Below, in pieces: positions 1 through 64,000 of a stretch of 64,000 nucleotides of DNA. The DNA is from Pirellula sp. Lineage in GTDB: Bacteria > Planctomycetota > Planctomycetia > Pirellulales > PNKZ01. The position numbers were made by a program, and so were the translations under genes. The stretch covers positions 124,001 to 188,000 of the forward strand of contig PNKZ01000011.1 in assembly GCA_013822735.1 (NCBI GenBank), in the 5' to 3' direction. Position 1 is the first letter of the stretch; each line of letters opens with the position of its first letter. Below the pieces are notes generated by a model. The model had not been told where the DNA came from. It saw only the letters and a list, made by a program, of their open reading frames with translations, and did not search any database.

Positions 1-383
1 AACGGCGGCATTTCAAGTCATGTGGGACTAAGAGTCACGCCGCATTATCCCAGACCCGCCGGCCCAAAATCCAGTAAACTTTTGGCCGGCTCGATGGTGT
101 CTCACGCACCGACCTCGTGGTCCAAAAGTTCCCTTGACGACGATCGTTCGAGCGCCCGCCGGCACCGAGCTCGGCCGCAGTGTCGAACAACCGCGGTGTC
201 GAACAAGAGGATCAACATTGCGGCGGAATGATATTTAATCACCGCGGCTATTCCTGCCGATTCGGCGTGATTAGACTACCCGACGAGGTGCATGCCGTCC
301 GAAGGCATGCGTACCTTCGGACGCTTGGCGTCTGCTCTCCTCCCGCCTCATCCGCTTCCGCATCACCTCTCGGAGTTTACCGC
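1..383. other. Intergenic/upstream region without a supported gene
   Basis: No convincing coding frame was found before the first gene. Positions 58-90 hold an inverted repeat (arms GCCGGCCCAAAA and TTTTGGCCGGC, one bulged base) that is not followed by a T-run. The last bases contain a possible ribosome site (CGGAG at 371-375) for the gene starting at 384. Confidence 0.5.
58..90. repeat. Imperfect inverted repeat
   Basis: Left arm 58-69 and right arm 80-90 pair except for one extra C, around a loop of about 10 nt. It could form a hairpin upstream of the first gene. The lack of a T-tract argues against a classical intrinsic terminator. Confidence 0.4.
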
Positions 384-1400
384 ATGCTCTCTTGCCGTAC
401 GAACGTATTCGCGATGTCGCTCGTTGCCGCGCTCGCGGCGGGCGCCGTCGCCGCCGAGCCGATGAAGGTTGGAATCATCGGCTTGGATACTTCGCATGTC
501 ACCGCGTTCACCGGCGCAATCAATAAGGCGAAGGGCGATAGCCCGTTGGCCAGGTTGCGCGTCGTCGCGGCCTTTCCCGGCGGATCGCCCGACATCTCGG
601 CGAGCAGTTCGCGCGTGGAAGGCTTTACGAAGGCGCTGCGCGATCAAGGGGTCGAGATCGTCGACTCGATCGACGCGCTCTTGCCGAAGGTCGATGCGAT
701 CTTGTTGGAGAGCGTCGACGGGCGACCGCACTTGGCTCAGGCCACGGCCGTGTTCGAAGCCAATCGCAAGAGCGACAAGAAGAAGCCGCTGTTCATCGAT
801 AAGCCGATCGCCGCATCGTTGGCCGACACGTTGGCGATTTTCCGGCTCGCCAAGGAAACCGGCACCCCCTGCTTTTCGACTTCGTCGTTGCGGTTCTATC
901 CCGGCATCGCCGCCGTGCATGCGGAAGGAAAGTATGGCGACGTCATCGGCTGTGTCGCCTTCGGTCCTTGCTCGCTCGAGGAGCATCACCCCGACCTGTT
1001 TTGGTACGGCATTCACGGCGTCGAAATCTTGTTCACCATTATGGGGCCCGGCTGTGAATCGGTGACGTGCACTGCGACCGACGATACGCACGTCGTGACG
1101 GGCGTCTGGAAAGGAGGCCGCGTCGGCACGTTTCGCGGCATCCGCAGCGGCAAATCAGGCTACGGCGCCATGGTATTCGGCACTAAAGCCGCCGGCCCGA
1201 CGGAAGATCGTCCCGGCGGCGGTTACGGTCCGATGCTCGTCGAGATCGCGAAGTTCTTCAAGTCGGGCACGCCGCCGGTCGATCCGGAACTGACGACGGA
1301 ACTCGTCGCTTTCATGGAGGCGGCCGACGAGAGCAAGCGCCGGAACGGCGCCAGCGTGAAGATTGCCGAAGTCGTTGAGAAGGCGACGAGCGCGAAGTAG
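384..1400 (+). CDS. Gfo/Idh/MocA-type oxidoreductase with signal peptide
   Basis: The frame encodes about 338 residues. The first ~23 residues form a typical signal peptide (MLSCR, a hydrophobic stretch, then an AVAAEP cleavage region), followed at once by the Rossmann beta-strand KVGIIGLDTSH. An EKP-like segment (FIDKPIAASLADT) matches the conserved Lys-Pro of the Gfo/Idh/MocA NAD(P)-binding domain. Exported members of this family are common in planctomycetes and are thought to act on sugars or sugar derivatives; the substrate cannot be read from sequence. The ATG at 384 was chosen because CGGAG lies about 8 nt upstream and the signal peptide begins there. Longer in-frame starts from 180 would bury the signal peptide. 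The nucleotide-binding motif is GIIGLDTS rather than the usual GxGxxG, so cofactor binding may be atypical. Confidence 0.8.
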   Translation: MLSCRTNVFAMSLVAALAAGAVAAEPMKVGIIGLDTSHVTAFTGAINKAKGDSPLARLRVVAAFPGGSPDISASSSRVEGFTKALRDQGVEIVDSIDALLPKVDAILLESVDGRPHLAQATAVFEANRKSDKKKPLFIDKPIAASLADTLAIFRLAKETGTPCFSTSSLRFYPGIAAVHAEGKYGDVIGCVAFGPCSLEEHHPDLFWYGIHGVEILFTIMGPGCESVTCTATDDTHVVTGVWKGGRVGTFRGIRSGKSGYGAMVFGTKAAGPTEDRPGGGYGPMLVEIAKFFKSGTPPVDPELTTELVAFMEAADESKRRNGASVKIAEVVEKATSAK

Positions 1401-1431
1401 TCGCAGTCGGCGATGTGAACGTAAAATCGCG

Positions 1432-1857
1432 CTAGCCGGCGCGAGCAATGCGTCGTTCTAAACGACGCAGCGCGGCTGCGAGGATTTCCCGCTGTTCGCA
1501 TTTTCCGAGCGTCTCGAGTGCTTCCTCGGCGGGAAGCCAGCGCCGCTCGCGCCAGGCTGCTTCTTTCCAAGTACGTCGGCTTTGCACGACGAGCATCGAG
1601 AAGCAAACGATCCGTCGCGTTGTGCCGAGCTTCTTCCGCTCGTACGAGCCGAGTGAGTCGCCGACGATGCGGCCGCACAGCCCTGCTTCTTCCCATGCTT
1701 CCTTGAGCGCGGCTTCCGTTTCCGTCTCACCCGGCTCAATGTAGCCCTTGGGGAAGACCCATTGCCGTTTGCGAAGCGAAGTCACCAAGCAAATTTCCAG
1801 CCGACCGTGGCTGACGCGGTAAGGAATCGCGAGGGCTTGATGGAAGTTGCTAGACAT
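1432..1857 (-). CDS. Nudix hydrolase
   Basis: The 141-residue protein contains a Nudix box (GYIEPGETETEAALKEAWEE followed by AGL), matching G-x5-E-x7-[RK]-E-x2-E-E-x-G-[LIV] except that the usual Arg is Lys. Nudix enzymes hydrolyse nucleoside diphosphates linked to another group, using a metal bound by the Glu residues. The preceding WVFPKG is typical of the diadenosine-polyphosphate or diphosphoinositol-type subgroup, but the substrate is unproven. The length is normal for a single-domain Nudix protein. The gene converges on the oxidoreductase at 384-1400, with only about 31 nt between the stops. The start is an ATG at 1857. Confidence 0.87.
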   Translation of the reverse strand: MSSNFHQALAIPYRVSHGRLEICLVTSLRKRQWVFPKGYIEPGETETEAALKEAWEEAGLCGRIVGDSLGSYERKKLGTTRRIVCFSMLVVQSRRTWKEAAWRERRWLPAEEALETLGKCEQREILAAALRRLERRIARAG

Positions 1858-2479
1858 GGACGACGGCCGATTCCTTGGGGGATATAACCCCTTTTATCCA
1901 CTCGATGACGACAATTTCAGCGGGCACCTACCATTGCGGCAAAGTGATTTCGTCTGCTGCAAATCTCGCATCTTTATCAACTATAGTTGATTGTTTTTTT
2001 CGTGCTCTAGATCAGTTTGCAAACTTTCCAACGATTTCTCGATGGCAGCTTCACCACGTTCGAATCGTGTTAGGGAACTGGCGAGTTCGCAAACACCGCC
2101 GTTTGTCGCTCGAAGGTGCGGTTTTTACTCGGTCGACAGTCGCGCGGTGGTATCGGAAACTGACCGGCCTTCGAGCGAAAACCGCGCACGCGCGCTCCAA
2201 ACTTGAGACATTTTTCCCGCCTTGAGACAAATTCACGCGCCAAATTACCGCAGGCACTGCCGGCAGGCAAGTCTACTCAAAGTCTTAAGTCGTTTTGCAG
2301 CAGTCGTTTGTGCGTTGTCGTGTATTGCCGTCGATGCGACGACAGCCGATCGGCATCGCGTTTGCTCCTAGTGAGAGCGACTCAGTGAGCCTGGGCTCGC
2401 TTGGTCTGCCGATTTGCAGGCACGCAACACGGCAACCATCACTCAAGTGCCGCAGTATTTGGTCAAGGAGGACACGGTC
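1858..2479. other. Long intergenic region upstream of csrA
   Basis: About 620 nt separate the divergent Nudix and csrA genes. The stretch around 1900-2020 is clearly more AT-rich than its surroundings and holds a perfect 16-bp palindrome at 1976-1991 followed by a T-run. An open frame at 1875-2225 lacks recognisable motifs and is not called. The region probably holds the promoters of both genes and a long csrA leader. Confidence 0.5.
1976..1991. promoter_or_regulatory. Perfect 16-bp palindrome, operator-like
   Basis: ATCAACTATAGTTGAT reads identically on both strands and is followed on the plus strand by TGTTTTTTT. It lies between the divergent Nudix and csrA genes. This suits a binding site for a dimeric regulator. 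A short intrinsic terminator on the plus strand is the alternative, but there is no plus-strand gene just upstream and the stem would have no loop. Confidence 0.4.
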
Positions 2480-2770
2480 ATGCTCGTACTCAGCCGCAAG
2501 CAAGGGGAACAGATCCGCATCGGCGACAACATCGTGGTGACGATTCACCGCCTCTCGGGCAACCGAGTGAGCTTGGGAATTGAAGCCCCGGCCGATTGCA
2601 AGATCATGCGTGGCGAGTTGCGCGAGCTTCTCGAAGGGGTCGAAATCGAGGTCCCCGCTCGCCCCGCCCGACAGGAAACGACCGCCGTCAAGCAACCGCC
2701 GATGAGCAAGCACGTCGGGGAAAACCGTATCGCGCAGATCATCGAAAAATCGCTGCGGACGGCGAAGTAG
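2480..2770 (+). CDS. csrA: Carbon storage regulator CsrA
   Basis: The 96-residue protein begins MLVLSRKQGEQIRIGDNI, the canonical start of the CsrA/RsmA family, and continues with the RNA-binding segment ending KIMRGEL. CsrA dimers bind GGA motifs in mRNA leaders and alter translation or stability. The core fold needs about 55-60 residues; the remaining ~35 form a polar tail (PARPARQETTAVKQP region) of unknown role. The ATG at 2480 was chosen because AAGGAGGA at 2465-2472 is an excellent ribosome site and the family motif starts there. A second, diverged copy lies at 10840-11217. Confidence 0.93.
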   Translation: MLVLSRKQGEQIRIGDNIVVTIHRLSGNRVSLGIEAPADCKIMRGELRELLEGVEIEVPARPARQETTAVKQPPMSKHVGENRIAQIIEKSLRTAK

Positions 2771-2846
2771 ATATGCTGATTCTCGTCCTGCTTTGTCAGG
2801 CAGTTGGAGTCGTTTACGCTCACGTTACGTTCGTGGTGCGCGCTTG

Positions 2847-3575
2847 TCAGAGGGCGCCTGCGGTGAGGCGCGTGACGGCGATGGCCCCGGCGAAGCATTG
2901 AGCTACGTCGCACCCTGCGGATCGCGGTCGATCTTGGTAGCGGCCGCGATAGAGAATTCGGTCCCCGGCAGTTTCATAACGCACGTCTAGTCGACTGGCA
3001 TCGAGCGGACAGTGCACCAACGTCGGTACTTCCGCATCGCGACCTGTCGTGCTTGCTCCTAACAAGCTCGGCGGCGGATCAGGCAGATTGACGTTCCAAA
3101 AAGCTCCGTCCGAGAGCTTCGTTGCCAGCAGTTCGCGTAATACGCGCCGCGTCCAGTTCACCGCTCGTCGCCAATCCACCGGCTCGCGCGACCGGCGATA
3201 TTGAGAAACGGCGATTCCCGGCACGTTCCACAGCGCCGCTTCGCGCACGCCCGCCACGGTGCCCGAAATCCACACGTCGGCCCCCAGATTTCCGCCGGGA
3301 TTAATGCCGGCGAGCACGAAATCGACGTCGAGCTTGAGATGCCCGAGAGCCACGCGAACGCAATCCGCCGGTGTGCCGTCGAGTCGATAACGACGGCTGC
3401 TCAACTCCTGCAGTTCCAACGGGCGATCGACGGTCACGCGGTGGCTGCAGCCGGAGAGTTCGACGTGGGGAGCAACGATGTTTACTTCGCCGAATTCGCC
3501 GGCCACCTCGGCCATGGCAGCCAGCCCGGGGGCGTCCACTCCATCGTCGTTGGTGAGTAAGAATCGCAATTTCAA
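2847..3575 (-). CDS. surE: 5'-nucleotidase SurE
   Basis: The 242-residue protein starts MKLRFLLTNDDGVDAPG, the SurE signature in which the two Asp bind the catalytic metal. It continues with VNIVAPHVELSGCSHRVT, RLDGTPADCVRVAL and AGINPGGNLGADVWISGTVAG, all hallmark SurE segments. SurE dephosphorylates nucleoside monophosphates and sometimes short polyphosphates. Length is typical. The start codon is TTG (3573-3575) and overlaps the TGA stop of the upstream aminotransferase in the shared bases TTGA, so the two genes are probably translationally coupled. The metabolic link between them is not evident. Confidence 0.93.
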   Translation of the reverse strand: MKLRFLLTNDDGVDAPGLAAMAEVAGEFGEVNIVAPHVELSGCSHRVTVDRPLELQELSSRRYRLDGTPADCVRVALGHLKLDVDFVLAGINPGGNLGADVWISGTVAGVREAALWNVPGIAVSQYRRSREPVDWRRAVNWTRRVLRELLATKLSDGAFWNVNLPDPPPSLLGASTTGRDAEVPTLVHCPLDASRLDVRYETAGDRILYRGRYQDRPRSAGCDVAQCFAGAIAVTRLTAGAL

Positions 3576-4789
3576 AATCGCTCCTCGTCGTTCGCAGTGG
3601 CTTCCAAACTCGCCGCGAGCTCATATTTGCCGTCGCGAAGACCTTCGGCAAGGTCGCGAATCGTTTCCGCGACGCGCCGAATCTCTTCTTCGGGCTCAAG
3701 TAGAACGGGATGGTGCAGCAGCAGCATCTGCTCGCTGAATTCGGTGGAAACCGCGAGGTCGCCGCTACGTCGACACCGGGCGCCGCCGCGTTTGGTAAAT
3801 CCTCGGAATCCTGTATCTAAAGCAATGCCTTCGGCGCGAACCGCGGCGCGGAAGACGCTCCGTTCGACAGCTCGCATGGAAGGTGCGTTGTAGCGGATGC
3901 CGAACTTGTAAAACGCCAGCTCCGATTGCTCAGGCCAACGGGCGATGCAACTGAAACCGTCGACGCCGCCAAGATGTTCGATCAGCGTTCTCGCTCCCTT
4001 ACTTCGGCGGCCGTGTCGTTCGCCCAGCTTTTCCAACTGCGGCAACAGCACGGCGGCTTGAAGTTCGCTGAGGGGAAAAGCGTCGTTTCCTTCCTCGCAA
4101 TACACTTTCATGCGCTGCGCAACATCGGTCCGTTGCGTGACGACGGCTCCGCCGCGACCGGCCGTCAACAGTTTGCTGCCGCCGAAACTGAACGTTCCGA
4201 CGTCGCCCCACGTACCGGCGGGTCGGCCGTAAACGACGGCGCCGGAAGCTTGGCAAGCATCTTCGACCACCGCGAGTCCGTGGGTTTTCGCCGCCTCGAA
4301 TAGTCGCGGCATGTCGACTAGGCCGCCGTGCAGGTGCGAAGCGATGACGGCCTTGGTCTTAGGTGAACACGCTGCGGCAATGAGGGTCGGATCGATGCCG
4401 CACGTGGTGCGATCGAGATCGACCAACACCGGAACCGCGCCGACGGCGGTAATCGCACGAAAGTTCCCGGGGAAGTCATACCCGCCGAGTAGCACTTCGT
4501 CCCCTGCCCCGACCCCCAGCCCGCGCAGCGCCAACTCCACGGCGACGCTTCCGGAGCTACAAAGCCGCACGTGCTCGATCGCTAAGTCGCGCTGTAATGC
4601 GGTACGCAATCGGTCGCAATGCGGTCCGAGATACTTCCCCCATGAGCCGTCGGCATAGCACGCTTGGAGGGCGGCCAAGACGGCGGGATCGTCGACGGGC
4701 CATGGCGGCGGACCGGCCGGAAATGCCGGAGTACCGCCGCAAATTGCCGGAATGCGTGCCACGGATTCGAAGTACCTACTCGCGTACAA
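3572..4789 (-). CDS. DegT/DnrJ/EryC1-type PLP-dependent aminotransferase
   Basis: About 405 residues of fold-type I PLP enzyme. LCSSGSVAVELALRGLGVG binds the cofactor phosphate, VVEDACQASGA supplies the Asp that contacts the pyridine nitrogen, and FSFGGSKLLTAGRGG contains the Lys expected to form the internal aldimine. This is the order seen in sugar aminotransferases of the DegT/StrS family, which make amino-sugars for cell-envelope glycans, natural products or cofactors. The exact substrate is unknown and no sugar-nucleotide genes are adjacent. The start is uncertain: the frame opens with a TTG at 4789, a GTG at 4762 is an alternative, and neither has a clear ribosome site. The 3' end overlaps surE by 4 nt. 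Confidence 0.85.
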   Translation of the reverse strand: MYASRYFESVARIPAICGGTPAFPAGPPPWPVDDPAVLAALQACYADGSWGKYLGPHCDRLRTALQRDLAIEHVRLCSSGSVAVELALRGLGVGAGDEVLLGGYDFPGNFRAITAVGAVPVLVDLDRTTCGIDPTLIAAACSPKTKAVIASHLHGGLVDMPRLFEAAKTHGLAVVEDACQASGAVVYGRPAGTWGDVGTFSFGGSKLLTAGRGGAVVTQRTDVAQRMKVYCEEGNDAFPLSELQAAVLLPQLEKLGERHGRRSKGARTLIEHLGGVDGFSCIARWPEQSELAFYKFGIRYNAPSMRAVERSVFRAAVRAEGIALDTGFRGFTKRGGARCRRSGDLAVSTEFSEQMLLLHHPVLLEPEEEIRRVAETIRDLAEGLRDGKYELAASLEATANDEERF

Positions 4790-4947
4790 CTCAGGAAGCG
4801 AAGACTTTCAGCATCATACCGGCATTAGCGCGGCGTCGGCGTTCCGACCCGCCGCGCTGGTTCTAGTACCGGATCTAGCTTATTCTAATCAATCTCACGG
4901 CCCAGGTTGCCGGAGATTTCTTCAGCTTGTGGTGAGAGAAAAGAATC

Positions 4948-6069
4948 ATGGCTCGGCTGCGCTACGTGATGATCGGCGGATTTCTGGGAGCCGGCAAAAC
5001 AACGTTGATCGGCAAGCTCGCGCGAGCTTATGCCGACCAAGGCTTAAAGGTCGGCATCGTAACGAACGATCAAGCTCACGGCTTGGTCGATACGATGTCG
5101 CTCCGTGCGCAGGGCTTCGAGGTCGGCGAAGTGACCGGCGCCTGCTTCTGCTGTAAGTTCAACGATCTGGTGCGTGTGGTCGGTGAGCTCTCTCCGGACG
5201 GCCGGCCCGACGTCGTGTTGGCGGAACCGGTCGGAAGCTGCACCGACTTGGCCGCAACGGTCATGGAACCTCTTAAGCATCTCTACGGCGCCGAGATCGA
5301 GCTTGCCCCGTTGGCGGTGCTGCTCAAGCCCGAGCATGGCGAAAAGATTTTGGGCGACGCCGCGGATGTGGGCTTCTCGGCCAAGGCGGCCTATATCTTC
5401 CGCAAGCAATTGGAGGAGGCCGACTTCGTCGTCGTGAACAAGATCGACAAGCTCTCGCCGGAGCGAGTCGAGCGATTGGTGAAGATGCTGAACGAACAAT
5501 TTCCCGGTAAGCAGACGATCGCCGTCAGTGCGAAGTCCGGCGTCGGATGCGATGTCTTGGCCGAGCGATTGAAGCAGCCCGCCGTCGAGCGCATGAGTAC
5601 GCCGGAAATGGATTACGACGTCTACGCGGAAGGGGAAGCGGAGCTGGGCTGGCTTAATTGCACGGTGCGTTTTTCGTCGCAAACTCCGGTCGACGTGGAT
5701 CAACTGCTTGTGAACTTCGTCGAACGCTTGGCGGCCGAGTGCCGCAAGTGGGACGCCGAGCCGGCGCATCTCAAGGTGCTCGCGTCGGGCGACGACATCG
5801 TCGCCATCGCGAATTGGGTGTGTTCGACGGTGCCGCCGGAGTTGTCGGTGGCGTCGGGCGCGAAAGCCGCGGAGTTGGACCTCGTGGTCAATGCTCGCGT
5901 GGCCGTGGCGCCCGAGGGGCTCACGCTCACGGTGAACAACGTTGCCGACCAACTCGCGCTGGCGCTGGCGTCGCAAGGCAATGCCTCATCGTGCGAAGTG
6001 GTCGACATGCAGAGCTTCCGCCCGGGCCGACCGATGCCGACGCATCGTATGCCGGTCGGGCATGCTTAA
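4948..6069 (+). CDS. CobW/COG0523-family GTP-binding metallochaperone
   Basis: The 373-residue protein has a Walker A GGFLGAGKTTLIGKL near residue 10, the metal-binding CFCCKF motif (CxCC) near residue 67, a Walker B-like DVVLAEPVGSCTDL, and a G4 motif NKIDKL. This is the architecture of the COG0523 G3E GTPases, which deliver Zn, Co or other metals to target enzymes. The C-terminal ~130 residues form a separate domain unlike the usual CobW C-domain. With no cobalamin or zinc-uptake genes next to it, the metal cannot be assigned. The start is an ATG with a weak purine-rich ribosome site (GTGAGAG). Confidence 0.85.
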   Translation: MARLRYVMIGGFLGAGKTTLIGKLARAYADQGLKVGIVTNDQAHGLVDTMSLRAQGFEVGEVTGACFCCKFNDLVRVVGELSPDGRPDVVLAEPVGSCTDLAATVMEPLKHLYGAEIELAPLAVLLKPEHGEKILGDAADVGFSAKAAYIFRKQLEEADFVVVNKIDKLSPERVERLVKMLNEQFPGKQTIAVSAKSGVGCDVLAERLKQPAVERMSTPEMDYDVYAEGEAELGWLNCTVRFSSQTPVDVDQLLVNFVERLAAECRKWDAEPAHLKVLASGDDIVAIANWVCSTVPPELSVASGAKAAELDLVVNARVAVAPEGLTLTVNNVADQLALALASQGNASSCEVVDMQSFRPGRPMPTHRMPVGHA

Positions 6070-6109
6070 GTTCGACGCGTAAATTCGTTATTGCTGCGAG
6101 CGGCCGCGG

Positions 6110-7267
6110 TTAGTCGAGCGTCTTCACGTCGGTAAACGGATACGGCACGGCATGGTCCGGCGTCATGCGCTGCGCCGTCATCCAGGAATACTCGGTCTCT
6201 GCGGGATCGGCCGGATCAGGATCGCGGAGCGGTTTGCCGTCGGCCTCGGCATAGATGGTGCGGACGACCGGCACCCGTCGGCCGGCCTTTGGGGCGAGCT
6301 CATAGTCGGACCCGCGCGTTTGCAGAAACCACGTGTTGTCGCGGAAGCCCGATTCCAAACGCCGCCCGGCCGCCGCTTGGTAAACCTTCTTCGCGCTCTC
6401 GTCGAGCGATGCGTCGGCGGCAATCGCCTGCGTCAACTTTTGCGTTTCGGAAACATCGAAACTCACCCAGCCGTACGGCGGCAGATAGGCTTCCAACTTG
6501 CAGTGCGACGGCGAACTCTTGGGAAACGTATTGAGCCCGTACGTCATGCGCGTGGGGTATCCCATGGCCCGGCCGACCGCGGCGCAGAAACTGTGATAAT
6601 CGCTGCAGTGTCCGCCGCCGGCGTCAAATAGATGCTCGCTGTCGGCGCGCAGCGAGGCGTTGCCGTGGTCGTACCGGAATTCCTTGCGAACGTAGTCCAT
6701 GACATCCGCCAAATCGCTCGCTGCGTTGGTGCGCTTCGGTGCAAGCTGCGCGAGCAGCGTTTGATGGCGATCGCCGACGACGACGGCCTGGCTCTCGCTG
6801 CGACGATACTTTGCGAACGATTCCGGCCATGACGCCGGAGCGACGATTCTTGCGGGATCGACATTCCAGCGCAGCTCCCAGACACGCACCTGAAACTTGC
6901 GGCGAATGATCTGCGCACCTTGCGGCGACGGGAATTCGAAATACGCGAAGCGATTTTGAAACTGCTCCTCCGTGCCGATTTGCGGTTCGACCGTTTGCGG
7001 AAAGGTCGTTGTTTCTTGCTCCGTTACTTCCTGAGCGAAGTCGCTCGGCGGCAGCGGCACCCACACTCGCAATAGCTTCGTCTTATACGGGGCCGTCACG
7101 ATGATCGAGTAATCGATGTCGTAAACGACGGGGTTGCTGCGCTCGGCGACGTACGGTTGGTCGGGAGCAAGCGCTGCCGCTTCCTCGGCGGCTGGAAGCG
7201 ACATCGTCGACAGGCCGACGAGCACGAAGGCCCCGAGTATGCGAAGCCGAAGGTTAGCGTGTGGCAT
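6110..7267 (-). CDS. Secreted transglutaminase-like protein
   Basis: The 385-residue protein has an N-terminal signal peptide (hydrophobic to about residue 26, then PAAEE). It carries a transglutaminase core with GGGHCSDYHSFCAA (Cys221), SHCKLEAY (His255) and GWVSFDVSE (Asp271), the Cys-His-Asp triad of the superfamily. Bacterial members are mostly proteases or amidases acting outside the cytoplasm. The N-terminal ~150 residues form a beta-rich domain, as in planctomycete relatives. The 5' end overlaps the 3' end of the GNAT gene by 14 nt, so the two are probably co-transcribed. The start is an ATG at 7267. Confidence 0.82.
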   Translation of the reverse strand: MPHANLRLRILGAFVLVGLSTMSLPAAEEAAALAPDQPYVAERSNPVVYDIDYSIIVTAPYKTKLLRVWVPLPPSDFAQEVTEQETTTFPQTVEPQIGTEEQFQNRFAYFEFPSPQGAQIIRRKFQVRVWELRWNVDPARIVAPASWPESFAKYRRSESQAVVVGDRHQTLLAQLAPKRTNAASDLADVMDYVRKEFRYDHGNASLRADSEHLFDAGGGHCSDYHSFCAAVGRAMGYPTRMTYGLNTFPKSSPSHCKLEAYLPPYGWVSFDVSETQKLTQAIAADASLDESAKKVYQAAAGRRLESGFRDNTWFLQTRGSDYELAPKAGRRVPVVRTIYAEADGKPLRDPDPADPAETEYSWMTAQRMTPDHAVPYPFTDVKTLD

Positions 7268-7835
7268 GCGAGGGCGTATCCGAAATCGATTCGGGAATCA
7301 GTGAGAAGATGGCCGCGTCGTTTTGCACGCCGTGAATACGGAGCCGGTTGCGGGCCGTGCCTTCGTAGACGGCGCCCACCTTCGCCGCCACGCGCTGACT
7401 GGCGACGTTGCCGACCGCGGCGACGATTTCAAGGCGTTTCAATCCTAATTGCTCAAAGCCGAACCTCGCCACGGCCGGTACAGCTTCCGAGGCGATGCCC
7501 CTTCCTTGGCGGCTCGCGCGAATCCAGTAGCCGAGGTTGGCTCGCAATCGTGCCCGGTCGATCTCGTTGATCGTGCAGCAGCCGACGAAGCCGCCGCCGT
7601 CGCGATCGAAGAGATAGAACCCGTAGAACTCGCCGCTACGCCAAGCCCGATCGCAGGCGGTCAGCCAAGTTTCGCTGTCTTCGAGCGTCATGGCGGGGTG
7701 ACACCACGAGAGCCAACGCCCCACGGCGTCCATCGATTCGCGCGCGGCTTCAAAGTGCGCCATGGCGTCGTCGATGTTGCCGGGGCGCAGCACGAGACGC
7801 GGCGTGACGATTTGCGTGAGCGGTGAGAGCGACAC
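7254..7835 (-). CDS. GNAT-family N-acetyltransferase (RimJ/RimL-like)
   Basis: The 193-residue protein begins with the RimJ/RimL-type strand IVTPRLVLRPGNIDDA. It contains LGYWIRASRQGRGIASEAV, in which RQGRGIA is the acetyl-CoA pyrophosphate-binding loop, followed by LGLKRLEIVAAVGNVASQRV. Such enzymes acetylate protein N-termini, antibiotics or small amines; the target is unknown. The only in-frame start with a full N-terminus is a GTG at 7835, without an obvious Shine-Dalgarno. The gene overlaps the downstream transglutaminase gene by 14 nt. Confidence 0.85.
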   Translation of the reverse strand: MSLSPLTQIVTPRLVLRPGNIDDAMAHFEAARESMDAVGRWLSWCHPAMTLEDSETWLTACDRAWRSGEFYGFYLFDRDGGGFVGCCTINEIDRARLRANLGYWIRASRQGRGIASEAVPAVARFGFEQLGLKRLEIVAAVGNVASQRVAAKVGAVYEGTARNRLRIHGVQNDAAIFSLIPESISDTPSHATR

Positions 7836-7908
7836 GAGTAGCCGTTGTGATCCGTCGAAGAGGCCCGGCGGCCGGGGAAATCCGATACTTATCGTAATCC
7901 GACCTCGG

Positions 7909-8370
7909 CTAAAAGAACAGTCGCAGCACCGCCTCCATCACGCAGGCGGGCCGGCTTTCTCCTTCGACCTCGATCGTGTGTTTAAACACGCCCTGAAAGC
8001 CCTCGGCTGCCGCGCGCAACTCTAAAAGTTCGGAATGCATCCGCACGCGCGAGCCGACGCGCACGGGCGCCGGAAAACGGACGCGATTCAGCCCGTAGTT
8101 GATGATCATCGTCACGCCCTCGACGCGAAACGAAGTTTCGGTCAGCGCGATACAGAGAGAAAGGGTGAGAAATCCATGAGCGACCGTGGTCCCATACGGC
8201 CCTTCGACGGCGGCGCGTGCCGGATCGCAGTGAATCCATTGGTGATCGCCCGTCGCCGTTGCAAAGGCGTCGATCCGCTCTTGAGTGATCTCGCACCAAT
8301 CGCTGGTTCCCAGCGACTGCCCGACCAGCGACTTCAACTCCTCGATTCCTTGAATCACCCGCAGTGCCAT
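7909..8370 (-). CDS. MaoC-like (R)-hydratase, hot-dog fold
   Basis: The 153-residue protein contains ATATGDHQWIHCDP, the MaoC/PhaJ hydratase motif with catalytic Asp and His. It continues with GPYGTTVAHGFLTLSL and INYGLNRVRFPAPVRVGSRV. Enzymes of this type hydrate enoyl-CoA (or enoyl-ACP) to (R)-3-hydroxyacyl thioesters. Single-domain length is normal for this group. The start is an ATG at 8370. It lies about 70 nt upstream of the GNAT gene on the same strand. Confidence 0.87.
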   Translation of the reverse strand: MALRVIQGIEELKSLVGQSLGTSDWCEITQERIDAFATATGDHQWIHCDPARAAVEGPYGTTVAHGFLTLSLCIALTETSFRVEGVTMIINYGLNRVRFPAPVRVGSRVRMHSELLELRAAAEGFQGVFKHTIEVEGESRPACVMEAVLRLFF

Positions 8371-8710
8371 GACGCTCGCTCCGCCGACGACGTTTAAAAA
8401 TACGTTTTGCCCCCTGCGAATTCGCCGGCATTACCATGCCGGCAGCTGCATCGCTATCGGGCCGCTTCGAGCAAGCATCTTAGGCTGCCGGCCTTGGCAA
8501 TTCTAGCGCGCATCGCCGCTTAAGACACATCCCGACGGCGGCTCGGCACTTCGATGTTGACCCTCCGGGCTCGTTCAACTATTTCAACGCTCCCCAAAAT
8601 CCGCACCGAAGCCTTCCGGCCGAACATCGCTTCGGTTTGAAGGTGTTCGGCCCCGTCGTCGCACGGCTTTCGAACCTTCGATCCAATCGGCTCCTTTGTT
8701 GTCGACCGCG
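8371..8710. other. Intergenic region between divergent genes
   Basis: About 340 nt hold no supported gene. The one clear structure is a perfect inverted repeat at 8424-8443. Promoters of the flanking divergent genes must lie here but no convincing -35/-10 pair was seen. Confidence 0.45.
8424..8443. repeat. Perfect 8-bp inverted repeat with 4-nt loop
   Basis: GCCGGCAT and ATGCCGGC flank TACC. No T-run follows on either strand. It could be a small hairpin or an operator for the divergent MaoC and hydrolase genes. Confidence 0.45.
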
Positions 8711-10843
8711 ATGCTGTTCGCACTCTCCAACTCGCTCAAACGTTCGTCACCGCCGCAACTTTGCGTCGTTGCCGTCGTCGCGGCGTTGGCGGTCGCCTCG
8801 CTCCCGGCTTGCTCGCCGACCAAATACGTCAAGCTCCGGGCGGCGCCGAAGAATCCGCTTTCCGAGCAATTGAGCCTCGGAGCGCGCAGCGGCCCGAAGC
8901 CTTCCGAACGGACCATGCAGGTCTTGCGGCGTTACGACGCCGTAAAGGAACTCGACGGCGATCCCCAAGCGTTGTTGGCAAAGTTTCAAACGGCGCTGAC
9001 GCGCGAACCCTCGATCGAGTTGGTGTATACCGTCTCTGAATTAGCCTACGTGTCGGGAAAGAAGCTGGAGTCCGACAATGAGAAGGCGGCCCTCGACTTC
9101 TATGAAACGTCCGTCGCCTACTCGTATATGTATCTCTTCGATACAAAGTTCGGGCCGGCCCGCAATCCGTACGACCCGCAGTTTCGCGGATCGTGCGAAC
9201 TCTACAACTCGGCCTTGGAATCCGCCCTGCGCATCGTGAAGAAGCGAGGGCAACTCGTGCCCGGCGCCGTGCATACGATCGAGTCGGCCAATCGCAAATG
9301 CGACGTCACGATCGCCCTTCGTTCGCCGAATTGGCATCCCGACGATTTCGCCGGATTCGAATTTGTTTCCGACTATGAAGTGTCGGGACTGACAAATCGC
9401 TATCAAACCTACGGGTTGGGCGTCCCGCTCATCGCCGTGCGCAAGAAGCATGAGGAAGAATCGGTCGCGGAAAAGTACTACCCGCCCGACTTGAGCTTTC
9501 CGGTCACCGCTTTCTTGCGCGTCTTGCCGACGGCCGGCGCCAGCGATGGAGAAACGGTGCCGCAACAAGTGGAGTTGGAACTTTACGATCCGCTGGAAGC
9601 CACGGACATCGAAGTCGCCGATCGCCGCGTTCCGCTCGAAAGCGATACGAGCACCGCGCTGGCGCACTACCTGAACAACCCGGAACTAAAGCTCGAAGAA
9701 TTGGCGACGATCAATCTGCTTCGTCCCGATTACGACAAAGAGCATGCCGGGCTGTACATGTTGCAGCCGTACGAAAAGGGGAAGATCCCCGTCGTCATGA
9801 TCCACGGACTCTGGTCCAGCCCGTTGACCTGGATGGAAATGTTCAACGACTTGCGGAGCGATCCCACGCTTCGCGAGAACTATCAGTTCTGGTTCTACTT
9901 GTACCCGACGGGGCAGCCGTTTTGGAATTCCGCCTCGCGCTTTCGTGATGACCTCGCGGAACTTCGCAACCGTATCGATCCCGAGCGGACGGAGAAGGCG
10001 CTCGACCAGATGGTGCTCGTCGGGCACAGCATGGGGGGCTTGGTCGCCAAGTTGCAAACCGTGGAAAGCCGGGACGACTATTGGCATATCGTCAGCGATC
10101 AGCCGTTCCAGCAACTCAAGGCCGACGACACCACGCGCACCCAATTGCAAAAGGTGTTCTACTTCGAGCCGAATAATTCCGTGCGGCGCGTCGTGACCAT
10201 CGGCACTCCCCATCACGGCAGCAGTTTTGCGAACAACACCACGCGCTGGCTTGCAAACAAGCTGATCAAGTTGCCGTCGGCGATGATGTTCAACCGGGAA
10301 GCGGTCGTGAAGGATAATCCGGGCCTGTTTCGTGACCCGACATTGCTCGAGGTAAAAACGAGCATCGATTCTCTGGCGCCCGACTCCCCGATTCTGCCCG
10401 TGATGCTCCAGTCGCCCATCGCTCCCGGAGTACAGTATCACAATATCATCGGGGTGGTTCCGGACGACGGCTTCCTGGGCCACGTCGCGGCCGGCGGCGA
10501 CGGCGTCGTCTCGGCGGAGAGCGCGCACTTAGAAGGGGCGGCTTCGGAGATTACAGTGCCGTCCGACCATTTGGCCGTGCATCGGCATCCGCAGAGCGTC
10601 ATGGAAGTTCGGCGCGTATTGCTGCTGCACTTGAACGAGGTCAACCTTCATGCGCCCGAGCCGGTACAAAGAGCGTTTGAATTGGCGGCACCGGCCGCCG
10701 TGGCTCCCCCGGCGGCGTTCGGCGGCGAACCTGCAATGGTCGTTCCGCCGCTCACTGCTCGGCCGCAACCCGAGGAGGCGACTTCCGCGTCGCCTGCAGT
10801 GAGAGTATCCGCTCAGCCTTCGATAACCTCCGGCAAGCGTTAG
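8711..10843 (+). CDS. Putative lipoprotein alpha/beta hydrolase
   Basis: The protein has about 710 residues. A hydrophobic leader ends SLPACSPT, resembling a lipobox although Pro at -2 is unusual. The middle carries an alpha/beta hydrolase domain: VVMIHGLWSSPLTW (oxyanion region), LVGHSMGGLVAK with nucleophile Ser440, and VVTIGTPHHGSSFANN, typical of PGAP1/triacylglycerol-lipase-like esterases. The ~330 residues before it and the Pro/Ala-rich tail are unrecognised. It probably acts as an envelope esterase or lipase. ATG 8711 was chosen because the leader starts there; a TTG at 8696 is the alternative. The stop overlaps that of the convergent csrA paralogue by 4 nt (TTAG). Confidence 0.75.
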   Translation: MLFALSNSLKRSSPPQLCVVAVVAALAVASLPACSPTKYVKLRAAPKNPLSEQLSLGARSGPKPSERTMQVLRRYDAVKELDGDPQALLAKFQTALTREPSIELVYTVSELAYVSGKKLESDNEKAALDFYETSVAYSYMYLFDTKFGPARNPYDPQFRGSCELYNSALESALRIVKKRGQLVPGAVHTIESANRKCDVTIALRSPNWHPDDFAGFEFVSDYEVSGLTNRYQTYGLGVPLIAVRKKHEEESVAEKYYPPDLSFPVTAFLRVLPTAGASDGETVPQQVELELYDPLEATDIEVADRRVPLESDTSTALAHYLNNPELKLEELATINLLRPDYDKEHAGLYMLQPYEKGKIPVVMIHGLWSSPLTWMEMFNDLRSDPTLRENYQFWFYLYPTGQPFWNSASRFRDDLAELRNRIDPERTEKALDQMVLVGHSMGGLVAKLQTVESRDDYWHIVSDQPFQQLKADDTTRTQLQKVFYFEPNNSVRRVVTIGTPHHGSSFANNTTRWLANKLIKLPSAMMFNREAVVKDNPGLFRDPTLLEVKTSIDSLAPDSPILPVMLQSPIAPGVQYHNIIGVVPDDGFLGHVAAGGDGVVSAESAHLEGAASEITVPSDHLAVHRHPQSVMEVRRVLLLHLNEVNLHAPEPVQRAFELAAPAAVAPPAAFGGEPAMVVPPLTARPQPEEATSASPAVRVSAQPSITSGKR

Positions 10844-11217
10844 CGACGGGGCAGGACAAAGCCTCGCAAGGCATTCATGCTCGATCGTCGCGACAAGCGG
10901 AGCTGCAGATCGGTGCTCGTGGCTTCGGCCTTCGGCGATTCGTTCGGCCGCGAACGTTCGGCGGTCGCAAACTCATTGTTGCGGCGGATGATCGTAAACA
11001 CGCGATCGTCCGTGGCTTTCAGTTCGTGCTCGCTCACTTCGCTGTGCGAGGCGACTTGTTCTTCGGCCTTCGGTTCGAGTTCGCCGCGAAGCACCCGCAC
11101 GTTGCGCGGAGCGTCGATGCCGATACGAACTTGATTCCCCTTCACTTGGAGAATCGTGATCACGATTCCTTCGCCAATTTGGATTTGTTGTTCGACCTTC
11201 CGTGAGAGAACCAACAT
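10840..11217 (-). CDS. CsrA-family protein with C-terminal extension
   Basis: The 125-residue protein begins MLVLSRKVEQQIQIGEGI, continues through KGNQVRIGIDAPRNVRVLR, and keeps the Arg-Gly-Glu of the RNA-binding edge. Compared with the copy at 2480-2770 it lacks the usual Gly-Glu after the RK-x pair (EQ instead). It has a ~65-residue charged tail ending in an Arg/Ser-rich stretch. Translation probably starts at ATG 11217, preceded by AAGGAG with good spacing; longer open sequence upstream is not CsrA-like. Two CsrA proteins in one window suggest divided regulatory roles. The TAA stop overlaps the TAG of the convergent hydrolase. Confidence 0.87.
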   Translation of the reverse strand: MLVLSRKVEQQIQIGEGIVITILQVKGNQVRIGIDAPRNVRVLRGELEPKAEEQVASHSEVSEHELKATDDRVFTIIRRNNEFATAERSRPNESPKAEATSTDLQLRLSRRSSMNALRGFVLPRR

Positions 11218-11766
11218 GACCTGCTCCTTGCGTATGTTGCTGACTGCGTGTCGGGTATGGTTGGCATCTATTGCGAAGGCCGTGCCAATACGACGCGGAA
11301 TTTCCGCGATCGATTGCAAGTCGTGTGGCGATAACGCTTTGCTGACTTTGAGGCCGCGGGGGTGAAGCGCACGTTTGTACATGCCGTTTCAAAATCGTTG
11401 TAAACCCTTCACTGCCCCGACGGCCCGGCCGCTTGGGACGACGGCACCGGTACCGCCGGCATCGCTCGATACAACGACGCGCGCACGCATGCTGGGGCAG
11501 AACGCAGTGATGGCCCAGTACCAGTGGTCGCATCTTCTGTAGCTTCGCCTTCGGCTCCAGCCCCAGCTACCCAACCCTCTGCGTAGTTGAAACGATCTGC
11601 CGAGCGCTGCGCGCCAGTCGTTGCTTGCCGCGACCTGTTGCAAGAAGTTGTCGGAGCGCGGGAATTTTTGCGCGGTGGTCGGCATCTCTGTATTAGCGGA
11701 GCGCCATTCACAGTGCTTCGATCTTTCAGTCGCGCGTCGACCATTGACGCAGGAATGGAGAAGGTG
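11218..11766. other. Divergent intergenic region
   Basis: About 550 nt separate the csrA paralogue from the DUF4349 gene. Open frames here have no recognisable motifs and the composition does not favour any. It must hold both promoters and possibly long leaders, which would suit CsrA autoregulation, but no specific site was identified. Confidence 0.4.
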
Positions 11767-12681
11767 ATGCGGCGTTCCTTCGGTGCAAACTGCGGCGTCG
11801 TGCGCGAGTTGCATTGGACGTCGCTCGCAGGCGCCGTCGGCATCTGCATTCTGCTCGGTTGCGAGGCGCAGAAGCCGAGCGGCTCCCCAAGTCGCGCCGG
11901 CGACGCTTCCCCGTCGCGAGCGGCCGTTGCTACTTCGGATCTTAAGCTCGAGGCCGGCGTCGTCGGCCGCCCGGTCGAGAATCGTAAGATTATCTACCGG
12001 GCGAAAATTGAACTAGCGGTGGAAGATTTCGGACCGGTGCCGGCGTCGGTGGCAGAACTCGTGAAGAAGTTCGACGGCTACGTCGCCGATTCCACTTTGG
12101 GAGGGACGCCCGGCGTCGCACGGCGAGGAACTTGGAAGGTTCGCGTGCCCGTGGCGCGCTTCGACGAGTTCGTCACTTCCGCCAAGGGGCTGGGAGAACT
12201 GGTTAACGCTTCCACGCAATCGGAAGACGTGAGCGACGAGTACTTCGACATCGAAGCGAGGATTCGCAATAAGACCAAAGAGGAAGAACGCCTCCTCAAG
12301 TTACTTGAGGAACGGACCGGCAAACTCGCCGACGTTATCGAAGTGGAACGCGAACTCTCGCGCGTGCGCGAGGAAACGGAGCGGATGCAAGGGCGCATCC
12401 GGGTGATGGCCGATCTCACCGCGTTTACCACCGTCGACATCAACGTTAACGAGATTCGCGGCTACGTGCCGCCGGCGGCCCCCGACCTGTCGACGCGTAT
12501 TCGCCGCACCTTCGCCGAATCGGTGAACGAACTCCGCATGTTCGGCGAAGAATTGCTGGTCGGGTTCGTGGGCTTTGGGCCTTGGATTCCCGTGCTATTG
12601 ATCTGCTTCGCGCCGCCTTACTTGGTCATCCGTCGGAACTGGCGGCGCTGGACACGTTCACAACGCGGGGCGGCAGCTTAA
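11767..12681 (+). CDS. DUF4349-type lipoprotein
   Basis: The 304-residue protein has a clear lipoprotein signal: a short basic start, a hydrophobic segment and the lipobox ILLGC near residue 30. It then shows the DUF4349 pattern: IIYRAKIELAVEDF, a beta domain, SEDVSDEYFDIEARIRNK, a coiled-coil hairpin (about residues 175-225, rich in Glu/Arg/Leu), and a C-terminal transmembrane helix (about 270-290) followed by Arg-rich residues. The family is envelope-anchored with no established reaction. ATG 11767 is preceded by GGAG six bases upstream; ATG 11755 is less well placed. The stop shares TTAA with the convergent gene at 12678. Confidence 0.83.
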   Translation: MRRSFGANCGVVRELHWTSLAGAVGICILLGCEAQKPSGSPSRAGDASPSRAAVATSDLKLEAGVVGRPVENRKIIYRAKIELAVEDFGPVPASVAELVKKFDGYVADSTLGGTPGVARRGTWKVRVPVARFDEFVTSAKGLGELVNASTQSEDVSDEYFDIEARIRNKTKEEERLLKLLEERTGKLADVIEVERELSRVREETERMQGRIRVMADLTAFTTVDINVNEIRGYVPPAAPDLSTRIRRTFAESVNELRMFGEELLVGFVGFGPWIPVLLICFAPPYLVIRRNWRRWTRSQRGAAA

Positions 12682-13421
12682 AGTTCCGGCTTCTTGCGCA
12701 GGGAGATTTGGTCGCGGAGCTGAGCCGCAAGTTCATACTGCTCACCGGCGATCGCTTCCTTGAGTCGCTCTTCGAGCGTGCGGCCCACATGGTAATGGTC
12801 GCGCACCGACTCGCGCAGATTCTTCAATCGTGCCACGAGTTCGTCGTCTTCGAACTTCTCTTCCGCCTCGTGTTCTTCGAAGAACGCGTGAATCGCCGTC
12901 AGCCCGGCGTTAAGCTTTTCGATGGCCCCCTCCGGACCATCGTCGTCGAGCGATGCCATGGCCGCGGCTTGCGTACGGTGGAACAAGATGAACGGCCGGT
13001 ACTGCTCGTGCGACCAAGTCCATTCTTCGCTCGGCGAGTGCTTGGTGCAGAAGTCCATAAATGCCAAGCTATGGTCGGCGTCTTTCACGGCCCGCGTGTA
13101 TTCTCGCAACGCGAGCCAGCAGAGTCGTCGTTGGTAGAACTGCACGAATTCGCGATCGGCCTCGCCGCATTGCTCCTCGGAGAGTTCGAACTCGTCTCCT
13201 TCTTGGATGGCGGCGGCAATCAGAAAGTCGTAGTACGTCTCGGCGCCTTGCGGCCGGGTGCCGTCGGGGCGTCCCTCGACTTCCATCTGCAGCAAGCCCA
13301 TATCGATACGAAGTTGGACCACTTCGCGACCGTCGTCGCCGCGGGCCAAGCGCGCATCGACCTCGCCCGGGGAGTATTCCCAGTTCTTCAGGATATGGTC
13401 GATATGCTCTTTGCGTTTCAT
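12678..13421 (-). CDS. UVR (UvrB/UvrC-motif) domain protein
   Basis: The 247-residue acidic, largely helical protein has a C-terminal UVR motif (LEERLKEAIAGEQYELAAQL). This is the helical hairpin through which UvrB and UvrC interact, and it also occurs in ClpC and McsA. No nuclease or helicase motif is present, so this is not UvrB or UvrC. The N-terminal region is unrecognised. Similar proteins occur widely in planctomycetes without known function. ATG 13421 (MKRKEHIDH) was preferred to a TTG 54 nt upstream. The TAA stop overlaps the DUF4349 stop by 4 nt. Confidence 0.75.
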   Translation of the reverse strand: MKRKEHIDHILKNWEYSPGEVDARLARGDDGREVVQLRIDMGLLQMEVEGRPDGTRPQGAETYYDFLIAAAIQEGDEFELSEEQCGEADREFVQFYQRRLCWLALREYTRAVKDADHSLAFMDFCTKHSPSEEWTWSHEQYRPFILFHRTQAAAMASLDDDGPEGAIEKLNAGLTAIHAFFEEHEAEEKFEDDELVARLKNLRESVRDHYHVGRTLEERLKEAIAGEQYELAAQLRDQISLRKKPEL

Positions 13422-13530
13422 CGATTTAGGGGCGGTCCGTGCGTCGCGGGCATGAAAATGCGGCAGAGCCCGCAAGTGTTAAATCCATTATAGGCAGCGA
13501 GGCCATGCTTCGCCGAGAGGGTGCCGGCGG

Positions 13531-14691
13531 CTATTCGCGGCGCAGCAGTGCATCGCGAGCGGCCAGCGCCGTGGCGGCGGCGTCAGCAGGCGTGTTGCCG
13601 AAAGCGGTGAGATGCCCCATCTTGCGACCAGGGCGCGGTGACGCCTTGCCGTAAAGGTGCAACTTCACATTCGGGAGCTTGCACGCGGCGGCCCAATTCG
13701 GTTCGCCGTCCGACCAAACATCGCCTAGCAGATTCGACATCGCCGCCGGTCGCAGGAGCTCCGTCGATCCGAGCGGCAAACCGCAGATGGCGCGGAGCTG
13801 TTGTTCGAATTGACTCGTGACGCACGCGTCAAACGAAAAGTGTCCGGAATTGTGCGGGCGCGGAGCGAGTTCGTTGACCAACAGTTTGTCGTCGTGCGTC
13901 AGGAAAAACTCGACACAGAGCACGCCGACGACTTGGAGTCGCTCCAGAATTGCCCGCGTGATCTCGGTCGCTTCGCGGCGTACGCGATCGGAAACGTCTG
14001 CCGGGGCGACGGTGAGATCGAGGATGTGGTTGCGGTGCGTATTGGCGACGACGCCGAAGTCGGCATACTCGCCGTCGAGTCCGCGGGCCGCGACCACGGA
14101 GACTTCCGCCTTGAACGGCACCCAGGCTTCGAGAACGGCCTCGGTCGTGGCGACTTTGTTCCACGCCGCTGCGGCATCGCTTGCGCGTTCGATTTTGCTT
14201 TGGCCTTTGCCGTCGTAGCCCCAGCCGGCGGTCTTCAGCACGGCCGGGGTGCCGAGCCGGACGAGGGCCGCTTCCAGTTCGGCAAGCGACCGCACGGTTT
14301 CGTTCGGCGTGACCGGGAAGCCGTTGACGCTGAGGAATGTTTTCTCGCGGAGCCGGTGCTGCGTGGTGTGCAGCACGCTGCCGGCCGGGCGCACCGGCGC
14401 GAATTGTTCGGCGGCATCCGTAGCGGCCGCGGAAACGTTTTCGAATTCGAACGTCACAACGTCGACATGCCGCGCGAAATCGCTCACGGCGTCGAGGTCG
14501 TCGTAGGCCGCCTGCACTTCGCGGTCGGCCACTTGCCCGGTCGGCGTGTCGTCGTCGGGCGAGAGCGTATGAACACGGTAGCCCATCCGTCGGGCGGCGA
14601 TCGCGAACATGCGCCCGAGTTGACCGCTGCCCAGTACTCCCACCGTAGCGCCGGGCAGAATCGGCTTACCGCGCGAAGAGTTTCCGCTCAC
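13531..14691 (-). CDS. purK: N5-carboxyaminoimidazole ribonucleotide synthase PurK
   Basis: The 386-residue ATP-grasp enzyme converts AIR, ATP and bicarbonate to N5-CAIR in purine synthesis. It shows the N-terminal [20 protein letters not shown], the ATP-grasp segments [14 protein letters not shown] and VCVEFFLT-like strands, and [18 protein letters not shown], which is diagnostic of PurK. The start is a GTG at 14691 overlapping the purE TGA as GTGA, so translation is coupled to purE. The open frame extends much further upstream (to about 15087), but that part lies antisense-like inside purE and is not PurK. Confidence 0.95.
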
Positions 14692-15194
14692 GACGATGCC
14701 TCGCGCGGCAAGGTATCGTTGAGCACGCGGCTGGTTTGTTCGTCGCGGAAAGTTTTCAGCTTCGCTCGCAGCTCCGGCCGGCTGTTGCCGAGAATCGAAA
14801 CGGCAAGCAAGGCCGCGTTGATGGCGCCGGCCTTGCCGATCGCGAGCGTCGCCACCGGCACGCCGCCGGGCATCTGCACGATCGATAGCAGTGAATCGAG
14901 CCCTTGCAACGCGTGGCTTTGCACGGGCACGCCCAGCACGGGGAGCACCGTGTGCGCGGCGGTCATTCCCGGCAGGTGGGCCGCGCCACCGGCTCCGGCG
15001 ATGATCACTTCCAGCCCGCGCGCTTCCGCTTCCGTCGCGTATTCTTGCAGCAGCATCGGCGTACGGTGTGCCGAAACAATCCGGCATTCACGCGGCACGC
15101 CGAACTCGGCAAGAGTCTCATCGGCGTGGCGCATCGTTTCCCAATCGCTCTTGCTTCCCATGATGATGCCGACTAACGGCTTGGATTCAGGCAT
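14688..15194 (-). CDS. purE: N5-carboxyaminoimidazole ribonucleotide mutase PurE
   Basis: The 168-residue class I PurE carries [29 protein letters not shown] and [18 protein letters not shown], which line the active site. It moves the carboxylate of N5-CAIR to carbon 4, giving CAIR. Length matches the family. PurE precedes PurK with a 4-nt overlap, the standard bacterial arrangement. The start is an ATG at 15194. Confidence 0.96.
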
Positions 15195-15673
15195 GGTAAA
15201 CGGTTCGCGAACGGGGTGACGGGGCGAGAAGATGACAAATTGTTTGGCTCTGCAGTCGGCGACCGGCAGCCGACGCGGGCTTTTGCACCAAGCAATGCCG
15301 GCAGCTTACCGCGCTGGTCCGCAAGGGTCTAGTCCCGCGAGCTGTTCCGTCGCGATGGTTAACTTGCTTCGCCATGGTGAGTTAGGTTCCGAATCAGGGC
15401 GCTTCGGCCGACGCCTTTCCGTGTCGACGGCGACAACGACCTAGCGGAACCGCGAACGTAAAACTGGGAAAGCCGAGGGCGACATTTCGGAATCCGTCGA
15501 CTTCAACGATTGCAACCGAAACGCGGAAGCGCGAGCCCAAAGTAATTCGATGAAAAGCCTAGTCGTGGCGTTCGCATCGAGCGGATTGGCAGACGACCGT
15601 GCAGCGGCAATGGACGCCGGCGCGCTAAGTGGCTCACGATCGGCCGTGTGGTTCCTAGGAAGGGAAACTCGTA
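15195..15673. other. Intergenic region without a supported gene
   Basis: About 480 nt between the divergent purE and Cys-rich genes. No gene, tRNA-like fold or strong hairpin was identified. The AAGGGAA ribosome site of the next gene lies at its end. Confidence 0.4.
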
Positions 15674-16282
15674 ATGCTCCGCATTCTTCCGCTCGTCCTC
15701 GTGCTCGCCGCGGCCTTTGCCTCTTCCGAAGCTCAAGCAGGCGGCGGCTGCTGCCCGGGCTGCGGCTGTCACAACCTGAAAAAGGTTTGCAAGCCGGTCT
15801 GCGATGTGAAGAAGGAAACGAAGTTCGTTTACAGCTGTGTCTGTGAAGACTTCTGCGTGCCGGGCCCGAGCAAGGTCGTCGGCTGCACGTGCAAGAAGGA
15901 TTGCAACGGCTGCGAACATTGCTGCCCCGTGCGTCAGCCGACGTGCGCCGCCGTGCGGACCCGAACCAAGCTCGTGAAGACCCCGGTTGAAACCACGAAA
16001 CCGACGATCAAGTGGGTTGTGCAAACCGTTTGCTGCCAATGCGGCACGGTCTGCGGCACGGGCAGCTGTGCCGACGGCGGTTGTGCCAACGGCACGGGAG
16101 GCTGTGTCAACGGTTGTGCCGACGGCTCCTGCACCGGCGCTTGTGCGTCGGGCGCACCGGCCACGCCGCACCAAGCACCTGCTCAACCGCCGATGCCGCC
16201 GGCTCCTTCGCCGATGAAGGAAGCCTCGTACCGTCCGGAGCAAAGCGCCCTGATTGAAGTGCTCAACGACGAGCAACGATAA
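15674..16282 (+). CDS. Cysteine-rich secreted protein
   Basis: The 202-residue protein has a signal peptide (MLRILPLVLVLAAAFASSEAQA). The mature part is dominated by closely spaced cysteines: GGGCCPGCGCHN, SCVCEDFC, CTCKKDCNGCEHCC and a Gly/Cys-rich repeat near residues 118-152 (GSCADGGCANGTGGC type). A Pro/Ala-rich linker and an acidic end follow. The pattern resembles planctomycete secreted Cys-rich proteins and could be cross-linked by disulfides or bind metal; no function is established. A ribosome site (AAGGGAA) precedes the ATG. Confidence 0.75.
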   Translation: MLRILPLVLVLAAAFASSEAQAGGGCCPGCGCHNLKKVCKPVCDVKKETKFVYSCVCEDFCVPGPSKVVGCTCKKDCNGCEHCCPVRQPTCAAVRTRTKLVKTPVETTKPTIKWVVQTVCCQCGTVCGTGSCADGGCANGTGGCVNGCADGSCTGACASGAPATPHQAPAQPPMPPAPSPMKEASYRPEQSALIEVLNDEQR

Positions 16283-16381
16283 GTCCGGCGTCGGGCGCGG
16301 AGCGGTGACTCGCTCTGCTGCGCATCGCGACTAACCGTCTTGCATATCGCTAGCGGCTAACGCTTGCCGCCTGGCGTCTGC

Positions 16382-17521
16382 CTAGATCGTCACCGCCATG
16401 TTGTCTCGGTGCACGACCTCTTGATACGGGAAGTGCCCTAGCGCCGTAGCGATGGCCTCGGTCTTCATTCCTTTGATCCGCAGCACTTCCGCGGCGGAGT
16501 AATTCGAGAGTCCGCGGGCAAATTCGACGCCGGCCCGATCGCGCACTGCCACAACGTCTCCCTTGGTGAAGTCTCCCTGCACGTCGACGACGCCGATCGC
16601 CAGCAGGCTTTTGCCCCCCTTCTCCACCGCGGTGCGGGCTCCGTCGTCGAGCACCAGCACGCCGCGCGGTTGGGCCGTGAAGCCGATCCAACGCTTCCAC
16701 GAGGTAATCGCCTGCCCTTGCGCCAAGAAGAGCGTGCCGACACTTTCGCCGGCGACAATTCGGCTCAGCACGGAGAAGTCTTTGCCGGAGGTGATGATCA
16801 CGTTCTCGCCCGAGAGCGTCGCGGCCCGAGCGGCGTTGAGCTTGCTCGCCATGCCTCCCTTGCTGAGGCCGGTCTTCTGGTCGCGCACCAGGCTGTAGAT
16901 CCCTTCGTCGATCTTCACGACTGTGGAAATCAACTTTGAACTCTCCTCGCGAGGGTCGCCGTCGTACAGGCCCAGCACGTCGGAAAGGAGCACCAGCAGC
17001 GGCGCGCGAATCAGGTTCGTCACCATCGCGGCCAAGCGATCGTTGTCCCCGAACGTCGTTTGCAGTTCTTCCGTGCTCACCGTGTCGTTTTCGTTGATGA
17101 TCGGCACGGCGCCGAACTCCAGCAACGTGAGCAGCGTGTTCCGCACGTTCAAGTAGCGGGCCCGTTCGTCGAGATCGTCGGCCGTGAGCAGCACTTGCGC
17201 GGCTTGGCGACCGAGCGCGCGAAACACGCGATCGTACGTTTGCACGAGGTAGCTCTGTCCGACGGCTGCGACCGCCTGCAGTTTCGCCAAATCCTTCGGC
17301 CGCTCGGTCAGCCCCAATCGACCCATGCCCGAGGCCACGGCCCCCGAACTCACGAGCACCACGCGGCGCCCCGTTTCCATCAACAGGTGTAGTTGTGTGG
17401 AAAGTTGCTCGATGCGCGCTTCGTCGAGCGACCCGTCAGGGCGGGTCAGCGTGCGCGTGCCGACTTTGACGACGATGGTCGTCGCGGCGAGGGCAATTTC
17501 CTGTCGAAGCGGGTCGCTCAT
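16382..17521 (-). CDS. proB: Glutamate 5-kinase with PUA domain
   Basis: The 379-residue enzyme phosphorylates glutamate in the first step of proline synthesis. The amino-acid kinase domain (about 12-255) shows TIVVKVGTRTLT, VSSGAVASGMGRLGL, INENDTVSTEELQTTFGDND and KGGMASKLNAARAAT. A PUA domain follows (about 285-365), as in E. coli ProB. The usual GTGGM loop reads GLSKGGM, a modest variation. proA is not adjacent. The gene is divergent from purF, and the ATG is at 17521. Confidence 0.94.
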   Translation of the reverse strand: MSDPLRQEIALAATTIVVKVGTRTLTRPDGSLDEARIEQLSTQLHLLMETGRRVVLVSSGAVASGMGRLGLTERPKDLAKLQAVAAVGQSYLVQTYDRVFRALGRQAAQVLLTADDLDERARYLNVRNTLLTLLEFGAVPIINENDTVSTEELQTTFGDNDRLAAMVTNLIRAPLLVLLSDVLGLYDGDPREESSKLISTVVKIDEGIYSLVRDQKTGLSKGGMASKLNAARAATLSGENVIITSGKDFSVLSRIVAGESVGTLFLAQGQAITSWKRWIGFTAQPRGVLVLDDGARTAVEKGGKSLLAIGVVDVQGDFTKGDVVAVRDRAGVEFARGLSNYSAAEVLRIKGMKTEAIATALGHFPYQEVVHRDNMAVTI

Positions 17522-17858
17522 TTTAACTCAATCTGTCGTTGCATCGCCGGGCCGCTCGAAGCGCACATATGCGGGTTTGCGCCCGCTTTGCAATCTCGGC
17601 AGTGTAAAACCGGAGAATACCGCTTGTCGGTGGTTTGTCACAAGTCGCGTATGCTGATTTCGCACGTGTGGAATCAAATCTCGCGCGGTTGGTTGAGGAA
17701 ACCGACCTCCGTCCGTAGAATGCTGTTCTGCGATGAGCCGGGCGAAGGAAAGCAGTGCAGTCCGTCGCCGCGACATCGCCTTGGCCCAGGTACTCGCCGC
17801 CGCACGTTTGCCGCCGCGCCCACGAAACCCAGGGACCGCCTCCGCGGTCGTATTGTTC
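17522..17858. other. Divergent proB-purF intergenic region
   Basis: About 340 nt carry no supported gene. A short hairpin candidate (GCGGG TTTGCG CCCGC) lies near 17570. Longer upstream starts for purF exist in this stretch but the translated sequence is not PurF-like. Confidence 0.4.
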
Positions 17859-19442
17859 ATGAGCGACTTGCACCACGAGTGCGGCATCGCCGCGATTTAC
17901 CACCTGCCGAGCCGCGCACCGAGCCCGTTGTGCCCGGAGCAAGGCCCCGAACAAGTGTCTCGGCTCATTCCGCGAATGTTGCTCGACATTCAAAACCGCG
18001 GCCAACTCTCGGCCGGGATGACGTCGTACAACCCCAACCGCGACCAGTTGCTCGACACGCACAAAGAGCTCGGCAGCGTCACGGAAGTATTTCAGCTCAG
18101 CCGGCGCAACAAGGCCGAGGCGCTGATGCAGAAGTTCGCCGGTCGGGCAGCCGTGGGCCACGTGCGCTACGCCACCTGCGGCGCCGAAGACCGTCGCTAT
18201 GCGCAGCCGTTTGAGCGGAAGCATCTGCAGAAGCACAAATGGTTCTCGTTCGGCTTCAACGGCCAGATCGCCAACTACCAGCAACTCCGTGCCGAACTTC
18301 TGGCCCACGACGACTTCCACCTCGCTCGCGATACCGACACCGAAATCCTGATGCACGAGATCGGCCGGCAATGGTCGGGCGAAGGACGTACCGGTCTGGT
18401 CGACGCAATGCGGAACATTTCGGCGAAGCTCGACGGCGCGTATAGCATCGCCTTGCTCAATGCCATGGGCGACATGCTCCTGGCCCGAGATCCGATGGGG
18501 ATCAAGCCGCTTTGTTACGCCTTGGAAGGCCCGCTGCTTGCCGCGGCGAGCGAGAGCGTGGCGCTGTTGAACCTCGGGTTCGCCGCCGAGAACATTAAGT
18601 CGCTCGCGCCCGGACACGCCATCACGGTGATCGAGGGTAAGTTCGGCATCGAAAAATTCGCCGAGAGCCCGCGCAGCGCGCATTGCTTTTTCGAGTGGAT
18701 TTATTTCGCGAACGTCGCCAGCACGATGGACGAGCGGAGCGTGTATCTTTCGCGCACCCGACTCGGCGAAGAGCTGGCGCGGCTGGAAACGTTGCCGATC
18801 GACAAAGACACGATCGTCGTGCCGGTGCCCGACACCAGCAAGGCCGCCGCCGACTCGATGGCCTACCAACTCAATATTCCGTCGCGCGAAGGGCTCATTC
18901 GCAACCGCTACTCCGGCCGCACCTTTATCGAAGGGGCGAGCACCCGGAAGAATAAGGCCGAAAGCAAGTACACGCCGCTCCGTGAAGTGCTCGAAGGGAA
19001 AAAGGTCATCCTCGTCGAAGACTCGATCGTCCGCTCGACGACGATGAACGTCTTGCTCAAGCGGATCCGCGAACTCGGCCGAGCCAAAGAAATCCATGTG
19101 CGGATCGCCTGCCCGCCGATCATCGCTCCCTGCTTCTACGGGATCGACATGTCGACGATCGGCCAATTGTTTGCGCCGAAGTACATGGAAAACGGCATGC
19201 TCACGGAAGAAGGCCAAGAGAAGATGGCCGCCCAACTCGGAGCCGATTCGCTTCGTTACCTGCCGGTCGAGTCGATCGCCAAGGCGGTCAATCTGACGGA
19301 CAACCAACTCTGCCAAGGCTGCATCACGGGGAAGTACCCGACGCCGTGCGGTCAGGAACTGTACCAGATCGCCGTGAGCGACGCCTTCAGCGGCAGCGAG
19401 CAACGCACCTACGAAACCCGCGCGGCACTGACCACGGGCTAA
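17859..19442 (+). CDS. purF: Amidophosphoribosyltransferase PurF, Fe-S type
   Basis: The 527-residue enzyme starts purine synthesis by forming phosphoribosylamine from PRPP and glutamine. The N-terminal nucleophile is the Cys of ECGIAAIYH, exposed after removal of a short propeptide (MSDLHHE), as in the Bacillus enzyme. The glutaminase domain (about 8-240) precedes the PRPP domain with [18 protein letters not shown]. Four cysteines expected to hold a 4Fe-4S cluster are present: [18 protein letters not shown] and CQGC. This marks the Bacillus-type Fe-S PurF. ATG 17859 gives the correct propeptide; upstream in-frame starts do not fit the family. Confidence 0.94.
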
Positions 19443-19992
19443 AGTAGCCCGCCGCTTGGCGGCGGAGAAGCGGTCGGGCGCGATCGGCATCGATGGCCAC
19501 TGAACGGCGCGCTCCCTACCTGGCGCGCCAGCGTCATTCCGAGCAACTTCCTCGGCAGACGAACGTGTTCGACTTGCTGTGAACGAACGTTGTCGAGCGC
19601 GATTTGAGGAGCCGTTTCTCAAGGTGCCGGCCCACTTTCCCGAGCAAGTTTGGCCAATCGATTTTCGGCCGCTCCCCGAATACTAAGCAAGAGAGATAAA
19701 GAGCTGCGCGCATCTGCTCGCACACCTGCGCAGAATCGCGCGCTCGTGGTGCGCTCTTTCGTCACCGGCCGACGTTCAAGCGGTGGGGCGTACATCGTAC
19801 AAAGCGGCCTGATGCAAGTGCTTGCGTTTTTGTCGTCGACAGTCCTCTCGGAGAGATTCAATTTAACCGACAAAAGGCGCACGGATTGCCTTACATGCTT
19901 ACGGCAACGTCGCGGCTTCGCCCGCCGTTCGCATCGTGCGAGCCCGATTCCGCCGCGGTTGCCGTGGTCGCGATGGCGACGAGGGTAGCGAT
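19443..19992. other. Intergenic region after purF
   Basis: About 550 nt without a supported gene. A GC-rich stem (CCGCCG CTTGG CGGCGG) lies just after the purF stop without a T-run, and another (GCGCGC..GCGCGC) about 60 nt on. No tRNA-like fold was found. A small unrecognised RNA cannot be excluded. Confidence 0.35.
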
Positions 19993-20196
19993 ATGAAATT
20001 CCTCGAACTGCTCAGCGAGCTCGGCATTCTCCGCTGGGGCGGCACCGCGGGCGTGTACCACAACGCCCTCGAACGGCCGATCGAATTGCAACAGCCCGGC
20101 GTCTTCAACGCCGAACGCGATCTGATCAATCCGCCCAAGAAAATGAAGAACGTCGAAGCGGAAACCGCCAAGCCGCGTCGCGAGGCAAAGCCCTGA
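19993..20196 (+). CDS. Small hypothetical protein (67 residues)
   Basis: The frame begins MKFLELLSELGILRWGG and ends in a Lys/Arg/Pro-rich tail. A purine-rich stretch (GAGGG) precedes the ATG at suitable distance and codon use resembles neighbouring genes, so it is probably real. No family was recognised. There is no membrane segment or Cys cluster. It lies about 100 nt before the secreted gene at 20302 on the same strand. Confidence 0.55.
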   Translation: MKFLELLSELGILRWGGTAGVYHNALERPIELQQPGVFNAERDLINPPKKMKNVEAETAKPRREAKP

Positions 20197-20301
20197 CCGT
20201 GCCCCGCGACGCGCGAGACGCACCGGCCGGCCTTACCCTCGCGCCGGTGCGTCTCTTCCCTGAACCAAAACGGATCCGCACCGAACGCGAAGGAACCAAC
20301 T

Positions 20302-21306
20302 ATGAACGCCCCTCTTCGTCTGACCGTCGTATCGCTCGCCGTCGCCGGCTTGCTCGGGCTCGGCTTTGCCGACGCCGCCGCTCCTCCGCCAGCGGAAGAC
20401 ATTGCGGGCAAGCGCGTCTCCGTCGAGGCCCGCATCGGCTACGGCGACGGCGATCCGTATCGCCACGCTTCGCACGAGCCGGGAGAGTTCACCGTGCCCG
20501 ACGGCTATCGGGCCGTGAACTTCCGGTATGCCTGGGGCGATCCGACGAGCGGTCGCGAGTCGAACAAGCTGGGTCCGAACAACATCCAGGCGGTCAAAGG
20601 TTGGGTGTCGAGCGATATCGGCGCGGCAGGCGCGTCGCTCGGGCCGGGAACATATCGCTTCAGCGTCGGCGGCATGCCCGGCGCGATGGGGTCGCTCTCG
20701 TTCACGCTGGTGAAGGCCGACGATCCGCGCGTCGACGGTAAGACCTCTCGCCGCACGATCGACGTCGTGACGTGGCTGCCGGAATACCCGCAATACAGAG
20801 GAACGGCGACTTACGTCGTGGAAGAGAACGGCGTAGTGACCGGGACGTCGGACAACACCTGGGACTACTCCAAGATGTCGGATCAAACGTCCGTCGTCAT
20901 GGAGCCGATGCGGATGACCGGCGCGTTTCGCGGCACGGTCGCCGGCAACGTGATTAGCGGCACTTGGAACGAAAAGCATCATCCGCATCGCCTTACATGG
21001 CGCCGCGACGGCAGTACTCCGGAACACTTTTGCACCGATAGCGGCAACGTAACGAACAACGCGCGCCTCGTGCTTTACGCCGACGGCACGCTTTCGGAGA
21101 CCTGTCGCGGCGCGTCGACTTGGGAACGGCAATGGAGCGGCAGCGCTCCCGGCGATCTGGCCGGAAAACGCGATTCGTGGAATAACGAGTTCGCGGTTCC
21201 CGGCAAAGACGTGCCATCACCGATCACCGGCACCTGGAAAGACCGCGGCACCGGGACGAACGATAGTTCGTCCGGCGCCGATAACCCGGGAGGAACCAAA
21301 TCATGA
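20302..21306 (+). CDS. Secreted hypothetical protein
   Basis: The 334-residue protein has a signal peptide ending GFADAAAPP. The rest is beta-rich with many Gly, Thr and Trp, including paired stretches such as FRYAWGDPTS and GTYRFSVGGMPG, and two Cys (FCTDSG and ETCRG) that may form a disulfide. No known domain was recognised. A good ribosome site (AAGGAACC) precedes the ATG. The stop overlaps the start of the next gene by 4 nt (ATGA), so the two proteins are probably made together and may act together outside the cytoplasm. Confidence 0.7.
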   Translation: MNAPLRLTVVSLAVAGLLGLGFADAAAPPPAEDIAGKRVSVEARIGYGDGDPYRHASHEPGEFTVPDGYRAVNFRYAWGDPTSGRESNKLGPNNIQAVKGWVSSDIGAAGASLGPGTYRFSVGGMPGAMGSLSFTLVKADDPRVDGKTSRRTIDVVTWLPEYPQYRGTATYVVEENGVVTGTSDNTWDYSKMSDQTSVVMEPMRMTGAFRGTVAGNVISGTWNEKHHPHRLTWRRDGSTPEHFCTDSGNVTNNARLVLYADGTLSETCRGASTWERQWSGSAPGDLAGKRDSWNNEFAVPGKDVPSPITGTWKDRGTGTNDSSSGADNPGGTKS

Positions 21307-22667
21307 AAACGCTGCATCTTTTGTTCATCGGATTGACCGCTCTGGCCATGACTCTCGTCGTGGCGCGATTCTGCGGCGGGCAACCTCCCGTCGGCGCGGA
21401 TGGTCCGCCGCCGCCGATTCCGGCCGCACAACTGAAAGTGCTCGGCGATTTGGCGGAGCGCGGCGCTCTAGTGCATCGCAACACGCGCGAAGCCGACCAA
21501 CCGATCTCGATGATCGACTTCACGAATAACCCCGAACTGCGCGACGCCTGGCTGGCCGATCTCGGCGTGTTTCCCAAGTTGACCGGCCTAGGGTTGGCCG
21601 GCACCGGCGTGACGGATGCGGGCCTAGAGCATGTGGCGGCTCTGGCCGGCCTGGAGACTCTCACGCTGAATGACACGGCGATCACCGACGCAGGCTTGGC
21701 GAAGCTCGCCCGTTGCTCGAAGCTGCGCATGCTCGACGTACGCGGGACGCGCAGTTCGGCCGCCGCATTGGTCGAACTGCAAACACGGTTGCCCGAATTG
21801 AAGCTCGCCACCGACGTTCCTGCCGCATCGTTGACTGAAACGGCTAAGACCGAACAAACGACGGCCGCCCCGCCGAAGGTAAGTCTCAACGGCGGTGAGA
21901 AGCCGCTGGGCCACGGCGTGCGGCCCGAGGCGGGTGTCGAAGGAAAGCGATTCACGGCGGCCGAGGTCGAAGCGCTGCGCGAGAAAGTTCGCGAGCTGAG
22001 CCAAGCCGGAATGGATGAACTGCCCAACGGATGGACGAAGGGACGCCGCGATATCAATCAAGTGGTGGCGCAATTCCCCAAGCTCAAGATTCGCGAAGGC
22101 TACAAGCTCGTGTCGTACGTGTTTCGCTCCGACGCCAACGGCAACGGCGTCGTTTGGGCGCTGCCGGTCGATGCGGAGTTTCCAAAGCCGGAGGATTGCC
22201 CGAAGTTGGAAACGCATTTCTTGAACGCACCGAAGCCGTTCGACGCGCTCGAGGTTTCCGAAGTGGTCGAAGGAGACGGTTCCGCCGAGTCGTATCTGCA
22301 GGCCTCGCTCATGCGACGCGAGATCATGGACTACGCTGCTTCGTGGCACGGCCTCGTTTGGACGGCGCATGCGGTACTGGACTCCTTTCCTCTCGTCCGC
22401 AATCCTAATGACGCCGACTTCGACCCGCTGAAGTACCCCACAACGCCCCGCGCGAAGTGGACGTGGAAGGAGCCGCAACCGACGGAGTGGGCGCCGAGCG
22501 TTCGGATCGACGGCGACCGGGTGACGGTCACGTTCCTGACCTATTGCGGCCTGGAAAAGGAACGGATCTACCGCCAAACCGATACCTATCGCCGCGGCAA
22601 GTATCGCCCGCTGAAGGTGGAAGACAACGTTGAAATCGCCGAGGGTGAAGGGGGCTTCTTGTTTTAG
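21303..22667 (+). CDS. Secreted leucine-rich-repeat protein
   Basis: The 454-residue protein starts with a signal peptide or N-terminal anchor (MKTLHLLFIGLTALAMTLVV). Residues about 80-145 contain two to three LRR units of the T-D-A-G-L type (LGLAGTGVTDAGLEHVAAL, LTLNDTAITDAGLAKLARC), as in bacterial RNase-inhibitor-like repeats. The C-terminal ~240 residues form an unrecognised domain ending EGEGGFLF. A protein-binding role at the cell surface is likely but unproven. The ATG overlaps the preceding stop (ATGA) and GGGAGGA lies upstream. Confidence 0.72.
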   Translation: MKTLHLLFIGLTALAMTLVVARFCGGQPPVGADGPPPPIPAAQLKVLGDLAERGALVHRNTREADQPISMIDFTNNPELRDAWLADLGVFPKLTGLGLAGTGVTDAGLEHVAALAGLETLTLNDTAITDAGLAKLARCSKLRMLDVRGTRSSAAALVELQTRLPELKLATDVPAASLTETAKTEQTTAAPPKVSLNGGEKPLGHGVRPEAGVEGKRFTAAEVEALREKVRELSQAGMDELPNGWTKGRRDINQVVAQFPKLKIREGYKLVSYVFRSDANGNGVVWALPVDAEFPKPEDCPKLETHFLNAPKPFDALEVSEVVEGDGSAESYLQASLMRREIMDYAASWHGLVWTAHAVLDSFPLVRNPNDADFDPLKYPTTPRAKWTWKEPQPTEWAPSVRIDGDRVTVTFLTYCGLEKERIYRQTDTYRRGKYRPLKVEDNVEIAEGEGGFLF

Positions 22668-22704
22668 GGGGCGGCGCATTCGCCGAAGCCCTCGCCCCCG
22701 ATGC

Positions 22705-24195
22705 CTACGCCAAGATTTTGTCTACCACGTGCCCGTGCACGTCGGTCAGCCTGAAGTTGCGTCCTTGGAACTTGTGGGTGAGCTTCAAGTGGTCGAGGCC
22801 CAGGAGGTGCAAGATCGTCGCTTGCAGGTCGTGCACGTGCACCGTGTCCTCCACGGTGTTGTAGCCGATCTCGTCAGTCTTGCCGTGGATGTAGCCCGAC
22901 TTCACGCCGCCGCCGGCCATCCACAAACTATAGGCGTCGATATGGTGATCGCGTCCCACAAGTTCGCGCGGTTCCCCCATCGGCGTCCGCCCGAATTCGC
23001 CGCTCCAAACGACGAGCGTATCTTTCAAGAGCCCGCGTTGCTTTAAGTCCTTCACGAGCGCCGCGGCCGGTTGGTCGATCTCGCCGCAGATCTTCGTAAG
23101 CGGCTCGCCGAGGTGCGTGTCTTTGTTGCCGTGATGGTCCCAATCGGTGTGGTAGAGCTGCACGAATCGGGTGCCGCGCTCGATGAGCCGACGGGCCAGC
23201 ACGCAGTTGTTCGCGAACGACGTCTTGCCCGGCGTCGCGCCATACATTGCGAGCGTCGCCTCGCTTTCGTCGGACAGGTCCATCAACTCCGGCGCACTCG
23301 ATTGCATGCGGTAGGCCATTTCGTAGGCTGCGATGCGCGTGGCGATTTCGGGGTCGCCGACCGCTTCCAAGTGCTGCCCGTTCATGGCTCGCACCGCCGC
23401 GAAGAAGTCTCCTTGGCGGGCCTGGTCGACCCCCGGCGGATTGCTGAGATTCAGAATCGGCTCGGGGCCCGAGAGGAACGGCACCCCTTGGTACGAGGTC
23501 GGCAGAAATCCCGAGGCCCAGAGCGACGACCCGCCGCGCGGTCCGCGCGGGCCCGACTGCAGTACCACGAAGCCCGGCAGGTCTTGCGACTCGCTGCCGA
23601 TGCCGTAGGTGATCCACGAGCCCATGCTCGGCCGGCCGCTAAATTGCGGCGACCCGGTGTTCACGAAGAGCTTCGCCGGGCCGTGATTGAAGACGTCGGT
23701 CTTCATGCTCTTGATCAGCGTAATGTCGTCGGCGATCTCGCCGAGATGCGGCAGCGTTTCGCCGAGCTCCATGCCGCACTGGCCGTATTTCGTAAAGGTG
23801 CGACGCGTGCCGACGAGCTTCGCGGTTCCTTTGATGAACGCGAACCGCTTCCCCTTCGTGAACTCTTGCGGGACGACTTGGCCGTCGAGCTCGTTGAGCT
23901 TCGGCTTGTGGTCGAAAAGCTCAAGCTGGCTCGGCCCGCCGGCCATGAACATGAAAATAACGCGTTTCGCCTTTGGCGCGAAATGCGGCGCCTTCGCGGC
24001 CAAAGGATTGACGGCGGCGGCCGGTTGCGATTCCGCCGCCGTGCCCGTAGCGGCCTGCCCCTCACGCGCCAACATCGAGGCCAGCGCGATTGACCCGAGC
24101 GAGAGCCCGGCGTCGGCGAAGAGCTGCCGACGCGTTTGCGCGAGCGTCACGTTGCGATCGGCGCGGCGAAGGAGAGATTGAAGTTGTTCGTTCAT
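22705..24195 (-). CDS. DUF1501 protein
   Basis: The 496-residue protein belongs to the DUF1501 group, very abundant in planctomycetes and related in fold to the alkaline phosphatase/sulfatase superfamily. Diagnostic segments are KRVIFMFMAGGPSQLELFDH near residue 80, VWSGEFGRTPMGEPRELVG and GRDHHIDAYSLWMAGGGVK. The N-terminus has a twin-arginine-like TRRQLFADAG followed by a hydrophobic stretch, suggesting Tat export. It follows the DUF1549/DUF1553 gene with a 4-nt gap. This is the usual pairing, thought to act in extracellular polymer breakdown, but the reaction is not established. Confidence 0.92.
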   Translation of the reverse strand: MNEQLQSLLRRADRNVTLAQTRRQLFADAGLSLGSIALASMLAREGQAATGTAAESQPAAAVNPLAAKAPHFAPKAKRVIFMFMAGGPSQLELFDHKPKLNELDGQVVPQEFTKGKRFAFIKGTAKLVGTRRTFTKYGQCGMELGETLPHLGEIADDITLIKSMKTDVFNHGPAKLFVNTGSPQFSGRPSMGSWITYGIGSESQDLPGFVVLQSGPRGPRGGSSLWASGFLPTSYQGVPFLSGPEPILNLSNPPGVDQARQGDFFAAVRAMNGQHLEAVGDPEIATRIAAYEMAYRMQSSAPELMDLSDESEATLAMYGATPGKTSFANNCVLARRLIERGTRFVQLYHTDWDHHGNKDTHLGEPLTKICGEIDQPAAALVKDLKQRGLLKDTLVVWSGEFGRTPMGEPRELVGRDHHIDAYSLWMAGGGVKSGYIHGKTDEIGYNTVEDTVHVHDLQATILHLLGLDHLKLTHKFQGRNFRLTDVHGHVVDKILA

Positions 24196-24199
24196 GGCG

Positions 24200-26830
24200 T
24201 TATTCGCGCGTGATAAATTCGTCGAGGTTCAAAAGCACGCGGGCCACGGCGGTCCAGGCGATGCGGTCAGGATCGATCGGCGCGGAAATAGACCCCTCAC
24301 CCGTCTCGTCGGCTTTTGCCGTCGAGCCACCCTCTCCCGCAAGGAGCGAGGGAGACGACTTGGTTGGCGATGGCCGGGAAGCGGCGGCGATGGGTTCGTT
24401 CTTCGCCGCGATACGTTGCGACTTGAGGAACTGCGTGAGCGTCGCCAACTCTTGCGCTTGTGGCTCGCGGGCCAAGCAAAGACGGAACGCCGCGGCGAGG
24501 CGATCGGTGTCGTTCGAAGCCGTCTCTTTCAAGACGCGCACGGCCAAAGCTTCGGCCATTTCCACAAAGGCCCGATCGTTGGCGAGCGTCAGAGCTTGCA
24601 GCGGCGTGTTGGAGCGAATCCGCCGTGTGCAGGCGGCGTTGGCGTCCGGCGCGTCGAACGTCATCAGAAACGGATACGGACTCGAACGCCAGAAGTAGGT
24701 GTAGAGCCCCCGGCGATATCGGTCGTCGCCTTCGGCCACCGGCCAAAACTTGCGCTGCTGCGTGAAAGCGTAAATCCCTTCGGGCTGCGGCGGATAGACG
24801 CCCGGGCCGCCGATCTCGCGCGCGAGCAAACCGGAAGCAGTGAGCCCGGCGTCGCGAATCGTTTCCGCTTCGAGGCGAATGCGCGATTGCCGCGCGAGGA
24901 GCTTATTATACGGATCCTTGGCCGCCGCATCCGGGCGCGCGTGCGACGATTGGCGATAGGTGGCGCTGGTGACGATCTGCCGGTGCATGGCCTTCAAGGA
25001 CCAAGGGGTCTTGCCGGCTCCCTTCACAAACGTCGCCGCCAAGTAGTCGAGCAAATCCGGATGAGTCGGAGCGTCTCCTTGCGTACCAAAATCGTTTTCC
25101 GTTCCCACGAGGCCGGTGCCGAAATATTGCTGCCAGACGCGGTTCATGGTGACGCGCGGCGTCAGCGGATTCTCCGGGCTCACGAGCCAGCGGGCCAAGT
25201 CGAGTCGCGTGGCGCGGGCGCCGTCGGCCAACCGCGGCGGCGGCAGCGCGGCAAGCATTCCCCCTTCGACGGCCGCACCTTTGCGTAGGAAGTCGCCGCG
25301 CACGTGGATGTACGACTCGCGCGGCTTCGCCATTTCCTTTACGACGAGCGTCGTCGTGATTTTCAACTTCAGCTTTTTGAGCTTGGCGTTGAGTTCGGCC
25401 AGTTGTCCGTCGAGGTTCACGCGTTCCACGTCGTTCTTGCGAAACTTCTCGGCCAGCAGCGTCTTCTGCGCTTCCGTCCGTTTGTCTTCCGGAGCATCGA
25501 GGGCGGCGATGAAGTCGGCCAACACGTCGAGCGTTTCCGGCGCGTCGCCCGACTTTTCGAGCTTGCGCAGTTCTTCGCGGACGATTTTTTCCCAACCGAT
25601 CTGCCGGCCCGGGGAATTCTTTTCCACCTCGGCCAGCCGCTTTTTTACCTGCGTCACCTCGGCGAGCAGCGCCGGCTCTTCTTTCGATTGATGTGCGGTC
25701 GGGAACGCCAGCGTCGGTTCTTCGCAATTGTTCAAGAGCGCGAAGAGTTGGTAGAACTCGCGCTGTGAGATCGCGTCGTACTTATGGTCGTGGCAACGGG
25801 CACAGGCGACCGTGAGGCCAAGCCAGACCGTGCTGACGGTGCTTACGCGATCGACGACCGCTTCGACGCGGAACTGCTCCTTGTCGGTGCCTCCCTCTTC
25901 GTTGACGAGCGTGTTGCGGTGGAAGCCGGTGGCAATCTTCTGGTCTTGGGTCGCGTCGGGGAGCATGTCGCCGGCAATTTGTTCGATGCTGAACTGATCG
26001 AACGGCTTGTCGGCGTTGAGTGCGTCGATGACCCAATCGCGATATTTCCAAATCGAGCGACCGCTGTCGATCGTGTAGCCGTTGGAGTCGGCGTAGCGGG
26101 CCGCATCCAGCCAGTGCCGGCCCCAGCGTTCGCCGTAGTGCGGTGAGGCGAGCAAGCGATCGACGAGGCGTTCGTACGCGCCGGGCGCGTTGTCGTAGAC
26201 GTAGGCATCCACTTCTGCGGGCGACGGGAGCAGGCCGAGCAGGTCGAGATAGAGCCTACGCACGAGGACCGGCTTTTCCGCCTCGGGCGACGGCGCCAGG
26301 CCGGCCGCTTCGAGCTTGGCGAGGATATAGCGATCGATCGGGTTGCGAACCCAGGCTTCGTTTCGCACGGTCGGCGGGGCGGCAACCTTCACCGGTTGGT
26401 AGGCCCAATGGCTCGAGGCATTCGTCGCCGTACGGGCGACGGGGGGCGCTTCCTTCGGGGCGGCGGCGCCGGAGTCGATCCACTTTGCCAGCACGGCGAC
26501 TTCCGCGGCCGAGAGCTTGGGGCCTTTCGGCGGCATCGGCGAGAGGTCTCCCTTGCCGGTCACCACTTGGATGAGAATGCTTTCGGCGCTCTTGCCCGGC
26601 ACGATCGCCGCGCCGGAATAACCGCCCGTGAGCATGGCCGCGGCGCTATCGACCCGAAGGCCGGATTCTTCCTTCGCCGGGCCGTGACACTTCACGCAGT
26701 GCTGCGTGAGGATCGGTTGCACATCGCGCACAAAATCGACCGGGGCGGCGGTCGCCGGCGGTGCGGCCTCGAGGGACGACAGAGAACCGAAAACGGCGAC
26801 CAGCGCAAGCAGCGAGCGACGACAAGGCAT
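24200..26830 (-). CDS. Planctomycete cytochrome-like DUF1549/DUF1553 protein
   Basis: About 876 residues. After a signal peptide (MPCRRSLLALVAVFGS..EAAPP) comes a PSCyt1-type cytochrome c motif HCVKCHGP, then DUF1549 (HYGERWGRHWLDAARYADSNG, VACARCHDHKYDAIS). DUF1553 lies in the last third (RVTMNRVWQQYFG, DLLDYLAATF, SATYRQSS). It is exported and pairs with DUF1501. Near the C-terminus about 30 residues (PSLLAGEGGSTAKADETG region) are encoded by a dispersed repeat and are absent from the expected domain. ATG 26830 fits the signal peptide; ATG 26905 would add 25 residues. Neither has a strong ribosome site. Confidence 0.9.
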   Translation of the reverse strand: MPCRRSLLALVAVFGSLSSLEAAPPATAAPVDFVRDVQPILTQHCVKCHGPAKEESGLRVDSAAAMLTGGYSGAAIVPGKSAESILIQVVTGKGDLSPMPPKGPKLSAAEVAVLAKWIDSGAAAPKEAPPVARTATNASSHWAYQPVKVAAPPTVRNEAWVRNPIDRYILAKLEAAGLAPSPEAEKPVLVRRLYLDLLGLLPSPAEVDAYVYDNAPGAYERLVDRLLASPHYGERWGRHWLDAARYADSNGYTIDSGRSIWKYRDWVIDALNADKPFDQFSIEQIAGDMLPDATQDQKIATGFHRNTLVNEEGGTDKEQFRVEAVVDRVSTVSTVWLGLTVACARCHDHKYDAISQREFYQLFALLNNCEEPTLAFPTAHQSKEEPALLAEVTQVKKRLAEVEKNSPGRQIGWEKIVREELRKLEKSGDAPETLDVLADFIAALDAPEDKRTEAQKTLLAEKFRKNDVERVNLDGQLAELNAKLKKLKLKITTTLVVKEMAKPRESYIHVRGDFLRKGAAVEGGMLAALPPPRLADGARATRLDLARWLVSPENPLTPRVTMNRVWQQYFGTGLVGTENDFGTQGDAPTHPDLLDYLAATFVKGAGKTPWSLKAMHRQIVTSATYRQSSHARPDAAAKDPYNKLLARQSRIRLEAETIRDAGLTASGLLAREIGGPGVYPPQPEGIYAFTQQRKFWPVAEGDDRYRRGLYTYFWRSSPYPFLMTFDAPDANAACTRRIRSNTPLQALTLANDRAFVEMAEALAVRVLKETASNDTDRLAAAFRLCLAREPQAQELATLTQFLKSQRIAAKNEPIAAASRPSPTKSSPSLLAGEGGSTAKADETGEGSISAPIDPDRIAWTAVARVLLNLDEFITRE
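24293..24352. repeat. Dispersed GC-rich repeat copy, inside the DUF1549/1553 gene
   Basis: Plus-strand CCCCTCACCC ... CCCTCTCCCGCAAGGAGCGAGGG resembles the elements at 44973-44997 and 47398-47439. Here it is translated in frame near the protein C-terminus. CCCTC/GAGGG arms can pair around the CGCAAGG core. Confidence 0.6.
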
Positions 26831-27001
26831 GGAGCAACCGCAAGCGGGAGGAACGCGGGGGGCGAGACGGCGACGCAAGGAGGGGCCGCGCGGCGAGTGC
26901 GGCATCTACCAAGTCTATGCCCCGGCGACTTTCGCGCCAAGAAAACTCGCACCCGTGCGCTTTGCCGCTGATATCGACCGGCGTCGAACCGTGACGCGCG
27001 A

Positions 27002-27637
27002 TTAGGGCGAAAAGCGGGCGCTTTCGAGCGCTTCCGTGCTCATCGCTCCGAAAATCTTGCGGACGATCCCGGAAAACAGCAGCACGATTCCGACCGATGC
27101 GATCACGCCGCCGATGCCGCCGAAGATGGTGGGAAATAGCCAGCGCTCGACGAAGCCGGAGAGTTGAGCGTCCGTGGGATCGTCCGGGTTGTAATAAACG
27201 GTTGCCTTCTCACCTACCTTCCAGGCCGGCGGCGAGGAACTGATGGAACCGACGATTTCGTACTGCTTGCCGGCCACGACGTATTTGACGACCGGCTTGG
27301 AGCCGTTGTTTTTGCCGCCGTCGCGCACCATGCTCACGACTTCGCCGTCGACCTTGTGTCCCATCTTCTCAAAACGCCAGGTCTTGTACGCAAACACTCC
27401 GCCGACCGAGCCGAAGATGCCGCCGAAGAGCGTGAGAATCAGGCCGGCGATGATCAGCCCGCCCTTCGATTTCTTCGTCGTGACGGACGCACCGAAGTTG
27501 GCGCTGCGAGCCGGTTGCAAGCGTTTCACTTGCACGAGCGCTTCATCGACCAAGAGCCTGCCGGAGGCGAGTTCTTGCAGCACGGCGCGGAGTTTATCGT
27601 CGGCGGACGGGTTGTTGGAGCGGTCGGCGTCGGCCAT
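27002..27637 (-). CDS. DUF3592-like membrane protein
   Basis: The 211-residue protein has a cytoplasmic N-terminus of about 65 residues, a transmembrane helix (about 68-92), and an extracytoplasmic beta domain with VDGEVVSMVRDG, VVKYVVAGKQYEI and VGEKATVYYNPDDPTDAQL. A second helix (about 172-196) follows. The beta domain and flanking helices match the DUF3592 pattern; no function is known. Translation probably starts at ATG 27637, with GAGGA about 10 nt upstream. Confidence 0.7.
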   Translation of the reverse strand: MADADRSNNPSADDKLRAVLQELASGRLLVDEALVQVKRLQPARSANFGASVTTKKSKGGLIIAGLILTLFGGIFGSVGGVFAYKTWRFEKMGHKVDGEVVSMVRDGGKNNGSKPVVKYVVAGKQYEIVGSISSSPPAWKVGEKATVYYNPDDPTDAQLSGFVERWLFPTIFGGIGGVIASVGIVLLFSGIVRKIFGAMSTEALESARFSP

Positions 27638-27700
27638 TTGTGCGGTCCTCGAAAGCAACGTAGGTCTACACGTTATTCGTCGGGAACGGAAAGATATTTA

Positions 27701-27904
27701 CTAACTTTCCGGGCCCCCTTCGCAGCAGGTTTCCACGATCAGTCGGCAGACCGAGCATTGCAGCTTGGCCCGAATTTCCATCAGCTTGCCGCCGCACGCA
27801 GGGCACGCCGGCCGGCAAGCGGGGGCGGTCGCCGAGGAGCGCGGGACCGATTGCTCGTCGTGGGATAGGTATGATGCGTCGTTATGTTCCGCTTTGAAGG
27901 TCAT
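27701..27904 (-). CDS. Small zinc-ribbon protein
   Basis: The 67-residue protein has a polar N-terminus and a zinc-ribbon-like C-terminal half: CPACGG and CSVC separated by about 13 residues, with further Cys in ETCCEGG. The four Cys probably bind one Zn. Such mini-proteins often pair with a larger partner. It starts only 7 nt after the stop of the radical SAM gene on the same strand, so the two are likely co-expressed. The partner function is unknown. Confidence 0.65.
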   Translation of the reverse strand: MTFKAEHNDASYLSHDEQSVPRSSATAPACRPACPACGGKLMEIRAKLQCSVCRLIVETCCEGGPES

Positions 27905-27911
27905 GGGGTGC

Positions 27912-29960
27912 TCATCCGTGAAACGAAGGAACTAGCGTCGCGAGAGGGGCGAATGTTTCGTAGATGTCCAGGTCGTCGAGCGGGGCGCTCGCGGCAGGTC
28001 CGCGCCAGACGATAGAAGCGAGTTCGCCCAACGCATCGGCCCAATCGCGGCCGAGCGTTTCGCGCTCGGCCTGCGGCACGACCACGATCAATCGCTTGGC
28101 CCCCTTCGGACGCCCCGGCATCACGGCGTAGAACCGATCGAGGTACGACGTGGTTTCGAAGGCGGCGCGGAGCAATGCTTCGAGGGCTGCCACGGTAAGG
28201 CGGCGCGGGTCGGCCGTCGGTTCGAGAACAATCTGGAACGTGCCGTGGGGATTGCGTCGCACGGCTTCGGCCACCGCGGCGGCGGCCTGCGTGCGGCAGG
28301 CATCGAGATCGTCACTGCGCAACCAAACGGTGAAAGCCTGCGCCATGCGCCCGGCGGGGGGAGCAGATTCCTGTAGGGAACGCCCTCTGTGGCGTTCCGG
28401 AACGACGTCGGTGCTCGGAACGCCACGGAGGGCGTTCCCTACAGACCCGTTTGATGGAGCGTCCAATTCCACGCGCCAGCATTTCAACAAGCTTACTGAC
28501 CCCTGCCCCCTCATCCCTGACCCCTCGCCACTCCACGTGGCGTCTTCTTCAAACTCCAGCACCGGTTCTTCCCACGGGTCGAACTCGATGTCGAACAGTT
28601 CCTGCGCTTCGGTCATCAATTCGCTCATCTGCGCCATGTCGAGCGTCGGCGTGCGCATCACGTAGTACGGCGTGCGCGGCTGAAACTCCAAGCCGAGTTG
28701 GGCCGCTTCGCTGCGAAAGGCGGTGCCGGGGAGAATCGCGAGGTTGAAAACTTGGATGGAGCTGAAGAAGCGGTTGCCGTGCAAGTAGTCGAGCCCGCGA
28801 CGTACGCTCTCCATCGTGTCGCCGGGGAGGCCGATGATGAGGTCGACCTTCACGTCGATGCCGACGTCGAGCAACGACTTCACGCCGCGTTCGAACGCTT
28901 TCATGTTGTTCTTGCGATCCATCAGGTCCATCGCCAAGGGATCGATCGATTGCAGGCCGATTTCCACTTCCGAGAAGTTGGCTTGCTTCAGCAGCTTGGC
29001 GGTCGTGTCTTTAATGCCTTCGGCGCGGAGCTCGCCGAAATAGGTGAACTGGTTATCGGGATTTTCCCGAGCCAGGAGCTCGACGAACTTGTCAAAGTTG
29101 CGCCCTTGGTTGAGCGTCGGGTCGAGGAGCACGACTTCGCGCGCCCCGCGCTCCCGGGCATGGCGCAGGTTGGCGACGATCTTCTCTTCGGAGACGTAGT
29201 ACAGATCGTCGTAGCTTTTCGGGTAGTAGCAAAACTTACACTTGTAGACGCAGCCGCGAATGGTTTCGAGCAGCAGCATCTGTTCGTCGGCGGCGTCGAG
29301 AATACCGGCGAGATACGGCGACGAAATGTCGTTCAAATGCGGGAGCGGCTTGCGGAACGCCGGGGGCACGGTCATGCCGCGCACATGCAAACCGGCGATC
29401 GCCGGAAATGGGGAATGCGAAGTCGCAAACGATGAATGCAACAGCTGTTCAGCATTCAGCATTCTGCTTTCAGCAGTCTCGATGTCGTCCCCTCGCGCCC
29501 GCGTCGGGGCTAGTGTGTTGTGGGGAGATTGGGAGAGGGCTTCGAGCAACTCTGCGAACGTTTGCTCCCCTTCGCCGATCGCCGCATAGTCGACCGCAGC
29601 GTGGTTCACGGTCCACGAATTGTCGGCCGTGATCTCCGGGCCGCCGACGATGACGATCAGATCCGGGCGACGGGCCTTGAGGCGTTCGGCGATCCAGAGC
29701 GTGCGGTCGATATTCCAGAGGTAGCACGTGAAGCCGACGAGCCACGGGTCGCGCGCGAGAATCGCTTCGACGAGAGCGGCGTCGCCGAGCGTATTGGCGT
29801 CGGCGGTCGGCAGCAGGTCGATCTGGTAACGATCGCCGAGGCCGCGCAGTTCGGCGTACATCTTCAGATACGCCCCGGCCAGCGGTACGTTGCCGCGCAC
29901 CGGCGACGGCCCGGCGGGGGGAATCGGCAACTGACAGAGTAGTACGCGGCGTTTGGTCAT
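27912..29960 (-). CDS. B12-binding-type radical SAM protein with repeat-derived insertions
   Basis: The 682-residue protein has an N-terminal cobalamin-binding-like domain (about 1-142, with VIVGGPEIT and AIGEGEQTFAELLEAL) and a radical SAM core with CVYKCKFC (Cys237, 241, 244). EIGLQSIDPLAMDLMDR and DLIIGLPGDTMESV follow, as in B12-radical SAM enzymes of unknown substrate. The usual DxHxxG cobalamin ligand is not seen. Two linkers look repeat-derived: about 144-186 (repeat at 29448-29479), and about 475-545 (a CCCCTGA-rich stretch near 28497-28535 plus the palindrome at 28371-28444). The catalytic core is intact. The ATG at 29960 overlaps the TAA of the upstream DUF1080 gene (TAATG). Confidence 0.83.
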   Translation of the reverse strand: MTKRRVLLCQLPIPPAGPSPVRGNVPLAGAYLKMYAELRGLGDRYQIDLLPTADANTLGDAALVEAILARDPWLVGFTCYLWNIDRTLWIAERLKARRPDLIVIVGGPEITADNSWTVNHAAVDYAAIGEGEQTFAELLEALSQSPHNTLAPTRARGDDIETAESRMLNAEQLLHSSFATSHSPFPAIAGLHVRGMTVPPAFRKPLPHLNDISSPYLAGILDAADEQMLLLETIRGCVYKCKFCYYPKSYDDLYYVSEEKIVANLRHARERGAREVVLLDPTLNQGRNFDKFVELLARENPDNQFTYFGELRAEGIKDTTAKLLKQANFSEVEIGLQSIDPLAMDLMDRKNNMKAFERGVKSLLDVGIDVKVDLIIGLPGDTMESVRRGLDYLHGNRFFSSIQVFNLAILPGTAFRSEAAQLGLEFQPRTPYYVMRTPTLDMAQMSELMTEAQELFDIEFDPWEEPVLEFEEDATWSGEGSGMRGQGSVSLLKCWRVELDAPSNGSVGNALRGVPSTDVVPERHRGRSLQESAPPAGRMAQAFTVWLRSDDLDACRTQAAAAVAEAVRRNPHGTFQIVLEPTADPRRLTVAALEALLRAAFETTSYLDRFYAVMPGRPKGAKRLIVVVPQAERETLGRDWADALGELASIVWRGPAASAPLDDLDIYETFAPLATLVPSFHG
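28371..28444. repeat. Palindromic element, copy 1, inside a CDS
   Basis: Arms 28371-28399 and 28416-28444 are 29 nt each with one mismatch (arm start CTGTAGGGAACGCCCTC), around a 16-nt spacer. A second copy is at 43719-43797. Copy 1 is read in frame in the radical SAM gene, encoding about 25 residues (GNALRGVPST..ERHRGRSLQ). Confidence 0.9.
29448..29479. repeat. CTGAATG-type repeat, copy 1, inside a CDS
   Basis: The minus strand reads GACTGCTGAAAGCAGAATGC followed by TGAATGCTGAA. A similar sequence (GACTGCTGACTGCGGAATGC followed by TGAAC) occurs at 57376-57400. Here it is translated as ESRMLNAEQ in the linker between the two domains of the radical SAM protein. Confidence 0.6.
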
Positions 29961-30721
29961 TACTTCGACAATTCTTTGATTTCAAGATTGCGGAACTGCA
30001 CGAGCGCCGGCGGGCTCGACCATTGGCCGTCTTTCTTCGAGCCGTGATGTTGTAGCGCGATCTTGCCGGTCGGCGGGAGCTCCGGCAATCGTGCGTCTTG
30101 CAGTACCTGCTTACCGTTGAGCAGCACCGAAAGAGTCTCGCCGCGCACGGTGAGTTCGAACTTGTTCCACTCGCCGATGTTGTTGTCGGCGTTCAATTTC
30201 GGCGTCACTCCGGCGCGCACTTCCGGCGGTTGCGATGGATCCATCCGGTAGCCGTACACCTCGCCCGAACCGCACGGCCAGCACCAGATATTGATCTGCG
30301 CTTTCGACGTGCCGCGGATGTAGATGCCGGAATCGCTGTCGGGCATCGTAATGGTGATCGGCTTGCCGGCCGCGTCGAGCTTGTGGCTCCCGTCGAATCG
30401 CAAGACCGGGATCTTCGGATTCAGGTACGGCGTTTCTTTAATCCGCCATTCACAGCGGAGAACGAAGTCGCCGTATTCCTTTTCGGTCCACAGGTTCTTG
30501 TCTTTGCCGGGGGCCTCGCTCGCGGCGTCGTAATCAATCACGCCGTCGACCACGCGCCAATGCCCGTTGTCTCCTTCGGGCACGGTCCAGCCGGAGAGGT
30601 CCTTGCCGTTGAAGAGCGGCGTGAAGCCTTCTTCCGCACGCGCTTCGCCGACCCAAGCGGCGACGGCGAGAGCGGCGACGATCAGGGCGATCGCGGCAAC
30701 GCGAACGTGTTGCAGACGCAT
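29960..30721 (-). CDS. DUF1080 (3-keto-disaccharide hydrolase-like) secreted protein
   Basis: The 253-residue protein has a signal peptide (MRLQHVRVAAIALIVAAL..GEARAEE) and a jelly-roll-like DUF1080 domain: FTPLFNGKDLSGWTVPEG, YGDFVLRCEWRI, SDSGIYIRG, EWNKFELTVRG, GKIALQHHG and VQFRNLEIKEL. The domain is abundant in planctomycetes and is associated with glycan breakdown. ATG 30721 was chosen because the signal peptide begins there, although no clear ribosome site precedes it. The stop overlaps the next ATG (TAATG). Confidence 0.9.
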   Translation of the reverse strand: MRLQHVRVAAIALIVAALAVAAWVGEARAEEGFTPLFNGKDLSGWTVPEGDNGHWRVVDGVIDYDAASEAPGKDKNLWTEKEYGDFVLRCEWRIKETPYLNPKIPVLRFDGSHKLDAAGKPITITMPDSDSGIYIRGTSKAQINIWCWPCGSGEVYGYRMDPSQPPEVRAGVTPKLNADNNIGEWNKFELTVRGETLSVLLNGKQVLQDARLPELPPTGKIALQHHGSKKDGQWSSPPALVQFRNLEIKELSK

Positions 30722-30911
30722 GAGGAAGTCCCGGCGGAATGTCGATGGGCGAGCGAGCAATAACAACGGTCCATCGTATCCGCAGGGGGCAATGCGTTCA
30801 ATTCGACCAAGGTAGTCGGCCGCTCCGCGGCGGAAAAGGTCTTTGCACCGCCGTGCGTGTTTGCGAACAGTAGCGATCGCGCTTGCCGCATTTCCGCGAC
30901 GGAGTCGCGGA

Positions 30912-32480
30912 CTACGATGTGACACCGAGCAGTTCGGACGCTTCCGCGTAGCCGGCGGCCGGTTGATTGGCTTCGCTGGCCGTCACGCGGGCCAAGGCGA
31001 TGAGTTGCCGCCATTTGTGCGCCGGGCGGGCCGCGGCAAACTCTTCGCTCGTCGTGCGGTAGAACTTCTCCGCGTGGAGGGCTCCCTCTTCGCTGCAAGC
31101 GTACTTCAAGAGCGTCTCGAAGACCGGGCGAGGCGGATAGCCGAGCATGCTGATGCGGCGGACGACGGCGCAGGCCCGCTCTTGATCGTTCTCGCGGATC
31201 GAGCCGTTGAGTTCCTTGAGCAAACTCTCGGCGTCGTTGGCCGCGACGCGCTTGAGTACTTCGTCGGTCGGGCGCGGTTGCCAATTGAGGAAGTCGCCGC
31301 CCCGCTCGATGCGGTCGAGCGCCGCTTGGTAGCCGGCGAGAATCAGACAGGCGTTGCGATTGCGGTGGTTGGCCGCGGCGGCCATGGTGCGCCAAGCGTG
31401 GGCCGAGTCGCAGGCATGTACGCCGATGGAGTCGCCGTGGACGCTTCCTTCCGGCTTGCCGGCTTGCACCTGCTTCCCGGTGCGGCCGGAGTCGCGCAGG
31501 ATGAGCTCGTTCGTCGCCAGCGCAATCGCCAGACCGACGGCATCCGGCTCGAAACCTTCGGCGAGGGCTGCGGCGACGGCGTCGGCCGCGCGAGCCGGAG
31601 TTGCTTGGAAGATCGTCCGGCTGAGTTCTTCGACCCAGGCGTCTTCGGCGGCGCGCGTTCCCGCCTGCTTGCCGGCGAGCTTGTGCTGGTCGAGCAACCG
31701 AGGCAGCAGCGTGCGAATCTCCGGATGGCGTTTCCGATTCCACGCTTCTTCTTTGACGCAGTAGTGCACCGATTGCCGGAGCATGGTTTGTGCTTGTTCG
31801 AGGCCGACGATCTTGAGCATGTCGACGCAGCGCGACGCGAGCACGATGCGATGGACGTCGGCCCCTTCGGTGACCGTGTCGAGCAAGGCGTTGAACGCGG
31901 CATCGGCGTCGCCTGCCGCGGCGAGCGCGGCCTCGGCGGCTTGATAGTTGCGCTGCTCGACCGCCGCGCGCAAGCGCTCGCCGGCCTGCGCCGCGGGTTT
32001 GCCGTCGCTCGGGATCACGGTGGCGAGCTTCTCGTTCTTGCGCCCTCCCTGATCTTGGAGACGCTTCGTATTGCGATAGAGCACCTTGAGTACGGGGAGA
32101 GCGCGTCGCTCGGCAGGCAACTCTTGCGACATAGCCAAAGCCGGCGACATCGCCATGAACGTGTGGAAGCCGATGTAGTCTTCGCCGCCGAAGGTGCGCG
32201 CATTGGCCAGCGCGCCGGCCGCGATGAGCTCTTTCAGGTCCTGCCCTTGATTGAGCCGCGCCACTAAGAGCGGCAGCAGCTTATCGATGGGTGTTTCTTG
32301 CAAGAGACACACGAGTTCTTCTCGCGCGCCGAACGTCAGCGGCGTCGCTGCGGCGGCCTCCGCTTCAGCCGCGCAGGCCCGGGTGAGCCCCAGGTCGACG
32401 GCCGTGCCGTAACCGACTCCGGCAATGAGCATTCCTCGCGAAACATCGGCGAGAAACGTGCGACGATTGCTGCGGTCCAT
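30912..32480 (-). CDS. Tat-signal protein of unknown function
   Basis: The 522-residue protein begins MDRSNRRTFLADVSRGM, a twin-arginine signal followed by a hydrophobic stretch ending near ARACAAE. The mature part is almost entirely helical (Ala/Leu/Glu-rich) with conserved-looking HTFMAMSPALAM, SVHGDSIGVHACDSAHAW and NHRNRNACLI, suggesting a catalytic or metal site built from His, Asp and Cys. No domain name can be given with confidence. GGAG at correct distance supports ATG 32480. It is the first gene of a minus-strand run reaching to 22705. Confidence 0.72.
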   Translation of the reverse strand: MDRSNRRTFLADVSRGMLIAGVGYGTAVDLGLTRACAAEAEAAAATPLTFGAREELVCLLQETPIDKLLPLLVARLNQGQDLKELIAAGALANARTFGGEDYIGFHTFMAMSPALAMSQELPAERRALPVLKVLYRNTKRLQDQGGRKNEKLATVIPSDGKPAAQAGERLRAAVEQRNYQAAEAALAAAGDADAAFNALLDTVTEGADVHRIVLASRCVDMLKIVGLEQAQTMLRQSVHYCVKEEAWNRKRHPEIRTLLPRLLDQHKLAGKQAGTRAAEDAWVEELSRTIFQATPARAADAVAAALAEGFEPDAVGLAIALATNELILRDSGRTGKQVQAGKPEGSVHGDSIGVHACDSAHAWRTMAAAANHRNRNACLILAGYQAALDRIERGGDFLNWQPRPTDEVLKRVAANDAESLLKELNGSIRENDQERACAVVRRISMLGYPPRPVFETLLKYACSEEGALHAEKFYRTTSEEFAAARPAHKWRQLIALARVTASEANQPAAGYAEASELLGVTS

Positions 32481-32647
32481 GGCGGGGCTCCTGCAAGAAG
32501 ACGAGGAGACGAAACGACCGGCGCGGTATGACGGCCGTCCCTGATGGTAAAGCTCCGGTGTGTGATACGCAAAGTTTTTTGGAACGTAGATTGTTGCCCT
32601 CGGCTCGCTTGCCGCCCGATTCATTTGAAAGCCGCTTTAGGAGCGCC

Positions 32648-32667
32648 GACGATAATTGTTCATCGTC
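32648..32667. promoter_or_regulatory. Inverted repeat upstream of the HSP90-like gene
   Basis: GACGAT and ATCGTC are separated by 8 nt (AATTGTTC), about 40 nt before the start of the HSP90-like gene. It could be an operator. It does not match the CIRCE heat-shock element. No convincing promoter was placed. Confidence 0.3.
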
Positions 32668-32705
32668 TGCGACCGGGCTGTGGGAAATGTCTATCGGGGA
32701 AGTGC

Positions 32706-34523
32706 ATGAGCGGCAAGCATCGATTTCAGGTCAACTTGCGAGGCATCGTCGATCTACTGGCCAAGCATCTGTACAGCAGGCCGGAGCTATTCTTGCGTGA
32801 GCTGCTTCAGAATAGTGTTGATGCGATCACGGCGCGCAAGCGGCTTGACGACCGGTACGAAGGATCCATTCGGCTCGAAATCGCGCCGGCTGATGACGGC
32901 TTACCGACATTGACGATCGTCGATGACGGAATCGGCATGGATGAAGCGGAGTTGCACCGGTTTTTGGCGACGATCGGGGAAAGTTCGAAGCGCGACGGAG
33001 GCGCCTTCCTCGGGCAATTCGGAATCGGGATGCTGGCCGGATTCATGGTCAGCGATGAAATTATCGCCGTCTCTAAATCAGCGCGCAGTGATTCGCCCGC
33101 CGTTCAATGGCACGGCAAGGAAAACGGTACTTACGACGTTCGAACGTTGGCCGCGGATATCGAACCCGGCACCCGCGTTTCGCTTCAGTCGCGCGCGGAT
33201 TGCACGGAACTTTTCGAGCCGACGAGAATCGCGGAATTGGCGCTTCATTTCGGGAGGCTGCTGCCGTATCCGATATACGTCAATGAGCTTGGCGGCGCGG
33301 GCTCGCCGATCAACTCCGAGACGGTGCCGTGGCGCGCGTCGTTTAAAACGGAGCGGGCGCAAACCGCGGCATTGCTGGAGTACGGACGTCGTGCCTTGCG
33401 AGAAGATTTTCTCGACGCGGTACCACTGAAGTCGACCGCGGGCGGAGTCGACGGCGTAGCGTATGTTTCCGCGCACTCGGTCAATTTGGCCGCGCAGCGA
33501 AAACATCAAGTGTATTTGAAGAACATGTTGTTGAGCGACGAGGCCGAAGGACTGCTCCCGGAGTGGGCGTTCTTTGTGAAAGCGGTCGTCAACGTCGAAA
33601 GGTTGCGGCCGACGGCATCGCGCGAGGGATTTTACGTCGATGAGAGACTGGAGGCGACGCGGACGGAACTAGGCGAGTGTCTCAAGCAGTATTTGATGCA
33701 TTTGCCGCAGCGCGATCCGCAGCGCTTTGAGCGGTTTCTGGCCGTCCATCATTTGGCTTTGAAGTCGCTGGCGGCGGAAGACGACGACTGTTTTCGAATA
33801 TTCATTGATTGGCTTCCATTTGAAACGACATACGGTCGCAAGACGATTCGCGAATTGCGCGCAGATGGAGCGGAAGTTCGGTACGTAGCGGAACTTGGCC
33901 AGTTCTTGCAGATCGCCAAGGTAGCACAGGCGCAGGGGTTGCTAGTCGTCAACGCGGGCTATGTTTACGACGCCGCTTTGCTGGGGCGCGTAAGTGAGGT
34001 GTTTCCTGATTTTCAGGTGCTGCCGGTCGACGTGGCGCAATTCTCCGCCGACTTAGCCGAGCCGACCGCCGAGCAGCAGCGGTTAGGACGACAATTTCTC
34101 GACGCCGCCATGGTAAGTCTGCGGCCGTACGACTGCATAGCGGAGTTAAAGCGCTTTCAGCCGCCGGAACTGCCGGCGCTCTTCGCACCAGATCAAGAAG
34201 CACGTTTTTTTCGCTCCGTGGAACAGGCCCAAGAAACCGCGGACCCGCTCTACGGCGGAATTCTGGCGGCGTTGACGTCGCATCGATCGGCGCCTCGGTC
34301 CATCGTTTATTTCAATGTCGAAAATTCGACGGTGCGCCGTCTGCTGGGGGTCGGCGACGAACGCGTGCTGGCGCGATCTGCAGAGATTCTCTACGTGCAG
34401 TCCCTGTTGCTCGCACAACAGCCTTTGACGTCGCGCGAATTGTCGTTGCTTACCCGAGGGCTCGGCGGATTGATCGACGCGGCCGTTGAGCGAAAGGAGC
34501 AGCCCGATGTCGATGCCGTTTGA
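32706..34523 (+). CDS. HSP90-family (HtpG-like) ATPase
   Basis: The 605-residue protein keeps the GHKL ATP site: SRPELFLRELLQNSVDA (Glu31, Asn36, Asp39), IVDDGIGMDEAEL, GESSKRDGGAFLGQFGIGML and GTRVSLQ. The middle part has the HSP90 segments PIYVN and VYLKNMLLSDEAEGLLPEW, and RPTASREGFYVD, where the Arg could serve ATP hydrolysis. It differs from ordinary HtpG (NSVDA for NASDA, a divergent and short C-terminal domain, end PDVDAV rather than MEEVD), so it belongs to the divergent HSP90-family group, not the housekeeping chaperone. ATG 32706 has GGGGAA upstream. The 3' end overlaps the next gene by 17 nt. Confidence 0.85.
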   Translation: MSGKHRFQVNLRGIVDLLAKHLYSRPELFLRELLQNSVDAITARKRLDDRYEGSIRLEIAPADDGLPTLTIVDDGIGMDEAELHRFLATIGESSKRDGGAFLGQFGIGMLAGFMVSDEIIAVSKSARSDSPAVQWHGKENGTYDVRTLAADIEPGTRVSLQSRADCTELFEPTRIAELALHFGRLLPYPIYVNELGGAGSPINSETVPWRASFKTERAQTAALLEYGRRALREDFLDAVPLKSTAGGVDGVAYVSAHSVNLAAQRKHQVYLKNMLLSDEAEGLLPEWAFFVKAVVNVERLRPTASREGFYVDERLEATRTELGECLKQYLMHLPQRDPQRFERFLAVHHLALKSLAAEDDDCFRIFIDWLPFETTYGRKTIRELRADGAEVRYVAELGQFLQIAKVAQAQGLLVVNAGYVYDAALLGRVSEVFPDFQVLPVDVAQFSADLAEPTAEQQRLGRQFLDAAMVSLRPYDCIAELKRFQPPELPALFAPDQEARFFRSVEQAQETADPLYGGILAALTSHRSAPRSIVYFNVENSTVRRLLGVGDERVLARSAEILYVQSLLLAQQPLTSRELSLLTRGLGGLIDAAVERKEQPDVDAV

Positions 34524-35586
34524 GATCGAGACGTTGGTGCGAGAAGCGGATGCCCTGCCGCATTGCGAAGCACAGGTGGCGTTATACGAGCGCGCCGTGG
34601 CTCTGGCCGACAGCGTGAACGACTTGCAGGCCGGCTACGAATTGCGTTTGAAGCTCATGATGAGCGCCGTGTTCGCCGGTCGCACGGAACTAATGTTCGT
34701 CGCGTTTTCTTGGTGTAGCGCACAGTCGGATCGCAGGCCGGAGCAGTTTCCGATCAGGAATCTCTTGTGGCAATTCAAATGGTTTGTCGACAATTTGGGG
34801 GACTTTCCGCAAATCTCCCTAACGCAGATCAACGCGGCGTTTGACGACATGCGCCGCCGGTACGTCCAGCACGGCGCGTCGCTTCACGCCGTATGGAACA
34901 TACGCCGTCAGCTTTCGCTCATCCTTCGAGATTTTGAAGAAAGCGATCGTTGCCACGAGGAGTTTAAGAACTCGCGTCGCGACGAATTTAGCAATTGCAT
35001 CGCCTGCGTGTCGTCCGGGGAAATCGAATACTTTGCCGGCAGGCGCCGCTGGGAGCTCGCCGTCGAGTCGTTTGATCGGCACATCTCCGACGGAAAACGC
35101 TGTTTGACGCAACCGGCCGTGGCATACAGCCGTGTGTTGCTGCCGCTGGCGAAGCTCGAGCGCTGGGACGAGGCACGTGAGTATCAGCGTAAGGGATATC
35201 GCCTGGCGCGCAATCAATCCGGGTTTACCTTAGTGTTTGCGCGGCACCTGTACTTCGCCGCGCTGGATAACAACGTGGCGGCGGCAAAGCGAATGGCGGC
35301 ACTGCATACCGAAGCGGCGCTGCGCGCCACGTCCGTATACGATCGAATGCAGTATGTGACGGCGCTCGGAGCTTGTGCGCTCTGCATACGGCGCAGCGGC
35401 GGCGGCAAGATCACGCTGCCGCTGCCCGCAGAAATGCAATTGGCCGACGCCAAAGGAAAAGTTGACGTAGCCGCATTGCTAGAGTGGTGTCGCGCCGACG
35501 CCGTGGCAACTGCCGAGCTGTTCGACAAGCGTAACGGCAATTCTCACATCAGCCGCGAGGTCAAAGAATGGTTGTCGATGACATAG
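34507..35586 (+). CDS. Helical-repeat (TPR-like) partner of the HSP90-like protein
   Basis: The 359-residue protein is predicted all-helical with TPR-like pairs of amphipathic helices, for example HCEAQVALYERAVALADS near the N-terminus and AKLERWDEAREYQRKGYRLA near residue 225. There is no signal peptide or membrane segment. It starts 17 nt inside the end of the HSP90-like gene, with AAAGGAG seven nt before ATG 34507, so the two are translationally linked. By analogy with TPR co-chaperones it may recruit clients to the ATPase; this is inference. Confidence 0.7.
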   Translation: MSMPFEIETLVREADALPHCEAQVALYERAVALADSVNDLQAGYELRLKLMMSAVFAGRTELMFVAFSWCSAQSDRRPEQFPIRNLLWQFKWFVDNLGDFPQISLTQINAAFDDMRRRYVQHGASLHAVWNIRRQLSLILRDFEESDRCHEEFKNSRRDEFSNCIACVSSGEIEYFAGRRRWELAVESFDRHISDGKRCLTQPAVAYSRVLLPLAKLERWDEAREYQRKGYRLARNQSGFTLVFARHLYFAALDNNVAAAKRMAALHTEAALRATSVYDRMQYVTALGACALCIRRSGGGKITLPLPAEMQLADAKGKVDVAALLEWCRADAVATAELFDKRNGNSHISREVKEWLSMT

Positions 35587-35634
35587 CGTCGCAAAGCGAA
35601 GAGCTCGACGCTTAGCGCAGATTGCCGACGCGAA

Positions 35635-37995
35635 TCAGCAGGCGTTCTGCTTGGCATGCACCGTGCCGTCGCCGGCCGTGCGGCCGTTTGCGGCGTGGCC
35701 GTTCGACGCTTGTCCGTTGGCCGCGGCTTGCGCCGTGCTCAGGAGCACGAACGGTTCCACGTACGTTTCCGGCTTCGAGCCTTCCGCCGGCACGACGTTG
35801 ATCAACACGCACTTGAAGGCCGGCGTTTTCGATGACGGATCGCGCGAGCGCGGCACCAGGACGTTTGCTTCCGGGCAGTACATCAAAGCGTTGCCCGGGC
35901 GGATTTTGTCGAACGACCGCACAATCACGTTTTGCATTCTTCCGACTTCGTTGGAGATGTGGCAGCGATGGTCGGCTTTGAGCCCGAGGCGCGTGATGTC
36001 GTCGGGGTGCAGGGCGATGATGTCGCGGCGGTCGATGCCGCGATACAGATCGTAGTCTTCGTATACGACGGTATTGAACTGCCCTTCACTCCGCACGGTC
36101 ATCATGCGGAGTTGGCCGATCGCCGGGTCGGAAAGATCGCCGCCGGCAAGTTCGGGCAGGTCGTGCGTCTTGAGCATCGCCTTGCCGCTGGGGGTCGGAA
36201 ACTTCGGCGTGTGGAACGTCCGTCCGGCGATCTGGAATTCCTTCTTGGTGGCGTCGATCGTTTTGATTTCGTCGAAGCCGGGGACCACCGCCGCGATCGT
36301 CTCGCGAATCTTGCGCGTGCTTTCCATGCCGCGCCAATCGATGGGGCCGGTCACCTCGGAGCCGAGCACCCCTTGCGCTATGTGGGCGATGATTTCGACT
36401 TCGCTCCGCGGGCCTTCGTGGCGGCGCGGGCCGCCGTCGCTCAAGCGAATGTAGCTGAACATCGATTCTTGCGTCGTCGGCTGCGGCTCTTCGTCGCGGG
36501 CCAGCACCGGCAGAATGATCGTGTCTTCGCCGGCTAGGCCGTGCGCGTGGCCCGTGTTGAGCGTGGTGTTCATGTAGACCAGAAGGTCGAGGCCGCGGAG
36601 CGATTGCGCGGCGTATGTGGCGTCGGGGTTCGAGCCGAAGAGGTTGCCGCCGAGGCAGAAGCCGGCGCGCATCCGACCGGTATCCGCGGCTTCCATGCAG
36701 CCCATGGTGTCGAGGCCGGGCGTGGTGGGGAGTTTGATTTGAAAGTGGTCTTGGAGCCGTTGGAAAATCGCGTCTTTCAGCTTCGGAGTGACGCCGACGG
36801 AGCCGATGCCCTGCACATTGGAGTGGCCGCGGATCGGCATGAGCCCCGCCCCGGGCCGACCGACCATGCCGCGCATCAGGGCCAAGTTGGCGATGGCCTC
36901 GACGTTGAGCACGCCGTGCACGTGGTGCGTGATTCCCATCGTCCAAGAGAAGACGACGTTCTTCGCCTTGGCGTAGCGCTGGGCCATGTCGTCGATCTCG
37001 GCCTTCGTGACGCCGGACTTCGCGAGAATCTCTTCCCAAGGTGTGGCGCGCAGCCGAGCTTCGAGCTCGGGCCACCCTTCGCAGTAGGTTTCCAGAAACG
37101 GCCGGTCGATCGCATCCATCTCGAGAATGCGCTTCGAAATGCCGGTGATCATCGCTAAGTCGCCGCCAATGTGCGGCTGCACATAAAGCGTGGCGATTTT
37201 CGTGCCGAAGAGCATGCTCAGCGGGTCGCTCGGCACGCGGAAGTTCACGAGCCCGATTTCGACGACCGGATTGACCACGATGATTTCGGCGTTGCGCTTG
37301 CTCATCTCTTTGAGCGAAGTCATCAGCCGGGGATGGTTGCTCGCCGGATTACCGCCGATGACGAACATGCAGTCGGCAGTTTCGAGGTCGTGCAATTGAA
37401 TGGTGCCGACGCCCGAGCCGAGTACGTTCGACAGGCCGACGCCCGAGGCTTGGTGGCAGTAGTAGCTGCAATTGTTGACGTTGTTCGTCCCGTAGACGCG
37501 AGCGAACAGCTGCAGCAAGAAGCCGGCTTCGTTCGAGCTGCGGCCGCTGAAGTACCAGAACGATTCGTCGGGCTGGGTGGCGCGGAGCTTGTCGATGATG
37601 CGCCGGTACGCTTCGTCCCAGGAGATCGGTTCGTAATACTGCGAGCCTTTGCGCAGGAGCACCGGGTCGACGAGTCGACCGCAGGTCTCAAGCTCGCGCG
37701 GGGAGAAGGCTTGCAACTGCGCGACGGAGTAGGTCTTCCAGAAGTCCGGCTTGATGGCGCCCTGCATGTCGGACGCCATGGCCTGCAAGCTCTTCTTGCA
37801 GACTTCCGGGAAGTGGCCGGTTTCGTTGACCATGCCGCCGGCTTGGCCACCCATGCCGAGCGCACAGGTCTTGCAGGCGTTCTTGGAGCGCATCGCGGTC
37901 CAAAACTTCCACAGTTTCCACCCGCTCGATTCGCGGGCCTTGCGCCAGGTGTACCAAACGGCTTGCCAGCCGCCGCCGGAGGTTCGCTTTTTCAT
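35635..37995 (-). CDS. FdhF/YdeP-type molybdopterin oxidoreductase
   Basis: The 786-residue protein has an N-terminal SKNACKTCALGMGGQAGGM (Cys41, Cys44), characteristic of the YdeP branch. The molybdopterin domains include WDEAYRRIIDKL, NCSYYCHQASGVGLSNVLGS, MFVIGGNPASNHPRLM, RGHSNVQGIGSVGVTP and ILPVLARDEEPQPTTQES, and a C-terminal dinucleotide-binding domain ends before a low-complexity Ala/Gly/Asn tail. YdeP-like proteins resemble formate dehydrogenase but their substrate is unresolved; YdeP is linked to acid resistance in E. coli. The start is an ATG at 37995 with no strong ribosome site. It converges on the TPR-like gene. Confidence 0.88.
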   Translation of the reverse strand: MKKRTSGGGWQAVWYTWRKARESSGWKLWKFWTAMRSKNACKTCALGMGGQAGGMVNETGHFPEVCKKSLQAMASDMQGAIKPDFWKTYSVAQLQAFSPRELETCGRLVDPVLLRKGSQYYEPISWDEAYRRIIDKLRATQPDESFWYFSGRSSNEAGFLLQLFARVYGTNNVNNCSYYCHQASGVGLSNVLGSGVGTIQLHDLETADCMFVIGGNPASNHPRLMTSLKEMSKRNAEIIVVNPVVEIGLVNFRVPSDPLSMLFGTKIATLYVQPHIGGDLAMITGISKRILEMDAIDRPFLETYCEGWPELEARLRATPWEEILAKSGVTKAEIDDMAQRYAKAKNVVFSWTMGITHHVHGVLNVEAIANLALMRGMVGRPGAGLMPIRGHSNVQGIGSVGVTPKLKDAIFQRLQDHFQIKLPTTPGLDTMGCMEAADTGRMRAGFCLGGNLFGSNPDATYAAQSLRGLDLLVYMNTTLNTGHAHGLAGEDTIILPVLARDEEPQPTTQESMFSYIRLSDGGPRRHEGPRSEVEIIAHIAQGVLGSEVTGPIDWRGMESTRKIRETIAAVVPGFDEIKTIDATKKEFQIAGRTFHTPKFPTPSGKAMLKTHDLPELAGGDLSDPAIGQLRMMTVRSEGQFNTVVYEDYDLYRGIDRRDIIALHPDDITRLGLKADHRCHISNEVGRMQNVIVRSFDKIRPGNALMYCPEANVLVPRSRDPSSKTPAFKCVLINVVPAEGSKPETYVEPFVLLSTAQAAANGQASNGHAANGRTAGDGTVHAKQNAC

Positions 37996-38124
37996 AGAAG
38001 TTAGTTTACCGCGCCGGCTTCCCCGCGTGAAATGTCGCCATAACTACTTTGACATGTCCACCGCAGCGCGGGAAGTTGATCGCCGTGCTTATGGTTCCGT
38101 GCAGCGGTATTCGTGGAGGCGGCC

Positions 38125-39408
38125 ATGCAAGCGGTACACAATGGGTGTCGTAGTCGGCGGGGCGTTCGGCGGTTCATATCTACAATCAGTTGCGCGATCG
38201 TGCTCTTCAGTTGGGGAGCTATGGCTTTCGGAGATGCCGGAGAAGCGGAAGCGATTCGCCCCTTTAAGATCGCCGTGCCCGAAGAGGTGCTTGTCGATCT
38301 CAAGTCGCGGCTTGCGCGCACGCGCTGGCCTGACGAGATCGCCGGCTCCGGCTGGAACTACGGCGTTGAGCCGGCCTACCTGAGAGACTTAGTCGACCAT
38401 TGGCAAACCAAGTACGACTGGCGCGCCGCGGAACGAAAGCTCAACACTTTCCCGCAGTTCATTACGTCGATCGACGGCGTCGATTTGCATTTCATCCATG
38501 TGCGTTCGTCGCATAAAGGGGCGTTGCCGCTGGTCATCACACACGGTTGGCCCGGCTCCGTCGTCGAGTTTGTCAAGATCATCGATCCGCTGGTGAACCC
38601 CACGGCGCACGGCGGCCGCGCCGAAGACGCTTTCCATGTGGTTTGCCCGTCGCTGCCGGGCTTCGGCTTCTCGGGTCGACCGAAGACGCCCGGTTGGAGC
38701 AGCAGTCGCATGGCGGCGGCCATCGCGACGCTCATGGAGCGCCTTGGGTACGATCGTTACGGTGCCCAAGGGGGCGACTGGGGTTCGGGCGTATCCACTT
38801 GGCTCGGCAACCATGACTCCGCGCATGTCGTCGGGGCGCACATCACCTTTCTGGGATCAGGCGTACCACAAGGAGCCGATCCGTGGGCGGGCATTTCAAC
38901 GGAAGTACGCGAACGCTTCGAGGCGCGGAGCAAGGAATTGCAGGCGCATTTCGGATACAGCGCCATTCAAGGGAGTCGTCCGCAAACCATTGGATACGCG
39001 CTGAACGACTCGCCCGTCGGTTTGGCGGCGTGGATCATCGATAAGTTTTGGGCCTGGAGCGACCATCGCGGCGACCTCGACAACAGCTTCACGAAAGACG
39101 AACTGTTGACGAACATTATGGTTTACTGGGTGACGCAGACGCCGGCTTCCTCGGCGCGCATATATTTCGAGCGGGATTACTACGACGGAGGTCGCAAGGC
39201 AGGCCGCAGCGCGCCGGTCGGCGTTGCGATGTTTCCCAAAGAAATCGGCGTGCCGCCGCGCCAATGGGCCGAGAAGCGTTATCGTTTGGTGCACTGGACC
39301 GACATGCCGCGCGGGGGACACTTCGCCGCGATGGAACAGCCGGAATTATTGGTCGGCGATATGCGTAAGTTCTTCGCGCCGCTGAGAGCCGAGCGTGGCG
39401 AAAAATGA
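38125..39408 (+). CDS. Epoxide hydrolase (EHN family), exported
   Basis: The 427-residue protein has an N-terminal hydrophobic leader (about 22-40) and the EHN domain (PFKIAVPEEVLVDLKSRLAR, RTRWPDE). The alpha/beta hydrolase fold follows: LVITHGWPGSVVEF (oxyanion), VVCPSLPGFGFSG, and QGGDWGSGVSTW with the nucleophile Asp. The catalytic His is in RGGHFAAMEQPE. Such enzymes open epoxides to diols. ATG 38125 follows GGAGG by 5 nt and is preferred to a GTG at 38113. It is divergent from the YdeP gene. Confidence 0.9.
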   Translation: MQAVHNGCRSRRGVRRFISTISCAIVLFSWGAMAFGDAGEAEAIRPFKIAVPEEVLVDLKSRLARTRWPDEIAGSGWNYGVEPAYLRDLVDHWQTKYDWRAAERKLNTFPQFITSIDGVDLHFIHVRSSHKGALPLVITHGWPGSVVEFVKIIDPLVNPTAHGGRAEDAFHVVCPSLPGFGFSGRPKTPGWSSSRMAAAIATLMERLGYDRYGAQGGDWGSGVSTWLGNHDSAHVVGAHITFLGSGVPQGADPWAGISTEVRERFEARSKELQAHFGYSAIQGSRPQTIGYALNDSPVGLAAWIIDKFWAWSDHRGDLDNSFTKDELLTNIMVYWVTQTPASSARIYFERDYYDGGRKAGRSAPVGVAMFPKEIGVPPRQWAEKRYRLVHWTDMPRGGHFAAMEQPELLVGDMRKFFAPLRAERGEK

Positions 39409-39487
39409 CGGCGTTGCGTACAATTGCCCGCTTCTCGCAGTTCCAGTTCGCCAATCAGAACTCTCCCACTCCCATCCAAAACGACCT

Positions 39488-40609
39488 ATGGCCTTTGATA
39501 TTGATCCTTCCTTGTGTCGGCACCGTCAGCAACGTTTGCAGGCGGAGATGCGGCGGCACAATCTCGATTTGGTGATTGTGGCGCGCACCGAGCACGTGCA
39601 GTGGCTCACAGGCCCGCGATTCGGCTGGGTCTATGAGCCTTTGGCGGCGTTGTGGAAAGACGGCACTTGTACGCTCGTCGCTCCCAACGAGGCTCCGAAG
39701 GTGCATGCGGCCGACAACGTCGTGACGTATGAAGCGCAATGGCTGTGCACGCTGCGTAACGATCAGCGACGCGCGGCAGTCGACGAATTGAAAAAGGTGC
39801 TCGCGACCCAAGGGCATGCGCGGCGGATCGGTGTTGAATATTCTTGTTTTCCGAAGCACTTCGGCGACTTGTCGTTGGATGACCTCGACGATCCGCTGGA
39901 CTGTTTCGACATCGAACCTTCGCTCTTCAAACTACGGCGGCGGAAAGATGCCGACGAGCTCGCGCGGATCAAGCACGCCATCGGTGCGACGGGGGCCATG
40001 TATACGAAGGCCCGGGAGATCGTACGGCCGGGCCTGAACGAGCTGGAAATGTTCAACACGCTGCAGTCGACCGCGGTGGAATACTTGGGCGAAATGCTCA
40101 CCGGCACCGGCAACGACTATGCCAGCGGCGTGCCGGGAGGACCTCCGCGCAACCGTCGCATTGAAGCCGGCGAACTGTACGTGCTTGATCTCGGTCCGGC
40201 GTTTCGCGGCTACTTTGCCGACAACTGCCGCGCGATCGCCGTCGACGGCAAGCCGACGCCGCTGCAACTCTCGGCTCAGAAGCACATTGCCGAAGTGTTT
40301 CCGATGGTCATGGAAACGGTAAAGCCGGGGGCCAGTTGCCGAGGCTTCTTCTTGCAGGTGAAGCAGCACCTGGACAAGTTTGCCGGCGCGAGGTTCGACC
40401 ATCACCTGGGGCACGGCATCGGGCTCTTTCCGCACGAGGCGCCCCACCTGAATTCGCACTGGGACGACGTCTTCGAAGTGGGGGACGTGTTCACCTGCGA
40501 GCCGGGGCTCTACAGCGACGAGCTACGCGGCGGCATTCGTTTAGAGAACGACTACGTCGTCACGGAGACGGGAGTGGAGCTTTTGAGCGATTTCCCGCTC
40601 GACTTGTAA
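39488..40609 (+). CDS. M24-family metallopeptidase (Xaa-Pro type)
   Basis: The 373-residue protein has an N-terminal creatinase-like domain and a C-terminal pita-bread domain with the five metal ligands: VLDLGPAF and FADNCR (Asp, Asp), HHLGHGIGLFPHEAP (His), FTCEPGLYSDE (Glu) and IRLENDYVVTE (Glu). This is the pattern of Xaa-Pro aminopeptidase or dipeptidase. The exact specificity is unknown. ATG 39488 gives a normal N-terminus; upstream in-frame starts lie in the end of the epoxide hydrolase region. Confidence 0.9.
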   Translation: MAFDIDPSLCRHRQQRLQAEMRRHNLDLVIVARTEHVQWLTGPRFGWVYEPLAALWKDGTCTLVAPNEAPKVHAADNVVTYEAQWLCTLRNDQRRAAVDELKKVLATQGHARRIGVEYSCFPKHFGDLSLDDLDDPLDCFDIEPSLFKLRRRKDADELARIKHAIGATGAMYTKAREIVRPGLNELEMFNTLQSTAVEYLGEMLTGTGNDYASGVPGGPPRNRRIEAGELYVLDLGPAFRGYFADNCRAIAVDGKPTPLQLSAQKHIAEVFPMVMETVKPGASCRGFFLQVKQHLDKFAGARFDHHLGHGIGLFPHEAPHLNSHWDDVFEVGDVFTCEPGLYSDELRGGIRLENDYVVTETGVELLSDFPLDL

Positions 40610-40621
40610 GAGCGCCGGCGG

Positions 40622-41128
40622 CTACCAACCCAGTGGTCGGCGATAGGCGGCGCCGCGATGCGGCGTCGTCGATGCGGGAGCTCCGTAGCCCCCTCCGGTC
40701 GCCGCGCTCGGGGCGGTTTTCTTATCGCCGCGGGGGATTTGCGGAACGAGTTCGATCGGTTGGCGATGCGCGGGCGTCTGCTTTTGGTCGATGCTCACGG
40801 CGCCGCCGAGCGCTCCCCAGTTTTGCCCGAGCCGGCCGAACGGCTCTTGAGGCATCATAAAAAGCGGGCTCATCGGCGCGACGGGACGAATCGGACGTAG
40901 CGGCACCACCGAGCCGTCGGGAATGAGTTGGGTCGGCGGCCCGAACGGATGGAAGTTCGTCGGGGGCAAACTCGGCGGCGTGGCGTCGAGGTCCGATCCA
41001 CAAACGAGCGCCGCGACTATCGCCCAAGCCGGCGCACGGCACAACCGACAGACGGTGATGACGGGGCGAACGAGCTTCATGTTCGACGGCGCAGCGGAGA
41101 ATGACAGGATGCTCGCACCTTGGTTCAT
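40622..41128 (-). CDS. Secreted Pro-rich hypothetical protein
   Basis: The 168-residue protein has a hydrophobic segment near residues 30-45 (AWAIVAALVCGSDLDA), probably a signal peptide with an extended N-terminus. The mature part is rich in Pro and Gly (PTNFHPFGPPTQLIPDG, RPIRPVAPMSPLFMM). No family is recognised. ATG 41128 has AGGAAAAG upstream; ATG 41080 is an alternative that gives a more typical signal peptide. It converges on the M24 gene with only 12 nt between stops. Confidence 0.6.
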   Translation of the reverse strand: MNQGASILSFSAAPSNMKLVRPVITVCRLCRAPAWAIVAALVCGSDLDATPPSLPPTNFHPFGPPTQLIPDGSVVPLRPIRPVAPMSPLFMMPQEPFGRLGQNWGALGGAVSIDQKQTPAHRQPIELVPQIPRGDKKTAPSAATGGGYGAPASTTPHRGAAYRRPLGW

Positions 41129-41301
41129 CGACTTTTCCTAGAAGGAAAATTTAGCCGGCCTTGCGCTTTGATCATTAGTCGAATTTCCCGCAGCACCCGA
41201 CCGTGGGAAGCCGATGGGTATTGGTAGGCGGACGCGCGGCGCATGGCGCCGCCGGCGTGCCTCCGCCGGCATTGCCATTTTGCAGAACGCACCCCACTCC
41301 C

Positions 41302-41838
41302 ATGGCCGGTCGACTTCGTTCGCTCTATCTGGCGTACTTTTCGAAGCCGAAGCAATTCCGCCCGCTGTATCAGCTGGCGCGGAAACAGCCGGTGCGGCGC
41401 ATCACGGAGTTGGGCATCGGCACCGCCGTCCGCACGATGCGGTTGCTGGAGCTCTGCCCCGGCACGGAGGAAACACACTACACGGGCATTGACATGTTCG
41501 AAGCTCGTCAAAACGGCGACGGGCCGGGCCTGACGATCAAGGCCGCGCATTCGCTGCTGGCGACTACGGGGGCGAAGGTGCGCCTGATTCCCGGCGACCC
41601 GATGTCGGCGTTGTCCCGTTCGGCCAACAGTCTCGCGCGGCAGGACCTGATTTTAATCTCGGCCGACCAGGACCGAGAATCTCTCGCCAGGGCTTGGTTC
41701 TACGTGCCGCGGATGTTGCACGAAGCCACGACCGTGCTGCTCGAAGAACCGACCGACGAAGGGACGATCCTGCGACGCTTGTCGCACGAAGAGATCGCCA
41801 AGCTCGCCACGCCTCCGAAGGGGAAGCGGGCGGCTTAA
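41302..41838 (+). CDS. Hypothetical protein with methyltransferase-like fold
   Basis: The 178-residue protein contains RITELGIGTAVRTMRLLEL, then HYTGIDMFEAR and VRLIPGDPMSALSR, resembling the first strands of a class I SAM-dependent methyltransferase. The usual acidic residue after the second strand would be the Asp of GIDMF. It is shorter than most such enzymes and may have lost activity. The start at ATG 41302 (MAGRLRSLYL) lacks a strong ribosome site. Confidence 0.6.
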   Translation: MAGRLRSLYLAYFSKPKQFRPLYQLARKQPVRRITELGIGTAVRTMRLLELCPGTEETHYTGIDMFEARQNGDGPGLTIKAAHSLLATTGAKVRLIPGDPMSALSRSANSLARQDLILISADQDRESLARAWFYVPRMLHEATTVLLEEPTDEGTILRRLSHEEIAKLATPPKGKRAA

Positions 41839-42030
41839 GGGAACGTCAGAAGTCGAACCGGGAACCGCCGCAGCCGCGGAAAAATCTCGCGATTTGTACG
41901 CATTGTTGCGAAACTCCGGCTGCCGCGTCGGCATCGAAAGCCGCACGTGCGCCCCTAGCCCGACGGTTGCTTCCGCCGGTATGATGGGGGCGAGTTATTT
42001 ACTTCCGCCTGCTGGTAAGGAACACGGTCG

Positions 42031-43713
42031 ATGACCGGTCCCCGCCGCGACTTGCAGCCGATTTCGCCGCAAGACCAAACGCTTGATGCTGCCAGCATGC
42101 GCACGCCTGCTCCGGCGTCGCCTCCGCTTTCGGCGCGCGATGCCCGATGTGCGCACATCAAGATGCTCGACGGCACCGAGTCGGGCATGTCGCAGCAAAC
42201 GCAGGCGCTGCTCGGCTATCGCTTGCGTAGCGCTGCGCTGGTGCTCTTCATCGGCTCGGCGGTGTTTTATCTTTGGGGATCGGTGCGCGATCTGAATTCG
42301 ACGCTGGATCAACCGTTTTTGCTTGCGCAACGGTCGCTCTTGCGTTGGTGTCACTTGGCCCACCTATTGGGCCTGGGCATTTTCGCCGCCGTGCTGTGGC
42401 GCTCGACTGCGAACTTCTGCCTCCGCTCGTTGCGCTGGATGGAGTGGGGCATCTTCGGCATCACGACGACGTTCTTCGTGAACGTGCAGCACTTCGATCT
42501 GCTCTATACCGCGTCGCTCTATAACTTCATTCCCAGCACGCTGGGGCTGTGGTTCACGTTGATCTTTACGTACGCCGTGTATATTCCGAACACTTGGCAA
42601 CGGGCCGCAGTCGTCATCGGCTGCATGCTGACGGCGGCCGCGAGCGGCTACGCCTTCGACGTTTGGCGCGAGCCGATCATTCGTGACTTGGCCGCGGCGC
42701 ACGAGCCGTTCTCGTCGATGATCTTGCTCGGCTTGTTCGGCTACGGCGCCAGCATCTACGGCACCTATCTGACCAACTCCTTGCGGCAAGAAGCCTTCGA
42801 AGCCCGCGAACTCGGGCAATATCGGCTCAAGCGCTTGCTTGGTAGCGGCGGCATGGGCGAGGTGTATCTGGCCGAACATCGGCTGCTGAAACGTCCTTGC
42901 GCGTTGAAGTTGATTCGTCCGCATAAGGCGGATGATCCCCGCACGCTGGCTCGCTTCGAACGCGAGGTGCAAAGCATCGCGACGCTTTCGCATTGGAACA
43001 CGGTGGAGATATTCGATTATGGTCGGGCCGACGACGGCACGTTTTACTACGTGATGGAGTATCTGCCCGGCTTGAGCATCGCCGACTTGGTCGAGCGGCA
43101 CGGGCCGCTGCCGCCGGCGCGCGTCGTGTATCTGCTTGAACAGGTTTGCGATGCTTTGCGCGAGGCGCATGCCGTCGGGCTGGTGCATCGCGATGTGAAG
43201 CCCGGCAACATCTTCGCGGCCAAACGGGGCGGTGTGTACGACGTGGCGAAGTTGCTTGATTTCGGGCTCGTGAAGCAAGCGATCGAAACCGAAGGGGACC
43301 ACCTCACGCTCGACGGCACGATCACGGGCTCGCCGCTCTTCATGTCGCCCGAACAAGCGACCGGAGAGAATGAGCCCGACGGCCGGAGCGATATTTATGC
43401 TTTAGGGGCGGTCGCCTACTTCATGCTGACGGGGCACCCCGTCTTTGAAAGCGATAAGCCGCTCAAGGTGCTCTTCGCCCACGTCAACGACAAGGTGCTG
43501 CCGCCGACGCAGTGGCGCAGCGACATTCCGGACGACCTGGAGCGCGTCGTGCTTAAGTGCTTGGCGAAGCGACCGGCTGATCGGTATCAGGATGTCGCCG
43601 CCTTGCGATATGCACTCCGCGACACGGACTGCAGCGGCAAGTGGACCCGCGACGATGCGGCGAAGTGGTGGCAATCGTCCGGCAAAGACGCGCTGGAGCC
43701 GGTGGAGGCGTAG
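42031..43713 (+). CDS. Membrane Ser/Thr protein kinase, membrane domain N-terminal
   Basis: The 560-residue protein has about six transmembrane helices between residues 66 and 246, then a Hanks-type kinase domain at 262-535. The domain shows LGSGGMGEVYLAEH, catalytic Lys293 (ALKLI), LVHRDVKPGNIF, LLDFGLVK, GSPLFMSPEQATGE and SDIYALGAVAYFMLTG. All residues needed for catalysis are present. In most bacterial kinases of this class the kinase domain precedes a single transmembrane helix, so this reversed topology suggests a membrane-embedded sensor. AAGGA precedes the ATG. A palindromic repeat begins 6 nt after the stop. Confidence 0.92.
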   Translation: MTGPRRDLQPISPQDQTLDAASMRTPAPASPPLSARDARCAHIKMLDGTESGMSQQTQALLGYRLRSAALVLFIGSAVFYLWGSVRDLNSTLDQPFLLAQRSLLRWCHLAHLLGLGIFAAVLWRSTANFCLRSLRWMEWGIFGITTTFFVNVQHFDLLYTASLYNFIPSTLGLWFTLIFTYAVYIPNTWQRAAVVIGCMLTAAASGYAFDVWREPIIRDLAAAHEPFSSMILLGLFGYGASIYGTYLTNSLRQEAFEARELGQYRLKRLLGSGGMGEVYLAEHRLLKRPCALKLIRPHKADDPRTLARFEREVQSIATLSHWNTVEIFDYGRADDGTFYYVMEYLPGLSIADLVERHGPLPPARVVYLLEQVCDALREAHAVGLVHRDVKPGNIFAAKRGGVYDVAKLLDFGLVKQAIETEGDHLTLDGTITGSPLFMSPEQATGENEPDGRSDIYALGAVAYFMLTGHPVFESDKPLKVLFAHVNDKVLPPTQWRSDIPDDLERVVLKCLAKRPADRYQDVAALRYALRDTDCSGKWTRDDAAKWWQSSGKDALEPVEA

Positions 43714-43718
43714 TCGGA

Positions 43719-43797
43719 CTGTAGGGAACGCCCTCTGTGGCGTTCCGCAAACGAGGTCGTTGCTTCAGGACGGAACGCCACAGAGGGCGTTCCCTAC
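43719..43797. repeat. Palindromic element, copy 2, between convergent genes
   Basis: Arms 43719-43747 and 43771-43797 pair perfectly over 27 nt (GTAGGGAACGCCCTCTGTGG...), with a 23-nt spacer. It fills nearly all of the gap between the kinase and dus genes, and the dus TAG stop (43794-43796) lies inside the right arm. It may serve as a transcription barrier for both genes. Copy 1 is at 28371-28444. Confidence 0.92.
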
Positions 43798-44855
43798 GGG
43801 GCGGGTTCCGCGTCCCGCGGAAAGTGCTTCTCGACGATGTCGTAGAACTCGCCCGGCGTCGACACCTTGGCGGCATACGTGCGAAACGTTCGTGCACCGT
43901 GACGGCCGGCGGCGTAGCAGCAGGCGAAGCGGCGCATGAGCAGCGTCCCCTTCAGTTCGCCGAAGCGTTGAAGCACGAGTTCAAAGTGATGAATGAGCAG
44001 TTGCCTTTGCTCGAAGAGCGATGGGTCCGGGGGCACCGGTTCACCCTTAAGCGCCGCCGCCGCTTGCTGGAAGAGCCAGGGTTTACCCAGCGCCGCGCGG
44101 GCGATCATCACGCCGTCGACGTCGAACCGGTTGAAGGCCTGCACCACCTTAGCGGCGGAGTCGAGGTCGCCGTTGCCGATGAGCGGGATGCGTTTCAAGT
44201 GCGGCTTGATCGCCGAAATGAGCGACCAGTTCGCATGGCCGGTGAAGTAATCTTCGGCGACGCGCCCGTGGCAGGTGAGCGCTGCGGCGCCGGCCCCTTC
44301 CACCACTTGGGCCACGTCGATGGCGTTGACGCAATCGCGCGTGCAGCCGAGGCGGATTTTGGCTGTGACGGGCGTCGGAGCGCAGGCGGCGACGACTCGT
44401 TCGATGATGCGCCCCATCCGGTCGGGATCGCGCAGCAAATACGACCCGCTATGGGCGTCGCGCGTGATCTGTTTCACGGGGCAGCCGAAATTAATGTCGA
44501 CCACGGAGACGCCGAACTCATGTGCGAGGCGCCCGCCCACGGCGGCCAGCGTCTCGGGATCGTTGTCCCAGATTTGCACGGCCAGCGGTCGGGCTTCTTC
44601 CTTCACGCCCCAGAGGCGATCGGGGTGAGCGTCGGAATGTTCTTCGATGGCCAAAAAGCCGCGGGCGCTGACCATCTCCGTGGCCTGCAGCCCCGCACCG
44701 CCGAGCTCGCGCACGATCTGCCGATAAACAAAGTTCGTGAAGCCCGCCATGGGGGCTTGCAGAATCGGCGGATCGACCGTGAGCGGACCGATTTTAAGCG
44801 GCCGCACCTCGCGCTCGAGGCGAACTTCGTCGGCAGGTGTATCGGTCGTGCTCAT
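43794..44855 (-). CDS. dus: tRNA-dihydrouridine synthase (DusB type)
   Basis: The 353-residue flavoenzyme reduces uridines in tRNA. It shows PPILQAPMAGFTNFVYRQIV, LAVQIWDNDPETL, VVDINFGCPVKQITR with catalytic Cys125, LTCHGRVAEDYFTGHANW and PLIGNGDLDSA, the FMN-binding strands of DusB. The GAG/GSxL loop after the Cys reads AHSGSYLL, close to the DusB form. The C-terminus ends PAP just before a stop codon supplied by the palindromic repeat. The start is an ATG at 44855. Confidence 0.92.
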   Translation of the reverse strand: MSTTDTPADEVRLEREVRPLKIGPLTVDPPILQAPMAGFTNFVYRQIVRELGGAGLQATEMVSARGFLAIEEHSDAHPDRLWGVKEEARPLAVQIWDNDPETLAAVGGRLAHEFGVSVVDINFGCPVKQITRDAHSGSYLLRDPDRMGRIIERVVAACAPTPVTAKIRLGCTRDCVNAIDVAQVVEGAGAAALTCHGRVAEDYFTGHANWSLISAIKPHLKRIPLIGNGDLDSAAKVVQAFNRFDVDGVMIARAALGKPWLFQQAAAALKGEPVPPDPSLFEQRQLLIHHFELVLQRFGELKGTLLMRRFACCYAAGRHGARTFRTYAAKVSTPGEFYDIVEKHFPRDAEPAP

Positions 44856-44872
44856 GCCGACATTCTAACGCA

Positions 44873-44897
44873 AACCTTCTCCCACCGGGAGAAGGTT
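44873..44897. repeat. Perfect 11-bp hairpin
   Basis: AACCTTCTCCC (44873-44883) and GGGAGAAGGTT (44887-44897) pair around ACC. It lies just upstream of dus (minus strand) and downstream of the antiporter gene. There is no T-run, so it may be a Rho-linked or processing hairpin. Confidence 0.6.
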
Positions 44898-44972
44898 GCC
44901 GAATTCCGGTTGACGGCAGCGCGGCCCCATTACGAGCGTGGCATTGGGAACGTCGTCACGCCAAACCTCCGG

Positions 44973-44997
44973 CCCCTCGCGCGCAAGGAGCGAGGGG
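44973..44997. repeat. GC-rich hairpin, same family as 24293 and 47398
   Basis: CCCCTCGC (44973-44980) and GCGAGGGG (44990-44997) flank GCGCAAGGA. It lies 16 nt after the antiporter stop (minus strand reading), a likely 3' end structure. It resembles the copies at 24293-24352 and 47398-47439. Confidence 0.55.
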
Positions 44998-45012
44998 AAC
45001 CAGAGGCATCTG

Positions 45013-46629
45013 CTATTTGAAGAACAGCAGCGTAACGGCGATGAACATTGGAATCAGCACGCCGAAGCTGTAAGCCATGTAGCCGAAGAAACTCGGCATC
45101 TTGATGCCCGACTTTTCGGCGATGGTCTTCACCATGAAGTTCGGGCCGTTGCCGATATAGGTGTTGGCGCCCATAAACACGGCCCCGAGGCTGATGGCGG
45201 CCAAGAGCTCGGCCATTTCTTCCGTGAGCTTGGCCGGGTCGATCTTGGCCATTTCGTAAAACACCAAGTACGTCGGCGCGTTATCGAGCACGCTCGAAAG
45301 CGACCCGGTGGCCCAGAAGTATTCGGCGGCCGACTTGACGGGAAGTTCCGACCCGCGGACGTCGAGAATCTGCAAGGCCGGCTGCATGCAGATGAAGATG
45401 CCGATGAAGAGAGCGGCGACTTCGATAATCGCGCCGTAGTTGAAACCGTTCTCATCGCGCGTGCGCTGCGAACCGAAGGCCAAGGAGATCGCCACCAGGC
45501 CGAGTTGCACCGCTTCGCGCAAGAATAACCATGGGTACCAGCCCGGATCGGTCGCGCTCGCAAACAGCGGCTTCGTCGGGCTTAACAGCGCCGCCGCCAA
45601 GACGACGCCGACCAGCAACAAGACGTTCGGCATCAATCCTTCAAACTTCAGGCCGCGGACCTGTGTTTCGTCGCGCTTGATGTCGCTGCGAGTTTCCCGC
45701 GGATAGGCGATGAGAGTGTCCCACAGGAAATAAACCGCGAGGAGCGCGCCGTTTACTAATGCCCATTGCTTCCAGAGGCCGAGCGTCCAGAGGAAATCGA
45801 CCCCTTGTAGGTAGCCGAGGAAGAGCGGCGGATCGCCGATCGGCAACAAGCAGCCGCCGCAGTTGCAGATGATGAAGATAAAAAAGACGACGGTGTGGGC
45901 GACATGCTTGCGTTCCCGGTTCGTTTCGAGAACCAGACGGATCAAAAGCATGGCCGCGCCGGTGGTGCCGATGAAGCTGGCTAAGAGGCCGCCGACGGCG
46001 AGGAACGCCGTGTTCGTGGAGGGGTGGGCCGGAAGATCGCCGCTGATGCGAATGCCGCCGCAAATCGTGTAGAGAGCAAACAACAGCACGATGAACGGAA
46101 TGAAGTCGTTGAAGATCGAGTTTTGAATGATCACCCACGGCAGTGCGGTCGCGCTGGTCGGCTCGATCACCGCATGACCCAAAAAGTGGCGCTCCAGCGG
46201 ATGGTGGTAAGCGAAAGCGTAGTAGGCCAGCGTCAATAAGCCGAGACCGCCGGCCACGAACAGCTTGTTCGTGTTGTTCTCCCAGAAATGTTCCGTCTTA
46301 TGGGAGAGGGGGAAAATGGCGATGGCTCCCAGCAGCAAGCAGAACGGCAGCACCATGAAGTACTCCGGATGCGCCGCGGCCTTGTCTCCGTGTTCCGGAT
46401 TGGCGTCGAAGTGTCCGGCGTCGGTCTTGGCGCCGGTGCCGGGGGCGTCGACATCGTGATCGCCCGCGGCATGATGCACGCCGTTGGTCAGTTCCGTGCC
46501 GGTCTGCGGCCAGTGCATCGCTGCGGCGACGCCGTACAGCAGAAGTATGCCGACCAGACCTGCAATCACTCCCTTACTCGAACTTCCCGCCGCTGCGCTT
46601 CCCTGCGAACCGCCGTGATGTTCCGACAT
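45013..46629 (-). CDS. NhaD-type Na+/H+ antiporter-like membrane protein
   Basis: The 538-residue protein has roughly 12-13 transmembrane helices. NCGGCLLPIGDPPLFLGYLQG and SSVLDNAPTYLVFYEMA match the NhaD/arsenite-citrate transporter fold, in which the two half-helices carry Gly-Asp-Pro and Asp-Asn-Ala motifs for ion binding. Residues about 50-90, between the first two helices, form an unusual His/Asp-rich loop (HHAAGDHDVDAPG, NPEHGDKAAAHPEY) that could sense pH or bind metal. The substrate is probably Na+ or Li+. ATG is at 46629. Confidence 0.85.
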   Translation of the reverse strand: MSEHHGGSQGSAAAGSSSKGVIAGLVGILLLYGVAAAMHWPQTGTELTNGVHHAAGDHDVDAPGTGAKTDAGHFDANPEHGDKAAAHPEYFMVLPFCLLLGAIAIFPLSHKTEHFWENNTNKLFVAGGLGLLTLAYYAFAYHHPLERHFLGHAVIEPTSATALPWVIIQNSIFNDFIPFIVLLFALYTICGGIRISGDLPAHPSTNTAFLAVGGLLASFIGTTGAAMLLIRLVLETNRERKHVAHTVVFFIFIICNCGGCLLPIGDPPLFLGYLQGVDFLWTLGLWKQWALVNGALLAVYFLWDTLIAYPRETRSDIKRDETQVRGLKFEGLMPNVLLLVGVVLAAALLSPTKPLFASATDPGWYPWLFLREAVQLGLVAISLAFGSQRTRDENGFNYGAIIEVAALFIGIFICMQPALQILDVRGSELPVKSAAEYFWATGSLSSVLDNAPTYLVFYEMAKIDPAKLTEEMAELLAAISLGAVFMGANTYIGNGPNFMVKTIAEKSGIKMPSFFGYMAYSFGVLIPMFIAVTLLFFK

Positions 46630-46681
46630 GTGTTGTGTGACCCTTTTGCTTCGTTGCTTCGACGCCGCTTGTCGATGGAGG

Positions 46682-46701
46682 CCGCCGCGTTGACGCGGCG
46701 G
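46682..46701. repeat. CCGCCGCGT palindrome, copy 1
   Basis: CCGCCGCGT and ACGCGGCGG flank TG, giving a perfect 9-bp stem. A near-identical palindrome occurs at 57478-57495. Both are intergenic. Confidence 0.6.
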
Positions 46702-46793
46702 TTCAGCCCGGTATTGAAGAAGACTAGAAACCGAGTAAAACGCGATTGTGTCTCGCCTCCGTCGTTTCGCAAGCCCCTGACCCCGGATTCGCG

Positions 46794-46815
46794 CGTCTGT
46801 TAAGATCGACAGACG
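46794..46815. terminator. Hairpin followed by T-run, possible terminator
   Basis: CGTCTGT and ACAGACG pair around an 8-nt loop and are followed by GTTTTCT on the plus strand. No plus-strand gene lies directly upstream, so it may be an attenuator in the leader of the gene at 46876 rather than a gene-end terminator. Confidence 0.35.
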
Positions 46816-46875
46816 GTTTTCTCGGCGTAGAGTTCCTCGTTCGCCGGCCGTGCGGCCAAGATTAAGACGAAATTA

Positions 46876-47439
46876 ATGAGCGAAGTTTGGTTACATGCGA
46901 ATCGGCGATTGTTCGTCGGGCCGATTCTCGTCGCGGCCATCGCGGCGGGCGCCTTGGCGATGCGGGGGGCCGTGGCGCCTTCGGGGCTTGGCTGGTGGAT
47001 CGCCGCCGTAGCGGCGCTCGCATTGGCGTTGGTGCTGTTCATGTGGTCGCGCCGTCCCCGCTTAGCTTTCGATGGCCGCAGCCTGCTGCTCTACATTCGC
47101 AACGGTTCGGCCATCGCCGTACCGATCGAGTTCGTGGAAGCGTTTCTCCTCGGCAAAGGCCCGACGTACCTCTCCGGCAAAGACGACTACAAGACCGAAG
47201 CCCGTACGCTCATCATCCGCATTGCCGAACGGGCCGAAGAGTTTGCCAAACTCGAAACGAACGTCCGGCTTGCCGCTTGGTGCGGTCACTATGTAACGCT
47301 CCGCGGCACTTGGACTGAGCCGCTCGATATCGACTTGGTAAATCGGCTCAATCAGCGCCTCTACGACACGCAACAGAAGCTAAAAAATCCTCCGTCACTC
47401 CTCGCCCCTTGCGGGAGAGGGGCTGGGGGTGAGGGGTGA
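46876..47439 (+). CDS. Membrane hypothetical protein ending in a repeat
   Basis: The 187-residue protein has two hydrophobic helices (about 14-30 and 38-56) and a soluble domain with SLLLYIRNGSAIAVPIEFVEAFLLG. The family is not recognised. Its last 13 residues (LLAPCGRGAGGEG) are encoded by the dispersed repeat at 47398-47439, so the natural C-terminus may have been replaced. The TGA stop overlaps the GTG start of the MfnB-like gene (GTGA), so the pair is co-translated. The ATG at 46876 lacks a clear Shine-Dalgarno. Confidence 0.65.
   Translation: MSEVWLHANRRLFVGPILVAAIAAGALAMRGAVAPSGLGWWIAAVAALALALVLFMWSRRPRLAFDGRSLLLYIRNGSAIAVPIEFVEAFLLGKGPTYLSGKDDYKTEARTLIIRIAERAEEFAKLETNVRLAAWCGHYVTLRGTWTEPLDIDLVNRLNQRLYDTQQKLKNPPSLLAPCGRGAGGEG
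47398..47439. repeat. Dispersed GC-rich repeat copy at a gene junction
   Basis: CTCCTCGCCCCTTGCGGGAG is followed by AGGGGCTGGGGGTGAGGGG and TGA; the reverse complement resembles 24293-24352. It supplies the stop of one gene and the GTG start of the next. Confidence 0.65.
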
Positions 47440-48155
47440 CCTCTTACAAGACTCGGCTACTAGTGAGCGTGCGCGACATCGAAGAGGCCCGCATCGCGCT
47501 CGATGAAGGGGTCGATCTCATCGATCTTAAAGAACCGAACCTGGGCTCGCTGGGGCGCGTGGCCGAATCCGTCGCTGCGGAAGTCGCCGCACTCGTTGCG
47601 GGTCGAGCGCCGCTGAGCATGGCTCTCGGTGAGTTGACGGACTATTTTCCGACCGACAAGGCGCTCGCCCCGGTTCTCTCGCTCGCCGTTATCCCGAACG
47701 GAGTCGGCTTCGTAAAGCTGGGCCTCGCGGGCTGCGGACCCCGACGTAATTGGGCCCGCGGTTGGCAATTGCTGGCCCGGCAATTCCCGCGCGCTGTTGA
47801 ACGCGTGTTCGTCGCCTACGCCGACCATGCGGAAGCGGCCTCTCCGCTGAGCGAACAGGTGATTCAAGAAGCCTCGCGCGCCGAGGCTCGTGCGATGTTG
47901 CTCGATACCGCGACCAAAGACGGCCGCGGCCTGTTCGACTTTTGGGACGTCGCGGCGCTGCGGCGTTTTACGGCCCGAGTACGGCAACACGGGATGCTGG
48001 CCGTCGTCGGCGGCGGATTAACGCTCGACACCATTCCGCAAGTCGCGGCCGCCGGAGCCGACTACGTCGCCGTGCGCGGCGCCGCATGCGAAGGTTCTCG
48101 CACCGGCCGGGTCGACGCCGCCCGAATCCGCGCCATCCGGCGCATCCTGAGTTAG
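47436..48155 (+). CDS. mfnB: MfnB-like (DUF556) (5-formylfuran-3-yl)methyl phosphate synthase
   Basis: The 239-residue protein matches the DUF556/MfnB family, which makes the furan precursor of methanofuran from two glyceraldehyde-3-phosphates. Residues corresponding to the methanogen active site are present: LIDLKEPNLGSLG (Lys32), FVKLGLAG (Lys94) and LLDTATKDG (Asp157, Lys161; the Asp-x3-Lys spacing matches the archaeal enzyme). Methanofuran-like and tetrahydromethanopterin C1 pathways are known in planctomycetes, so a role in formaldehyde/C1 metabolism is plausible. The start is a GTG at 47436 overlapping the previous stop by 4 nt. Confidence 0.85.
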   Translation: MTSYKTRLLVSVRDIEEARIALDEGVDLIDLKEPNLGSLGRVAESVAAEVAALVAGRAPLSMALGELTDYFPTDKALAPVLSLAVIPNGVGFVKLGLAGCGPRRNWARGWQLLARQFPRAVERVFVAYADHAEAASPLSEQVIQEASRAEARAMLLDTATKDGRGLFDFWDVAALRRFTARVRQHGMLAVVGGGLTLDTIPQVAAAGADYVAVRGAACEGSRTGRVDAARIRAIRRILS

Positions 48156-48171
48156 ATCAGCTTGTGTTCGA

Positions 48172-48768
48172 CTAGTCGGGGCGCCGCGGACCTGGTTTCG
48201 CGTCCGGCAGGAAACGCTTCAGCAAAATATCGGCGGCCGCTTTGCCCAACGCGTCGCGAAAGCCGTTCAGCGTGCGCTCCGTCGTTCGGTCGCGAACTTC
48301 GCTCTGCTTCATTCCCTCTTTCAAGAGCAGCGCCGGACCGCTGACGTGCCGGCCGCGATCGTCGAGCACGTACCAGGTGGTCATGCTCGCTAGTTGCGTT
48401 TGCAGATATCCTTCCCGATGCACGGTCGGCAAGGCCGCAAACTGTCGGGCGCGCTGCAAGAAAAGTTCGCCGAGCAACGCGTTCCAACGTCGTTCAAATC
48501 GTCGCTTCGTTTCCTCGGCGAGCGTTTGCTGAAACGGCGACCAATCGTAGCCCGACGCCATATCTTGCTCGAGCATCCAAGCGGCCCGGCGTCGCATGGT
48601 CGGCGATTCGCGCCTGCCGTCGACCTCCGGCGCGGTGAGCCAAGCTTCGAGATCGGCCCGTGCGAATGCCGGCGGCGACTGCAGTTCCATGTTTACGACG
48701 CGCACCACGGCCGCCGCCGAGATGCCGCAGCAGAGCACCAGCACGATCCAAGTAAGCAGTCGTTTCAT
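48172..48768 (-). CDS. Hypothetical protein with N-terminal signal or anchor
   Basis: The 198-residue protein starts MKRLLTWIVLVLCCGISAAA, a signal peptide or anchor, followed by a helical, Arg/Glu-rich region (TMRRRAAWMLEQDMASGYDW, EETKRRFERRWNALLGELFL). No domain was identified. ATG 48768 is preferred over a start 30 nt upstream because it begins the leader; a weak GAGCT precedes it. It converges with the MfnB-like gene. Confidence 0.6.
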   Translation of the reverse strand: MKRLLTWIVLVLCCGISAAAVVRVVNMELQSPPAFARADLEAWLTAPEVDGRRESPTMRRRAAWMLEQDMASGYDWSPFQQTLAEETKRRFERRWNALLGELFLQRARQFAALPTVHREGYLQTQLASMTTWYVLDDRGRHVSGPALLLKEGMKQSEVRDRTTERTLNGFRDALGKAAADILLKRFLPDAKPGPRRPD

Positions 48769-48979
48769 GCAGAGCTCGATTCTTTGGATAGCCGGCAACG
48801 CATGCGAGGCAGCGGCGGCGTCGCGGTAGTCTACGAATAACTAGCGACGCAGTCGGCGTCGCCGCCGGCAGTCAGCATTGACGCAAACCGGTCGAAGTGT
48901 CAACTTGTCCGCGCAAATTCGCCGGGCTCCGTGGAATGGGATTCCTACGAAGCCGGGTTTCTTGGGGAGGGGGAGTGAA

Positions 48980-51900
48980 ATGGAAGTCACGTCGCTCTTG
49001 GTCGCTTGGTCGTTGTTGGGGCAAGCCACGTCCGATCCGTTTGCCAGGCCGCAAACGCTCACGGCATCACCGGCCGCGACGCAGGCCGTGCCCGTCAATA
49101 CGTTACGCACCGTCGCAGCGCCGCTGAATGCGCCGCCGAGTGCGCCGACGATCGCTCCCCCCAACGCGTTGCCGAGCGCAGCGTCGAGCGCTTCGCCGCT
49201 CGCCGCCGCCGTCGCGGCGCCTTCACCTCCGTCATCCATTCAACTCGTGCAGGCCGAAGCGGGGCGCTACGATCGCTACGCACCGACCGCACCGTCGGGC
49301 GTCGTGCCCGCCGCAGGTTCGTCGCCGGCCGGAAACGGCTATCCGCCTGCCGGCGGCGGCGGGATGTCGTCCGGCGGCTCCCTCGGCACGAGCGCTCCCC
49401 GCACGGCAAGTCCTCCCGGCGGTGCGTTTCCCGGCTCACCGATGCCCAACGCTTCCATGCCGAGCGGCGGCGCGCCCCCTGCAGCGTTTTCCAATGGCGG
49501 CAACGCACAACCGCGCGCCCTGCCCGATCGCGTCGCAGCGCCGATGAGCGTCGACCCGTCGATGCCTGCTCGCACCGCAACGACCACGACCGCGCCGCAG
49601 CAGTTTCCGGCGCAGCCGACGACACAGACGCCCCCTCCTGCTGAAGACACTTCCGGCGCCGCCGAGCTCGTGCGCGAAGCGCTCGTGTTGCCCAAATCGC
49701 TGGAGCTCCCGGGCAAGGCGACGTCGCTGCTCGAAGCGCTGGCGAACACTTCCGATCGACGTCGTCAGATGGCGGCGGTCTACGCCTATTGGCGGCTGGC
49801 CGAAGAAGCCGGCGAGTATCATTACGCTTGGCAACAAGTGCAGTATCTGAAGTTGCTCAGCGAAGTGATCGCCGGCGTCGAGCAAGGGGCCGACGCGGGC
49901 GCAGCGCGCAGCGCCGTCGGGTCGCGGTTTGCCGAAGCGAATGCCGAACTGCGCGAAGCCGAACTCCGCCTCACGTCCGCGCAAACGGAACTCATGGAAA
50001 CCGCCGGCATCGCGGCCGACGGTCCCCGTCCGCTCGCAGCCGACCTGCCGCACGTCGGCGTCTACAACACTTCGCTGGAGAAGGTGTACGCCCGTCGCGT
50101 GCCGCCGGCCCGAGCTTACTTGCTGCAGAAGACATTGCCCCTGCGGCGCGAAGTCGTGACGACGCGCGCTCAAACCGTGTGGGCCGCGCAAGACGCCTAC
50201 GAAGCGGCGTTCGACGCCTATCGCAAGCGGCAACTTCCGCTCGACGACGTGCTCTTGGCCGTCGATTCGCTCCGGACGCGTCGCGCTCAATTCCTCACCG
50301 CCGTGCGCCGTTACAACGACGAGATCGCCGAGTATGCGCTCACGAGCGCTCCGGAAGGAACCAGCCGCGAGACGCTCGTCGGCATGTTGATCAAGAGCCA
50401 GTACACGCCGAAGCTCGGCAAAGCCGTCTACCCCGGCGATCAAGAATTGTTCGAGGGCGGCGTGCAACCGGTCGGGTTCTTCGAAGAAGAAGGAGCCGTG
50501 CCGGGTGAGTTCCTCCGTTCGACCGGCGCTCCGCAACCCGAGCCGATTCCCGATGCGGGCATCTCGGCGGCGGCACCGCTCGGCTACCAAGTGCCGCGCA
50601 ACATCGCGGCGGCGAACTTCGACGAAACGAGCGTGGGCGCACCGGTGCCGGCGATCACGGTCCCTCAAAACCCGCTGCCGCAGAATTCTCTGCACACGGC
50701 CATGGGCGCCTCTGGCGTGCAGCAAGCCTCGTACGATGCCGTGCCGAACCCGTTTCCCACCGCCGCCCCGGCTTATGCCGTGCCCAACTTGCTCGACGCG
50801 CCGCACGCGCAGCCCATGCAAATGGCCGGCGCCGCACCGACGAATCTGCAGCGCGGCACGCCGACGCTTGCTCCGCCGCGCGAGCGCGTCGACGCCCCGC
50901 TGAAGTTCAAAGTCAACCGCGAGCCGCTGGAAGAGCCCGGCCTCTTGAGCGTCGATGAGAACGCCCGACCGATTTCGTCCGTGGCCGGCACATCGCCCTA
51001 CTCCTCGGGCAATGGATACTCCTCGGGCACCGTTGCTTCGGAAAACCCGAAGGCTTCCCGTCCGACGAAGCCGCACCACAAGGCGATTGCCATCCCCGCC
51101 ACCGCCACGTCGGAGCAGGTCGAAACGGCAGCCCCGAAACTGCCGTCGTTGAACATCCCCGCCGCCGTCCCCGCTGTTGCCCCGAAGGCCGACGACCAAA
51201 CGCGGCGTCGTGATGAAGCCGTCGAACCCGCCGGGTTTTACGACACGCTCGACGGCGTCCCCGCCCCGCGTCGCACGCAGGAACTCGTGGAACAGTTGCA
51301 CCGTTCGGCGGCCCTCGCCCCCGACGAAGCAGCCGTGCGCGTCACGCTCGACCAATGCTTGGCGGGCGCTTCCGGCACCTCGCGCCGAGCGCTGATAGGC
51401 GCTTATTGGTCGACCGCCGAAGCCGCGGCCGTGCGCACCATTTGGACTCAGAAAGTAACGCAACTTTCGGCCCTCGCGCAGGGTGCGATGCGTTTTCGCG
51501 AGAGCCCCGCCGGTGCCGTGGCGATGTTGGAGGTACACGGAGCCCGACTGGCTGCGCAAAGCGCCGAGCGCGAAGCCACGGCCGAATTGTGGGCCGCGCG
51601 TTGGAAGCTCACCGACGAAATGCGGAAGCCGCTCGGGGAGACTTGGCTGATGACCGAAACGCTGCCGCATGCCGGTCGCTACGATACGAAGCTCGAGTCG
51701 CTCTCGGCCGAATCCCCCATGCGCAAGCGGCTCCAACCGCAAGCCGATCGGATTGCCGTACTGCACGAAATCCTGCAATCGCGGGCCGAAGCGGTCCTCT
51801 TGGGGGACCATGCGTCGGAGCAGGCCTTGCAGATTTACTCCGCCGGCCGCAGCGCCGTGGCCGCCCCGCTCGATGCCTTTCGACGCCAGACCGTCTCGTC

Positions 51901-52036
51901 CGAGGCGCTCCTGGCCGCCGCGACGCGCTACAACGACGAGATCGCTGACTACGCCATGCGGCTCTTGCCGGGAGAAACCCCGAGCGAAACGCTGGTCGGC
52001 GCACTGGTCGTGAATCGTTCGCCGGCCGCTCGGTAA
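48980..52036 (+). CDS. Large envelope protein with an internal duplication
   Basis: The 1018-residue protein has a Pro/Ala/Gly-rich N-terminal region (about 20-230), a first helical domain (about 240-475), a Pro/Ala-rich middle, and a second helical domain (about 785-1015). The two domains are clearly homologous: TLPLRREV versus TLPHAGRYD, RYNDEIAEYAL (near 444) versus RYNDEIADYAM (near 983), SRETLVGMLI versus SETLVGALV. Long helices with few Gly suggest coiled coils; a TolC-like export role is possible but unproven. The N-terminus is weakly hydrophobic. ATG 48980 follows a strong GGGGGAG ribosome site. Confidence 0.75.
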   Translation: MEVTSLLVAWSLLGQATSDPFARPQTLTASPAATQAVPVNTLRTVAAPLNAPPSAPTIAPPNALPSAASSASPLAAAVAAPSPPSSIQLVQAEAGRYDRYAPTAPSGVVPAAGSSPAGNGYPPAGGGGMSSGGSLGTSAPRTASPPGGAFPGSPMPNASMPSGGAPPAAFSNGGNAQPRALPDRVAAPMSVDPSMPARTATTTTAPQQFPAQPTTQTPPPAEDTSGAAELVREALVLPKSLELPGKATSLLEALANTSDRRRQMAAVYAYWRLAEEAGEYHYAWQQVQYLKLLSEVIAGVEQGADAGAARSAVGSRFAEANAELREAELRLTSAQTELMETAGIAADGPRPLAADLPHVGVYNTSLEKVYARRVPPARAYLLQKTLPLRREVVTTRAQTVWAAQDAYEAAFDAYRKRQLPLDDVLLAVDSLRTRRAQFLTAVRRYNDEIAEYALTSAPEGTSRETLVGMLIKSQYTPKLGKAVYPGDQELFEGGVQPVGFFEEEGAVPGEFLRSTGAPQPEPIPDAGISAAAPLGYQVPRNIAAANFDETSVGAPVPAITVPQNPLPQNSLHTAMGASGVQQASYDAVPNPFPTAAPAYAVPNLLDAPHAQPMQMAGAAPTNLQRGTPTLAPPRERVDAPLKFKVNREPLEEPGLLSVDENARPISSVAGTSPYSSGNGYSSGTVASENPKASRPTKPHHKAIAIPATATSEQVETAAPKLPSLNIPAAVPAVAPKADDQTRRRDEAVEPAGFYDTLDGVPAPRRTQELVEQLHRSAALAPDEAAVRVTLDQCLAGASGTSRRALIGAYWSTAEAAAVRTIWTQKVTQLSALAQGAMRFRESPAGAVAMLEVHGARLAAQSAEREATAELWAARWKLTDEMRKPLGETWLMTETLPHAGRYDTKLESLSAESPMRKRLQPQADRIAVLHEILQSRAEAVLLGDHASEQALQIYSAGRSAVAAPLDAFRRQTVSSEALLAAATRYNDEIADYAMRLLPGETPSETLVGALVVNRSPAAR

Positions 52037-52147
52037 TTGCGGGCCACGGTCTCGTCGGGGCGTCGGCCCTTGTGCGTTTCGGGCCGTAAGGCGACAATCG
52101 CCGCTTTCACGCTTCGGCCCCGCCCCTCCGGATTCGCACCCAATATC

Positions 52148-53335
52148 GTGTCGACCGCGGTCATCACCCAACAATCGGACCTCGCCTCCTTTTGCGATCG
52201 CATGCGCAAGGCCGGGCGAATCGCCTTCGACACGGAATTTGTCAGCGAGCATACGTATCGGCCGCAGCTTTGCCTGGTGCAATGCGCGACCGACACGGAA
52301 GCGCACTGCATCGACACGCTGGCCGATTTGGACCTGACGCCCCTCTGGGACGTGCTCACCGATCCCACGCACGAAGTGATCGCACACGCCGCCCGGCAAG
52401 AAATGCTCTTCGCCATTGAAGCCTCCGGGCGACGGCTGGCCCGGCTCTTCGACGTACAGATCGCCGCAGGCATGATCGGCATGGAGTTCCCGGCGGGCTA
52501 CGGCAACCTGATCTCGCGGCTCCTGAACGTGGTGCCGCAAAAGGGTGAGACGCGCACCGATTGGCGTCGCCGGCCCCTTACCGATCGGCAGATCGAATAC
52601 GGCGTCGCCGACGTGCAGTATCTGTTGCCGCTCTACGACAAGCTCACCGCCAAGCTCGCGCAATTGAAGCGGAGCGAGTGGATGGCTGTCGAAATGGAAG
52701 CGTTTCAGGCCGACATCGAGAACTCGCTGACGCGCGAACGATGGCGCCGCGTCTCCGGCTCCAGCGGTATGTCGAATCGCTGCCAAGCGGTGATGCGCGA
52801 GCTCTGGACCTGGCGCGAAAATGAAGCGGAGCGGCGCGACTTGCCGCCGCGATTGATTCTGCGCGATGATCTGTTGGTGGAACTTGCGAAGCGCAAGGTG
52901 GCCGACCCGAAGCATATCGGCGCGCTGCGCGGCATGGAGCGGCCGGAACTGCGCCGCGCCATCCCCGACTTGGCCAAGGCCGTGCAACGGGCGCTCGAAC
53001 TGCCCGACGATCAACTCCCGACGGCCCAACGCGTCGACTCGAATTCGCACCTCGCGATGCTCGGCCAATTTCTTTCGGCCGCGCTCACGAGCATTTGCCG
53101 CGGCGCGGAGATCGCCCCGGCGATCGTCGGTACGGCGAACGACGTCCGCGAACTGGTCAACTACCGGCTCAACGGCGCGATGGACTCCGAAGGAAACGTC
53201 CCCTGCTTGGCCCGCGGCTGGCGCGCGGAAGTGGTGGGGCACCTGATCGAAGAATTGTTGGCCGGCCGGATGTCGATTCGGATCGCCGACCCCGACTCGG
53301 AACATCCGCTGGTGTTTGAAGAAGCGAAACGTTGA
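52148..53335 (+). CDS. rnd: Ribonuclease D
   Basis: The 395-residue protein has a DEDD 3'-5' exonuclease domain with RIAFDTEFVSEHTYRP (DxE), an IAHAARQEMLF segment, and YGVADVQYLLPLYDKL, and a following helical region with an HRDC-like domain (about 210-300). RNase D trims the 3' ends of tRNA and other stable RNAs. The best-supported start is a GTG at 52148 (MSTAVITQQSDLASF) without a strong ribosome site; the frame continues upstream to 52037. It follows the 1018-residue protein on the same strand. Confidence 0.88.
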   Translation: MSTAVITQQSDLASFCDRMRKAGRIAFDTEFVSEHTYRPQLCLVQCATDTEAHCIDTLADLDLTPLWDVLTDPTHEVIAHAARQEMLFAIEASGRRLARLFDVQIAAGMIGMEFPAGYGNLISRLLNVVPQKGETRTDWRRRPLTDRQIEYGVADVQYLLPLYDKLTAKLAQLKRSEWMAVEMEAFQADIENSLTRERWRRVSGSSGMSNRCQAVMRELWTWRENEAERRDLPPRLILRDDLLVELAKRKVADPKHIGALRGMERPELRRAIPDLAKAVQRALELPDDQLPTAQRVDSNSHLAMLGQFLSAALTSICRGAEIAPAIVGTANDVRELVNYRLNGAMDSEGNVPCLARGWRAEVVGHLIEELLAGRMSIRIADPDSEHPLVFEEAKR

Positions 53336-53347
53336 GCTTGCGGAGTG

Positions 53348-53442
53348 CGCGCGAAGACGCAAAGACGCCAAGGGAACAGTTAAGATTCGCTGATGCGCGT
53401 TCCCCGTTTCTTCCGAGCTTTGCGTCTTAGCGTCTTGGCGCG
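53348..53442. repeat. Inverted repeat of AAGACGC units
   Basis: Left arm 53348-53372 (CGCGCGAAGACGCAAAGACG + CCAAG) and right arm 53418-53442 pair with 3 mismatches in 25 nt around a 45-nt loop. It fills most of the gap between the RNase D and cupin genes. A structure at the 3' end of the RNase D message is likely. Confidence 0.75.
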
Positions 53443-53469
53443 AACTCTGCTCTGAATGGAAATGTGCTG

Positions 53470-53844
53470 ATGGACGTGCGTAATATTGTCGACGTGCCGG
53501 CCTTCACTACGAAAGACGGCTCCGAGATTCGCGAACTGTTGGCGGAGCGAAACTCCTGCATTCGGCTGCAGAGCCTCGCCGAAGCGCGGCTTCCTCCCGG
53601 CGGCCAAACGACCCGGCACTACCATCCCCGCACCGAAGAGATTTACTACCTCCTCGAAGGGACGGCCCGCATGGAGATCGCCGGCGACGAGCGCGACGTC
53701 GGCCCCGGCGATGCGATCGCCATTCCTCCCGGAGCGGCGCACCAGATCACGAACACCGGCGACATCGTGCTCAAATTTCTCTGCTGCTGCGCGCCGGGCT
53801 ACGAACACGACGACACCGTGTTTTGCGACGCAAATGTAACGTAG
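53470..53844 (+). CDS. Single-domain cupin protein
   Basis: The 124-residue protein shows cupin motif 1 (TTRHYHPRTEEIYYLLEGTA) and motif 2 (PGDAIAIPPGAAHQITN), with the usual His/Glu metal ligands. Cupins of this length can be isomerases, dioxygenases or sugar-binding proteins; the role is open. A CCC tract near the C-terminus (LKFLCCCAPGYEHDD) is unusual. ATG 53470 was chosen; an in-frame GTG sits 6 nt upstream. Confidence 0.88.
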   Translation: MDVRNIVDVPAFTTKDGSEIRELLAERNSCIRLQSLAEARLPPGGQTTRHYHPRTEEIYYLLEGTARMEIAGDERDVGPGDAIAIPPGAAHQITNTGDIVLKFLCCCAPGYEHDDTVFCDANVT

Positions 53845-53983
53845 CAAGCGCCGACCGTCGGTATCGGATTTGCTCTACTAAGTCTGCCTCGTCGGCGCCT
53901 CGCCGCTTCGGCATCGTTTGCGTTGTCTTCCACTGTGTCGTCTTCACTTTCACTGTGTCGCCCACAACCGTGTCGGCCGCCGT

Positions 53984-55351
53984 ATGCCTGGAAACTTCGC
54001 GCGAGCGCTGGCCCACCGCAACTACCGGCTGTTTCTCTCCGGCCAAGCGGTGTCGCTCATCGGCACGTGGATGCAGCAGCTCGGCCTCTCTTGGCTGACG
54101 TACGACCTCACGCGTTCGGCTTGGCTCCTGGCGCTGGTTAACTTTTCGGCGCAGGTTCCGGCGCTGTTTCTCGCGCCGCTGGCAGGCGTGATCGCCGATC
54201 GTTCCAATCGGTATCGGATTATCGTCGTCACGCAAACCGTGGCGATGCTCCAGGCCGCGGCGCTCGCCGTGCTCACTTGGTACGGCGACATCGAAGTGTG
54301 GCAGATCATTGCGCTCAGCTTGGTCCTCGGCGTGGTGACCGCGTTCGACTTGCCGACGCGCCAAGCGTTTCTCGTGGAAATGGTCCCCCGTCGCGACGAT
54401 TTGGCCAACGCCGTGGCGCTGAACTCGTCGATGGTGAACGCCGCGCGGTTGGTCGGACCGTTTCTCGCCGGGCTCTTGATCGCCGCCGGCGGGCCGCTCT
54501 ATTGCTTTGCCTTCAACGCGGTGAGCTACGTGGCGGTGCTCGGCGCGCTGCTCAGGATGCGCGACCTGCCCCGGCGCCCCGTCACGGAACATGGCCCGGT
54601 ATTGCGCGGCTTGCTCGACGGTTTTCGCTACGCCTTCCGCTTTGCGCCGATTCGCGCTCTGCTGTTGCTCTCCGCGCTGGTGAGCATGATGGGGGCGACG
54701 CTTTCGCTACTCATGCCCGTGTATGCCGATTCGATTTTGCAGGGAGGCCCGCGGTTGCTCGGCTTTCTCACCGGGGCTTCCGGTCTCGGGGCGTTGGGGG
54801 CCGCGGTGACGCTCCTTTCGCGGCGCAGCGTCGTCGGCCTCGGCGGCTTGCTGACGTATTCCGGGCTCACTTTCGGCGCCGGCCTCATCGCCTTCGCCTT
54901 TTCGCGCACCCCGTGGATTTCGCTGGTGATTCTCGTGCCGACCGGTTTCGCGATGATGTTTCACTTGGCGGCGAGCAACACGCTCTTGCAGACGATCGTC
55001 GACGAAGACAAACGGGGCCGCGTGATGAGCCTGTATGCCATGGCGTTTCTCGGCACGGCGCCGCTGGGAAGCTTGTTGGCGGGGAGCATTGCGGAACGGT
55101 TCGGAGCGCCGGTCGCGCTGCTAGTTGCAGGTACGGCGTGCATCGCGGGCACGCTCGTCTTTCTGCGGAGGCTGCCGGCGTTGCGCGAGCAGGTGCGACC
55201 AATCTACACGGCCATCGGCATTCTGCCCGAAACAGGCACGGCCCACGTCGTGCCCGCGGAGCAACTTACGCCGCAGCAGGTGCAAACGGAAACGGCCGAG
55301 GCGATCGCGGAAACCAACGCGCTGACGCAGCCGCCGGAGCGCGGGATTTAG
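53984..55351 (+). CDS. MFS exporter (EntS-like)
   Basis: The 455-residue protein starts MPGNFARALAHRNYRLFLSG and has 12 predicted helices. AGVIADRSNRYRI is the MFS loop 2-3 motif (GxxxDRxxRR-like), and FDLPTRQAFLVEMVPRRDDL is typical of the EntS/enterobactin-exporter group, which exports siderophores or drugs. A hydrophilic C-terminal tail of about 55 residues is extra. ATG 53984 begins the first helix; the longer frame upstream is not membrane-like. The TAG stop overlaps that of the convergent CDF gene (TTAG). Confidence 0.87.
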   Translation: MPGNFARALAHRNYRLFLSGQAVSLIGTWMQQLGLSWLTYDLTRSAWLLALVNFSAQVPALFLAPLAGVIADRSNRYRIIVVTQTVAMLQAAALAVLTWYGDIEVWQIIALSLVLGVVTAFDLPTRQAFLVEMVPRRDDLANAVALNSSMVNAARLVGPFLAGLLIAAGGPLYCFAFNAVSYVAVLGALLRMRDLPRRPVTEHGPVLRGLLDGFRYAFRFAPIRALLLLSALVSMMGATLSLLMPVYADSILQGGPRLLGFLTGASGLGALGAAVTLLSRRSVVGLGGLLTYSGLTFGAGLIAFAFSRTPWISLVILVPTGFAMMFHLAASNTLLQTIVDEDKRGRVMSLYAMAFLGTAPLGSLLAGSIAERFGAPVALLVAGTACIAGTLVFLRRLPALREQVRPIYTAIGILPETGTAHVVPAEQLTPQQVQTETAEAIAETNALTQPPERGI

Positions 55352-56229
55352 TGGTCGTGCGGTTCGATGTGCACCAGCACGTCGGCGATGCGGAGCGGCG
55401 AGTTGCGGAGCGTGCCGCGGACGGCGCCGCCGATGTCGTGCCCGGCGCGCACGGATGCAGCGGCGTCGACTTGCACGTGGATGTCGACGTAGTGCGTCGT
55501 CCCGCTTTTACGAATGCGGACTTTGTCGATGCCGCGGACGCCCGGCACGGCGAGCGCCGCTTGACGGACCTGCTCGACGAACTCCGGCGACGGTGCGGCG
55601 TCGAGCACGTCGCGAAACGAGAGCCGTAGCAAACGTACGCCGCTATACGCGATGACGAAACAGGCGGCGAGCGCCGCCCAGTCGTCGGCCGGCTCGTAGC
55701 CGGGTCCGCCGATGAGCCCGATGCTGATGCCGACGAGCGCTGCGGCGGAAGTGAGGGCGTCGGAGCCGTGATGCCAGGCGTCTCCTTCCAGAGCCGTGCT
55801 GCCGACTTTGCGACCGGCCCTGCCGATCCACCAAGCCAACGAAAACTTGGCGGCGATCACGAGCAGCAAAATCAGGAGCGTCGACCAATGCGGCAGGTGC
55901 TGCGGCTCCCGGATCTGCTCGATGCTTTGCACGGCGATCGTCACGGCCCCCGCCAACAGCGCCAGGCCCGACATCGCCCCGGCGAGCGCTTCCGCTTTGC
56001 CGTAGCCGTAGGGATGATTCTCATTCGGCGGACGTTCGGCGACGCGCAGCCCGGCCCAGACGACGAGCGACGTCACGATGTCGGCGGTCGACTCGATGCC
56101 GTCGGCCACGAGCGCATAAGAATTGCCGAACACGCCCCCGGCAATTTTGGCGGCCGCGAGGAAAACATTGACCCCGACGCCGATCAGCGGAAGCTTGGTG
56201 AGCGATGCGGCGGGGTCGTTGGACGGCAT
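55348..56229 (-). CDS. Cation diffusion facilitator transporter
   Basis: The 293-residue protein has six predicted helices with ALVADGIESTADIVTSL (DxxxD metal site), RPPNENHPYGYGKAE, and DAWHHGSDALTSAAAL in helix 5 (HxxxD). A cytoplasmic ferredoxin-like domain follows (about 205-290, GIDKVRIRKSGTTHYVDIHV), ending with HIEPHDH. Such proteins export Zn2+, Co2+, Fe2+ or Mn2+. ATG is at 56229. The TAA stop overlaps the MFS TAG by 4 nt. Confidence 0.92.
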   Translation of the reverse strand: MPSNDPAASLTKLPLIGVGVNVFLAAAKIAGGVFGNSYALVADGIESTADIVTSLVVWAGLRVAERPPNENHPYGYGKAEALAGAMSGLALLAGAVTIAVQSIEQIREPQHLPHWSTLLILLLVIAAKFSLAWWIGRAGRKVGSTALEGDAWHHGSDALTSAAALVGISIGLIGGPGYEPADDWAALAACFVIAYSGVRLLRLSFRDVLDAAPSPEFVEQVRQAALAVPGVRGIDKVRIRKSGTTHYVDIHVQVDAAASVRAGHDIGGAVRGTLRNSPLRIADVLVHIEPHDH

Positions 56230-56241
56230 GAAGCGAATCGC

Positions 56242-57336
56242 CTACGTATTAAACAAGAAGTGGCAGATGTCGCCGTCTTGCATGACGTAGCTTTTGCCTT
56301 CGACGCGGAGTTTGCCCGCGTTGCGAATTTCTTTTTCCGTTTTGTATTGTTCGAGGTCGGGCAGTGAATAGACTTCGGCGCGGATGAAGCCTTTCTCGAA
56401 GTCGGTGTGGATCACGCCGGCCGCTTGCGGGGCCGTGGCGCCGACGGGGATCGTCCAAGCGCGCACTTCCGTCTCGCCGGCCGTGAAATAGCTTTGCAGG
56501 CCCAGTACGCGGTAGGCTTCGCGCGCCAGCACGGCGAGCGCCGGCTCGGCCAAGCCGGACGATTCGAGCATCTCGGCGCGGTCCCCTTCGTCGAGCTCGG
56601 CGATTTCCGCTTCGAGCTTCGCGCACACGGCCACGACCGACGCGCCGACCTTGTCGGCGAACTCGCGGACCTTCATCACGAGCGGCCCCTTCCCTTCGAG
56701 ATCGTTCTCGTCGACGTTGGCGACGTAGAGAATTTTCTTGGCCGTCATCAGGCCGAAGCTCGCGATGGCCTTGGCTTCCGGTTCGTCGAGGCCGGTGAGC
56801 TTGCGGAGCGGTTGATCGGTTTGCAGATGCGCGAGGCACTTCTTGATTGCTTCGACGCGGAGTTTCGCCTCTTTGTCGCCGCTCTTAGCCGTGCGCTCCG
56901 CTTTGGGGAGCGACGTTTCGAGCGTTTGCAAATCGGCGATCATCAACTCCATTTCGATCGTCTCGATGTCCGACACCGGGTTGACCGTACCGGCGACGTG
57001 GATGACGTCGGGATCTTCAAAGCAGCGGACGACCTGGAGAATGGCGTCGACTTCGCGGATGTGGCTGAGGAACTTATTGCCGAGCCCCTGCCCTTCGCTG
57101 GCCCCCTTCACGATGCCGGCGATGTCGACGAGCTTAATCGCCGCGGGGACGATCTTCTTCGGGACGATGTATTTGGTGATCCGTTGCAAGCGCCCGTCGG
57201 GCACGCTGACGATGCCTTCATTGGGCTCGATGGTGCAAAACGGATAGTTCGCGCTCTGGGCGGATTTCGAACTGGTGAGAGCGTTAAAGAGCGTGCTTTT
57301 CCCCACGTTGGGCAACCCGACGATACCGGCTTCCAT
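56242..57336 (-). CDS. ychF: Obg-family ATPase/GTPase YchF
   Basis: The 364-residue protein shows [37 protein letters not shown], and the NVDE motif that replaces NKxD and confers ATP preference, as in YchF/OLA1. Coiled-coil and TGS domains occupy the C-terminus ([30 protein letters not shown]). YchF binds ribosomes and responds to stress. ATG 57336 is the family start; the longer open frame upstream (to 57627) is not related. It lies 12 nt from the CDF start on the same strand. Confidence 0.95.
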
Positions 57337-57375
57337 GACGAACGCACCCTGAGCGACGAGAGAGGGAGAAATGCC

Positions 57376-57400
57376 GACTGCTGACTGCGGAATGCTGAAC
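57376..57400. repeat. CTGAATG-type repeat, copy 2
   Basis: GACTGCTGACTGCGGAATGC followed by TGAAC resembles the in-gene copy at 29448-29479. It lies in the leader of ychF on the opposite orientation. Confidence 0.55.
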
Positions 57401-57477
57401 AGAAGCCGGCGAACTTGAGCCCGGCATTCTAGCAATTGTTCGACTTCTTGCTTAGCCCCGCCGGCTGCGACGGGAAA

Positions 57478-57495
57478 CGCCGCGTGGACGCGGCG
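57478..57495. repeat. CGCCGCGT palindrome, copy 2
   Basis: CGCCGCGT and ACGCGGCG flank GG. An outer pair GCTTAGCC (57450-57457) and GGCTAAGC (57495-57502) encloses it. It resembles the palindrome at 46682-46701 and lies between uspA and ychF. Confidence 0.6.
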
Positions 57496-57532
57496 GCTAA
57501 GCCTGATCGTGGCGCGTTTTGGCGATGCTCTA

Positions 57533-57961
57533 TCACTTGCGGAGGACGAGCACCGGGCAATGTGCGAGACGGACGACCCGTTCGGCCGTGCTGCCGATGA
57601 GCAGCCGGCTGATGCCGGTGCGGCCATGCGACGGCAGCACGATCAAGTCGGCGTGATGGTCCTTCGCGAAGTCGGCGATTTCATGCCCCGCCTCGCCGAA
57701 GGCCACGTGGAGCTGCACGCCGGAGTAGCGGGCGTCGGCCAGCCGCTCGTGTAAGGCTTGCTCCGTGTGCGCCTGCCGGGCCGGCGAATCGGCCGTCGTC
57801 CAGAGGTACTCCGGATCCGCGGGCTCGATCGTCGGCAATACGTGCAGCACATGCACATCGGCCGGACCTGCGACGAGTTGCAACGCGGTGTCGAGCGCGG
57901 CGATGGAATCGTCGGAGAAATCGACCGGAACGACGACGAATTTTTTCGGGAGCCAAGGCAT
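57533..57961 (-). CDS. Universal stress protein (UspA fold)
   Basis: The 142-residue protein starts with [19 protein letters not shown] and contains [20 protein letters not shown] followed by GST, the G-x2-G-x9-G-[ST] nucleotide-binding motif of ATP-binding UspA proteins. Length is standard. It probably acts in stress survival; a binding partner cannot be named. ATG is at 57961. Confidence 0.9.
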
Positions 57962-58012
57962 GGTGAATTCTCAAAGAGGGCGATTGGGGGGCGGCGTGGC
58001 GATCGGCGGAGC

Positions 58013-58153
58013 TTATGTATCGTGCGGCACGTTCTTCACATGCTCTTCGGCGTCGTGCGGCGGCAGTGTCCAAACGCGCCCGATGCAATACGCGCAGAGC
58101 AGCGTCACGCCCGCGACGCTCACAATCATAATGGTGCAGCCGGCGAGGGTCAT
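58013..58153 (-). CDS. Putative MetS-like small subunit of an NSS transporter
   Basis: The 46-residue protein has one transmembrane helix (about 6-26, [19 protein letters not shown]) and a short polar tail. Its ATG overlaps the stop of the transporter gene (ATGA), which fits the metP-metS arrangement in which a single-helix subunit supports an NSS-family methionine/alanine transporter. Sequence similarity to MetS is weak, so the assignment rests on size, topology and position. It is small enough to be missed by automatic annotation. Confidence 0.6.
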
Positions 58154-59772
58154 ATGGCATCTCCGGGCGTTTGCGAACTTGTTGTTTGCAAATCGGCCGG
58201 CAACCGGCCGGCGGCGGTCCAGCGACGCCCCGCGATGAAGATCATCACCGTGAACATTAGGGCCAGCGCCGCGATGAGGGCCAAGGTGAGCTGTGCCACA
58301 CGGCTCTCGGCGAGCGTCTTCGCGTAGCCGGGCTGTTCGTCGGTGCCGATTACGGAGACGACGAAGTACCACCCGACCATCACCGCCAAATACACGGGCG
58401 ATACGTACTTGAGCACCCATTGCACGAAGCCGGGAATGCGCAAGTGCGCCCCGCGATGAGCCTCGACGGCGCCTCGCTCGGTGCCGAGAATCCAGCCGTA
58501 AAGGATCGCTTGAAACAGCGCGAGTGTGACGATGAGAAACGTGCCGACCCAAAAATCCATGGTGTCTAGCGCAAGCATGTCTTTCGAATAGTAGACCACA
58601 TGCGCGCAACCGAGTGCCGAGACGAAGCCCAGGAGTGTGAAGGCCGTGCGGGGCCGCAGGCCGAGTCCTTCTTGAAAGAACGTGGCGACAGGGTGGAGCA
58701 TCGCGATGCTGCTCGTGATCGCGGCGAGGAAGAGCATGAAGAACCACAGCGCCCCAAAGAACTCGCCGCCGGGCATCCGAGCAAATACGTTCGGCAGCGC
58801 ATTGAAGCCGAGGCCGAAGGTTCCCATGCCGGCGATCGAGGTGCCGAGAAACACGAAGGCCGCGGGAATGGTAATGAGTCCGCCGAGACAGACTTCAAAA
58901 AACTCATTCATTGATGCCGCGGTGAGGCCGCTGAGGACGATGTCGTCTTTCTTGCGCGTGTAACTCGAGTAATTGATGATGATGCCGAAGCCGACGCCGA
59001 GACTGAAGAAAATCTGTCCCGCCGCGGCGATCCAGGTCTTCGGGTCCAGTAGCGCTTCGAACGATCGTCCTTCCGACGGATTCCACATGAAGCCGAGGCC
59101 GGCGGAAACGTTTTGCTCCGGATGTGCCGGGTCGGGCGCGCCGAGCGTGAGCACGCGCACCAACACGACGACCGCCAACACGGCCATGAGCGGCAGCGCG
59201 AAGTTGCAGAACTTCTCGATGCCCGCGGCCAGTCCGCGATAGATCAACAGTAAGTTCAATAAGAACACGACGGCCAACGTGATCATGAGCGGCGCGCCCT
59301 CGCGCGAAAGCAAGCTGCCGTCGGCCGATTGCCCTACATAGCGCGCGAAGTAATCGACGTAAGTCTTAGGATCGTCCCCCAGCGAAAGGCCGCCGGTGAG
59401 ATAGCTCCACGCATACCCGAGGCACCACGCCTCGATGACGACGTAGTACATGTAAACGACCAACGGAATTAGCAGCGGCAACACGCCGAAGTATTTGGCG
59501 ATCGGACGCCGCCAGAGCGTCGCATAGATGCCGGGCGCCGAATGGAAGCCGCGGAGACCGCCGTAGCGTCCCATGGTCCACTCGGCCCAGCAGAGCGGGA
59601 TGCCGAGGAACAGCAGAGCCGCGAAGTACGGCAACATGAACGTGCCGCCGCCGTTCTGAGCCGCCTGGCCGGGAAACCGGAGGAAGTTCCCCAGGCCGAT
59701 AGCAGAGCCGGCAACAGCCAGAATAACGCCCAGCCGAGAGCTCCAACCGTCGGGCTTTGTAGGGCTGGTCAT
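58150..59772 (-). CDS. Sodium-dependent transporter (NSS/SNF family)
   Basis: The 540-residue protein has about 12 helices. The N-terminal [20 protein letters not shown] matches the unwound helix 1 of LeuT-fold symporters, where the Na+ ions and substrate carboxylate bind. [17 protein letters not shown] (helix 6) and [15 protein letters not shown] (helix 8) follow. Family members take up amino acids or neurotransmitter-like amines with Na+. The substrate is not readable, but the adjacent small subunit suggests a MetP-like neutral amino-acid system. ATG 59772 is preferred to an upstream TTG. Confidence 0.92.
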
Positions 59773-59885
59773 AAAACATCTACTTCCCGTTGCCGAATGC
59801 GTGTGACGCAAGTTATCTGCCGTTAAGGCTTTGTGTCAATAAATGCCGGCCGCATTCTCGTCAAATGGAATTAAAACATGACTCA

Positions 59886-59913
59886 TTGTCGAAATTCGCT
59901 TCGCCGGTAAGAT
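59886..59913 (+). promoter_or_regulatory. Candidate sigma-70-like promoter before the suf cluster
   Basis: TTGTCG (59886-59891) and TAAGAT (59908-59913) are separated by 16 nt, about 38 nt before the SufR-like start. Each box matches 4 of 6 consensus bases, so the call is tentative. Confidence 0.25.
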
Positions 59914-59951
59914 AAGGGTGTCGAAACAAGCGGCGACCCGAGCTAGCGTCA

Positions 59952-60659
59952 ATGAGCACCCCAACCGAAATCTCCGATGGCCGATTGGTCGAGCTGATCC
60001 GCTCGCGCCAGTCGATGAGCATCGCGGAAGTAGGCGAGGCGTGCGGAGTTACGGCGACCGCAGTTCGCCAACGGCTGACCCGGCTCATGGAACAAGGGCT
60101 CGTCGAGCGGGCGACCCATCGCCAAGGGCGCGGCCGGCCCGAGCACCGCTACTCCGTCACGGAGCGTGCGCGTCGGCAGGCAGGGAACAACTACGCGGAT
60201 CTGGCCGTCGTGCTTTGGACCGAGCTTCGGCAGGTGAAGAACGACGAAGTGCGGCGCGGGCTGTTGGAGCGCGTCGCCACGCAACTCACCGAGATGTACC
60301 GCGGACAGATTCAAGGGGCCACATCGTGGGATCGGCTCGAGTCGCTGCAGAGCGTGCTCGCCGAACGACGCGTGCCGGTGGAAGTCGGCGGATCGCGCGA
60401 CCAGCCCGTGTTGAGGGTGCACGATTGCCCGTACCCGGAACTTGCGGCGCGCGATCGCGGCATCTGCTCGATGGAGCGGATGATGATCGCCGATTTGCTC
60501 GACACGCCGGTGCGGCTGGCTCAATGTCGGCTCGACGGCGACACCTGCTGCCAATTTGAAACCAAGCGACCTAGCGATACAATCACCGGTTTATCCCGCG
60601 ATGCCACGACGCCGGAAGCGACTCCTGCGGAAGCGTCGTGCGGTTGCCAACACGGTTAA
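59952..60659 (+). CDS. SufR-like Fe-S-sensing transcriptional regulator
   Basis: The 235-residue protein has an N-terminal winged helix-turn-helix (SIAEVGEACGVTATAVRQRL, then a wing with RQGRGRPEHRYSVT). The C-terminal part has Cys159-x12-Cys172, Cys192 and Cys199/Cys200, resembling the cluster-binding cysteines of SufR repressors. The protein ends with a further CGC near the C-terminus. In cyanobacteria and actinobacteria SufR represses suf genes when clusters are plentiful. Its position before sufC and sufB supports this role. The ATG is at 59952. A possible promoter lies at 59886-59913. Confidence 0.83.
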   Translation: MSTPTEISDGRLVELIRSRQSMSIAEVGEACGVTATAVRQRLTRLMEQGLVERATHRQGRGRPEHRYSVTERARRQAGNNYADLAVVLWTELRQVKNDEVRRGLLERVATQLTEMYRGQIQGATSWDRLESLQSVLAERRVPVEVGGSRDQPVLRVHDCPYPELAARDRGICSMERMMIADLLDTPVRLAQCRLDGDTCCQFETKRPSDTITGLSRDATTPEATPAEASCGCQHG

Positions 60660-60686
60660 ATCAGCTGACTGAAGGACGGATTTGCG

Positions 60687-61322
60687 ATGACGCAAGCTCA
60701 CGTGCAGACGAAGCCCTGGATCGAGGGTCGGTTCGAAGAGAACATGATCCTCACGACGGTCGAACAGGCCATTAATTGGGCTCGCCAAGCGAGCATCTGG
60801 CCGATGACGTTCGGCTTGGCTTGCTGTGCGATCGAAATGATGGCCGCCGGGGCCAGCCGTTACGACATGGACCGCTTCGGCGCCGGTGCGTTTCGCGCGA
60901 CGCCGCGTCAGGCCGACTTGATGATCGTGGCCGGCACCGTGACGTACAAGATGGCGAGCCGCGTCCGTCGGCTTTACAACCTGATGCCCGATCCGAAGTT
61001 CGTCATTGCGATGGGCGCCTGCACCGTCGGCGGCGGACCGTACTTCAAGTACGGCTACCACGTCGTCAAGGGCGTCGATCTCGTGGTGCCGGTCGACGTC
61101 TACGTGCCGGGCTGCCCGCCCCGTCCGGAATCGTTGCTCGAAGGCTTGATGCGCATTCAAGACAAGATTCGCGGCCACAAGATCGCGAAGCAGCAAGGCT
61201 CCTCGTCGTTCGGGCAACAAGGCTTGCAGCTCGAATCGGAAATTCCGCTGCCGCACCATAGCGGCTATGTCGGCGTTGAAGAAAAGCAGCCGCTGTTCGA
61301 TCACCAAAAAATCACCGGTTAA
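60687..61322 (+). CDS. nuoB: NuoB-like NADH:quinone oxidoreductase subunit B
   Basis: The 211-residue protein has all four N2-cluster ligands: [11 protein letters not shown] (Cys46, Cys47), [13 protein letters not shown] (Cys112) and [13 protein letters not shown] (Cys143). NuoB carries the last Fe-S centre before quinone. No other nuo gene is within the window; the neighbours are sufR-like and sufC. The ~60-residue C-terminal extension (after GHKIAKQQ) is longer than in many NuoB proteins. It may be a relocated complex I subunit or a NuoB-like protein with a role in Fe-S assembly. The start is an ATG with weak GAAGGA upstream. Confidence 0.9.
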
Positions 61323-61365
61323 TCCGGCTTCGTAGTTACGGCAGTTATTTAGGAAGTGTTTCCCC

Positions 61366-62259
<894 letters not shown>

Positions 62260-62336
62260 GCGGCCCGTCGACTTGAGAAACACTGCGATCGACCTTTTAG
62301 CCGCGATGTCCACTTTCGCGCGAAACGAGAAACGTA

Positions 62337-63767
62337 ATGGCGACTGACCTTTCGACTCCCGAAAACGCCGCTCAATTGAGCGCCAGCGTCGTCGGTGAAA
62401 TCAATAAGTACGACTTCCGCAACGAAGAGAAGTATTCGTTCAAGAGCCGTCGCGGACTCGACGCCGAAATCGTGCACATGATTTCGGACATGAAAAACGA
62501 GCCGCAATGGATGCGCGACTTCCGGCTCAAGAGCTTGGAGATCTTCAACTCGAAGCCGATGCCGAAGTGGGGCGGCGACGTCAGCCTCGACTTCAACGAC
62601 ATCTTCTACTACATCAAGCCGTCGGACCGCCAAGGCCGCAGCTGGGACGAAGTGCCGGACGACATCAAGCGCACCTTCGATAAGCTCGGCATTCCCGAAG
62701 CGGAAAAGAAGTTCCTCTCCGGCGTGAAGGCGCAGTACGAAAGCGAAGTGGTCTACGGCTCGCTCCGCGAAGACCTCTCGCGTCAGGGCGTGCTCTTCAC
62801 CGACACCGATTCGGCGGTCCGCGAGTATCCGGATCTCGTCCGCGAATACTTCGCCAAGATCATCCCGCCGACGGACAATAAGTTCGCCGCGTTGAACTCG
62901 GCCGTCTGGTCGGGCGGTTCGTTCATCTATGTGCCCAAGGGTGTGAAGATCGAGTTTCCGTTGCAGGCCTACTTCCGCATCAACGCGGAAAACATGGGCC
63001 AGTTCGAGCGGACGCTGATCATCGTCGACGAAGGGGCGCAGATCCACTACGTCGAAGGCTGCACGGCCCCGATGTACAGCACCGAATCGCTCCACTCGGC
63101 CGTCGTCGAGATCATGGTGAAGAAGCACGCTCGCTGCCGCTACACCACGATCCAAAACTGGGCCAACAACATTTATAACCTCGTCACGAAGCGGGCCATG
63201 GCCTACGAAAACGCGACGATGGAATGGATCGACGGCAATCTCGGCAGCCGGCTCACCATGAAGTACCCGGCCGTCTACATGATGGAGCCGGGCGCGCGCG
63301 GCGAGGTTTTGTCGATCGCCTTCGCGTCGCAAGGTCAGCACCAAGACGCCGGTGCGAAGATGGTTCACTGTGCGCCGAACACGTCGAGCCGAATCATCTC
63401 GAAGAGCATCAGCAAGAACGGCGGCCGCTCCAGCTACCGCGGCTTGGTGCGCGTCGAAAAGGATGCGGCCGGCTCCAAGTCGACCGTCGTCTGCGATGCG
63501 TTGATTCTCGACCCGAAGAGCCGCAGCGATACCTATCCGTACATCGAAGTCGAAAACCAAAACGTTTCGATCGGTCACGAAGCGAGTGTTTCGCGCATCG
63601 GCGAAGAGCAGCTGTTCTACCTGAAGAGCCGCGGCCTCTCGGAAGCCGAGGCCAGCACCATGATCGTCAACGGCTTCATCGAGCCGCTCGTGAAAGAGCT
63701 GCCGATGGAATACGCCGTGGAAATGAATCGCCTGATCGAGCTGCAAATGGAAGGCTCGGTCGGCTAG
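62337..63767 (+). CDS. sufB: Fe-S cluster scaffold protein SufB
   Basis: The 476-residue protein contains the SufB/D core beta-helix: [41 protein letters not shown] and [20 protein letters not shown], with the scaffold Cys and RGLVRVEK. The N-terminal region ([20 protein letters not shown]) is typical of SufB rather than SufD. It works with SufC and SufD to build Fe-S clusters. ATG 62337 is preceded by GAGAAAC. A hairpin with a T-run follows before sufD. Confidence 0.96.
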
Positions 63768-63802
63768 GTTCGCTCCGCACTAGAAATGAATCTGTAGCGA
63801 GC

Positions 63803-63843
63803 GGCCGGCTCTGTGAAGTAATACAGCGCCGGCCGGTCTTTTT
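63803..63843 (+). terminator. Strong hairpin with T-run between sufB and sufD
   Basis: GGCCGGC-T-CTGT and ACAG-C-GCCGGCC pair with a single T-C mismatch around an 8-nt loop (63815-63822) and are followed by GGTCTTTTT. It fits an intrinsic terminator or attenuator placed inside the suf operon, 10 nt before the sufD start. Confidence 0.7.
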
Positions 63844-63853
63844 GAGGAATGCC

Positions 63854-64000
63854 ATGTCCGCCGTAGCCGTATCGCCCGGGTTCACCGCCGAAAGTTTCGA
63901 CGCCTTTATCGCAGCCCGCAATGAGCCGGTCTGGCTAAAGGCGATGCGTCGCGCCGCGTGGAATCAGTTTCGCGAAATGCAGCTCCCTTCGCGTCGCGAA
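63854..64000 (+). CDS. sufD: Fe-S assembly protein SufD, 5' part
   Basis: Only the first 49 residues lie in the window. After the start the sequence contains FDAFIAARNEPVWLKAMRRA and AWNQFREMQLPSRRE, the helical N-terminus typical of SufD (the end matches the ...PSRRxEEW start of the family). GAGGA precedes ATG 63854. It is partial at the window edge and lies behind the hairpin at 63803-63843. Confidence 0.85.
   Translation, partial: MSAVAVSPGFTAESFDAFIAARNEPVWLKAMRRAAWNQFREMQLPSRRE

Follow-up and report, generated by a model that had tools for sequence, protein, structure and literature searches.

A divergent bacterial HSP90 of the PRK14083 type travels with a second protein, predicted to be a TPR-type helical superhelix, across bacteria that are only distant relatives. 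This suggests that a dedicated helper, such as eukaryotic HSP90s have, also serves certain HSP90s of bacteria. We refer to the two proteins as the HSP and the partner. In the window, which is the whole stretch of 64,000 nucleotides that was analysed, the two genes are arranged as follows:

32706 to 34523, plus strand: HSP90 family gene (605 aa; NF010683/PRK14083), composed of a GHKL ATPase domain at the N terminus, a middle domain and a C-terminal domain
34507 to 35586, plus strand: predicted TPR-superhelix partner gene (ATG at 34507, stop codon ending at 35586, 359 aa)
34507 to 34523, plus strand: 17-nt overlap of the HSP and partner genes
34493 to 34499, plus strand: AAAGGAG, read directly, within the HSP gene and 7 nt 5' of the partner ATG

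The AAAGGAG is likely the ribosome-binding site of the partner. The flanking genes, at 30912-32624 and 35635-37995, are both on the minus strand, opposite to the pair. The GC content of the pair is 58.6% vs 62.3% for the window, and 0.5% of stretches of equal size fall to such a value. An earlier sequence-only reading of this DNA had noted the overlap, the ribosome site inside the first gene, the opposite-strand flanks and, by eye, the lower GC content; this layout stands and the GC difference is now computed.

The HSP is a member of a known NCBIfam family and not an unknown protein: it reaches 702.3 bits with NF010683/PRK14083 "HSP90 family protein", whose cut-off is 455, and it is the sole HSP90 detected in its genome. 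Its single-chain model has a mean pLDDT of 89.3 and the three-domain HSP90 fold; it aligns with full-length TRAP1, HtpG and Hsp90 over up to residues 7-598, and the matches to full-length Hsp90s among the best 50 rows have Z scores of 24.7-30.4. The following positions were compared among 36 aligned relatives:

32799 to 32813, plus strand: ATP-site E32...N36 (ELLQN), invariant in 36 rows and aligned with ELISN of TRAP1
32922 to 32936, plus strand: ATP-site D73, G75 and G77 (DDGIG), invariant in 36 rows
33012 to 33029, plus strand: G-box GQFGIG, residues 103-108, with G103, F105, G106 and G108 invariant in 36 rows
33621 to 33623, plus strand: middle-domain R306 (ASRE), invariant in 36 rows and aligned with SRE of TRAP1

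In HSP90s the glutamate, asparagine and aspartate of the ATP site, the G-box and the middle-domain arginine have catalytic roles. Judged by its residues the ATP site is intact, and the earlier identification of an HSP90-family ATPase with an intact GHKL site is borne out by the family score and the invariant positions.

The partner gave no family match over the cut-off in Pfam, NCBIfam or PADLOC, and no TPR match in Pfam even at E 1; matches to TPR Pfam models were found in a few of 40 partner relatives, the best with E 1.5e-6. Its single-chain model (pLDDT 97.0, pTM 0.93) contains 17 helices and two 3-residue strands. TPR superhelices come first among the fold matches listed, with Z up to 22.6; the top ones include APC5, MalT domain III (Z 21.4), NprR (Z 18.9) and Rap (Z 18.5), and Tom70 stands lower at Z 14.4. 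The partner is thus confidently modelled as a TPR-type superhelix over its whole length, in agreement with the TPR-like helical protein that had been proposed from the letters. The domain scans found neither an effector or DNA-binding domain nor a thioredoxin domain in it. Its conserved positions include:

34996 to 35007, plus strand: C164-x-x-C167 of the partner, unchanged in all 80 full-length rows and in A3 and A4 as well
35101 to 35103, plus strand: third invariant partner cysteine C199 (80 of 80 full-length rows)
35530 to 35535, plus strand: R342-N343 of the C-terminal RNG motif of the partner, each in 78 of 80 full-length rows

In the model the CxxC sits where one helix of the superhelix begins. 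Actinobacterial copies of the partner are longer and carry extra TPRs; the three that were scanned have a C-terminal TPR-matching region, which passes Pfam cut-offs in two of them.

A search of the genome contigs with one partner sequence found no relative; the relatives were reached via the HSP and with an iterated profile. In a sample of 499 genomes from three taxa, the HSP passes its cut-off in 25, and every one of these contains the partner (Planctomycetota 7/7, Bacilli 14/14, Actinobacteria 4/4), while the remaining 474 genomes contain a strong partner match in no case and a weak one in 6. Fisher's test of 25/25 vs 0/474 strong matches gives p of about 1e-42, a value that ignores kinship among genomes. 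The sequence-only reading has withstood its own checks for rare co-occurrence and for a partner other than a helical-repeat protein. The partner adjoins the HSP in 22 of the 25 genomes (Planctomycetota 4/7, Bacilli 14/14, Actinobacteria 4/4); in the planctomycete genomes G018, G164 and G107 it lies elsewhere, away from the HSP. The gene that follows the HSP in G164, G018 and G191 was considered as a partner and rejected, being unrelated to it and dehydrogenase-like by eye.

The best 80 HSP loci of the genome contigs span at least six phyla, and 76 of them have the partner. Its domain starts at most 213 nt after the HSP stop and on the same strand in 74, and a possible partner start codon overlaps the HSP stop by 4 nt in 27, the starts being inferred; the gene order is reversed in L008/L037. 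Near other HSP90s, no partner hit was found in the short flanks searched at 24 control loci. The distances in the HSP tree and the partner tree are correlated (r = 0.81 for 31 pairs, whereas 2000 permutations reached at most 0.39), though shared ancestry alone would also raise r. Partner-like proteins are also found without this HSP. In G273, G327 and G338 they match with E of about 1e-16, and the HSP90 matches of these genomes stay under the cut-off; another is in a record of Actinomyces oris, where the 17 kb fetched contain no HSP90. In the G191 genome, a draft of about 1340 contigs, HSP pieces score at most 440 bits, short of the cut-off, and the partner is not matched. No third near-universal gene was found at the HSP loci among the 60 largest clusters present at 4 or more loci. 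The only other near-universal cluster, besides the HSP and partner themselves, resembles antisense ORFs over them, and five small neighbour clusters, of 5-9 loci each, mix two or three groups.

The pair is absent from three relatives of the same genus, and at two of these sites the following stretch has no counterpart:

32498 to 35625, no strand: the two-gene unit and its margins

Between the matching flanks (30919-32497 and 35626 onward) lie 104 bp in L189 (G520:C404) and 234 bp in L190 (G518:C348). Because the flanking genes nearly adjoin in these relatives, the pair is gained or lost as a unit. The partner is also duplicated: tandem pairs occur in G047, G202, G265 and one Listeria record, and G207 has 7 partner matches, some of them partial, in one 7-kb stretch.

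The HSP of the window ends in PDVDAV, and none of 88 HSP C-termini (duplicate records and one contig-truncated protein included) ends in EVD, which upholds the earlier view that docking would not use an EEVD tail; no conserved C-terminal peptide was seen among the HSPs. On balance we favor the explanation that this is an accessory HSP90 served by a TPR adaptor or co-chaperone of its own, which would dock elsewhere than at such a tail; both the binding and the function are inferences. A PRK14083-type HSP90, presumably a dimer, would cycle through the usual ATP-driven clamp, and the TPR-superhelix partner would bind it without the help of an EEVD peptide at the C terminus, using a different surface, and would either hand chosen clients to it or govern its cycle. 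Client handling by the two proteins is plausible, as is an interface between them. The three invariant cysteines (CxxC...C) probably bind a metal ion or serve as a redox switch within the superhelix. With tandem partner copies and extra TPR arrays, one HSP90 could serve several clients. The loss of adjacency in 3 of 7 Planctomycetota genomes, the partner-like proteins without this HSP, the HSP pieces of the G191 draft with no partner and the lack of a conserved C-terminal peptide count against a dedicated adaptor.

Much of the same evidence can be read the other way round: the TPR protein would be a sensor or regulator and an obligate client, depending on the HSP90 as a private chaperone to fold or stay active. 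The near-absolute co-occurrence, the presence of several partner copies next to one HSP and fold matches that include the TPR regulators MalT domain III, NprR and Rap are consistent with such a client; however, TPR fold matches are generic, the partner has no detected effector or DNA-binding domain, and the scanned actinobacterial copies gain TPRs only, so an adaptor fits better than an output protein. We consider the client role unlikely, though worth keeping in view. It is distinctly improbable that a joint role in stress explains why the genes are transcribed and inherited together, with the proteins never being in contact. No measurement in this analysis shows contact, but the co-occurrence persists where adjacency is lost (3 genomes) and where the order is reversed (L037), so co-transcription alone is an insufficient explanation. 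As to stress induction, no CIRCE-like operator was found upstream of the genes: among the rows whose upstream sequence is long enough (87 of 88) the best match has 6 mismatches, and in the window it has 8. A scan for sigma-70 promoters and terminators gave no excess over shuffles.

The pair might instead serve in conflict or against phages, the TPR protein acting as the sensor and the HSP90 ATPase passing on the signal or being the effector. In favor are the patchy distribution of a pair that is present or absent as a unit and, in L041, two ORFs, antitoxin- and PIN-type-toxin-like by eye, that lie between HSP and partner. The PADLOC scan of neighbors covered 130 of 176 ORFs, picked by ORF length (L075, L088, L094, L096, L101, L104 and others excluded), and 82 models matched with E of 1e-10 or better, in a scan that had no control set. 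Among the 25 of the 82 models listed, each matches 2-4 of the 130 proteins, mostly PD-T4-6, a kinase-type model, so these matches may be generic. For the pair itself the PADLOC matches are weak and confined to the ATPase domain, and domain and family scans found no toxin, nuclease or membrane domain in it. Viral contigs gave three matches only, all partial. A phage collection contains three records in which 80% or more of the HSP is covered. One, the unverified faecal scaffold MT837560 of 6.6 kb, holds both HSP and partner, and another is a 1.6-kb Listeria phage record. The third, a Salmonella WGS contig, was set aside, its HSP90-like gene being of the other type described below. We regard an anti-phage function as very improbable. 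Of the sequence-only reading, the HSP90, the TPR-type partner, the conserved pair and the absence of an EEVD tail are retained, and phage defence is left as an unsupported and very improbable possibility.

A second HSP90-like set occurs in Pseudomonas, Xanthomonas, Salmonella and other planctomycetes. Here, too, a TPR protein frequently comes next, but one with no detectable relation to the partner. One distant planctomycete protein of this kind has a fused TIR domain, a point in favor of the anti-phage function, with three ORFs downstream of which the two scanned are TPR-rich. We put forward tentatively, at somewhat less than even confidence, that bacteria evolved EEVD-independent HSP90-TPR machines more than once (the PRK14083 clade and the second set) and that the partner would be the first family of co-chaperones dedicated to a bacterial HSP90. 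Among the papers listed by the literature searches, mostly outside subscription journals and preprints, we found neither a description of the pair nor a role for the PRK14083-type lineage, on which the pair gives a first handle.

The HSP thus belongs to NF010683/PRK14083, while no NCBIfam, Pfam or PADLOC family represents the partner. Canonical HtpG (NF003555) shares the three-domain HSP90 fold and ATP site with the HSP, but the HSP scores 166.1 bits against that model, under its cut-off of 371, and the two clades form separate tree groups, both with 100/100 support. The HSP lineage is probably the same as HTPG Group C, described as a basal bacterial HSP90 lineage by Chen et al. 2006 (PMC1525184), who also report two HTPG copies of different groups in S. 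coelicolor; the term 'TPR' is absent from the main text of that paper. For E. coli HtpG a 2014 paper (PMC4428384) states that no co-chaperones had been identified so far, and an HSP90 clade in at least six phyla with a private TPR partner would qualify this stand-alone view of HtpG. CnoX, which combines thioredoxin and TPR and is linked to protein quality control (PMC10490939), is likewise a TPR protein with a CxxC; unlike CnoX as described there, the partner has no detected thioredoxin domain and has a third invariant cysteine. Eukaryotic Hsp90 with Hop/Sti1, FKBP51 or Cpr6 is similarly an HSP90 paired with a TPR protein. Eukaryotic HSP90 and its TPR co-chaperones work through a C-terminal MEEVD, whereas the bacterial HSP has no EEVD tail (0/88). 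Unlike the eukaryotic TPR co-chaperones, the partner is predicted to be a superhelix over its whole length, with APC5, MalT and NprR at the top of the fold matches listed and Tom70 lower. The pair offers a two-protein system for studying HSP90-TPR cooperation without MEEVD.

The window (G000:C11:124001-188000) belongs to a 6.88-Mb genome that is 99% complete, and the locus is arranged as follows.

30912-32624, opposite strand to the pair: left neighbour, no match in an NCBIfam scan
32706-35586, forward strand: HSP and partner pair
35635-37995, opposite strand to the pair: right neighbour, FdhF/YdeP-family oxidoreductase (701.9 bits)

The layout proposed by the sequence-only reading was confirmed: the partner (359 aa) begins at an ATG at 34507, within the final 17 nt of the HSP gene (605 aa), giving the claimed 17-nt overlap; its likely ribosome site, AAAGGAG, lies inside the first gene, 7 nt ahead of that ATG; and both neighbours are oriented the other way. 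The lower GC content also held on calculation (58.6% for the pair versus 62.3% for the window, with 0.5% of same-size windows equally low).

NCBIfam assigns the HSP to NF010683/PRK14083, 'HSP90 family protein' (702.3 bits, cut-off 455), and places it below the HtpG family threshold (166 bits versus 371 required). It is the one NF010683 match in its genome, and a search of that genome with the HtpG model returned the same gene and no second HSP90. The predicted model (mean pLDDT 89.3, 36-row alignment) superposes over up to residues 7-598 on full-length TRAP1, HtpG and Hsp90, and the ATP-site residues and R306 are invariant among the 36 aligned relatives. A tree of 40 HSP90-type proteins puts all 19 PRK14083-type rows into a single group (support 100/100), separate from the 12 HtpG-type rows (100/100) and from nine other HSP90-like rows, whose own grouping is not firm (76/31).

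No family in Pfam, NCBIfam or PADLOC matched the partner above cut-off; 40 relatives scanned singly gave TPR matches in a few and, in NCBIfam, nothing stronger than E 0.03. The helical-repeat fold suggested earlier was recovered in the predicted model (40-row alignment, mean pLDDT 97.0, pTM 0.93, 17 helices), for which Foldseek returned chiefly PPR and TPR proteins (E ~2e-4 to 1e-2). A second fold comparison gave APC5 (Z 22.6, 322 residues, 4.7 A) and MalT domain III (Z 21.4, 317 residues, 4.8 A), with NprR (Z 18.9) and Rap (Z 18.5) also high; because helical repeats reach high Z easily, these matches are evidence of a TPR superhelix and not of function. C164, C167 and C199 are invariant in 80/80 full-length rows (drawn from an 88-row set that contains close relatives and repeated records), and W88, K91, P203, R342 and N343 are conserved in 77 or 78 of the 80. 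In the predicted model C164 and C167 open one helix and C199 lies in the loop preceding the next-but-one helix, so that they may come together. The cysteines may have a metal or redox role. Actinobacterial partner ORFs reach ~1000 aa or longer (one ends with its contig), and their C-terminal part gave TPR matches in 3/3 scanned, above Pfam cut-offs in two.

The HSP family and a partner profile, A3, were both run on the same three taxon samples, each centred on a genome carrying the pair; the 29 rows of A3 include G000 (the window's own genome), G044, G047, G079 and the sample centres G204 and G214. Among 199 Planctomycetota genomes the HSP scored above cut-off in seven (G000, G018, G044, G047, G079, G107 and G164), and the partner was found at E <1e-80 in exactly the same seven, with an additional weak match in G016 (8.6e-4); some HSP90-like match occurred in 110 of these genomes versus any partner match in 8. 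Among 151 Bacilli the HSP was above cut-off in 14 and the partner at E <1e-100 in exactly those 14, with weaker extra matches in G273, G327 and G338 (~1e-16), G272 (4.7e-4) and G361 (7.2e-4), and among 149 Actinobacteria both were found in the same four. Co-occurrence was thus found in 25/25 genomes with the HSP above cut-off, the other 474 giving no strong and six weak partner matches (Fisher p ~1e-42, or 7e-37 with every match counted, kinship of genomes ignored). The two genes are adjacent in 22 of the 25 (4/7 Planctomycetota, 14/14 Bacilli, 4/4 Actinobacteria), including G289, a Bacilli genome with partner fragments between them. G191 carries HSP fragments under cut-off and has no partner. 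The partner was also present in 21/21 genomes searched from 22 chosen HSP loci, as expected from the mode of choice, and 6/7 plasmid-collection records with a partner match also have a neighbouring PRK14083-like HSP match.

The seventh such record is from Actinomyces oris; it encodes a long partner protein (L121:7962-10997), with a YbjN-domain gene two genes upstream, and the 17 kb retrieved contain no HSP90. The G273, G327 and G338 genomes, which have no PRK14083 match above cut-off, encode distant partner-like proteins of ~350-370 aa (L170, L171 and L172), the second of which retains DCxxC; by eye, the adjoining gene resembles an Rrf2-type regulator.

Gene order was compared in the best 80 of 521 HSP-relative stretches in genome_contigs (some genomes also being in the taxon samples), which by their records span Planctomycetota, Myxococcota, Acidobacteriota, Deinococcota, Bacillota and Actinomycetota. 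The partner was found in 76 of these 80 loci, downstream on the same strand in 75. The distance from HSP stop to partner domain start is <=213 nt in 74 and <=70 nt in 73, and a possible partner start codon overlaps the HSP stop by 4 nt in 27. Two loci without a partner (L055, L090) stop at a contig end, and in two others (L059, from G164; L070, from G018) the partner lies elsewhere in the genome. The genes are convergent in L062, reversed in L037 (partner first), and separated by two small ORFs in L041 (2200-2933), which by eye resemble an antitoxin and a PIN-domain toxin. Three related planctomycete genomes (L033, L034, L038) have a conserved gene, dehydrogenase-like by eye, downstream of the HSP in place of the partner. 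None of 24 control loci that carry other HSP90s, taken with ~1.5 kb or less on either side, matched the partner at E 10. Partner copy number varies, with tandem duplicates in G047, G202, G265 and G551 and seven matches, some partial, within 7 kb in G207. A Listeria monocytogenes record shows an 'HSP90 family protein' adjoining fri, then two partner genes and an SMI1/KNR4 gene. An excerpt of PMC3534079 places lmo0942 beside fri, by which lmo0941 should be the first partner gene; lmo0941, as 'hypothetical', is named in part of PMC6901971 among loci showing signs of selection.

Near the host the pair is sporadic: the partner was present in 3/57 genomes searched, the window's own counted, and was not found in the three other same-genus and three other same-family genomes searched. 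The spacing between flanks matching 30919-32497 and 35626 onward is 3.1 kb in the window, 104 bp in G520:C404 and 234 bp in G518:C348, and therefore HSP and partner were gained or lost together. In G520:C392 (G520 is 8% contaminated) the site is occupied by 1.3 kb of different sequence, and G519 lacks the left neighbour at the corresponding site.

The simplest account of the pair is a chaperone, the HSP, that would be served by the partner as a dedicated adaptor. Such a role would explain why the partner is retained even when unlinked from the HSP, why several copies can stand beside one HSP, and the TPR gain in actinobacterial partners. The main rival is that the partner is a client of the HSP, a reading that fits the resemblance of its fold to TPR regulators. 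The two genes may also form a defence system, a reading that finds little support.

TPR-type proteins also follow some other HSP90-like genes. In an exploratory set of ten loci with HSP90-like proteins under the PRK14083 cut-off (L197 left out of the scan), the next gene has TPR matches at E 0.01 or better in six: above Pfam cut-offs in the planctomycetes L196, L201 and L202, and under them in L193 (P. aeruginosa plasmid), L194 (Xanthomonas plasmid, annotated TPR protein) and L195 (Salmonella contig, E 0.007). The last three (L193:5890-10131, L194:5956-10179, L195:5962-10109) each have a gammaproteobacterial HSP90-like gene followed by a gene for a ~770-aa protein with weak TPR matches. The downstream ORF had no Pfam match in L198 and L199, L200 had no callable same-strand downstream ORF, and the partner profile matched none of these loci at E 1. 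The L196 protein (scanned as L010) carries a C-terminal TIR domain, and together with the ORFs after it possibly forms a conflict system.

4987-7608, reverse strand: L196 HSP90-like TIR protein (TIR E 1.1e-19)
1418-4950, reverse strand: three 383-aa ORFs after it (two scanned, both TPR-rich)

No description of the HSP/partner pair was found among the open-access papers listed in literature searches. An EEVD end is absent from the HSP C-termini compared (0/88), which argues against the eukaryotic docking mode. For E. coli HtpG, an excerpt of PMC4428384 states that no co-chaperones have been identified so far. Bacterial HTPG has been divided, in the portion of Chen et al. 2006 (PMC1525184) consulted, into groups A, B and C, of which C is basal, and S. 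coelicolor carries two HTPG copies from different groups.
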